Below are positions 1 through 35,469 of a DNA stretch of 35,469 nt, piece after piece. The notes below the pieces were generated by a model that was not told where the DNA came from, searched no databases, and worked only from the letters and a program-made list of their open reading frames with translations. The stretch comes from a delta proteobacterium MLS_D (lineage in GTDB: Bacteria > Desulfobacterota > Syntrophia > Syntrophales > UBA2210): NCBI GenBank assembly GCA_002030015.1, contig LQBH01000057.1, forward strand, positions 1 through 35,469. Reading direction: 5' to 3'. How positions within the stretch are numbered: position 1 is the stretch's first letter; every line of letters starts with the position of its first letter. A program made the translations under genes and the position numbers.

Positions 1-834
1 CGTTATGGATCCCATGACCGAACCCAGCCCTCCTACAACCACCATGACGAGGAAAATGATCGAAAGAATCAGGTGAAAGGTAAAGGGATCGAAAAATCCC
101 AGCACGAAAGCGAAAAGTCCGCCGGCGACGCCCGCGTAAAAGGCGCTTACCGCGAAAGCGAGGGTTTTATAAATTGTCAGGTTGATGCCGATTACTTCCG
201 CGGCGATATCACTATCCCGGATTGCCACGAAGGCGCGTCCCGCCTTTGTCTTCAGGATATTGATGGCGAACAGGGTCATGAGAATGGTGATACTCAGTAT
301 CAGGTAGTATTTGCCTTTCTCCGAAGATATTTCCCAATCCAGGCCGAGTTGCGGTATTCCGATGTTAAGCGCCGGCGCCATGAGTCCCTGCCGCCCGCCG
401 AAAAGCTCCACGTGACCGATAATATGCATAATCGCCAGGCCGAAGGCGAGCGTGGCAATTGCCAGGTAGGGACCTTCAAGTCGAAGGGCCGGAAGCCCCA
501 GGATGAAACCGAAAAAAGCGGCGATAAACGCCGCGATGATCAGTGCCGCGAAAAAGGGAATCGAGAGCTCGGTCATGAGCAGCACGGTCGCATAGGCCCC
601 GATGGCGAAAAAACCCGCGTGGCCCAGGGCGATCTGCCCGGTTGATCCGACCAGGATGTTCAGTCCCACGGCAACAATGACATGCACCATAATGAGATTA
701 AACAGGTAGGCATGATAATTTGACAAAAAGAGGGGCGCCGCGAAGAGGGCGACCAGCAGAACTACCGTCCAGAACAGGATCGTTCCGCTGCTGAAGAGTT
801 CAATATCCTCGTAATAATCGCGTTTCATGTCCAT
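1..834 (-). CDS. livM: Branched-chain amino acid ABC transporter permease, LivM family (3' end cut by window edge)
   Basis: This reads as an inner-membrane permease subunit of a LIV-type (hydrophobic amino acid) ABC importer. The reverse-strand frame is open from an ATG at 834 to the window edge (278 codons) with no stop. After a short charged N-terminus come several long hydrophobic segments. The family hallmark GSTGQIALGHAGFFAIGA lies at about residues 54-71, followed by GLPALRLEGPYLAIATLAFG and a KTKAGRAFVAIRDSDIAAEVIGI stretch read in pieces, the cytoplasmic loop that contacts the ATPase. A GAGGTG ribosome-binding site sits 6 nt before the ATG at 834, so I prefer it to the ATG two codons later. 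The usual upstream partner livH is not next to it, since the 430 bp upstream hold no minus-strand gene. The remaining subunits presumably lie beyond position 1. The family call is confident; the substrate is not determined. Confidence 0.9.
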   Translation of the reverse strand, partial: MDMKRDYYEDIELFSSGTILFWTVVLLVALFAAPLFLSNYHAYLFNLIMVHVIVAVGLNILVGSTGQIALGHAGFFAIGAYATVLLMTELSIPFFAALIIAAFIAAFFGFILGLPALRLEGPYLAIATLAFGLAIMHIIGHVELFGGRQGLMAPALNIGIPQLGLDWEISSEKGKYYLILSITILMTLFAINILKTKAGRAFVAIRDSDIAAEVIGINLTIYKTLAFAVSAFYAGVAGGLFAFVLGFFDPFTFHLILSIIFLVMVVVGGLGSVMGSIT

Positions 835-1267
835 AGGCCGCACCTCGCACGCGTCGGAAATGTGGGTTGTAAGTGATAACACTCAGGTAACGACCCCCCT
901 GGCGGGGGGAATCAAGTTGCCTGTAAAAGAACGTATATAACGAGTGATCCCGCCGGAAAGTCGGCGGATTTCCGCACCCCGGACCGGGTCACTGTATAAA
1001 AAGGGACCTGTTCTCAGCCCCTGTCAAGCAAAATAGTCTAACTCGAATGTACTTGTGATAAAAATGTGAACTGTTTCCGTCGGCTTGTCCCTCAGGACTT
1101 CGCCGGCACCCCCGCTCGAGGCACCCCGATCAACGCCCCGTGTTGAGAACCCCTATCCGAAGAGCTATATCCTGTCAAGAAAAAAATTCCACACTGCCGA
1201 ACTTTTCTGCTATAGATTTATAGCACATTTTTATCGAAAAAACAGGCGGGGCAACAGGAAAAATTTC
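835..1267. other. Intergenic region between divergent livM and the NYN gene, with GC hairpins
   Basis: I see no gene in this stretch. It holds three small GC-rich inverted repeats: six C and six G around TGGC (894-899/904-909), CCGCCG/CGGCGG around a six-base loop (950-955/962-967), and a short CCCGG/CCGGG pair near 980. None is followed by a T-run on either strand, so none is a typical intrinsic terminator. The region must carry the livM promoter on the minus strand, which I could not place, and the NYN-gene promoter listed separately. Confidence 0.5.
1143..1171 (+). promoter_or_regulatory. Putative sigma-70 promoter for the NYN-domain gene
   Basis: TTGAGA (1143-1148) and TATATC (1166-1171) are separated by exactly 17 bp and match the -35 and -10 consensus at 5/6 and 4/6 positions. 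They lie about 97 bp upstream of the ATG at 1268. The sequence match is direct; activity is inferred. Confidence 0.45.
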
Positions 1268-1801
1268 ATGCATATCATCATCGACGGGTATAACCTGATA
1301 CGGCAATCCGATGTCTTCCGCGCCGCTGAAAAGACCAGCCTCGAAACGGGACGAAACCGGCTGATACACTCCCTCGCCCTGTACAATCAGTCTAAATCTC
1401 ACAGAATAACCGTTGTTTTCGATGGATGGATTGAAGGTTCCCCGCAGGAGGAGCGATACCGCGAACGGGGTATTGATGTCGTCTATTCCCGTCGGGGCGA
1501 ACGGGCCGACGAGGTGATCAAGCGCATGGCGCGCCGAGGTGGGTCCGATCTCCTGGTCGTCTCCTCCGACAGGGATATCGCCCTGTCGGTAACGAAGGCG
1601 GGAGGCGTAGCCCTGTCGTCACACCAGTTCGAAACAAAAATGAGGGACGACCACGACGGCCAGCAACCGTCGGAGCAGTTTCCCGGGGACAGCGATGACG
1701 ACGAACAGTCTGAACGGGTTGCGTCGACGAAGAAGAAAGGCCCCGCGAGAAAACGTTCGAAGCGTGAGCGAAAAACGCTGAAGGCGCTGCGCAAACTCTA
1801 G
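1268..1801 (+). CDS. YacP/Rae1-like NYN-domain endoribonuclease
   Basis: The 177-residue product has a PIN-like NYN fold. HIIIDGYNLI at the N-terminus supplies the first metal-binding Asp, TVVFDG follows at about residue 48, GERADEVIKRM at about 77 and VVSSDRDIALSV at about 95. These match the YacP family, whose Bacillus member Rae1 cleaves mRNA in the ribosomal A site. After about residue 120 the domain gives way to an acidic linker and then a strongly basic tail rich in Lys and Arg (KKKGPARKRSKRERK), suited to RNA or ribosome binding. I chose the ATG at 1268 because AGGA lies 8 nt upstream and the NYN domain starts there; the frame is open further upstream to 1085. The gene converges with holA, and their stop codons share the bases CTAG at 1798-1801. 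The nuclease role is inferred from the family. Confidence 0.8.
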   Translation: MHIIIDGYNLIRQSDVFRAAEKTSLETGRNRLIHSLALYNQSKSHRITVVFDGWIEGSPQEERYRERGIDVVYSRRGERADEVIKRMARRGGSDLLVVSSDRDIALSVTKAGGVALSSHQFETKMRDDHDGQQPSEQFPGDSDDDEQSERVASTKKKGPARKRSKRERKTLKALRKL

Positions 1802-3198
1802 GAGTCGGAACCGCCGGACCGCTTTATGAATTCGCCCTCTTTGCAGCTTTCGACGAGTAATCGCTCCATGAGCAGTTTCGGATCGCCGCCGCTCGACTTG
1901 AGAGCGACATCGGTTTCCACCAGCCTGTCCATGAAACGGGCAAGTTCATTCCAGGAAAAATGTTCCGCGTGCCTGACCGTGTTATAGATAACGTACGGGT
2001 GCCGGTCAGGAAGAAATTCCGCGCCCTGCTTCGATCCGCCGGACAGATCCCGCAACAGCGGAGGAACTTTTTTCTGGAATTGAGGATATGACAATGACGA
2101 CGCACCGGCGGGAATCCGCCCCGCGCTGATCAGCAGCTTCGCCTGCATGAGAAACCGCACCTCGCGGGCGATCAGGGCAAGCATCGCCAGGGGGTGCACA
2201 TCCCGTTCCATGAGCCTTGCAAGTGCCAGGAGTCCCCGCTCCAGGTTTTTCACGGCGACGGCGTTGGTCAGTTCGAACAAGGGTTCATCCCGTGTCCGCG
2301 CCGTCATCTCCTCAACGTCGCTGCTGTTGATTCTTGATGCACCTTCTCCCAGATAAAGCAGGATCTTGTCGATTGCGGCGATAATGTCCCCGTAATCGCT
2401 GCCCGCCCTGTCCAGCAGTAATGTAAGAGCCTGCCTGTCGGCTCCGACGCCCCTCTCGCCAAGATACTGCTTCGCCTGTTCGAGCAGTCTCGACGTGCGT
2501 AACGACTCGTTCGTTTCGGCGGTGAACTGAAGAACCTCTCCTTTTCCCGCGATTAATTTGTAAAATTTTTTTCTTTTGTCGACGGTGCGAGCCGTCAGAA
2601 TCAGCGTCATCTGCGGCGGCAATCCCGTCTCGAGCACCGCGGCAAGTCGATCGACATCACCGCCTGTTACACTCCGTTGCGACAGTCCGTCCAGCCGGCA
2701 TTGTTCGAGCAGAGCAGGAACCACATCGGCCGGCTCGGCCACGTCGGTCCCGGCGAAAAACCGATCCCATTCGTCGCCGGATATTTTTCTCCAACCGTCT
2801 TCCTCCAGGTCATTCAGAGACCATTCCAGGGCGCTGACTCTGCTGGTAAAGGAGCGGGCGGCGGCGGCAGGGTCGTCCCGCAGTATATTCGAAAAATTCT
2901 CAGGAAGAGGCGGCGGTTCCCGCCGGGAGGCAAGCAGGTCCGTATCCTTGACAACCACTGCTTTTCGCCCCGCGATCAGGGGTGGCGTCAGTATGGCTTC
3001 CCGGATCGTTTCAACATCGACTCGCTCTCCGTCCATTCTAAAACAGTTGAGATCGTCGGTTCCCCTCGGAAACAGTGCATCCAGAAGCATGCGAAGCGAA
3101 CCGGCAATGAGAAACCGTTCCTCGCCGTAAAGCAGGTAGCAGGGCGCAATCGTCCCTTTTTCTATGGATTGAAGAATCTCCTCGATTCTCCCGGCCAT
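1798..3198 (-). CDS. holA: DNA polymerase III subunit delta, enlarged form
   Basis: HolA is the clamp-loader subunit that opens the beta sliding clamp. The N-terminus (PCYLLYGEERFL, about residues 19-30) and the segment TLILTARTVDKRKKFYKLI (about 198-216) are typical of the family, as is the C-terminal alpha-helical region with FELTNAVAVKN and LMERDVHPLAMLALIAREVRFL read in pieces. The protein is 466 residues, whereas most family members have roughly 330-345. The extra length falls between VVVKDTDLL (about 81-89) and the DKRKK strand, where about 90 residues of low-complexity, charged sequence are inserted. The ATG at 3198 starts directly at the conserved N-terminus. It is the last gene of the minus-strand group after rpsU and the LOG gene. 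Confidence 0.88.
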   Translation of the reverse strand: MAGRIEEILQSIEKGTIAPCYLLYGEERFLIAGSLRMLLDALFPRGTDDLNCFRMDGERVDVETIREAILTPPLIAGRKAVVVKDTDLLASRREPPPLPENFSNILRDDPAAAARSFTSRVSALEWSLNDLEEDGWRKISGDEWDRFFAGTDVAEPADVVPALLEQCRLDGLSQRSVTGGDVDRLAAVLETGLPPQMTLILTARTVDKRKKFYKLIAGKGEVLQFTAETNESLRTSRLLEQAKQYLGERGVGADRQALTLLLDRAGSDYGDIIAAIDKILLYLGEGASRINSSDVEEMTARTRDEPLFELTNAVAVKNLERGLLALARLMERDVHPLAMLALIAREVRFLMQAKLLISAGRIPAGASSLSYPQFQKKVPPLLRDLSGGSKQGAEFLPDRHPYVIYNTVRHAEHFSWNELARFMDRLVETDVALKSSGGDPKLLMERLLVESCKEGEFIKRSGGSDS

Positions 3199-3277
3199 GG
3201 GCGTTGTTCCTTTCGGCCGATGGTTGTAACCCGGCTGATTTCGATCGGGGGGATCCCCCGACGCAAGACACGGTGCT

Positions 3278-3931
3278 TCAGAAGATGAGATACTTTTTCA
3301 ACCGGCTGACGATATCCGCCGGTTCGTCAAATACCTGGATAAGCTCGAAGTCTTCCTCGAGAATTTTCCCGTCCGCCAGCATTACTTCTCTGAGCCAGTC
3401 AAGAAGGCCGCGCCAGTAATCACTCCCCATGAGAAACACGGGAAAGCTCTTGATCCGTTTCGTTTGAATGAGCGTAAGGGCCTCGAAAAGTTCATCCATG
3501 GTTCCGAAACCCCCGGGAAGGATTACGTAAGCAACGGCGTACTTGACGAACATGACCTTGCGAATGAAAAAATACTTGAAATCCAGTTCGACGTTCGCAT
3601 AGGGGTTCGGCAATTGTTCGAAGGGAAGATGAATATTCAGCCCGACTGAAGTCCCGCCGGCCTCGGCGGCGCCCTTGTTGGCGGCCTCCATGACGCCCGG
3701 CCCGCCTCCCGTTATGACGGAGAATCCGTTTTCCACGAGCATGCCCGCAAGGCGTTCCGTTTTCCGGTAGGACTCATCCTGCGGAGTGATCCTGGCGGAA
3801 CCGAAAATACTGACGGCCCTCTCGACGCGGGACAACTCCTCGATGGCGTCGACGAACTCCGCCATGATGCGGAACAACCGCCAGGATTCTTCGATGCTGA
3901 GAGCATCAACGACGTATTGTTTTTCTTTCAT
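3278..3931 (-). CDS. LOG-family nucleotide 5'-monophosphate phosphoribohydrolase (TIGR00730-like)
   Basis: The 217-residue product is a Rossmann-like LOG (Lonely Guy) family protein. Members hydrolyse the N-glycosidic bond of nucleoside 5'-monophosphates, releasing the base and ribose 5-phosphate. The two signatures are GGGPGVMEAANKGA at about residues 76-89 and PGGFGTMDELFEA at about 139-151, which together form the active site. A glycine-bearing SIFGSARI strand precedes them at about 43-50. The length exceeds the shortest plant-like LOG proteins because of an N-terminal helix of about 35 residues. The frame also offers a GTG one codon earlier (3934), but the ATG at 3931 is preferred. Whether the substrate is a cytokinin precursor or a general purine or pyrimidine nucleotide cannot be told from sequence. 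Confidence 0.85.
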   Translation of the reverse strand: MKEKQYVVDALSIEESWRLFRIMAEFVDAIEELSRVERAVSIFGSARITPQDESYRKTERLAGMLVENGFSVITGGGPGVMEAANKGAAEAGGTSVGLNIHLPFEQLPNPYANVELDFKYFFIRKVMFVKYAVAYVILPGGFGTMDELFEALTLIQTKRIKSFPVFLMGSDYWRGLLDWLREVMLADGKILEEDFELIQVFDEPADIVSRLKKYLIF

Positions 3932-4007
3932 CACTCATCCGTGCAGACGAAAGCGATTCCGTGCGGACGGCCATACGGCTCAATCACGATCGCGGCGGCA
4001 TGCATTT

Positions 4008-4199
4008 TTACCTGCCGCGTCTTCTCGCCGCTTTTACCATCCGCCTGCGGGCCTCAAGGGCCTTCCTCTTTTTCTTGACCGAAGGCTTTTCATAGGCCCT
4101 TCTCAACTTGAGTTCCTTGAAGAATCCGTTTTTCGATAGCTTGTTCTTCAGAACCTTCAAAGCCTTTTCAACATCATTGTCGATAACTTTAACTTCCAA
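4008..4199 (-). CDS. rpsU: 30S ribosomal protein S21
   Basis: S21 sits on the 30S platform near the anti-Shine-Dalgarno region and helps initiation. The 63-residue product begins EVKVIDNDVEKALKVLK after the initiator, contains the FFKELKLRRAYEKPS core and ends in a run of Arg and Lys, all typical of the family. The start is a TTG at 4199, chosen because AGGAGG lies about 7 nt upstream and the S21 family begins exactly there. The frame extends upstream to 4277, but that extension is not S21-like. A non-ATG start on a ribosomal-protein gene and the terminator-like leader ahead of it suggest controlled expression. Confidence 0.93.
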   Translation of the reverse strand: MEVKVIDNDVEKALKVLKNKLSKNGFFKELKLRRAYEKPSVKKKRKALEARRRMVKAARRRGR

Positions 4200-4275
4200 C
4201 GATACTCCTCCTTCGGTAGTCGTCATGAAATGCCGGCATCCGGCCGTTACCGGACCGGGAACGTAAAAAGGACAC

Positions 4276-4329
4276 AAAAAAGGGGCAGAACGACGCCTGC
4301 AACATGTACGCGCCGCTTGATCCGCCCCT
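4276..4329 (-). terminator. Terminator-like hairpin in the rpsU leader
   Basis: Read on the minus strand, AGGGGC (4329-4324) pairs with GCCCCT (4286-4281), and the latter runs straight into six T (4281-4276). The roughly 37 nt between the arms contain a second pairing, AGCGGCG with CGTCGTT, allowing G-U pairs, which would extend the stem. It lies between the mini-ORF and rpsU, about 75 nt before the TTG start, so it would prevent read-through into rpsU unless alternative folding occurs. Confidence 0.45.
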
Positions 4330-4355
4330 GTCCAGCTCTTTTTATATCACGCTCC

Positions 4356-4430
4356 TTACTGCGAAGACAGCGCGTCGAAACGCTGTTTCTTCTTCCGCTT
4401 CCGCCGCAGCGGAATACGCGGATAGAACAT
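4356..4430 (-). CDS. 24-residue basic mini-ORF in the rpsU leader
   Basis: An ATG at 4430 opens a 24-codon frame ending in TAA at 4356. The peptide starts MFYPRIP, has a central LRRKRKKKQRF block of almost only Arg and Lys, and ends DALSSQ. GAGGA lies about 10 nt upstream of the ATG, slightly far but plausible. It sits between a promoter-like element and a terminator-like hairpin and upstream of rpsU, so it could be an attenuator leader peptide or a small basic ribosome-associated protein. I recognise no family. The frame is short enough to occur by chance. Confidence 0.3.
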   Translation of the reverse strand: MFYPRIPLRRKRKKKQRFDALSSQ

Positions 4431-4460
4431 AAAAATGGTATCCTCTTTGCGGAAGAGCCT

Positions 4461-4489
4461 TTTATACATTATTTTTTTTTGCGACACAA
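4461..4489 (-). promoter_or_regulatory. Putative promoter for the mini-ORF and rpsU
   Basis: On the minus strand TTGTGT (4489-4484) and TATAAA (4466-4461) are spaced by 17 bp. The -10 matches consensus at 5/6 positions and the -35 at 3/6. The spacer is an A-rich tract. The element overlaps an AT-rich inverted repeat and lies directly downstream of lipM. Confidence 0.4.
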
Positions 4490-4500
4490 TAAAAAATAAT
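4468..4500. repeat. AT-rich 10-bp perfect inverted repeat
   Basis: ATTATTTTTT (4468-4477) is mirrored by AAAAAATAAT (4491-4500) across a 13-nt loop. It begins 10 bp downstream of the lipM stop and covers the spacer of the putative rpsU promoter. It has no GC content in the stem, so it is a poor terminator and could instead be an operator or simply A-tract DNA. Confidence 0.6.
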
Positions 4501-4510
4501 GGTACCCGCC

Positions 4511-5332
4511 TTATAAACGCCCCCGTTCATTCCATCGGCGGTTCCCGTATTTTTCAGTAATCAACCGCTCCGCAAGCGCCCGCTCCCGCCCGGTCAAATC
4601 GCCTTTCAGCAACCTGATGTTCAGCAGTTCTTCGAATCCGCTGCCGAGGTACGGGACAAGACGTTCGGCGGTGACCGGGACCGAAGTCTCACGCGAGACA
4701 CATGTTACGGCCCCCGCGAGGCGACGGACGGCTTCTTCCTCATCACGCCCGTCTTTCCCCATGATCTGCAGACTTATCACCGGATCGAAATCTATCAGGA
4801 CCGAACCGTGCTGCAGAAAACAATCCCGTCCCCGGACCTGGGCGCTGCCGCATATTTTAGCCCCCTTCACCAGTAATTCATTGCGGAAAGGTACGGCGAA
4901 ACACCCGGCTTCCTCAAAACACCGTCCGGGAGCACGTCCTTCCTCGACAAGTTCCGCGCTGATACCTGCCTTTCCCAAACCCTTGATCAGGCACCGACCG
5001 ATAACACGGTACGTGCCGAGTATGTCGGCGGAAAAAGGGAACCGGTGCTGTGACGAGGCCAGCGAATAGGTCAGATCCGTTGAATGATAGACCGCCTTGC
5101 CACCGGTAGGACGCCGAACGATATCGATTCCCCGCTCTTCACAGAAAGCACGGTTCACGTCCTCTTCCAGGTCCTGGGAATATCCGACTGTCACCGTCGG
5201 CCGAATCCACCCGTACAATCGAAGGGTCGGCTCACCGCCCCGGGTTGCGGTTTCGCGAAATATCGCCTCATCCACGGCCATATTTTCGGCGCCGCTGAGC
5301 CGCTGAAAGGAAAGCAACCTCCAGGTTTCCAC
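4511..5332 (-). CDS. lipM: LipM-type octanoyltransferase / lipoate-protein ligase A family
   Basis: The 273-residue product belongs to the BPL/LPL catalytic fold that attaches octanoyl or lipoyl groups to lipoyl domains. AENMAVDEA at about residues 15-23 and RRPTGGKAVYH at about 73-83 are the acyl-binding signatures, and GAKICGSAQ with K159 and FLQHGSVL follow. A cysteine in AGCF (C144) stands where the catalytic Cys of Bacillus LipM octanoyltransferase lies, about 15 residues before the conserved Lys, which favours LipM over an ATP-dependent LplA ligase. The start ATG at 5332 is 6 bp from the gcvH stop, so the enzyme is co-transcribed with a likely substrate, GcvH. The choice between transferase and ligase rests on that Cys and the context and is not certain. 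Confidence 0.82.
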   Translation of the reverse strand: METWRLLSFQRLSGAENMAVDEAIFRETATRGGEPTLRLYGWIRPTVTVGYSQDLEEDVNRAFCEERGIDIVRRPTGGKAVYHSTDLTYSLASSQHRFPFSADILGTYRVIGRCLIKGLGKAGISAELVEEGRAPGRCFEEAGCFAVPFRNELLVKGAKICGSAQVRGRDCFLQHGSVLIDFDPVISLQIMGKDGRDEEEAVRRLAGAVTCVSRETSVPVTAERLVPYLGSGFEELLNIRLLKGDLTGRERALAERLITEKYGNRRWNERGRL

Positions 5333-5338
5333 CGGGGC

Positions 5339-5737
5339 CTATCTCCTCCCCTGGACCTGGTCGACATATTCCTCGTAGTCGTCCGGATCGAGCAGATCGT
5401 CAAGCTCGTCCACCCTGTCGATCGCCACGGCGATCATCCATCCCGCATCGTACACATCGCACTCCAACACACCAACGTCGTCGAAAAGATCTTCGTTGAC
5501 GGCGATAATGTCCCCGCTTACGGGAGCAATCAGCTCCACTGTCGCCTTGGAGGATTCGATAAGACCGAAGGGTTCTCCCTGTTTCACGGCGGAATCAACA
5601 GTATATAGATCGACTGATATTATGTCACCCAGATTTTCCTGGGCGAAGTCCGTAATACCGATCGTGACGACGGTATCGTCCACCCGGGCCCACGTGTGAT
5701 CGCGGCTGTAGAGCAGATCGTCGGGATAGGTCGACAT
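5339..5737 (-). CDS. gcvH: Glycine cleavage system H protein
   Basis: GcvH carries a lipoyl group that shuttles the aminomethyl intermediate between the P, T and L proteins of the glycine cleavage system. The 132-residue product has the family features in order: YSRDHTWAR near residue 10, VTIGITDFAQENLGDI, and ESSKATVELIAPVSG with the lipoylated lysine at K64. The C-terminal helix is more acidic and a little longer than in many homologues (DDLLDPDDYEEYVDQ). A strong AAGGAGG precedes the ATG at 5737. No gcvP, gcvT or lpd is adjacent. In syntrophs and acetogens GcvH may run in the synthetic direction, which this sequence cannot decide. Confidence 0.95.
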   Translation of the reverse strand: MSTYPDDLLYSRDHTWARVDDTVVTIGITDFAQENLGDIISVDLYTVDSAVKQGEPFGLIESSKATVELIAPVSGDIIAVNEDLFDDVGVLECDVYDAGWMIAVAIDRVDELDDLLDPDDYEEYVDQVQGRR

Positions 5738-5765
5738 GGGGGTACCTCCTTATCGCGGCACCGCC

Positions 5766-5811
5766 ACCCTGATTGCGGTCGACGACAAAGTCAAAAAACC
5801 GCAATCAGGGT
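5766..5811. repeat. 14-bp perfect inverted repeat between pepP and gcvH
   Basis: ACCCTGATTGCGGT (5766-5779) and ACCGCAATCAGGGT (5798-5811) are exact reverse complements across an 18-nt loop. On the minus strand the hairpin falls after the pepP stop and about 29 nt before the gcvH start. No T-run follows it on either strand, so it is not a standard intrinsic terminator. A processing or stability hairpin, or a regulator-binding site controlling gcvH-lipM, would fit. Confidence 0.75.
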
Positions 5812-5851
5812 TGACTGATCCCGCGTTACCGGTCGTTACGGCCGGCTTCTT

Positions 5852-6937
5852 TCATAACTCAATCAAATTTTTCGGGGTTTCTGATAACACCTCACAACCG
5901 TCGCCGGTTACCAGTATCATGTCCTCGATTCTGACGCCGAACCGGTCCGGCAGGTAAATGCCCGGCTCAATGGTGATAATCATGCCTTCTTCGAGCCGGT
6001 CCTGACTTCGTGGTGAAATCGTCGGCGTTTCGTGAACATCCAGACCTACACCGTGACCGGTACCATGCACAAAACGGGACCCGTAGCCCGCCTGTTCAAT
6101 GTACGTCCTGGCAATACTGTCGAGTTCCCTGCATAACACACCGGGCCTGACGGCTTCAAGTGCCTTGTCGTGAGCCGCCAGCACCGTTTCATAAACGCGG
6201 CGCTGTTCCGTCGTCGCCCTGCCGAGGCAGGCGGTGTAGGTCTCATCGGAGTGATACCCTTCGAAGACGGCGCCGTAATCAATAACGATAAAATCCCCCC
6301 GTCTAAACGGGCGCAATCCGGGACGCGCGTGAGGGAGAGCACCGTTCACGCCCGACGCGACGATGGTATCGAACGACGGCTTCTCGCTTCCCTCAAGAGC
6401 CATGTGCCAGTTCAGCAACAGGGCGAATTCCCGTTCCCGTGTTCCCTCGGTCAGTGTTTCGAGGGTTTTTCGCAGGGCCCGGGTCGCGATTTTCGCAGCT
6501 TCTCTCAGGCGAATCAGTTCACCGGCATCCTTGCATGCCCGAAGCGCCGCCGGCCATTTCCGCAACGGGACTAACTGAACCGGGTCCGGCAAACCGCCGT
6601 TTATCTTCGTGAATAATTCACAGGTTACCGCCGCTGCCTCGAACCCTATTCTCCTCCGGTCACTCGATACCATGACTTCGAGCACACCCTCGACCTTATC
6701 TGCGTATTCGACTACATGCGCCCCCTGCACCTCGCCTCGCGCCTGCTCGGTGTAACGGCCGTCGACGACAAGTGTCGAGGACGCCATATCCACGAACAGA
6801 AAGCCCTCACCCCCTGAGAAACCGCTCAGGTATCGGACATTCAAGGGGTCTACGATTAACAGGCCATCTACTTCTTCCGCCGTCCCAAGTGATCGCAGAC
6901 GCTCGATTCTGCCTTCAAAATCGAATTCTTCATCCAT
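5852..6937 (-). CDS. pepP: Xaa-Pro aminopeptidase, M24B metallopeptidase
   Basis: This cytoplasmic enzyme removes an N-terminal residue preceding proline. The 361-residue product has an N-terminal creatinase-like domain (about 10-125) and a C-terminal pita-bread domain. The five dinuclear metal ligands are visible: D220 in VIDYGAVF, D231 in YHSDETY, H295 in HGTGHGVGLDVHE, E324 in ITIEPGIY and E338 in GVRIEDM. The ATG at 6937 is preferred over the upstream open frame to 7021 because GGAGGT lies 6 nt before it. It overlaps the end of the TPR gene by 8 nt, which points to translational coupling. PepP and PepQ are hard to separate by sequence; the length and architecture suit the short bacterial PepP/YqhT type. 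Confidence 0.93.
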   Translation of the reverse strand: MDEEFDFEGRIERLRSLGTAEEVDGLLIVDPLNVRYLSGFSGGEGFLFVDMASSTLVVDGRYTEQARGEVQGAHVVEYADKVEGVLEVMVSSDRRRIGFEAAAVTCELFTKINGGLPDPVQLVPLRKWPAALRACKDAGELIRLREAAKIATRALRKTLETLTEGTREREFALLLNWHMALEGSEKPSFDTIVASGVNGALPHARPGLRPFRRGDFIVIDYGAVFEGYHSDETYTACLGRATTEQRRVYETVLAAHDKALEAVRPGVLCRELDSIARTYIEQAGYGSRFVHGTGHGVGLDVHETPTISPRSQDRLEEGMIITIEPGIYLPDRFGVRIEDMILVTGDGCEVLSETPKNLIEL

Positions 6938-7583
6938 GCAAGTACCTCCGTTTCTCCAGCCGCTCGAGCCATCGGGACAATTCCTCAACGACGGCGTCAT
7001 GTCCGGTCGCTGCTGATTCAATTTCTCCTATCTTCCGCGCAATCTCCCCGTTGGCCGGATCGTCACGAAGCAGATGCTTCAAAATGTCCAGCGCCTTGTC
7101 GGGGAACCCGGCCTTCCGGTACGCGTCGACCAGGGCCAGCATATGGCGATGCGATGAAATGGATGATGTTCCGCCGGCGGCTGTTTCTTCTCCAGGAACA
7201 ACACTCCTGGACGTCTCAGCTATTTTCGCCGCGATCCGGTCACGCAGCTGACTGTCGGGGGTCACGGCGGCGCGATACGACGCCAGGGCCTCCGGGGACT
7301 TGCCCCTGGCACGATGAACGTCTCCGATACATTCCGCGATGCGGGGCCATCCCGGGAGAATCCGGTCGAGATCCCGCACAATCGACAAAGCTTCGTCGAA
7401 CCGGGATGCCCGGACGGCACAGGCGGCCATCGCCAGCCAGGCGTCCACGTCGCCGGGATAGTGCGCGAGCCGGCGTTCCGCCGTTTCCCGGGCCCGCTCG
7501 ACCTGTCCCGCGTCTATCAGCGTTTCCGTCTCTTCGAGAAATCGCTCCCGCTCTTCAAGATATGATTCATCCATCAACGACAT
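6930..7583 (-). CDS. TPR-repeat protein of unknown function
   Basis: The 217-residue product is all helical. Its TPR-like repeats fall at about residues 20-55 (AGQVERARETAERRLAHYPGD), 56-90 (AWLAMAACAVRASRFDEALSIV) and 90-125 (IAECIGDVHRARGKSPEALASY). A low-complexity linker near 140-155 leads to another helical pair with AYRKAGFPDKALDILKHLL. There is no signal peptide or membrane segment, so it is probably cytoplasmic. The ATG at 7583 follows AGAGGA at a sensible distance; an open frame continues upstream to 7616. It is first in the minus-strand group and translationally coupled to pepP. TPR domains mediate protein contacts, and no partner can be named. Confidence 0.75.
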   Translation of the reverse strand: MSLMDESYLEERERFLEETETLIDAGQVERARETAERRLAHYPGDVDAWLAMAACAVRASRFDEALSIVRDLDRILPGWPRIAECIGDVHRARGKSPEALASYRAAVTPDSQLRDRIAAKIAETSRSVVPGEETAAGGTSSISSHRHMLALVDAYRKAGFPDKALDILKHLLRDDPANGEIARKIGEIESAATGHDAVVEELSRWLERLEKRRYLHG

Positions 7584-7689
7584 TGTTTTCCTCTCCGCAC
7601 CGGCGGGAAAATTCACCCACCCTCACCCCGGCTTCGAACCGACGCTTTAAAATATACCGTTGACTATCGTCCGGCAGCAGTGCTAATCC

Positions 7690-7719
7690 TTCGTACCAAC
7701 AGGCGGTGAACAATATACT
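7690..7719 (+). promoter_or_regulatory. Possible promoter for yhhQ-queF
   Basis: TATACT (7714-7719) is a 5/6 match to the -10 consensus, preceded by TTCGTA (7690-7695, 3/6) with an 18-bp spacer. It would give an untranslated leader of roughly 50 nt rich in A and T. I looked for a preQ1 aptamer in that leader and did not see one. Confidence 0.3.
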
Positions 7720-7776
7720 ATCAGTCCATTAAAACAATTTTTTTATTTCTTTCAACCGGAAAGTAGACGGACGGAC

Positions 7777-8400
7777 TTGAATATTCAACTATTAAAATAT
7801 CTTTTTATCACCGCGCTTCTGCTGTCGAACATCCTGGCGTCAAAAATAATCGTCCTGGGGGGCTTCCTGTTGCCCGCGGCGATTATTCTCTATCCCCTCA
7901 CATTTCTCATAACCGATGTGGTGGGGGAAATCGAAGGTAAAAAGAGCGCCCGCGACCTGGTTATGGCCGGCTTCTGCATGTCTCTGGTCATGGTTATCGC
8001 GATTGTCGTCGCCCGTGTGCTGCCGCCGGCTCCTTTCTGGCGTAACCAGGAAGCTTTCGCGGCGGTCCTGGGGGCAACGCCTCGGATCGTCATGGCTTCG
8101 ATGATCGCGTATCTGGCCTCCCAGACTCACGACGTGTGGGCCTTTCACTGGTGGCGGGACAGAACGGAGGGACGGCATCTCTGGATACGAAATATTGCGT
8201 CCACGGTGCTTTCTCAAGGAATCGACACGGTTCTTTTCATTGCAATCGCCTTCGGCGGACTCTACTCCTGGCCCGCCGTAGCGGTGATGATCGGAAGCCA
8301 GTATCTGGTCAAGGTGGGTATCGCCATCTTTGACACGCCTTTCTGCTATCTGCTTGTGAGGTATTATGGAAACGATAGAAAACAAGTTCAGGGAACGTGA
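7777..8400 (+). CDS. yhhQ: Queuosine precursor transporter, YhhQ/VUT family (COG1738)
   Basis: The 207-residue protein is an integral inner-membrane transporter of the VUT family, whose E. coli member imports preQ0 and preQ1. It has about six hydrophobic helices, beginning LLKYLFITALLLSNILASKII. Family marks include YPLTFLITDVVGEI at about residues 38-51, the RNIASTVLSQGIDTVLFI region at about 137-154 and a C-terminal DTPFCYLL. The start is a TTG at 7777, since no in-frame ATG exists before the first membrane helix; the ribosome-binding site is weak. It overlaps queF by 35 nt, and this gene pairing strongly supports the queuosine assignment. Confidence 0.88.
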   Translation: MNIQLLKYLFITALLLSNILASKIIVLGGFLLPAAIILYPLTFLITDVVGEIEGKKSARDLVMAGFCMSLVMVIAIVVARVLPPAPFWRNQEAFAAVLGATPRIVMASMIAYLASQTHDVWAFHWWRDRTEGRHLWIRNIASTVLSQGIDTVLFIAIAFGGLYSWPAVAVMIGSQYLVKVGIAIFDTPFCYLLVRYYGNDRKQVQGT

Positions 8401-8692
8401 TTATACCGTCACCATGCGGTTCCCCGAGTTCACCTGCCTCTGTCCCATGACATCGCAGCCGGACTTCGCCGAAATCATTATTGAGTATATTCCCGACGAA
8501 CTCCTGGTGGAGCTGAAATCGTTGAAACTCTATCTCAACGGTTACCGCGACCGCGGCATTTTTCATGAAGAGGCGGTCAACAGCATCATGCGGGACTTCG
8601 TCGCCGCCGTTCAACCGAAACAGGCGGTCGTCACGGGACATTTCAATGTCCGGGGCGGCATCTACACCACGGTAACTGTCCGTCATCCCTGA
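8366..8692 (+). CDS. queF: NADPH-dependent 7-cyano-7-deazaguanine (preQ0) reductase, short form
   Basis: QueF reduces the nitrile of preQ0 to the amine of preQ1 for queuosine tRNA modification. The 108-residue product is the single-domain (YkvM-like) form. FPEFTCLCPMTSQPDF at about residues 19-34 carries the thioimide-forming cysteine (C26) and the catalytic aspartate (D33), spaced as in Bacillus QueF. VELKSLKLYLNGYRDRGIFHEE at about 49-70, read in pieces, holds the E(S/L)KS(L)K motif and substrate His and Glu, and GHFNVRGGI closes the fold. The start lies inside the end of yhhQ, so the pair is translated from one message. No queC, queD or queE is nearby, in keeping with salvage of preQ0 by YhhQ or with dispersed genes. 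Confidence 0.96.
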   Translation: METIENKFRERDYTVTMRFPEFTCLCPMTSQPDFAEIIIEYIPDELLVELKSLKLYLNGYRDRGIFHEEAVNSIMRDFVAAVQPKQAVVTGHFNVRGGIYTTVTVRHP

Positions 8693-8824
8693 AGTCGGAG
8701 CGCGGCGGCAGTCTGAACAGCGTTGCGTCACGAAACATGGTAACGACGGGGAGAACTCTTAAAGAACGGATCTCTCTTCCTCTGAAATGTGAACTCTTTC
8801 ACTTGACGGAAATCACCGGGGTTA

Positions 8825-8853
8825 TTGACTGTCGATATCGCCGCGAGTATACT
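8825..8853 (+). promoter_or_regulatory. Near-consensus sigma-70 promoter for the pseudopilin operon
   Basis: TTGACT (8825-8830) and TATACT (8848-8853) are each 5/6 matches to consensus with an ideal 17-bp spacer. The element lies 132 bp past queF and about 114 bp before the first pseudopilin start. It is one of the two best promoter matches in the window. Confidence 0.65.
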
Positions 8854-8966
8854 GAAAAAACAAGTCGGCTACCTGTGCCGGCGAAAGGAGCGGGGGGAAT
8901 AAGCACTATCGCAGCGCCGGATGTCTTTTCGACCGGCATTTGCACCGTCACGGCGGATAAAAAACC
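8854..8966 (+). other. Structured untranslated leader of the pseudopilin operon
   Basis: About 100 nt separate the promoter from the first start codon. Two hairpins are visible: GTCGGC/GCCGGC (8864-8869/8877-8882, one G-U pair) and GCCGG/CCGGC (8916-8920/8933-8937). A purine-rich GGAGCGGGGGG tract lies between them. I compared the leader with the class I cyclic-di-GMP aptamer, which often precedes pilus genes, and its conserved segments are absent. Confidence 0.4.
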
Positions 8967-9425
8967 ATGATAAATCGGCGAAACGACAGCGGAACGCAGG
9001 CACGCCAGGTTCCCGGGGGATTCACCCTGGTGGAACTGATGATTGTTGTAGCCCTGATGGGAATCATGGCCGCCATTGCCGCGCCGAGCTTCCAGACCTA
9101 CATGGCGAATAACCGCCTGAACGGCGCGGCTCGCGTTGTCATGACTGATCTCATGTACGCCCGGTCACAGGCGGCGATGGAAAACGTCAATTTCAAAATG
9201 GAGTTTTCGGGGAACAGCTACAGCATCGTTCGAACCGACAACGACGAAGTGCGGCGTTCCCGGAACATTCAGAATGAATACTACGATGTGACAATGACAA
9301 GCAATCAGGACTTTATATTCCGGCCCAACGGCACCGTCACCGCCGCGGGGACGGTGACGCTCACCAATTCGAAAGGCACAAAGCTGGTCGTTGTCTCGAT
9401 GGGGGGGCGGGCACGCATAGAATGA
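8967..9425 (+). CDS. fimT: FimT/GspH-type minor pseudopilin
   Basis: The 152-residue product is a type IV prepilin-like protein. A short basic leader ends at G18, followed by FTLVELMIVVALMGIMAAIA, so the peptidase would cleave between G18 and F19 and leave E at mature position 5. The first part of the mature protein is the amphipathic helix (AARVVMTDLMYARSQAAMENV), and the rest is a beta-rich globular domain of the GspH/FimT kind. It is first of four pseudopilin genes in one plus-strand operon. Minor pilins of this set prime pilus assembly in the inner membrane and may sit at the pilus tip. The ribosome-binding site is weak, so the exact start is less certain than the domain. Confidence 0.88.
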   Translation: MINRRNDSGTQARQVPGGFTLVELMIVVALMGIMAAIAAPSFQTYMANNRLNGAARVVMTDLMYARSQAAMENVNFKMEFSGNSYSIVRTDNDEVRRSRNIQNEYYDVTMTSNQDFIFRPNGTVTAAGTVTLTNSKGTKLVVVSMGGRARIE

Positions 9426-9435
9426 GGCGATACCG

Positions 9436-9798
9436 ATGCAACGAATAGGAAATAACAGCGGGTTCACGCTCATCGAGGTACTGATCGCCATGTTCCTTCT
9501 GGTGACGGCACTGCTGGGTACGGCGGCGGTGACGACGACGGTGATTCAGGGGAATGCTTTCAGCAACCGCATGACCCTGGCAACGACGCTGGCGCAGGAT
9601 AAGATGGAAGAACTCCGGGGGACGTCCTATTCGGACATGACCTCCGGCAGCGACACGCACAATTCCATTTATGACAGGACCTGGACCGTAACCTTTGATT
9701 CTCCTTCAACGGACGCTGCCACTGTCGAGGTGGCGGTTGCCTTCTCCTGGAAGGGAGAAAACCGTACCGTCAGCATCGCGACGATACGGTCCAAGTAG
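9436..9798 (+). CDS. pilV: PilV-type minor pseudopilin
   Basis: The 120-residue product has a very short leader, MQRIGNNSG, then FTLIEVLIAMFLLVTALLG, giving cleavage after G9 and glutamate at mature position 5. The helical stretch MTLATTLAQDKMEELRGTSY is characteristic of PilV/GspI-like proteins. The C-terminal domain is short and beta-rich. It starts 10 bp after fimT and is followed 13 bp later by pilW, so the genes form one transcript. The subtype name rests on the ordering and the AQDKMEELR motif and is fairly confident. Confidence 0.85.
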   Translation: MQRIGNNSGFTLIEVLIAMFLLVTALLGTAAVTTTVIQGNAFSNRMTLATTLAQDKMEELRGTSYSDMTSGSDTHNSIYDRTWTVTFDSPSTDAATVEVAVAFSWKGENRTVSIATIRSK

Positions 9799-9811
9799 CA
9801 CGAGGTCAGGC

Positions 9812-10408
9812 ATGGTACGTCAAGACACAACGTCAGAAAAACTATATCACGCAGAGGGCGGGTTCACGCTTATCGAACTGATCATCGCCATGACCGTGGG
9901 ACTGATTTTACTCGCCGCCATGTACGGCGTTTTCACGCTACAAAACAAGTCATTGAAAATACAGGAACAAGTCGCGGAAATGCAGCAAAACGTGCGGGCC
10001 GGCATGGACATGATGGTACGGGAGATCCGCATGGCCGGGTACGATCCCGACGGATCTCTCGGGGCTGGCATCGTGAGTATCGCATCGGACAGTATCGAGT
10101 TCACCTACGTTGACGACTCCGATCCCGACGACCTGCAACTGAAAACCATAACCTACGACATATACGAGAGCGGCAACACGACAAACCTCGGCCGGGCCGT
10201 CGACGACGGGACACACCAGCCCGTGGTGGAAAATATTGACAGCATAACCTTCGCCCCCGCTCCCTACGACGACAACGGCGAAATCACCGTCACACTGACG
10301 GGCAGGACGGCGCGGCCGGACCCTGCGTATACGCACCCCGTTCATAACGATCACTATCGGCGTTACACGCTGGAAACAACGGTTCTCTGCCGCAATCTGA
10401 AGCTATGA
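9812..10408 (+). CDS. pilW: PilW-type minor pseudopilin
   Basis: The 198-residue product has the prepilin signature GGFTLIELIIAMTVGLILLAA, with cleavage expected after G17. The mature helix continues as KSLKIQEQVAEMQQNVRAGMDMMVREIRMAGYDP, read here in pieces, which is the typical PilW pattern. A beta-rich domain follows. I chose the ATG at 9812 because GAGGT lies about 7 nt upstream and the leader has the right length; the frame is open upstream into pilV. It is third in the pseudopilin operon. Confidence 0.87.
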   Translation: MVRQDTTSEKLYHAEGGFTLIELIIAMTVGLILLAAMYGVFTLQNKSLKIQEQVAEMQQNVRAGMDMMVREIRMAGYDPDGSLGAGIVSIASDSIEFTYVDDSDPDDLQLKTITYDIYESGNTTNLGRAVDDGTHQPVVENIDSITFAPAPYDDNGEITVTLTGRTARPDPAYTHPVHNDHYRRYTLETTVLCRNLKL

Positions 10409-10421
10409 CAAAGGTGAAGTC

Positions 10422-11720
10422 ATGAACCCATCCCGCACATCCCCCGAATGGAAGTCCTCGGACGAACGGGGCATAGTTCTCGTCACGGTCATACTCCTGA
10501 TTGCCGTTCTCATGGCACTGGGAACCACGGCGATTTTACAGACATCCACGGACATCAGGATATCGGGTAATTACAAGGCGAACAGACTGGCGTTTTACGA
10601 CGCCGACGCCGGCGTTCAGTATGTGTTGAACCGCCTGGCCGCCGACCTCGGTGATTCAGACCCCTCTACGGTCAATCTGTCGGCGGAGACGATTTCCCTC
10701 GACTATGCAACGCCGAGCGGATTTTCTTTCACAACCCCTGCCGTCCTGACGTCGCTGGGAAATAATCGATACAGTTTTTCGGTGACGGGACACGGACCCA
10801 ACAATTCGGAAGCGGAAATAGCGGTCGTTTTTTCCGCCACGAGAAAAAGCGCGTTCGATTTCGGTCTCTTCACCGACGGATTGCTTGACCTCAAGTCGGA
10901 CGCCCATATCTACAGTTATGATTCACGTTACAACCCCGATCCCGATCCGGGAACCTTTCCCGACGCGTCCACGGGAGAAGGAGACATAGGAAGCAACACC
11001 GAAATCAGCACCAAAATGGCTACCTACGTGGACGGCGACCTCACCCTCGGCGCGGACGCCGCCGATCCTCCCGCAGACGCCGTGTGGACCGACACGGGAA
11101 CACCCACTATTACCGGCGAGGCGGGCACAACGGTGGGACGGGTCGATCCCGACCCCCTGGGGGCCAACGATCCCGGCTCCGAACTGAACGACAAGTTTTT
11201 TGACGTTGTATCCAACAATGACAATGACAAAGAACCTCTTAACGGCGCAACGTCGATCAATCTCGGCAACGCGGAAACTATCACGCTGACAGCGGGAGAC
11301 TATTATATCGAAAACATCATACTGAAAAACGGCGCGACGCTCGAGATCGACGCCACCGCCGGGCCTGTCAATATCTACCTCACCGGCATCGTTGACGCGG
11401 AGGATGGCGAACTCGAGGCGAAAAACGGCTCCGAGATAAACAACCTGTCCCAGCCGACCGATTTCTCTATTTTCTCGCAGTCGTCCCAGGATATTGTTTT
11501 CAAGCACTCGAGCGACTTTAAAGGGATGGTTTACGCGCCGAACGCCCATGTGGAAATGAAAAATTCAGCGGGCGTGTACGGCCTGATCTGGGCGAATACG
11601 GCGGCGATGCACAATTCCGGGGAGTTTTATTTCGACGAGGCCATAAAGGACAAATTCCTGTCGCCGTACAAATATACGATAGAAGCCCTTTCCTGGAAGG
11701 ATACCGGCATCGGCGGATAA
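10422..11720 (+). CDS. pilX: PilX-like pilus assembly protein with large C-terminal domain
   Basis: The 432-residue product begins with a PilX N-terminal type segment, DERGIVLVTVILLIAVLMALG, a single membrane helix preceded by a charged leader, followed by ISGNYKANRLAFYDADAGVQY, the usual start of the PilX stalk helix. PilX minor pilins are commonly about 150-200 residues, so the C-terminal 250 residues are extra. That part is rich in Asp, Gly, Asn and Thr, predicts as beta-strands (for example GDYYIENIILKNGATLEID and FKGMVYAPNAHVEMKNSAGVYG) and resembles domains found in similarly long PilX-like proteins. It would be exported and could sit at the pilus tip or act in adhesion, which is inference. 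It is the last gene of the operon and converges with the acidic-protein gene. Confidence 0.8.
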   Translation: MNPSRTSPEWKSSDERGIVLVTVILLIAVLMALGTTAILQTSTDIRISGNYKANRLAFYDADAGVQYVLNRLAADLGDSDPSTVNLSAETISLDYATPSGFSFTTPAVLTSLGNNRYSFSVTGHGPNNSEAEIAVVFSATRKSAFDFGLFTDGLLDLKSDAHIYSYDSRYNPDPDPGTFPDASTGEGDIGSNTEISTKMATYVDGDLTLGADAADPPADAVWTDTGTPTITGEAGTTVGRVDPDPLGANDPGSELNDKFFDVVSNNDNDKEPLNGATSINLGNAETITLTAGDYYIENIILKNGATLEIDATAGPVNIYLTGIVDAEDGELEAKNGSEINNLSQPTDFSIFSQSSQDIVFKHSSDFKGMVYAPNAHVEMKNSAGVYGLIWANTAAMHNSGEFYFDEAIKDKFLSPYKYTIEALSWKDTGIGG

Positions 11721-11740
11721 CAGAATCCCATTCGCCGATG
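11708..11740. terminator. Inverted repeat between convergent pilX and acidic-protein genes
   Basis: CATCGGCG (11708-11715) pairs with CGCCGATG (11733-11740) around a 17-nt loop that contains the pilX stop codon. CCGG flanks the stem on both sides and could extend it with a bulge. There is no T-run on either strand, so it is at best a weak bidirectional terminator or RNA 3'-end stabiliser. Confidence 0.4.
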
Positions 11741-11751
11741 TACCGGACCGA

Positions 11752-12291
11752 TCAGTCTTCGTCCCACCACTCGTCGGGCATTTTTCCGTCATTTTCTTTC
11801 ATCAGCTCGTCGGTCAGTTCATACATCCGGGCGGAAATTTCCTTCGCTTCTTCCTTTGCTTTCTCGGCAGCTTTTTTGTCTTTGTTCCTATCGGCTTCCC
11901 GCACCCGCTGAAGCACCGCTTTCAGTTCAGCCTCCAGTTGCGACTTTCTCTCTTTGTAAGGCGCAATATCTACCGTGCTCTCCGGCTTGTCATCTTCTTC
12001 GATAGCTTCCTCGCCGTCGGGAGTTGCGGTCGCCACCTGTTCGTCGTTGCCCGCTTCCGGTTTTCTGATTTCCTCTGAAGCGACCTTTTCTATCGTCAGG
12101 ATCGCGTCCCTGGAAACCCCGACAACCGAGCCGTGGGCATACAGCAGGATCTCGCCGTCATCGCTCCAGTAATGGGACGTTATAAACTCGCCCCCGCTTT
12201 TAAGCACAACACGCCAGGCGGCGTCGGCGATGGCCGGGAACGTCATGCAAACTGCAAATGAATAAATAATTACAAGGATAATTTTTTTCAT
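11752..12291 (-). CDS. Secreted acidic coiled-coil protein of unknown function, next to pilQ
   Basis: The 179-residue product starts with a signal peptide (MKKIILVIIYSFAVCMTFPAIADAA) whose cleavage would fall near residue 25. A small beta-rich domain follows, WRVVLKSGGEFITSHYWSDDGEILLYAHGSVVGVSRD read in pieces, of a kind I recall next to deltaproteobacterial genes but cannot name. Then come an acidic, probably disordered linker (about 80-105) and a charged helical region rich in Glu, Lys and Ala (about 110-165) that should form a coiled coil, ending in DEWWDED. I chose the ATG at 12291 because the signal peptide begins there; the frame is open upstream to 12489. Its position directly after pilMNOPQ suggests an envelope role linked to the pilus. 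Confidence 0.65.
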   Translation of the reverse strand: MKKIILVIIYSFAVCMTFPAIADAAWRVVLKSGGEFITSHYWSDDGEILLYAHGSVVGVSRDAILTIEKVASEEIRKPEAGNDEQVATATPDGEEAIEEDDKPESTVDIAPYKERKSQLEAELKAVLQRVREADRNKDKKAAEKAKEEAKEISARMYELTDELMKENDGKMPDEWWDED

Positions 12292-12341
12292 TTCAACATA
12301 TTCAAAGAGATACGGCCGGTGAACACCTTTTTCAGGCGAAT

Positions 12342-12358
12342 GGCACAATAATTGTGCC
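12342..12358. promoter_or_regulatory. Operator-like palindrome upstream of the acidic-protein gene
   Basis: GGCACAAT (12342-12349) and ATTGTGCC (12351-12358) form a near-perfect palindrome with a single central base. It lies about 50 bp upstream of the ATG at 12291 in the gap after pilQ. The symmetry and size suit a dimeric regulator. It could also be a transcript hairpin, but it lacks a T-run. Confidence 0.4.
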
Positions 12359-12463
12359 CCCTGCTGTAATGGCCGTGAAAGGACATGGTACAACATTGAG
12401 CGGCAACGATGCAAAGGACGGGCCATCATAAAATCCTTGATGTCGGAAATGTGCCTCCTCAGG

Positions 12464-14173
12464 CTACCCCCGGACCGTCGTTTCTCCAAGGATCACCGGT
12501 GTAATAAATATGAGGAGCTCCAGCTGTTTCTTCACAATGGAACGGTCTTTGAAGAGCCAGCCGAGAACAGGCACAGAGGAAATCCAGGGAATTCCCGATC
12601 CGCCCTCCGTGTCTTCACTTTTGTAAATACCGCCGATAACGATGGTGTCGCCGTCATTGATAACAACTTGCGACTGAACCGCACTGGTGTTGATGGGGGG
12701 ACCAACTATGCCACCGTCTCCCGATCTCGACCAGTCGGCATAGCGGTTCCGCGCATCTATCTCTAGAGATACCTTGCCTTCAGCTGTTATCTGGGGGGTA
12801 ACCTCCAGGGAAAGAGTGGCATCTATTGTTTTTGTTGTTGTTTCACCGTCTGCTCCAACTATTTGCACGTCAAATACCTCTCCCTGGCTGATCATCGCTT
12901 TCACCTTGTCAGCGGTTGTCACCTTTGGCGAAGATATTATCCTGCCGTCACCAACTTCCTCAAGGGCCTGGAGCTTGGCATCAAGAATGAACTTTGACGA
13001 ACCTGCAACAATGCCCAAAGCGGGAGTGGTCGCTTCGATGGCGGAAGGAAAATTGACGGCCAGATTGCTTGAAGTTAAACCGATTCCTGCAGGAAGGGTA
13101 GCCAAAGATGTGTCTTTCCCGGGCGCTGAACTGCCGAAAATGATACCCGTATCCCGGCGTCCCCAAGTACCGCTGGTGCCGATACCCCATTTCACCCCGA
13201 TTTCACGGGAGAAGCTCGTGCTTACCTCGACGATCTTGGCCTCGATGGAAAGCTGCCTTACCCGGCCTGCAGACACGTTTTTTTCCCGGCGTTTTTCTTC
13301 GGCTTCTTCCATCTTTTCCAGGGGCATGATGGTTATGACCTTGCCCCGCGTCGTCATGCCCCACCCGTTGACCTCGAGAATCGTATCCAGGGCCTGGTCC
13401 CAGGGAACGTTCCGCATGTGGAGGCTCAGCTTCTGATCCACATCCGGACCGGCGACGATGTTATAGCCGCTCACTTCCGATATGAGGCGGAAAACATTTT
13501 TTATATGCGTGTCCTGGCAGACGATGGACAGGCGTTCCCCCCTGAACTCAGCCGGTTCATCCTTCTCGATCAGCAACGCTTCTTCTTCCAGGTGGACCCT
13601 TATGGGATCATCCTCCCGGGTTATGACGGCCGCGGGATGTTTCTCACCCGCCGGCGCCGCCGCACCACCCGCGACCGTATCGAATGCGACGATCACCGAG
13701 GAACCTGATCGGTGCATGCGGTAGGGTACAATCTCCGCCAGTTCTATGGCGACGTCCAGGGCCGGAGCGTCGTTTCCGGTTACCCGCCGAAGCGACACCG
13801 ATCGAATCTGAGAAAGCACATCAGGCACGTACTGTTCCCGGGCGTTCTCGACCGGAACGGTATTGTGCAGGGCGAGAGCGACGACATTGTCCTTCGGCTG
13901 CGTAAGGTTTATGTCGTCCGGCATAGCCGAAAAGGCCATGACTACTTCTTCCGTCCCGGCCCCGCGCCGAAAAAAAACATCTTCCAGGAAGGATCGGCCT
14001 GCCTGTTCGTCGCCGGCTGGCTCTCCATACCCTCTCGTGTCTTGTTCGGTGACCGGCCGGCCGTTCGCCCGGTCGTCGGCAATCCGGCCCCCCGTTCCCG
14101 CGGCACAGCTCCAGAGGAACAGGAGTCCCGCCGCGGCGGCCACGGCACATGTTGTTTTTCGTCGCTTATTCAT
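12464..14173 (-). CDS. pilQ: Type IV pilus secretin PilQ, lacking a recognisable N1 domain
   Basis: PilQ forms the outer-membrane ring through which the pilus emerges. The 569-residue product has a lipoprotein-like signal peptide ending LLFLWSC (C23), a disordered stretch, an AMIN-type beta domain at about 74-168 and an STN/N0 domain at about 219-285 (FRLISEVSGYNIVAGPDV). The secretin beta-barrel domain spans about 308-562, ending with the VINDGDTIVIGGIYKSE and VPVLGWLFKDR signatures. In most PilQ proteins a NolW/N1 domain of about 75 residues lies between N0 and the barrel. Here only a charged linker, LEKMEEAEEKRREKN, is present and the frame is unbroken. It is last of pilMNOPQ, 20 nt after pilP. 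I see no terminator before the acidic-protein gene downstream. Confidence 0.93.
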   Translation of the reverse strand: MNKRRKTTCAVAAAAGLLFLWSCAAGTGGRIADDRANGRPVTEQDTRGYGEPAGDEQAGRSFLEDVFFRRGAGTEEVVMAFSAMPDDINLTQPKDNVVALALHNTVPVENAREQYVPDVLSQIRSVSLRRVTGNDAPALDVAIELAEIVPYRMHRSGSSVIVAFDTVAGGAAAPAGEKHPAAVITREDDPIRVHLEEEALLIEKDEPAEFRGERLSIVCQDTHIKNVFRLISEVSGYNIVAGPDVDQKLSLHMRNVPWDQALDTILEVNGWGMTTRGKVITIMPLEKMEEAEEKRREKNVSAGRVRQLSIEAKIVEVSTSFSREIGVKWGIGTSGTWGRRDTGIIFGSSAPGKDTSLATLPAGIGLTSSNLAVNFPSAIEATTPALGIVAGSSKFILDAKLQALEEVGDGRIISSPKVTTADKVKAMISQGEVFDVQIVGADGETTTKTIDATLSLEVTPQITAEGKVSLEIDARNRYADWSRSGDGGIVGPPINTSAVQSQVVINDGDTIVIGGIYKSEDTEGGSGIPWISSVPVLGWLFKDRSIVKKQLELLIFITPVILGETTVRG

Positions 14174-14193
14174 AGCTTTCCTCTGTTGTTAGG

Positions 14194-14736
14194 TCATTCG
14201 ATTCGCAGGATGGTGCGTTCCGCCTGCATGGCGCCCTCACCGTCAGCCCGGTATTCTTCTATTATGACCCGGTCGGTCAAAATCTCCGTGACCCGCCCGT
14301 TGTTCATGCCAACGGCTGTCCCCACGTACAGATCGTGCGCGATGCCCCTTGCGTCTTCCACAACGGCGAGTTTTTCGCCGCTCCCCGTAACGATTCCTGC
14401 CAACTGAAGTTCCTTGACAGATACCCTTTCAAGGGGAGTACGAAACGCCGGTTCAGCCTGTACCGTATCCTTTCCCTCCGCCGCGGCGTCCCTGGTGACC
14501 GTGGGTTCTTCTTCCCGCGGCGGTTCAACGAATGGCACGAAGGGATCGACGCTGATGGAACGAACGCGAACGTCGGCTTTGCTTTTCACCCCTTCCGTCT
14601 CTCCCCGGGTCGAGACCGGAACTAGCAGAACAAGAACGAGCAGAACCGGCAGAACAACGAGGAATATCGACCTGCATCCGCATCCGAAAGATCTTGTACC
14701 GTCCGTTCTTTCAGGGGCTCTCGTTTGCTTTCTCAT
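14194..14736 (-). CDS. pilP: Type IV pilus assembly lipoprotein-like PilP
   Basis: PilP links the inner-membrane PilN-PilO pair to the secretin PilQ. The 180-residue product has an N-terminal hydrophobic anchor (SIFLVVLPVLLVLVLLV at about 23-39) rather than a clear lipobox. A proline- and glutamate-rich linker contains the DPFVPFVEPP motif at about 64-73. The C-terminal beta-sandwich runs from TPLERVSVKELQLAGIV at about 100 to the end, with GRVTEILTDRVIIEEY typical of the family. It starts inside the 3' end of pilO with a 26-nt overlap, so the two are translationally coupled. Confidence 0.9.
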   Translation of the reverse strand: MRKQTRAPERTDGTRSFGCGCRSIFLVVLPVLLVLVLLVPVSTRGETEGVKSKADVRVRSISVDPFVPFVEPPREEEPTVTRDAAAEGKDTVQAEPAFRTPLERVSVKELQLAGIVTGSGEKLAVVEDARGIAHDLYVGTAVGMNNGRVTEILTDRVIIEEYRADGEGAMQAERTILRIE

Positions 14737-15313
14737 TGCTTACATCCAGAAACATGTATGTTTTCATCAGGCATTCGGCCTTCAGAATAATGGGCGGAAC
14801 GGCGTCTTTCTCCGCCGGGCCGCGAATTATCGCCTCCGCCACGTTGACGATCCGGGGAAACTCCGCCACGTCTTCAAAAAATGCCGCTATATCCCGGAAT
14901 CCTCCGCTGACGGAGATCCTGACGGGGAGTTCGGCGTAAAACTCACGCGACGCCTGCGGCAGGGGTTCAAAGAGCAGAATGTCCAGCTTGCCGTTCATGG
15001 CCGCACTGGCCAGCGAACTCAGGAGATTGGGAATATCTTTTTTTTCCGGCAGTTTCGCCAGCGCGATGTTCAGGTTTTCGTTCAATTCCTTTATCTCCCG
15101 CCGATGCTGTTCGATTTGCCGGGCCACCACACGCCGCTGAGCAATCTGGGTCTCCAGGGTGGCAAGATTGTCGGTCAACGACTGTTTTTTCGACAGGGCG
15201 GCCTGAAGAAAGAACATATAATAAAAATAGCCCAGCAGCAGGACAACGCCGACACCAATTAAAATTTTATACTTGGTGGGCAGTTTCTTGATGTCGTCGG
15301 CGGTTATGGCCAT
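14711..15313 (-). CDS. pilO: Type IV pilus inner-membrane alignment protein PilO
   Basis: The 200-residue product has one N-terminal membrane helix (YKILIGVGVVLLLGYFYYMFF), a coiled-coil of about residues 37-90 and a periplasmic ferredoxin-like domain with PVRISVSGGFRDIAAFFEDVAEFPRIVNV, read in pieces, that is the PilO core. PilO dimerises with PilN and contacts PilP. The start ATG lies 3 nt after the pilN stop, and the stop codon region itself contributes the AGGTGA ribosome-binding site. Confidence 0.92.
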   Translation of the reverse strand: MAITADDIKKLPTKYKILIGVGVVLLLGYFYYMFFLQAALSKKQSLTDNLATLETQIAQRRVVARQIEQHRREIKELNENLNIALAKLPEKKDIPNLLSSLASAAMNGKLDILLFEPLPQASREFYAELPVRISVSGGFRDIAAFFEDVAEFPRIVNVAEAIIRGPAEKDAVPPIILKAECLMKTYMFLDVSNEKANESP

Positions 15314-15316
15314 TGT

Positions 15317-15862
15317 TCACCTTCGGTACAATGTTCCGGAAAGCTTGAACGCCTTCAGCTCCTTGCCGGCATACTCTATATGACGGATACCCACGAGATC
15401 AACCGATTCGGTCTCCGGTGATTCTTCCAGCCTCGACATGAAATCGGCGATAGTCAGACTGTCCTTGGCGATACCCTCGACGCCAAGCGTACCGTCGCGC
15501 TTTGAAAGAAGGGTCAGCCACAGTTCACCCGCGGGAACGGTGTTGGCAAACTCCACGAGAAGCTTATATCCCTCGTCCCGGTTTTTTTCCAGGTTGTTGA
15601 TGACCTCGAGTTTTTTTTCAACCAGTTCCTTGTCCTGACGGTATTTTTCTATGTCGCCGGTGATTTTCTTCAGGCGTTCAAGGTCCGCCCGCGAGGAGGC
15701 GACCTGCTTTTCCAGGGCGGATACCGACATGGTCATGTATGTGTGAAACAGGGCCACCACGAGCACCAGCGCAACGAAGAACGCGGCGGCGGCTATGATC
15801 TGCCGCCTGGCCTGTATCTTTCGCATCTCTTCGCGGTAGGGAATCAGGTTGACTCGAATCAT
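15317..15862 (-). CDS. pilN: Type IV pilus inner-membrane alignment protein PilN
   Basis: The 181-residue product opens MIRVNLIPYREE, the conserved cytoplasmic peptide of PilN that docks into a groove of PilM. One membrane helix (IIAAAAFFVALVLVVALFHTY) follows, then a coiled-coil with EKQVASSRADLERLKKITGDIEKY and a periplasmic alpha-beta domain. The ATG overlaps the pilM stop as ATGA, so translation is coupled to that of PilM, its binding partner. Confidence 0.93.
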   Translation of the reverse strand: MIRVNLIPYREEMRKIQARRQIIAAAAFFVALVLVVALFHTYMTMSVSALEKQVASSRADLERLKKITGDIEKYRQDKELVEKKLEVINNLEKNRDEGYKLLVEFANTVPAGELWLTLLSKRDGTLGVEGIAKDSLTIADFMSRLEESPETESVDLVGIRHIEYAGKELKAFKLSGTLYRR

Positions 15863-16980
15863 AGTTCGTCGGGCCTCCGGAGTGCGAGCCCCGCCGCGAT
15901 GGGTGCCACGGCGGCCATTTCTCTTATAAATTCAGAAGGATAAGATTTTTTGTCGCACTTCACCGCTTTGAAGGGATCAAAATATTCCACATCGCAGCGA
16001 AGCCGCTGTGAAAGCTCGCCGGTGATGCCGGCAATGCGCGCACTCCCCCCGCTGATGAGCACCTTGTTGAGAAAAATCATGCCCACGGATGATATGAAAA
16101 AATCAATGGAACGTTCGATTTCGGCGAATATGGGATCGGCCAGGACCAGCAGACTCTGTTCCTGCACTGCTCCGCCCGGTTCGGCTGCGCTTTCCTCCCG
16201 AGCACGATTGATCTTCCAGGCTTCCGCTTCCTCGAAGGAAAGGCCCTGCTCCGCCTGGATCGCCTCGGTGATGACGTCGCCCCCCATGAGCACGTTCCGC
16301 GTGAAAACCGACTGGCCGCCCTTGATGATATTAATATTTGTTATGCCAGCACCGATGTGAACCAGACCCACGACGTCATCGTCGGAGAATTCATAATTTT
16401 CTTCGTATGCCGTCTCCAGAGCGAAGGAATCCACGTCCATGAGAACGAGCCGCAGACCGGCGCTTTCGACGGCGCTGCGGTATTCCGCTATAATATCTTT
16501 TTTTGCCGCCGCTATGATGACATCGATCATCTGGGGGTTGTTGTCGCTTGCGCCGAGCACGTGGATGTCAAAGTACACGTTTTCCACCCTGTCGATGGGC
16601 ATGTACTCGCCGGCCTCGTCAATGACGAGCTGGCGGATTTCATCTTCCTCCATGTCCTTGAAACTGACTTTGTTGACGAGCACGGAAAACCCGGAAAGAG
16701 CCGTGGCGGCGAGTTTGGCGGACGTGCCGGATTGTTTGAGCAGCTCCTTGACGGCCCGCGTCACGGCGGCGCCGTCGGTCATGAGCCCCTTCGATATGAC
16801 GCCCCGCTCAATGGGAATCTGTGCGCAGGCGACAAGCTCGTGACCATTTGACGTCTCGGCTATTTCAACCAGCTTCAGGGCGGTTGATCCGATATCGATG
16901 CCTACGATGTTTTTCGTCCCCGGGAGAAAGCCGGACAGCCCTATTTTCACCGTAATACGAGGTCCTCTCCTGTTTTTCAC
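15859..16980 (-). CDS. pilM: Type IV pilus actin-like ATPase PilM
   Basis: PilM is an actin/FtsA-fold cytoplasmic protein that binds ATP and the PilN N-terminal peptide. The phosphate-1 motif VGIDIGSTALKLVEI lies at about residues 22-36, VGLVHIGAGITNINII at about 202-217 is the phosphate-2 region, and ISGGSARIAGI near 315 is the adenosine motif. The start is a GTG at 16980 overlapping the ftsB stop. A second in-frame GTG at 16950 would also make a good N-terminus (KIGLSGFLPGT) behind AGGAGAGG, and I cannot choose firmly. At 373 residues it is close to the usual 350-360. Confidence 0.92.
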   Translation of the reverse strand: MKNRRGPRITVKIGLSGFLPGTKNIVGIDIGSTALKLVEIAETSNGHELVACAQIPIERGVISKGLMTDGAAVTRAVKELLKQSGTSAKLAATALSGFSVLVNKVSFKDMEEDEIRQLVIDEAGEYMPIDRVENVYFDIHVLGASDNNPQMIDVIIAAAKKDIIAEYRSAVESAGLRLVLMDVDSFALETAYEENYEFSDDDVVGLVHIGAGITNINIIKGGQSVFTRNVLMGGDVITEAIQAEQGLSFEEAEAWKINRAREESAAEPGGAVQEQSLLVLADPIFAEIERSIDFFISSVGMIFLNKVLISGGSARIAGITGELSQRLRCDVEYFDPFKAVKCDKKSYPSEFIREMAAVAPIAAGLALRRPDEL

Positions 16981-17246
16981 TGTTCCCTGAATCGGTACAC
17001 TATCTCGTCGTCCCTGATCATGCCCAGCTCTTGTCTGGCTATCATTTCGATGTAATCAAAATCACTTCTGAGCAGAAGGATCTTTTCACGGAACCGCTCG
17101 TTCTCCCGGGAAATCCGCTCGTTCTCGATCTGCAGGGATTCGAGTGTCCGTCCGCTTTCACGGTATCCCACAAAGCCCTTATCACTGAAAACAATCAGAC
17201 AGACAAGGGCCAGGAATACCACTGCGAAAAGCCTTCCCGTTTTCAT
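16977..17246 (-). CDS. ftsB: Septum formation initiator FtsB/DivIC-like protein
   Basis: The 89-residue product has a short cytoplasmic tail, one membrane helix (LFAVVFLALVCLIVFS at about 6-21) and a leucine-zipper-like coiled coil (LESLQIENERISRENERFREKILLL at about 35-59, read in pieces), ending with the conserved YIEMIARQELGMIRDDEIVYRF. That end segment is typical of FtsB/DivIC, which join FtsL and FtsQ in the divisome. The ATG at 17246 is chosen because it places the membrane helix correctly; the frame is open back to 17330, overlapping the DUF39 gene. It overlaps pilM by 4 nt, an unexpected union of a division gene with the pilus operon. Confidence 0.85.
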   Translation of the reverse strand: MKTGRLFAVVFLALVCLIVFSDKGFVGYRESGRTLESLQIENERISRENERFREKILLLRSDFDYIEMIARQELGMIRDDEIVYRFREQ

Positions 17247-17277
17247 GAGACTCAGACTCCGTGCCGACGGTTGTATC

Positions 17278-18468
17278 TTACCCGGATGTCGGCCGGGAAT
17301 GCCCGGTGTAGAGTGACCGTTGCGGCTCACTCAGTAAAAACTCGCCTTTCTCAATCCATTCCTTAAGAATATGACAGATTTCAAGGGCTTTATAGTAACT
17401 GGACATGGGCGCCGTGTCAATTATTTTTCCATTGAGTTCAATGGTGCCGCTGCGAAGCTGTTTGTAATTTACTTCGCCGATACTCGGCGCTGCACCGCTG
17501 GGATAATCGACGCCGTAATCGTAGACCTGCGCATAGATATCTTCGTCCCTGACGGCGGCGGCGCGGGCGATATCCTCGTTGAGAAGAGGAATGGGAATAC
17601 CGATGCCCACGAAGAGCGACGCGCCGTAGCCGAGAACGCTGGCACCCACCAGCCACTGAGGACTCATTTCTTTAAGATTACCGATTACCGCGAGTGTGCC
17701 GGCTCCTTCCCGCGGCACGCCGTTTTCGCCCCGCAGGACATCCGTTTCATGCTGAGTTCCGTTCCAGACAACGCAGCCACGCGCTCCTCCCAGGAATATT
17801 GACGTACCGACGCCGATAGTCCTGAAATAGGGATCGTTGAGCAGCGGGCTCAACTGTCCCGATGTGGAATAGGTGGCGTTGGCCATGAGAGGACGCAGGA
17901 CGCCCATGTAGGTATAGATGGTGCGATCCGACATATTGACGGCACAGTTGTAATTCTGGTAGGCATTACGGGGATTGAAAAGCGTGGCGTTTCTCAGGTC
18001 CTGCAGGGTGATGCTTTTATCGAATTTTCTCGCCGGATAGCAATCTGTCCCGTATCCTTCGAGATGCACTTTCACCATGTTGCCCGCGACCAGGTCCTGT
18101 ATGACGTGACCGCCGCCGTAGTTGAACTCTCCCGGATGTATACTGTTGAGGGGATCGCCCTCGACAACGGCCGCCGCTCCCAGATAACAATCGACCGCCG
18201 CGATTCCGCCGTAGGCGGGGACATCGTTGAGCCACACCCGGGAAGCCTTTATCTTGGGCGCCGTGTGCCCGAAATTGAGAAAGACCCCGGACGAACACAT
18301 GATGCCGAACGTGCCTGTCGTCACCACGTCCACGGTCCGGGCCGCCTCGACATCGCCCTTGCGTTCAACGATATCGATAATTTCCTCGGCCGTCGCCACC
18401 ACGGCGGTGCCTTCCTTTATTTTCCTGTTTATCTCCTGGTAGGTTTTCGACACCTTGTAACGTTTCAT
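17278..18468 (-). CDS. DUF39 (COG1900) homocysteine biosynthesis protein
   Basis: The 396-residue product matches the DUF39 family, which in methanogens and many anaerobic bacteria is needed to build homocysteine from aspartate semialdehyde using inorganic sulfide. The N-terminal KTYQEINRKIKEGTAVVATAEEI and TTGTFGIMCSSGVFLNFGH stretches, read in pieces, and GGGHVIQDLVAG are family hallmarks. Cysteines at 58, 94 and 143 (GTDCYPARK) are candidates for the persulfide chemistry reported for this family. Many archaeal members carry C-terminal CBS domains, which are absent here. The usual partner, a ferredoxin-containing NIL-domain protein, is not in the window. GAGGG lies 8 nt before the ATG at 18468. 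The reaction is inferred from the family. Confidence 0.85.
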   Translation of the reverse strand: MKRYKVSKTYQEINRKIKEGTAVVATAEEIIDIVERKGDVEAARTVDVVTTGTFGIMCSSGVFLNFGHTAPKIKASRVWLNDVPAYGGIAAVDCYLGAAAVVEGDPLNSIHPGEFNYGGGHVIQDLVAGNMVKVHLEGYGTDCYPARKFDKSITLQDLRNATLFNPRNAYQNYNCAVNMSDRTIYTYMGVLRPLMANATYSTSGQLSPLLNDPYFRTIGVGTSIFLGGARGCVVWNGTQHETDVLRGENGVPREGAGTLAVIGNLKEMSPQWLVGASVLGYGASLFVGIGIPIPLLNEDIARAAAVRDEDIYAQVYDYGVDYPSGAAPSIGEVNYKQLRSGTIELNGKIIDTAPMSSYYKALEICHILKEWIEKGEFLLSEPQRSLYTGHSRPTSG

Positions 18469-18567
18469 GACGAATCCCTCAGCAACGTTTCTCCGTCTCG
18501 GGTTGTGGATATGTCAAAGAAAGAAAAAACGCAACCCCCGTGACTGGAGAAATCACAGACCCGCCGT

Positions 18568-19023
18568 TCACACGCCCGTGTGTCCGAATCCGCCTTCACC
18601 GCGGGACGTGACATCCAGTATGTCCATTTCCCGCCAGGCGACACGGCTGATCCGGTGGACCACCATCTGGGCGACCCGGTCGCCCCGCCGGATTGGGAAT
18701 GGTTGATCGCCCAAATTCACCATGACGATTTGAATCTCGCCGCGGTAATCGGCATCGACTGTTCCGGGCGTGTTGAGAAGGGTCACCCCGTGTTCAAGGG
18801 CCAGCCCGCTCCGCGGCCTGATCTGCGCCTCGCACCCACGGGGCAGCGCCACGGCTATACCGGTGGGAACGAGTTTCCGCTCTCCCGGCAGCAACAGCTC
18901 CTCCCGTTGTACGGCGGCATAAAGATCCATACCCGCCGCGCCGTCCGACATGTATCGCGGCAACGGGATATCCCCCGTGTCGCCGACTCTGCGAACCGCA
19001 ACGGGAACCAGCCGCTCCGGCAT
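18568..19023 (-). CDS. dut: Deoxyuridine 5'-triphosphate nucleotidohydrolase (dUTPase)
   Basis: Dut hydrolyses dUTP to dUMP and pyrophosphate, keeping uracil out of DNA and supplying dUMP for thymidylate synthesis. All five trimeric dUTPase motifs are seen in the 151-residue product: AAGMDLYA at about 29-36, [12 protein letters not shown] at about 69-80, [11 protein letters not shown] at about 86-96, RGDRVAQMV at about 113-121 and GEGGFGHTG near the end. The last is the phosphate-binding P-loop-like arm, with His in place of the commoner Ser. AGGG lies about 8 nt before the ATG. It follows pnp in the same direction with a 32-nt gap. Confidence 0.97.
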
Positions 19024-19055
19024 AGAACAACCCTTTCTCCGGCCCGCCGGATTCG

Positions 19056-21173
19056 TTATTCACCTTCTTCGAGGGCGTCTTTCCTGCTTAACCGAATCTT
19101 GCCGTTCTTGTCTATATCGATGACCTTGACGGGAACCGTTTCACCTTCCTGCAATACGTCCGTCACCTTGGTCACACGCCTGTTTTCAAGCTGCGAGATG
19201 TGGACAAGACCGTCAAGACCTGGAAGTATTTCCACGAACGCGCCGAAATCGACGATTTTTTTGACCGTCCCCATGTAAATCTTTCCTATTTCAGCCTCCT
19301 CGGTCAGCGCCCGTATCATGGCAATGGCACGCTCCGATGCTTCCTGCTCGCTCGACGCGATGGTGACGGTTCCGTCATCATCGACATCGACAGAACAGCC
19401 GGTTTCGCTGATGATATGGCGGATATTTTTTCCACCCGTTCCGATGACGTCCCGGATTCGCTCCGGATTTATGGTAATAGTCGTAATGCGCGGTGCGTAC
19501 CGGGACATTTCGGATCTCGGAGATGAAATGGTTTTTTCCATGATATCGAGAATATGGAATCTCCCTTCGCGTGCCTGAAGGAGCGCCTTTCGAAGAATAT
19601 CTTCAGTTATGCCGTCAATCTTGATGTCCATCTGCATGGCCGTGACGCCCTTGCGGGTGCCGCAAACCTTGAAGTCCATGTCTCCGGCATGATCCTCGTC
19701 GCCCAGAATATCGGAAAGAATTGCCACCGTGTCTCCTTCCTTCAGAAGACCCATGGCGATACCGGCAACAACGCTCCTGATCGGCACACCACCGTCGAGC
19801 AGCGAAAGAGATCCTCCACAAACGGTCGCCATTGATGACGAACCGTTCGACGACAGGATTTCCGAGACAATACGAATCGTGTAAGGGAATTCTTCCGGTG
19901 ACGGCATAACAGGGACAAGGGCCCGCCGAGCAAGCACACCGTGACCGATCTCCCTGCGACCCGGACCGCGGAGAAATTTTGCTTCACCAACGGAGTAGGG
20001 CGGGAAATTGTAGTGCAGCATGAACCTGCGGAATTCTTCGCCTCCGATCCAGTCAAGGCGCTGTTCGTCCGACGATGTTCCCAGCGTCATGATGGAAAGG
20101 GCCTGCGTCTCTCCTCGAGTGAAAATAGCCGATCCGTGGGTCCTGGGCAAAACGCCCACTTCACAGGTAATGGGACGTATATCCTGTGGAGAACGTTTGT
20201 CGATCCGCGTATTCTCATTGAGAATCATGCCCCGAAGAATCGATCGCTCGATTCCGTCGAGTACGGCATCCACCTGCGAGGCGATCGTCGCGTCATCCAC
20301 TGCCAGTTCTTCCTGCACCTCCCGGCGGATTTCCCTGATGGCTTCGTAACGCTCGAGTTTTGCTGTGATCCGGTAGGCCGAAGCAAGTTTTTCCTTCGCC
20401 CGCTCCGTCACGGACCGGGACAGTTCCTCGTCAATTTCGGAGGTTTCGACGGCCTGTTTTGCTCTTCCCAGTGCCTCCCGGATTTTGTCCTGCAGTTCGA
20501 TAACCGGGGGTAAGGAGGCAAGGCCGAAATTAATGGCTTCCACGACGGAATCTTCGTCGGCTTCGTTGGCGCCGCCTTCCACCATGACGAGATTTACGTC
20601 GAATGCGCCCTCATCTCCGTCCCGCGGCACCTTCCGCCCCACCAGGAACAGGTCGAGATCGCTCTCATCCAGATCCTCCATCGTGGGATTGCAAATCAGT
20701 TTTCCGTCACGCCTGGCCACGCGGACACCCGCAATGGGCCCGTTGAAGGGAATGTCGGAAACACCGAGCGCTGCCGACGTACCCAGCATTGCGGCGATAT
20801 CGGAACCGCAGTCGCTGTCGTAGGAAAGCACCGTTGCTATCACCTGAGTCTCGTGATGCCATCCTTTCGGAAACAATGGCCGGATGGATCTGTCGATGAA
20901 TCGAGACGTAAGGGTTTCTTTCTCGTTGGGACGTCCTTCGCGCTTAAAAAATCCTCCCGGAATCTTCCCGGCCGCAGATGTCATTTCCTGGTAATCAACG
21001 GTAAGAGGAAGAAAATCGATGCCTTCACGCCTGCTTTTCTGCCAGACGGCGGTGACCAGAACAATCGTATCCCCGTAGCGCACGTAGGCGCTTCCATTCG
21101 CCTGCGCCGCCACGTAGTCTGTCCTGATTGATATTTCTTTTCCTGCAAATTCCGCAGAATATACATTGCTCAT
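19056..21173 (-). CDS. pnp: Polyribonucleotide nucleotidyltransferase (PNPase)
   Basis: PNPase degrades RNA 3' to 5' by phosphorolysis and can add tails. The 705-residue product has the full architecture: a first RNase PH domain with [18 protein letters not shown] near residue 80, an alpha-helical linker, a second RNase PH domain with [16 protein letters not shown] and SILDIL-type active-site region including [10 protein letters not shown], a KH domain ([19 protein letters not shown]) and a C-terminal S1 domain ([18 protein letters not shown]). AAGGAGG lies 12 nt upstream of the ATG. The rpsO-pnp order is the classical arrangement, as in E. coli where PNPase autoregulates via the leader between them; here that gap is only 31 nt. 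Confidence 0.98.
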
Positions 21174-21204
21174 TGTCGTTCATACCTCCTTAAGGCAGTT
21201 GCGA

Positions 21205-21471
21205 TCATCGTCTCAATCCGAGTCGTTGAATAATCTCACGATAGCGGTCTATCTCTGTTTTTTTGAGATAATCAAGTAATCTCCGCCTCTTGCCGACAAG
21301 TTTCAAAAGCCCCCGTCGGGAATGATGGTCCTTTTTGTGTACTTTGAAATGTTCGGTCAGGTACTCGATGCGGGCACTGAGCAGTGCGATCTGTACCTCA
21401 GGCGAACCCGTATCATTTTCGTGCTTTTTGAACGTTTCGATGATGTCTTTTTTTCTCTCTTCGTCTAACAC
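21205..21471 (-). CDS. rpsO: 30S ribosomal protein S15
   Basis: S15 binds the central domain of 16S rRNA early in 30S assembly and forms an intersubunit bridge. The 88-residue product has the canonical [52 protein letters not shown] core, read in pieces. The start is a GTG at 21471 with AGGAG 8 nt upstream. It lies between truB and pnp, the usual gene order. Confidence 0.98.
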
Positions 21472-21509
21472 TGCCCTTACTCCTCTCTTCGCATATCACT
21501 CAATACCGC

Positions 21510-22496
21510 TTAATGTTCTCCGTTAAACACGCGAACAAGCCTGAGAACCTGCTCCGTGTCTCCTGCTCCGGCGTACTCCTTCGGCGAAAGAAGCACGCGG
21601 GCGACGGCGACGATCTCGTCATCTTCAGCCGTCAACCGCACCAATTCACCCCGTTGGACCTCGGGAAATACGGCACCCTCGAAAAACCCCCGTGTCGGCT
21701 GCCGACCGTCCCTGATTTTTTTTGCCGAATCCCGGTCGACGGGAACAGCAGTGTATTCCCCCATAAGATTCTTGAGAGGGATGACCATATTTCTGACGAG
21801 CGTTGAATCCGCGGCGACAGCGACACTGTCCAGAGACAGCGCGTCTTCTTCCCGAAAAGCGCCGCTCCTCGTTCTCCTGAGACCGGTGAGCACCGCCCCG
21901 CAGCCGAGCCGCTCGCCTATGTCGTCGCAGAGTGCCCGAATATAGGTTCCCTTCGAGCACAGTACCCGGAACGTCGCCGAAGGAAACGAAAACGATTCGA
22001 TCTCTATTTCGTAGATCGTGACCTCTTTCTCCGGGGTATCGATGCCGGCACCCTGCCGCGTCCACCAGTAATAAGGACGCCCCCGGTATTTGGCCGCCGA
22101 GTAGCGCGGTACTTTCTGTCGTATCGTCCCCAGAAAAGATTGCGCCGCAGCCTCCACGTCGGATCGTGTAATACCCCGCGGGTCACGTCTCATAACAACG
22201 GCCCCCGTTATATCCTGTGTATCGGTTGCAACACCCAGCTCCATGACGGCACGGTATTCCTTGTCATCCCCGGCAAGAAAAGCAGCCGCTTTCGTCGCCT
22301 CGTTAAGGCACAGCGGCAGAACACCCGTCGCGAGAGGATCCAGGGTCCCCGTATGGCCGAGTTTCCTTACTTTCAGTGCTTTTCGCACCCTTCGGACAAC
22401 ATCGAAGGACGTACATCCCGCCGGTTTGTCCACAACGATCACACCATGTATTTCTTTGGAACCGGCTACGTTTTCATGCCGCGCTCGGCCGGTCAT
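21510..22496 (-). CDS. truB: tRNA pseudouridine(55) synthase
   Basis: TruB converts U55 in the T-loop of tRNAs to pseudouridine. The 328-residue product starts its domain at GVIVVDKPAGCTSFDVVRRVR and carries GHTGTLDPLATGVLPL with the catalytic aspartate at D53. The YRAVMELGVATDTQDITG motif and the substrate-binding SKGTYIRALCDDIGERLG stretch follow, read in pieces, and a PUA-like C-terminal domain ends the protein. The ATG lies two bases after the nrnA stop, so the two are probably translationally coupled. Confidence 0.97.
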   Translation of the reverse strand: MTGRARHENVAGSKEIHGVIVVDKPAGCTSFDVVRRVRKALKVRKLGHTGTLDPLATGVLPLCLNEATKAAAFLAGDDKEYRAVMELGVATDTQDITGAVVMRRDPRGITRSDVEAAAQSFLGTIRQKVPRYSAAKYRGRPYYWWTRQGAGIDTPEKEVTIYEIEIESFSFPSATFRVLCSKGTYIRALCDDIGERLGCGAVLTGLRRTRSGAFREEDALSLDSVAVAADSTLVRNMVIPLKNLMGEYTAVPVDRDSAKKIRDGRQPTRGFFEGAVFPEVQRGELVRLTAEDDEIVAVARVLLSPKEYAGAGDTEQVLRLVRVFNGEH

Positions 22497-22498
22497 GC

Positions 22499-23476
22499 TT
22501 ATGACTCCGTTTCCCGGAGAATATTATCAACGGCGGCAAGAACCTGCTCTTGAATGTCCTGAATGTTTCCCTGCATCCTGCAGGCGGATGCATTCCGGTG
22601 TCCTCCTCCGCCGAAGATTTTCGCCACGTGTTCCACATTGGCGGTGCCCTTGGAACGCAAGCTGATCTTGTAGGCGCCGTCGGGCATTTCGTAATAAAAC
22701 ACCGCCACCCGCACGCCCTGGACGGAACGGACCATGTCCACCAGACCTTCGGTGTGCTCCGGAAGGGCGTCTTCCTCTTTCATAATATGCTGATCCAGAA
22801 CTATGGAACCAACCTCGCCGCCACGACTGATTTTTAACGTTTCCATGGCCCGGCTCATCAATCTGAGTCTGACCAGCGGCTTTGTTTCGTACACCTGTTC
22901 CGACACCGTCCGCGGATCTGCGCCGGCTTCGACCAGTCGCGCCGCCAGCATAAACGTTTTACCCGTCGTGTTGGAATAACGGAATGACCCCGTGTCAGTC
23001 ACGACGGCCGTATAAATATTGACGGCAATGTCGCTTGTCAACTCCACGTCGAGCCTGTCGATAAGATCGACCAGTATTTCCCCCGTGGAACTCGCCTTCG
23101 TATCAACAAGGGAAAGTGGAATGGACCCGTTATTCGAAAGATGGTGGTCTATGACGATCAGCGTTCCGATTGAACCGATGCGATCGGCTTCGTCGCCCAC
23201 CCTGGACAGTTCGCTGCAATCGAGCAGGAGGGCCGTATCGAAACGCTCAACCGGACCAAGAGTATGTACCACCGCTTCCGCACCCGGCAAAAACCGGTAC
23301 ATATCGGGAATCTTATCCTGGCTGAAAACAACAACCTCTTTCCCGAGGCTTTTCAGCACGTGATAAAAAGCTATGATGGATCCCAGCGCGTCTCCGTCGG
23401 GTCGCACGTGCGATACCAGGAGGACCGTCTTGGCAGAGCGAACGGCGTCAACTATTCTGTCCAGCATCGCCGGCAT
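22499..23476 (-). CDS. nrnA: DHH-family bifunctional oligoribonuclease / PAP phosphatase, NrnA-like
   Basis: NrnA finishes RNA decay by degrading nanoRNAs and can dephosphorylate pAp. The 325-residue product has the DHH domain with SHVRPDGDALGS at about residues 20-31, a TALLLDCSELSRVG strand with Asp, and VIDHHLSN at about 106-113 as the metal-binding core. The C-terminal DHHA1 domain ends with FGGGGHRNASACRM. The ATG at 23476 follows an AGGA and overlaps rbfA by 29 nt; an ATG at 23467 is equally usable. The position after rbfA and before truB is common in bacteria. Co-transcription with pnp places two RNA-decay steps in one operon. Confidence 0.92.
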   Translation of the reverse strand: MPAMLDRIVDAVRSAKTVLLVSHVRPDGDALGSIIAFYHVLKSLGKEVVVFSQDKIPDMYRFLPGAEAVVHTLGPVERFDTALLLDCSELSRVGDEADRIGSIGTLIVIDHHLSNNGSIPLSLVDTKASSTGEILVDLIDRLDVELTSDIAVNIYTAVVTDTGSFRYSNTTGKTFMLAARLVEAGADPRTVSEQVYETKPLVRLRLMSRAMETLKISRGGEVGSIVLDQHIMKEEDALPEHTEGLVDMVRSVQGVRVAVFYYEMPDGAYKISLRSKGTANVEHVAKIFGGGGHRNASACRMQGNIQDIQEQVLAAVDNILRETES

Positions 23477-23822
23477 TCCCCTCTTCCTGAATTTCGACGA
23501 GCAATCGCTCGATGCGGTCTCCATAGTCGAAAGACGTGTCGAAGGAAAATTCGATCTCCGGCACGTAGCGAAGCTTGAGATTCTTTCCCAGCTCTCGCTT
23601 TAAAAATCCAGAGGCTCGCTGCAGACCGCCGACTGTTTCATCGGTACATCCTTCCTCACCCAGACGGACGAAAAACACCCTGGCAAACCGCAGGTCATCG
23701 GAAACCTTCACGCCCGTGATGGTCACGCGCTGTATCGCCGGATCGGCTACATCACGGATCAGCAACCTGGAAAGCTCGGCCTTTATGAGATCTCCCACTC
23801 TGTCGGCTCTCCTATGACTCAT
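23448..23822 (-). CDS. rbfA: 30S ribosome-binding factor A
   Basis: RbfA is a KH-fold assembly factor that binds immature 30S subunits and the 5' end of 16S rRNA. The 124-residue product has the family features RADRVGDLIKAELSRLLIRDVADP, ITGVKVSDDLRFARVFFV and RYVPEIEFSFDTSFDYGDRIERLL, read in pieces, with the usual short length. It overlaps the upstream DUF503 gene by 11 nt and the downstream nrnA by 29 nt. Confidence 0.97.
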   Translation of the reverse strand: MSHRRADRVGDLIKAELSRLLIRDVADPAIQRVTITGVKVSDDLRFARVFFVRLGEEGCTDETVGGLQRASGFLKRELGKNLKLRYVPEIEFSFDTSFDYGDRIERLLVEIQEEGNAGDAGQNS

Positions 23823-24150
23823 CGAACTTGCCTTCCTGCAGGTACTGGTCGCCTCCGATAACCGAAAGATTGATCATTTCCATCTTCGCGTCGATGATGT
23901 CCGCAAGCCGCAATGAATCCACGCACTTCATGACCGCGTTCATCGTCGCGTCTATATGGCCGCGGTCATTGCCTACAATGGCAAAACCCAGGGTGCACCG
24001 TTTCCAGGCGTCGTTCTCTCCCACTTCTGCCATCGAAACATTAAACCCGTGCCGAACCCGGCTGATCACACGGCGGATGACGGCCCGTTTTTCCTTGAGT
24101 GACCTGCATTCGGGAATAAATAGTTTTATGACGCCTGTTCCCACGACCAC
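23812..24150 (-). CDS. DUF503 family protein (YlxP-like)
   Basis: The 112-residue product belongs to the small DUF503 family, often found between infB and rbfA. VGTGVIKLFIPECRSLKEKRAVIRRVISRVRHGFNVSMAEVG, read in pieces, carries the invariant SLKEKR and the FNVS-AEV core, and VDSLRLADIIDAKMEMINL follows. I chose a GTG at 24150 because the mature family starts with a short strand such as MVVG; the frame is open upstream to a TTG at 24192 inside infB, and the ribosome-binding site is weak either way. YlxP homologues have been linked to ribosome biogenesis, and the context fits. Confidence 0.85.
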   Translation of the reverse strand: MVVGTGVIKLFIPECRSLKEKRAVIRRVISRVRHGFNVSMAEVGENDAWKRCTLGFAIVGNDRGHIDATMNAVMKCVDSLRLADIIDAKMEMINLSVIGGDQYLQEGKFDES

Positions 24151-24160
24151 CTTGAATGTT

Positions 24161-26740
<2,580 letters not shown>

Positions 26741-26794
26741 TCTCGCAACTCCTGCGTATATGTTCAGCACTGGAACTCGGGCACGACGCTCCTG

Positions 26795-28078
26795 TCACGC
26801 TTCCGACGTTCCGTCCTCTGTCTCGTCCGCGACCTGTTCTCTGGTGTTATTGACTTCCGTCGCCGCAGCTATCCACGCGGCCGCTTGTGTACTGTCCACA
26901 CGAATCGCCGTTCCGAGTACCTCCGGATCGGCCGCCGCTATCATGGGAATCGTCTTGAATCCCTGATTGAAAAGCACTTCGGCCGAGTCGGCGTCAACGC
27001 CGGGAATCGTTTGAAGCGTCTTGATCGCCTCCGCCTGCTGGGCGTCCACCGTTGAACCGCTCTTTACGTCTATCTTCCATCCCGTCAAGCGGGCAGCCAG
27101 GCGCACATTCTGTCCGCTCTTTCCTATAGCGAGGGAAAGTTGGTCATCAGGCACGACCACTTCGATTGATTTGCTCTCGTCATCGATAAACACGCGATCC
27201 ACCTTTGCCGGCGAAAGGGCGCTGCACACATACGAGACAGAGTTTTCCGAGTAGGGAACAATGTCGATTTTCTCTCCCCGCAGTTCCTGGACCACGCCCT
27301 GCACCCGGGACCCACGCATACCGACGCACGCCCCCACCGGATCAATATCCCGGTCCTTGCTGCGAACAGCTATTTTCGTCCGATAGCCCGGCTCACGGGC
27401 CACATTGACGATCTCGATGAATCCTTCCGATATTTCAGGAACTTCAAGTTCAAAAAGGCTTTTGATAAAGGCTGGGTGTGTCCTCGACAATATAATCTGG
27501 GGACCCTTTGATATGCGTTTCACATCCAGAATGTAGGAGCGGATCCGTTCTCCCCGCTTAAAGGTTTCCCGCGGAATCTGCTCGGACACGGGAATGATGC
27601 CCTCGGCCCTGCCGAGATTGACGATGATATTGCCTCCCTCGAAACGCTGAACGGATCCGTTCGCCAGATCGCCCTTGCGGTCTTTGTATTCATCGTAAAT
27701 GATGTCCCGTTCGGCATCCTTGACCTTCTGAATGATAATCTGTTTCGCCGCCTGCACGCCGATACGGCCGAAGGTGTTGGTCTCTATTTTCATGCCCAGA
27801 CTGTCGCCCGGTTCAGCGCCTTCGTCCAGGGTCGCCCTCGCTTCTTCCAGTGATATATGCAGGTCCGGGTTCAGCACTTCATTGACGACTGTTTTGAACT
27901 GGAACACTTCCACCTCGCCGATCTCTTCGTTGAAGGCGGTTTCCAGGTCCAGGTCCTGTCCCAGTTTCTTTTTGGCGGCCGTCAGGACAGCAGTCTCCAG
28001 GGCCTCGACGATAATATCCCGATCGATTCCTTTTTCCTTGCCTATTTGCTCAATAAGACGTTTCAGGTCCGGTCCCAT
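26795..28078 (-). CDS. nusA: Transcription termination/antitermination factor NusA
   Basis: NusA binds RNA polymerase and modulates pausing, termination and antitermination. The 427-residue product has the N-terminal RNAP-binding domain (IGKEKGIDRDIIVEALETAVLTAAKK), an S1 domain (GSVQRFEGGNIIVNLGRAEGIIP), KH1 (DPVGACVGMRGSRVQGVVQELRGEKIDIV) and KH2 (LSLAIGKSGQNVRLAARLTGWKID), read in pieces. A short helical-hairpin region follows (TLQTIPGVDADSAEVLFNQGF), much smaller than the two acidic repeats of E. coli. GGAGGAAT lies upstream of the ATG. It is the second gene of rimP-nusA-infB. Confidence 0.98.
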   Translation of the reverse strand: MGPDLKRLIEQIGKEKGIDRDIIVEALETAVLTAAKKKLGQDLDLETAFNEEIGEVEVFQFKTVVNEVLNPDLHISLEEARATLDEGAEPGDSLGMKIETNTFGRIGVQAAKQIIIQKVKDAERDIIYDEYKDRKGDLANGSVQRFEGGNIIVNLGRAEGIIPVSEQIPRETFKRGERIRSYILDVKRISKGPQIILSRTHPAFIKSLFELEVPEISEGFIEIVNVAREPGYRTKIAVRSKDRDIDPVGACVGMRGSRVQGVVQELRGEKIDIVPYSENSVSYVCSALSPAKVDRVFIDDESKSIEVVVPDDQLSLAIGKSGQNVRLAARLTGWKIDVKSGSTVDAQQAEAIKTLQTIPGVDADSAEVLFNQGFKTIPMIAAADPEVLGTAIRVDSTQAAAWIAAATEVNNTREQVADETEDGTSEA

Positions 28079-28093
28079 TGAAATTCCTCCACC

Positions 28094-28567
28094 CTACAGT
28101 TCATACTGAAGGTTCGCCCGGTCGATCACCTGCCGGGGAATGCGGTATTCTTTACCGTCCACGTTCACAATCAACGTTTTCCCCCCGTTTGCATCAACAT
28201 AGTCGACGAGGCGTCCTTTAAAATTTTTCCGTCCCCCGATGCTTTCAGCAACCCTGACTTTCACAATATACCCCCGGTAGGCCAGAAAATCCTTGTCCCT
28301 CGTGAGCGGGCGGTCAAGCCCCGGAGAGGACACCTCCAGGTCGTAAGGACCGGGCGGGATATCATGTACTGAAAGAATATCACCCGTTTCATGGCTCACG
28401 CGGGCACAATCGTCAACGGTGACACCGTTGTCACTGTCGATATAGATTCTCACAAGCCAGCGCGCTTTCCCTCTCACACATTCGACGTCTATTATCTCGA
28501 AACCAGCCTCTTCCACGGCCGTTTCGATCATCGACCGAATCTTGTCTCCATAGTCCACTGTTTTCAT
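28094..28567 (-). CDS. rimP: Ribosome maturation factor RimP
   Basis: RimP assists the 3' domain assembly of the 30S subunit. The 157-residue product has the family signature VRIYIDSDNGVTVDDCARVSHETGDIL at about 40-66, read in pieces, and PYDLEVSSPGLDRPL at about 73-87, with a C-terminal small barrel. The ribosome-binding site before the ATG at 28567 is poor (GGTACGC). The ATG is only about 20 nt downstream of an intrinsic-terminator-like hairpin, so expression of rimP-nusA-infB depends on read-through or on alternative folding of the leader. Confidence 0.95.
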   Translation of the reverse strand: MKTVDYGDKIRSMIETAVEEAGFEIIDVECVRGKARWLVRIYIDSDNGVTVDDCARVSHETGDILSVHDIPPGPYDLEVSSPGLDRPLTRDKDFLAYRGYIVKVRVAESIGGRKNFKGRLVDYVDANGGKTLIVNVDGKEYRIPRQVIDRANLQYEL

Positions 28568-28587
28568 GCGTACCGGAACCGTAAATG

Positions 28588-28611
28588 AAAAAAGTGGGCC
28601 GGGCCCACTTT
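28588..28611 (-). terminator. Intrinsic terminator between tRNA-Gly and rimP (possible nusA-operon attenuator)
   Basis: On the minus strand AAAGTGGG (28611-28604) pairs perfectly with CCCACTTT (28598-28591) around a 5-nt loop, and the 3' arm runs into a total of six T (28593-28588). This is the clearest intrinsic terminator in the window. It lies about 60 nt after the tRNA 3' end and 20 nt before the rimP ATG, too close for a separate promoter to fit between. Confidence 0.8.
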
Positions 28612-28636
28612 CAATAAAGTGAATTTCTTGTGGAAC

Positions 28637-28665
28637 TTCCTAGCACAAAAGCAGTGCCATTGCAA
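28637..28665 (-). promoter_or_regulatory. Weak candidate promoter for rimP-nusA-infB
   Basis: TTGCAA (28665-28660) and TAGGAA (28642-28637) are separated by 17 bp on the minus strand, matching consensus at 4/6 and 3/6. It lies between the tRNA and the terminator hairpin, so a transcript starting here would have that hairpin in its leader. The match is weak and read-through from the tRNA promoter is an alternative. Confidence 0.25.
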
Positions 28666-28671
28666 CGAAAA

Positions 28672-28748
<77 letters not shown>

Positions 28749-28775
28749 GCGCCTGATCCATTGACAGGAGGTGGA

Positions 28776-28803
28776 ATTCTAAACAAATGGTCGCTTTTGT
28801 CAA
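28776..28803 (-). promoter_or_regulatory. Strong sigma-70 promoter for tRNA-Gly
   Basis: TTGACA (28803-28798) is a perfect -35 and TAGAAT (28781-28776) a 5/6 match to the -10, with a 16-bp spacer, on the minus strand. The predicted start lies roughly 20 nt before the tRNA 5' end. It is the best promoter match in the window. The same transcript would extend into the rimP leader. Confidence 0.75.
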
Positions 28804-28839
28804 GATAATTCGCTAACAGGCAATGTGCGGTGAGGGAAA

Positions 28840-30129
28840 TTACGGCGCGCGCCTCCGTTTCACCGAGAGGGCGTGGGCGTCGAGACCCTCGAGCATGGCG
28901 AAGCGGGCCGCGGCGTCTCCGATCCTGTCGAGAGACCGTCCGGTAAACGACACGAGGCCCGTTCTTTTCACGAAATCGTATACGCCGAGAGGCGACGAGA
29001 ACCGGGCCGTTCCTGCCGTGGGTAAAATATGATTCGGGCCCGCCACGTAATCACCGACCGCTTCGGGCGTGTGGGATCCGAGGAACACGGCGGAGGCGTT
29101 CTCTATCATGCCGAGCAGTTCCCGGGGGGCGGCCACCATGAGCTCCAAGTGCTCCGGCGCGAAACGGTTCGCCAGGGTGACGGCTTCTTCAAGGCCGCCG
29201 GTGACGATAGCCCTTCCGTATCGGCTTATCGACGAAGCGGCGATGGATTCGCGAGGCAGTTCCTGCAACTGGCGGTCCACTTCCTCCGCGACGAGTTCTG
29301 CGAGGGGACCGTTGGGAGTTATCAGGATCGATGAGGCCAGCTCGTCGTGCTCGGCCTGGGCAAGCAGATCAGCGGCGATGAAAACAGGGGATGCCGTCTC
29401 GTCTGCTATAATCAGTATTTCAGTGGGACCGGCAATCATGTCGATACCCACGGTTCCGAAAACGAGGCGTTTCGCAGCCGCCACGTACCGGTTACCCGGA
29501 CCCACGATTTTATCGACCGCGGGAATCGATTCAGTTCCACATGCAAGCGCGGCAACGGCCTGGGGACCTCCCACCCGATATATGTGATCTACTCCTGCAA
29601 TCCGGGCTGCGGCCAGGATCAGGGGGCTGACATACCCTTTTTTCGCCGGGGTAACGAGTAGTACTTCCCGAACACCGGCGACTCGCGCAGGGATCGCCGC
29701 CATGAGCACCGTCGAAGGATAAGGCGCAAGCCCGCCGGGGGCGTACACGCCGACCCTGCGGAGCGGCCGCACAATCTGACCCAGCTCGGTTCCGTCCTCA
29801 TCGACGGTAAACCACGACTGCTGGACCTGTCTTCGATGAAATTGTTCGATACGCTTCGCCGCAAGGGCAAGAACGTCCCTGTCGTCCGGGTCCAGGCCGT
29901 CGAGGGCGCGATCGATTTCTTCGTCCGGAACCCGGACGTTTCCGGCATCGAGAGAACTTTCGTCAAAGCGGAGAGCATAATCGAAAAGTGCCTCATCGCC
30001 CCGCCGCGCCACCTCGTCTATAATCTCCCGTACGGACGCAAGAACCTCTTCTTCCGTCACGCCTCCCCGCCTCAACAGGCGTTTCAGGTCCTCTTCAAAT
30101 TCCGGTGAATCAGCGTGGAGTATCTTCAT
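28840..30129 (-). CDS. hisD: Histidinol dehydrogenase
   Basis: HisD performs the last two oxidations of histidine synthesis, histidinol to histidine with NAD and a zinc ion. The 429-residue product has GLAPYPSTVLMAAIPARVAGV at about 130-150, KIVGPGNRYVAAAKRLVFG, AGPTEILIIAD, LAQAEHDELA with the zinc-binding His, and the C-terminal GSHTPEAVGDYVAGPNHILPTAG, all read in pieces and diagnostic of the family. The ATG at 30129 is chosen because it lies one base after the murA stop and starts at the conserved N-terminus; the open frame extends upstream to 30255. No other his gene is nearby, though a murA-hisD pairing is common in some bacteria. Confidence 0.97.
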   Translation of the reverse strand: MKILHADSPEFEEDLKRLLRRGGVTEEEVLASVREIIDEVARRGDEALFDYALRFDESSLDAGNVRVPDEEIDRALDGLDPDDRDVLALAAKRIEQFHRRQVQQSWFTVDEDGTELGQIVRPLRRVGVYAPGGLAPYPSTVLMAAIPARVAGVREVLLVTPAKKGYVSPLILAAARIAGVDHIYRVGGPQAVAALACGTESIPAVDKIVGPGNRYVAAAKRLVFGTVGIDMIAGPTEILIIADETASPVFIAADLLAQAEHDELASSILITPNGPLAELVAEEVDRQLQELPRESIAASSISRYGRAIVTGGLEEAVTLANRFAPEHLELMVAAPRELLGMIENASAVFLGSHTPEAVGDYVAGPNHILPTAGTARFSSPLGVYDFVKRTGLVSFTGRSLDRIGDAAARFAMLEGLDAHALSVKRRRAP

Positions 30130-30130
30130 C

Positions 30131-31384
30131 TTATTCCCTGACCCTCCTGATGTCGGCGCCGAGACCGGACAGCTTTTCTTCGATGCGTTCGTAGCCCCGG
30201 TCGATGTGGTACACCCGGTCCAGTTCCGTTGTTCCTTCCGCGACGAGTCCCGCAAGAACCAGTGACGCCGACGCCCGAAGATCCGTCGCCATGACGGGTG
30301 CGCCCCGCAACTGCCTGGTTCCCCGAACTATCGCCCTGTTGCCGTCGATGGCTATGTCGGCACCCATTCTCATCAGTTCGTTGACATGCATGAACCTGTT
30401 TTCAAAAACCGTCTCGCGTATGACACTGATGCCGTTTCCCACGGTCATAAGGGCCATCATCTGGGCCTGCAGGTCCGTGGGAAAACCGGGATAGGGCAGT
30501 GTAGTGATATCCACGCTCTTCACGCCGTTCGCAGCCGATACCGTGATGCCGCCGACGCACGGTTCAATCACCACTCCCGCTTCCCGGAGCTTGGCTGTCA
30601 GCGCTTCAAGGTGAGCCGGTTCGCAATTCTCGATGATTATCTCTCCACCGGTTATCGCGGCGGCGATCATGTACGTGCCCACTTCCACGCGGTCGGGAAT
30701 GATCCGTTCCTCCACGGAATCAAGCGATTGAACTCCCTGTATGACGATTTCGTCAGTCCCCGCCCCACGGATTTTCGCCCCCATACCGTTCAGCACCGCC
30801 GCCAGGTTTTCCACCTCCGGTTCACGGGCGGCGTTCTTCAATACTGTCGTTCCCCGCGCGAGAACGGCTGCCATCATAATATTTTCCGTTCCCGTCACCG
30901 TTGACGTATCGAAATAAATATCGGTCCCTTTCAGACCCTTCGTCACCGCTTCGACATAACCATCGCGAAGATCTATTGCAGCTCCAAGGTCCTGAAGCGC
31001 CTTGAGATGAAGATTCACCGGCCGGGCACCTATAGCGCATCCTCCCGGCAGAGACACTCTGGCCCTTCCGGTCCTCGCGACCAGGGGACCGAGTACGAGA
31101 ATCGATGCCCGCATGGTCTTTACCAGGTCGTAGGATGCCTCTTTCTTTTCTATTCCGGGAGTACTTATACTCAGGGACGTTCCGTTCCGTTCTATGTGTG
31201 ATCCGAGGTCCGCAAGCAACCGGGTGATGGTCCTCACATCGACGAGATCGGGAACGTCGTGAAATGTGCATTGAGCCCCGGTCAGCAGCGACGATACCAG
31301 TATGGGAAGAGCCGCGTTTTTCGCCCCGCTCGCCGCCACGGTTCCCGTAAGCCGCCGCCCGCCCTGAATCACGATCTTGTCCAC
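30131..31384 (-). CDS. murA: UDP-N-acetylglucosamine 1-carboxyvinyltransferase (MurA)
   Basis: MurA transfers enolpyruvyl from PEP to UDP-GlcNAc, the first committed step of peptidoglycan synthesis and the target of fosfomycin. The 417-residue product has [13 protein letters not shown]-like N-terminus ([13 protein letters not shown] at about 18-30) and [15 protein letters not shown] with the reactive cysteine at C116, so it should be sensitive to fosfomycin by this criterion. The start is a GTG at 31384 reading DKIVIQGG next; GGGAG lies about 12 nt before it, and the open frame upstream to 31627 lies inside prmC and is not MurA-like. It begins 7 bp after the prmC stop. Confidence 0.97.
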
Positions 31385-31391
31385 GTAGCTT

Positions 31392-32246
31392 TCAGCTCCC
31401 TTTCCGCGCCGCCGCGACCCGGTCGTTCCCGGCCAGGTCGCGCACAACATGGATACAGTCCCAGCGTGGGTCATCCCTGAACATGCTTTCCACCTCGTTC
31501 CATTGTCCCTCCCCGATCTCCATGACCAGCCATGCGCCGTCGCACAGCCGGGACGGGGCGCCCCTGATAAGTCTGCCGTGAAACTCGGTGCCGCGGGGAC
31601 CTGCGACCAACGCCTTTTCCGGTTCATAACACCGTACCCCGGACGGCAGTGTTCTGTAAACTTCCTCCGCTATATACGGTGGATTGGAAACGATCATAAC
31701 AAATTTTTCGGTAAGAGACTCGAACAAATCCGTGCAGACGAAAAAAATACGACCTTCTGTTCCCGTTACGATGGCGTTTTCACGCGCCAGCAGAAGCGCC
31801 CTTTCCGATATGTCCGAAGCCGTGATTGTTGTTTCTTCGAGTTCGGAAGCGAGAGCGACCGCGATTGCGCCGCTGCCCGTCCCGACGTCCAGAATCGACC
31901 CGCCGTGGGGAAAGTCCCGCTTCATGAGGCGAATCGCTTCTTCGACCACAGTTTCCGTGTCGGGCCGAGGTATAAGCGTGTCCGCTGTGACGGCCAGCTC
32001 GAGCGACCAGAATTCCTTTTTCCCCACAATGTAGGCGACCGGTTCCCCTCTGACCCTTCGTGCGACGGCATCGAGATACCGTTCACGTTGATACGGTTCT
32101 ACGGCAAGATCGCCGCGGGCATACAAATCAATCCTTTCCACGTCGAGACACCGGGCAAGCAGCACCTCGGCGTCGAGCGAGGGAGAAGGAGAACCTTCTT
32201 TTCGAAGACGTTGCCCGGCTTCGTGAAGCAATTCCGTTATCGTCAT
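31392..32246 (-). CDS. prmC: Peptide chain release factor N5-glutamine methyltransferase
   Basis: PrmC methylates the glutamine of the GGQ motif in release factors RF1 and RF2. The 284-residue product has an N-terminal helical domain (about 1-85), the SAM-binding [13 protein letters not shown] at about 118-130 and the catalytic NPPY at 188-191 followed by IAEEV. It is preceded by prfA, which encodes one of its substrates, with a 35-nt gap; this pairing is widely conserved. Confidence 0.97.
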
Positions 32247-32281
32247 CGGAAATCCGCCGTCCGCAGGAGCCCCGCGGGAAT

Positions 32282-33352
32282 TCAGACATCCATCCCTCGT
32301 ATCGCGTCCGCCTGATAATGGGTCGCCAGCGCTTCGATTACGGGTTCGATACCGCCGTCGAGAACTTCATTCAGGTTATAGAGGGTCAGGCCGATGCGGT
32401 GATCCGTAACGCGCCCCTGGGGAAAATTATAGGTCCTGACCCGCTGGCTCCTGTCACCGCTGCCGACCTGTTTTCTCCTGTTTTCAGAAATCTCCGAGCT
32501 TCGCTCTTCCTCCATATGGTCGAGCAACCGCGCTCGAAGCACTTTCATTGCCTTCGCCTTGTTCTTGTGCTGAGATTTTTCGTCCTGGCAGGTCACGACG
32601 ATCCCCGTCGGCTCATGGGTTATCCGAACTGCGGAATCGGTGGTGTTGACGCTCTGACCGCCGTGTCCCGTGGAACGATACACGTCTATTCTGATGTCGT
32701 TCGGATCAATCGTTACTTCCAGTTCTTCTGCTTCGGGAAGAACCGCCACTGTCACGGCCGACGTGTGAATCCTGCCCTGGGCCTCCGTGACGGGCACGCG
32801 CTGAACTCGGTGAACCCCGCTCTCGTACTTCAAACTGCGGTAGACGCCGCTTCCTTCGATGAGCAGCACTACTTCCTTGAACCCTCCCATGCCGCTCGAA
32901 GAGCTGGCACTGACGACATCGGTCCGCCAGCCCGATCGTTCCGCGTACATGGCGTACATGCGGTACAGATCGGCAGCAAAAAGAGCTGCCTCATCACCGC
33001 CTGTCCCGGCGCGGATTTCAAGAAACACGCTCCGTTCATCGTTGGGATCGCGGGGAACGAGCAACAGCTTCAACTGTTGTTTCAACACCTCGAGATCGCC
33101 CTTGAGAGTTTCTATTTCGTCACCGGCCAGTTCCCGCAGTTCACTGTCGCCGTCTTTCAGAAGGGTCCGGTTGGCTTCAATCTGGCGCCGGACTTTTTCG
33201 TAACGGCGCCATGTTTCGACCAGTTCGGCAAGATCGGCGTGTTCTTTCGCGTACTTCTGGTACTCCCCGTAATTCTGCACAATCGCCGAATCACTCAGCA
33301 GTCTTTCCAGCTCTTCATATCGTTTTTCAATATCGTGCAGTTTTGAAAACAT
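32282..33352 (-). CDS. prfA: Peptide chain release factor 1
   Basis: RF1 recognises UAA and UAG stop codons and releases the nascent chain. The 356-residue product has the N-terminal coiled-coil domain, [20 protein letters not shown] at about 110-129, the PVT stop-codon tripeptide at 187-189 that distinguishes RF1 from the SPF of RF2, and [12 protein letters not shown] with GGQ at 231-233. Q233 is the target of PrmC, encoded next. No programmed frameshift is present, as expected for RF1. Confidence 0.98.
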
Positions 33353-33453
33353 GTGGACCGTTCACCGTTCCCGCGCAGGCACGGGGAGGCCGGTGCCGGA
33401 AAGAAAGCATCGCGCTGACGCGCGGGGTTGCGAAAGGGTTGAATGAACGTAAA

Positions 33454-33470
33454 CGGCGCGGAAATCGCCG
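33454..33470 (-). terminator. Weak terminator-like hairpin after rpmE
   Basis: CGGCG and CGCCG arms (33454-33458 and 33466-33470) flank a 7-nt loop. On the minus strand the hairpin follows the rpmE stop by a few bases and runs into TTTACGTT. The stem is short and the T-run interrupted, so partial read-through into prfA is likely. Confidence 0.3.
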
Positions 33471-33477
33471 CTACAGA

Positions 33478-33690
33478 TCAGGATTTCGGGGTGACACCGG
33501 CGTATTTTTTCTTGAATTTCTCAACTCGCCCGGCTGTATCGATTATTTTCTGCTTTCCCGTCATAAAAGGATGACACTTGGAGCAAATTTCAATTTTTAT
33601 GTCCGACTTCGTCGATCTCGTTTCGATAACATTCCCGCACACACAGGATATGGTCGACTTTTCATAACGTGGATGAATGCCTTTTTTCAT
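33478..33690 (-). CDS. rpmE: 50S ribosomal protein L31, zinc-binding type
   Basis: The 70-residue product begins [20 protein letters not shown] and ends with the [22 protein letters not shown] core of L31. Four cysteines at 16, 18, 36 and 39 (CVC and CSKC) form the zinc ribbon, so this is the C+ form that can be swapped for a zinc-free paralogue under zinc limitation. No second rpmE copy is in the window. It lies between rho and prfA, a common gene order. Confidence 0.97.
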
Positions 33691-33794
33691 TGCCTCGTTT
33701 CCTCTTTATTCCAAAATAAGTAAGCATGAAGTACTAGTGCATCTGGAACAAAAATGCAAGTACATTGTCGTATGAAAACAGGAGACCGGACGGA

Positions 33795-35042
33795 TTACTG
33801 GTTCATGGAAAGAAAGAATTCCTCGTTGTTTTCGGTTCTTCTGATCTTGTCGATGATGAAATCCATGGCGTCCACGGGGTTCATTTCCTGAAGCAGACGC
33901 CGTAAAATCCAGACACGATTCAGGATTTCCTTTGGTATCAGCATCTCTTCCTTGCGTGTGCCGGACCGAATAAGATCGAATGCGGGGAACACGCGCCGAT
34001 CGGCTATTCTTCGATCCAGGTGAAGCTCCATGTTGCCCGTTCCCTTGAATTCCTCGAAAATTACTTCGTCCATGCGACTGCCCGTGTCTATCAAGGCTGT
34101 TGAAATAATGGTAAGGCTTCCGCCTCCCTCGATGTTCCGGGCGGCGCCAAAAAACCGTTTGGGCTTGTGCAGGGCATTGGAATCGACCCCCCCCGACAGA
34201 ATCTTTCCGCTGGGAGGAACGACGGTGTTATAGGCCCGCGCCAGGCGGGTTATGCTGTCGAGCAGGATGACTACATCCCTGTTGTGTTCTACGAGACGCT
34301 TCGCCTTTTCGATGACCATTTCGGCCACTTGTACGTGGCGCGCCGGAGTTTCATCAAATGTGGACGAGACGACCTCGCCATCCACGCTTCTTTCCATATC
34401 CGTCACTTCCTCGGGCCGCTCGTCGATCAAAAGCACCATGAGCACCACTTCCTTGTGGTTCGCCGTGATACTGTTGGCGATATCCTGAAGAAGCACGGTT
34501 TTGCCGGCTCGAGGCGGCGATACGATGAGTCCCCGTTGACCCTTGCCGATGGGGGTAAAAATGTCCATGATCCTGGTGGAGTAGTTTTCGGGGTTCGATT
34601 CGAGATTGAATTTTTCCTGGGGGTATAAAGGGGTCAAATTGTCAAACAGTATCTTGTCCCGGGCTACATCGGGACTTTCGAAATTAACCATGCCGACCTT
34701 GAGCAGGGCGAAATATTTCTCTCCCTCCTTCGGCGGCCGGATTTCCCCCGACACGGTGTCGCCTGTCCGCAGGGCGAAACGTCGTATCTGCGACGGCGAC
34801 ACGTAGATATCGTCGGGTCCGGGCAGATAATTATAATCGACGGCGCGTAAAAATCCGAATCCGTCGGGCAGGGTTTCCAGCACGCCCTCTCCGGAAATAA
34901 AGCCGTTTTTTTCGGATTGGTATTGCAGAATTGTGAAAAGCAGGTCCTGGCGCCTCAAACCGCTCGCGTCGGGCACGTTCAATTCTTTCGCCAGCTGATT
35001 CAGCTCACCGATGGACAGTTTTTTCAGTTCGGAAATATTCAT
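33795..35042 (-). CDS. rho: Transcription termination factor Rho
   Basis: Rho is a hexameric RNA helicase that terminates untranslated transcripts. The 415-residue product has the N-terminal helix bundle ([18 protein letters not shown]), a cold-shock-like RNA-binding domain with [22 protein letters not shown], and the RecA-like motor. Walker A, SPPRAGKT, lies at about 175-182, Walker B is [16 protein letters not shown], and the Q-loop and R-loop regions follow ([21 protein letters not shown]), read in pieces. It lacks large N-terminal insertions. The upstream 327 bp form a leader with two hairpins. Confidence 0.98.
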
Positions 35043-35369
35043 TTTTCCCCTCTACGGAATGTAGTGACCACTGCAAGGGCCTCTCGGCCCGTATGCGCGC
35101 GAAAACCTCGGTGCGGGGCACCGGGACATCCTTCGCGGTATGGCGGAACAGCCTCCATGATTAAACAGTTGTCAAGATCATATATAAACTGGAATACGAG
35201 GATAGCGGGACCGAATCATGACCTGTAGCAATCTTTTTCACTGACACTGATGAGTACGTCGGAAACGTATGGGCGGCGATCGTTCCGTTCAAATCCTCAC
35301 GGTATGTAAAAAATCACCAAAACTGCACGTGAATTCGAAAAATGCTCCTTACGTAGACCCTGCTGATGT
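35043..35369 (-). promoter_or_regulatory. rho upstream region and structured leader
   Basis: No gene is seen in these 327 bp. On the minus strand two hairpins precede rho. CGGTGC/GCACCG around three bases (35118-35123/35109-35114, extendable by two pairs) is followed by AGGTTTTC, and GGGCC/GGCCC around a tetraloop (35086-35090/35077-35081) lies about 40 nt before the ATG. A TTGACA is present at 35175-35170 but without a good -10. In several bacteria rho is autoregulated by attenuation in its leader, and these hairpins could take part; that is inference. Confidence 0.4.
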
Positions 35370-35468
35370 TCACCAACGAATTTCGAACTCCCGGGGCACT
35401 TCGATAAGGAAGGATGATGCGTCTAGATCCTCTTGATGACTGAACTTTATATAATGAAAATCAGAAAG
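35370..35468 (-). CDS. C-terminal fragment of an unidentified gene at the window edge
   Basis: The minus-strand frame entering from the right edge is open for 32 codons and ends in TGA at 35370-35372. It reads LSDFHYIKFSHQEDLDAS then SFLIEVPREFEIRW, which looks protein-like in composition, with Glu/Phe/Ile-rich strands and ordinary codon use. I recognise no family. It would be the gene upstream of rho in the same direction. With only 32 codons a chance open frame remains possible. Confidence 0.35.
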   Translation of the reverse strand, partial: LSDFHYIKFSHQEDLDASSFLIEVPREFEIRW

Positions 35469-35469
35469 T

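What the first reader, a model, noticed from the sequence alone, without database searches (positions are those of the whole stretch)
4200..4500. Attenuator-like leader with a basic 24-codon mini-ORF ahead of rpsU
Within 300 bp the minus strand carries, in order, a promoter-like pair (TTGTGT, 17 bp, TATAAA) embedded in an AT-rich 10-bp inverted repeat, a mini-ORF whose peptide is dominated by LRRKRKKKQR, a terminator-like hairpin with six T, and then rpsU on a TTG start. This is the layout of a leader-peptide attenuator: slow translation of an Arg/Lys-rich leader could alter folding and let polymerase reach the gene for a very Arg/Lys-rich ribosomal protein. Alternatively the mini-ORF could be a small basic ribosomal protein. 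The elements are seen; the regulation is inferred.
Basis: partly seen in the sequence, partly recalled or inferred. Interest (0 to 1): 0.55.

Follow-up and report, generated by a model that had tools for sequence, protein, structure and literature searches.

The report
Conserved attenuator-like leader before rpsU
Ahead of the gene for ribosomal protein bS21, one group of syntrophic bacteria keeps a hidden promoter, a short stretch able to pair with the ribosome's mRNA-binding tail, and a transcription-stop hairpin, which may be a new way for ribosomes to control one of their own parts; the 'mini-gene' seen there is only the rotted end of a neighbouring gene.

Summary
Promoter, T-tailed hairpin and TTG-started rpsU are backed by comparison across the window's class (probably Syntrophia/Syntrophales). 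The 24-codon basic mini-ORF is not a gene: it is the frameshifted remnant of the 3' end of hisC, intact upstream of rpsU in many relatives. Two things around it are constrained. (1) A sigma-70-like promoter inside hisC coding sequence (GC3 8/308 at seven codons versus 2109/3637 elsewhere), found as a relic in 21 of 21 tested loci without adjacent hisC, this window included. (2) An ~87-nt RNA element, AAGGAG-N-GUGRU + ~20 nt + covarying 13-bp hairpin + T-run, with no Rfam match. A pattern scan of 84,980 species gave 90 stretches; of the 80 listed, rpsU is the next recognised gene in 74, carA in 3, none in 3. The motif can pair with the 16S anti-Shine-Dalgarno around a one-base bulge, with no excess of start codons after it. 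Best reading: a transcription attenuator of rpsU whose readthrough may be set by 30S subunits docking on the leader. The layout is well supported; termination, trigger and sign are inferred.

The parts
4459..4497 (-). Promoter relic of the hisC-embedded promoter: T-tract, TTGTGT (4489-4484), 17 bp, TATAAA (4466-4461); start of transcription expected near 4455
   Evidence: Profile from 44 hisC genes scores 14.3 here, 0 of 200 shuffles as high; seven codons in intact hisC are AT-fixed at third positions. Start site inferred.
4356..4500 (-). Decayed 3' end of hisC; contains the 24-codon 'mini-ORF' 4430-4356 and the hisC stop
   Evidence: MAFFT alignment with intact hisC of L004, L007, L014 and decayed L006; frames compared
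4274..4360 (-). Conserved leader RNA element (model R1)
   Evidence: Covariance model hit, 69.6 bits, E 2.5e-10 in the whole own genome, single copy; this sequence was one of the 49 used to build the model
4346..4357 (-). AAGGAG-C-GTGAT: site complementary to the 16S anti-Shine-Dalgarno with one bulged base; no start codon follows
   Evidence: Conservation pattern in 70 sequences; predicted pairing -14.2 kcal/mol here
4281..4329 (-). Bulged terminator-like hairpin
   Evidence: Fold of the window piece; covariation on 70 sequences
4276..4281 (-). T-run after the hairpin
   Evidence: Sequence; conserved in alignment A1
4205..4213 (-). AAGGAGGAG, Shine-Dalgarno sequence of rpsU
   Evidence: Sequence
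4008..4199 (-). rpsU (bS21), TTG start
   Evidence: Pfam PF01165 E 1.1e-19; TTG at this place in 89 of 90 loci, CTG in 1
4511..5332 (-). lplA-like lipoate/biotin ligase, now the gene upstream of the leader
   Evidence: Pfam PF21948 E 8.3e-37

Best explanation
A leader RNA specific to this class that attenuates transcription of rpsU (or of carA-carB-rpsU where carAB stands between). A promoter originally embedded in hisC starts a transcript that runs through former or actual hisC 3' sequence, then makes an AAGGAG-N-GUGRU site and a strong bulged hairpin with a U-run where polymerase can stop, so rpsU is made by readthrough. The most likely signal is a 30S subunit: the site can pair with the 16S 3' tail over about 11-13 bp around one bulged base and lacks a start codon. 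By usual geometry (recalled) a docked 30S would reach to about the foot of the hairpin (spacing mostly 18-24 nt), so the leader could sense subunits whose tail is free, a property tied to bS21. Shown by comparison: promoter, element, covarying hairpin, attachment to rpsU rather than to hisC. Inferred: that it terminates, that readthrough is regulated, that the ligand is the 30S, and the sign.
For: Promoter: GC3 8/308 at seven hisC codons versus 2109/3637 elsewhere (codons chosen); absent in 14 control hisC homologues; relic in 21 of 21 tested loci without adjacent hisC. Element: found in 78 of 100 related genomes, 75 of them once; 95.8% of cells paired, 7 of 13 pairs with double changes, covariation 0.287 versus 0.194 shuffled (0 of 500) and at most 0.132 slid. 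Next recognised gene rpsU in 74 and carA in 3 of 80 pattern hits while the upstream gene varies (hisC 56, lplA 17, carB 2, gcvH 1, other 4). T-run to rpsU 27-333 nt in 56 loci; hairpins -23.8 kcal/mol on average in 70. In 70 sequences, bases facing C or A of the 16S tail are invariant but for one base in one sequence; bases facing U vary as A to G 42 times and A to T 7 times.
Against: No transcript data. Only 1 of 100 genomes yielded the 16S tail, canonical; own tail masked. Pairing energy is not distinctive: 395 overlapping windows of this 35-kb window reach -13 kcal/mol. The 30S would abut rather than cover the hairpin, so how docking would change termination is unclear. In E. coli bS21 helps the tail pair (PMC10931766, passages), the reverse of Flavobacterium (PMC9976891, passages), so the sign is open. 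No conserved antiterminator. L018, L020 and L023 have TTGACA just after the T-run, a possible second promoter. Genomes without the element exist (22 of 100), several with their own TTGACA promoter before rpsU (L025, L031, L033-L037, L040).
Confidence: 0.4

Rival explanations
1. Classical autogenous r-protein leader: bS21 (or another r-protein) itself binds the hairpin and/or the AAGGAG-N-GUGRU strand and steers termination; the match to the 16S tail is coincidence.
For: Conserved structured RNA directly before an r-protein gene; the lower stem is nearly invariant in sequence, as a protein site would be.
Against: No rRNA mimicry found in the readable part of the own 16S (3' end missing). The substitution pattern fits pairing with the tail. 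bS21 binding cannot be tested here.
Confidence: 0.25
2. Ordinary terminator of the upstream gcvH-lplA-hisC transcript, with rpsU transcribed from its own promoter downstream.
For: Strong hairpin plus T-run just after the hisC stop; L018, L020, L023 have TTGACA after the T-run, and L019, which lost the element, has a short hairpin plus TTGACA.
Against: The element persists where hisC is gone and also precedes carA; a conserved promoter lies upstream of the hairpin and survives hisC loss; no excess of promoter-like sites between hairpin and rpsU in 61 loci (one, L011, at p 0.04); spaces as short as 27 nt; AAGGAG-N-GUGRU has no role in a terminator.
Confidence: 0.15
3. A small RNA gene: the promoter and terminator make an ~180-250-nt RNA (about 180 nt in the window) that acts elsewhere, for example by occupying 16S tails; rpsU is only a neighbour.
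For: Own promoter and terminator in order; a strong 16S-complementary stretch exposed before the hairpin.
Against: Tied to rpsU or carAB-rpsU in 77 of 80 hits, with a second copy before rpsU where carB intervenes in 2 genomes. Synteny alone could explain part of this.
Confidence: 0.15
4. One reading: a leader peptide rich in Arg/Lys drives attenuation, or the ORF is a small basic ribosomal protein.
For: A 24-codon ORF with LRRKRKKKQR lies between promoter and hairpin in this genome.
Against: It is hisC remnant and its frame is broken in L002 and L003; the peptide matches only itself in the own genome; the 43-residue form has no Pfam family.
Confidence: 0.03

Closest known systems
bS21 autoregulation in Flavobacterium johnsoniae (PMC9976891; abstract and passages seen)
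   Same: rpsU; an extended Shine-Dalgarno-type sequence pairing with the 16S tail; possible sensing of ribosomes by their bS21 state.
   Different: There the extended SD is the ribosome-binding site of rpsU and control is translational. Here the site lies in the leader, before a terminator-like hairpin, without a start codon, and with a bulged base; rpsU has its own SD.
Ribosomal-protein leaders (r-leaders), survey PMC7247131 (abstract and passages seen)
   Same: Conserved covarying RNA in the 5' region of an r-protein gene; conditional intrinsic terminators are a known mode.
   Different: Main text of that survey has no occurrence of 'S21' or 'rpsU'; no rRNA mimicry detected here.
S10 operon attenuation by uL4 (PMC10931766, passage)
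   Same: Rho-independent termination in the leader of an r-protein operon.
   Different: Ligand there is a free r-protein with NusA; here no ligand is known and a 16S-pairing site is conserved.
Leader-peptide attenuators of the trp/his type (recalled)
   Same: Promoter, leader, terminator-like hairpin, gene.
   Different: No conserved leader peptide and no conserved antiterminator pairing.

Membership tests
Leader-peptide attenuator (trp/his type) | Conserved translated leader peptide with regulatory codons | tested here: not met
   24-codon frame broken in L002/L003; region is hisC 3' end in L004, L007, L014
Leader-peptide attenuator (trp/his type) | Intrinsic terminator in the leader | tested here: met
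   Hairpin plus T-run conserved and covarying; termination itself not tested
Leader-peptide attenuator (trp/his type) | Mutually exclusive antiterminator fold | tested here: not met
   Words complementary to the arms in the 108 nt upstream are at shuffled level in 80 leaders; a word test, so weak structures could be missed
Ribosomal-protein leader (r-leader) | Conserved structured RNA before an r-protein gene | tested here: met
   rpsU next recognised gene in 74 of 80 pattern hits; covariation
Ribosomal-protein leader (r-leader) | Binding of the r-protein, often by rRNA mimicry | tested here: inconclusive
   No significant likeness to the readable own 16S; best p 0.097; 16S 3' end missing; binding not testable
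Flavobacterium-type bS21 autoregulation | Extended SD at the rpsU start codon | tested here: not met
   The conserved site lies in the leader; rpsU's own SD is weaker on the median, -9.5 versus -15.1 kcal/mol, although 10 of 61 loci have an rpsU SD of -14.3 or stronger
Flavobacterium-type bS21 autoregulation | bS21 hides the 16S tail | not testable with these tools
   Needs structure or biochemistry of this ribosome
Any Rfam 15 family | Match at the gathering score | tested here: not met
   Window: one tRNA only; 4000-4550 at E <= 1: only SprD, 15.8 bits against gathering 100; 10 relatives at E <= 1: none
Terminator of the upstream operon | Follows the upstream gene whatever lies downstream | tested here: not met
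   Upstream gene varies (hisC, lplA, carB, gcvH) while rpsU or carA follows in 77 of 80

The most novel reading that the evidence does not exclude
A transcription attenuator that uses the 30S subunit itself as its ligand: a start-codon-less, bulged extended Shine-Dalgarno site in the leader captures 30S subunits by their free 16S tail and sets whether polymerase reads through to the gene for bS21, the protein next to that tail. The unit arose around a promoter embedded in hisC and outlived hisC.
Probability: 0.25. Interest if true: 0.85.

Novelty: new variant of a known kind. Interest (0 to 1): 0.6.

Why it matters
A review says that rpsU regulation in E. coli remains unknown (PMC10931766, passages). 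Here is a conserved, testable rpsU leader with a candidate sensor made of the ribosome's own mRNA-binding tail, matching no Rfam family. It is also a clean case of regulation overlapping a coding sequence: the promoter fixed synonymous sites in hisC and then survived as the gene around it decayed, leaving a decoy 'mini-gene'.

Tried and rejected
Leader peptide or small basic protein: rejected by the frame comparison. Rfam: nothing relevant. Terminator of hisC as the main reading: set back because the element stays with rpsU or carAB-rpsU and survives hisC loss. Conserved antiterminator or anti-SD words in the leader: at shuffled level; boxA-like word 2 of 80 against 0.1 expected, too few to use. 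rRNA mimicry: the 5' arm superficially resembles 16S GGTAGTCCACGCC, but 10 of 15 matches equals the shuffled mean; the complement gives 11 of 15, p 0.097. Start codon after the motif: 21 of 70 have ATG/GTG/TTG in positions 16-30, 20 of them at 24-26 and 1 at 28, but shuffles give 25.6; mostly TTG, 6 of 21 open for 20 or more residues. Promoter between hairpin and rpsU: no excess, but that scan's rule would miss the TTGACA seen in L018, L020 and L023. Spread outside the order: 2 of 16 phylum hits, weak (G158 E 7.2e-5, G112 E 0.00243), on other contigs than rpsU; taken as chance. Pairing energy by itself: not discriminating.

Caveats on counts. Upstream DNA was read for 90 of the 93 genomes with an rpsU match (G067, G087, G092 not fetched); 57 of those 90 fit the first regex. 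R1 was built from loci picked by that regex, A2 is fitted to R1, and the scan pattern demands GGAG-N-GTGRT, so invariance of the motif is partly built in; neighbour genes are not. recognises only seven query genes. 10 of 90 stretches were not listed or analysed. Rows dropped as near-duplicates: 8 of 57 before A1, 6 of 50 before codon counts. L022 failed the spacing regex and one spacing of 8 is a regex artefact. The seven codons were chosen. Control hisC were found in 14 of 30 loci and are GC-richer overall. In one search, 10 of 21 relics score below the lowest intact hisC (26.1; the hisC were the training set); lowest L194 8.1, L190 11.2; L246, L205, L252 and L189 were not tested. Searches used mononucleotide shuffles. 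G029, G016 and G070 among the 78 hits are weak (E 0.0145-0.0528).

Full report
What is there. On the minus strand the window reads gcvH, an lplA-like ligase, the finding's region, rpsU, a LOG-type (lysine-decarboxylase-like) gene and holA. Promoter-like pair, ORF, hairpin and TTG-started rpsU are at the stated places. By consensus scanning alone neither promoter nor terminator exceeds chance, so the case rests on comparison.

The mini-ORF. rpsU matched in 93 of 100 related genomes; I read its upstream DNA in 90 of them, the own genome included. In 50 loci a hisC-like gene end was recognised just before rpsU. The window's 'promoter plus mini-ORF' stretch aligns with the 3' end of that hisC: RKKKQRFDALSSQ* corresponds to a frameshifted EEENSAFIDAL...Q*. 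In L002 and L003, of the same genus, indels put the ATG in another frame; L006 has lplA followed by a less decayed remnant; L004 has an intact hisC. The Arg/Lys run is thus an accident of decay. One point for the ORF: its last codons remain open in L002/L003 from an ATG inside the -10 box, but a transcript from this promoter would start after it.

The promoter. In 44 non-redundant hisC genes upstream of rpsU, seven codons around NF(I/V)(L/F)FSC..D.(D/N).(V/I)Y use almost only A/T third bases: 8 of 308 G/C against 2109 of 3637 in the rest compared (per codon). Codon 13 is GTA, ATA or TTA in 44 of 44. The bases spell TTTTT(A/G)GTTG(C/T)-N17-TATA. Fourteen hisC homologues in other contexts do not show it (codon 3 GC3 0.79, codon 13 0.64), though they are GC-richer overall. 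In 21 of 21 tested loci without adjacent hisC (18 with lplA upstream, 2 with carB, and the window, also lplA) a profile of this promoter finds a relic 31-140 nt before the element, none of 200 shuffles of each region scoring as high. Scores run from 8.1 to 51.3, and 10 of the 21 lie below the lowest intact hisC, as expected for relics.

The element. Between that promoter and rpsU lies a conserved RNA: AAGGAG-N-GUGRU, then mostly 18-24 nt, then RGGGURG / UACGGC - loop - GCCGUA / CUGCCCU and a T-run (49 sequences). On 70 distinct sequences 95.8% of cells pair, 7 of 13 pairs have changes on both sides (2 of 500 shuffles reach 7), and the covariation score is 0.287 against 0.194 shuffled (0 of 500) and at most 0.132 slid; that alignment was fitted to the structure. 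The covariance model finds it in 78 of 100 relatives at E <= 0.1 (59 of 70 good-quality genomes), once in 75. In 395 genomes sampled from the phylum 16 match at E <= 0.01, 14 of them in this order. A DNA pattern of it in 84,980 species gives 90 stretches; most of the 80 listed titles are Smithella, Smithellaceae, Syntrophus, Syntrophaceae, Syntrophales/Syntrophobacterales or unnamed Deltaproteobacteria. The name Syntrophia/Syntrophales for the window itself is inferred from these titles.

Whom it serves. In those 80 loci, among seven query genes, the next one on the same strand is rpsU in 74, carA in 3, none in 3 (two at a locus end, one unrelated, L189). The gene before, within 400 nt, is hisC in 56, lplA in 17, carB in 2, gcvH in 1, none in 4, one of which has lplA at 409 nt. 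In L124, L125, L127, L128 and L129 the element heads carA-carB-rpsU; in G069 and G093, with carB between hisC and rpsU, there are two copies, one before carB and one before rpsU. So it belongs to the rpsU unit, not to hisC. The T-run ends 27-333 nt before the rpsU start in 56 measured loci, 8 of them within 50 nt. No excess of promoter-like sites is seen there in 61 loci, with the exception of TTGACA in L018, L020 and L023, which that scan's rule misses. rpsU must then be read through the hairpin at least in the species with short spaces.

The pairing site. In 70 sequences the bases that would face C or A of the 16S tail are invariant save one base in one sequence; those that would face U change 42 times A to G, which keeps a G-U pair, and 7 times A to T, which does not; the bulged base is C 38, A 22, T 10, never G. 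Predicted pairing averages -16.2 kcal/mol against -6.6 for shuffles, and the site is stronger on the median than rpsU's own SD (-15.1 against -9.5). But strong pairing is common in this window (395 overlapping pieces at -13 or below), so the pattern of change, not the energy, is the evidence. The tail could be read in 1 of 100 relatives, where it is canonical. Start triplets after the motif are no more frequent than in shuffles (21 of 70 against 25.6).

Mechanism and doubt. Promoter - leader - terminator-like hairpin - gene, conserved as a unit, argues for attenuation. No conserved alternative fold is visible, so a binding partner is likelier than a riboswitch-type rearrangement. Because the motif mirrors the 16S tail and the gene encodes bS21, I take a 30S subunit as the likeliest partner; bS21 binding the hairpin is the main rival. 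Flavobacterium uses bS21-less ribosomes on an extended SD of rpsU (PMC9976891, passages), while in E. coli bS21 helps the tail pair (PMC10931766, passages); the sign of any feedback here is open. A docked 30S would abut, not cover, the hairpin, so how it would act on termination is not explained.

Literature. Seven full-text searches listed no paper on an rpsU leader or attenuator of this kind that I recognised from titles and abstracts; the r-leader survey PMC7247131 has no 'S21' or 'rpsU' in its main text. Most subscription papers are not covered.

Noticed in passing
window 4199; start of rpsU in L001-L091: The rpsU start codon is TTG in 89 of 90 loci of the class and CTG in one; in 17 rpsU loci elsewhere in the phylum most starts look like ATG by eye. 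A fixed weak start codon may be part of bS21 control.
   Followed up: partly
L012, upstream of rpsU: In G016 an insert of roughly 150 nt splits the loop of the leader hairpin while both stem arms remain.
   Followed up: no
L017, between hairpin and rpsU: An insert flanked by a 20-bp perfect inverted repeat (GGGTCTGTCATGAAATAAGT and its complement), MITE-like, lies between the hairpin and rpsU.
   Followed up: no
L122 (G069) and L123 (G093): The promoter-plus-element unit is present twice, before carB and before rpsU, suggesting that it duplicates or moves as a module.
   Followed up: partly
L025, L031, L033-L037, L040: Loci without the element have a TTGACA promoter directly before rpsU instead.
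   Followed up: partly
L243: A contig titled 'Paludibacter sp.' carries lplA - element - rpsU of this kind, probably wrongly binned.
   Followed up: no
window 28674-28748: tRNA-Gly (anticodon ccc), the only RNA gene found in the window.
   Followed up: no
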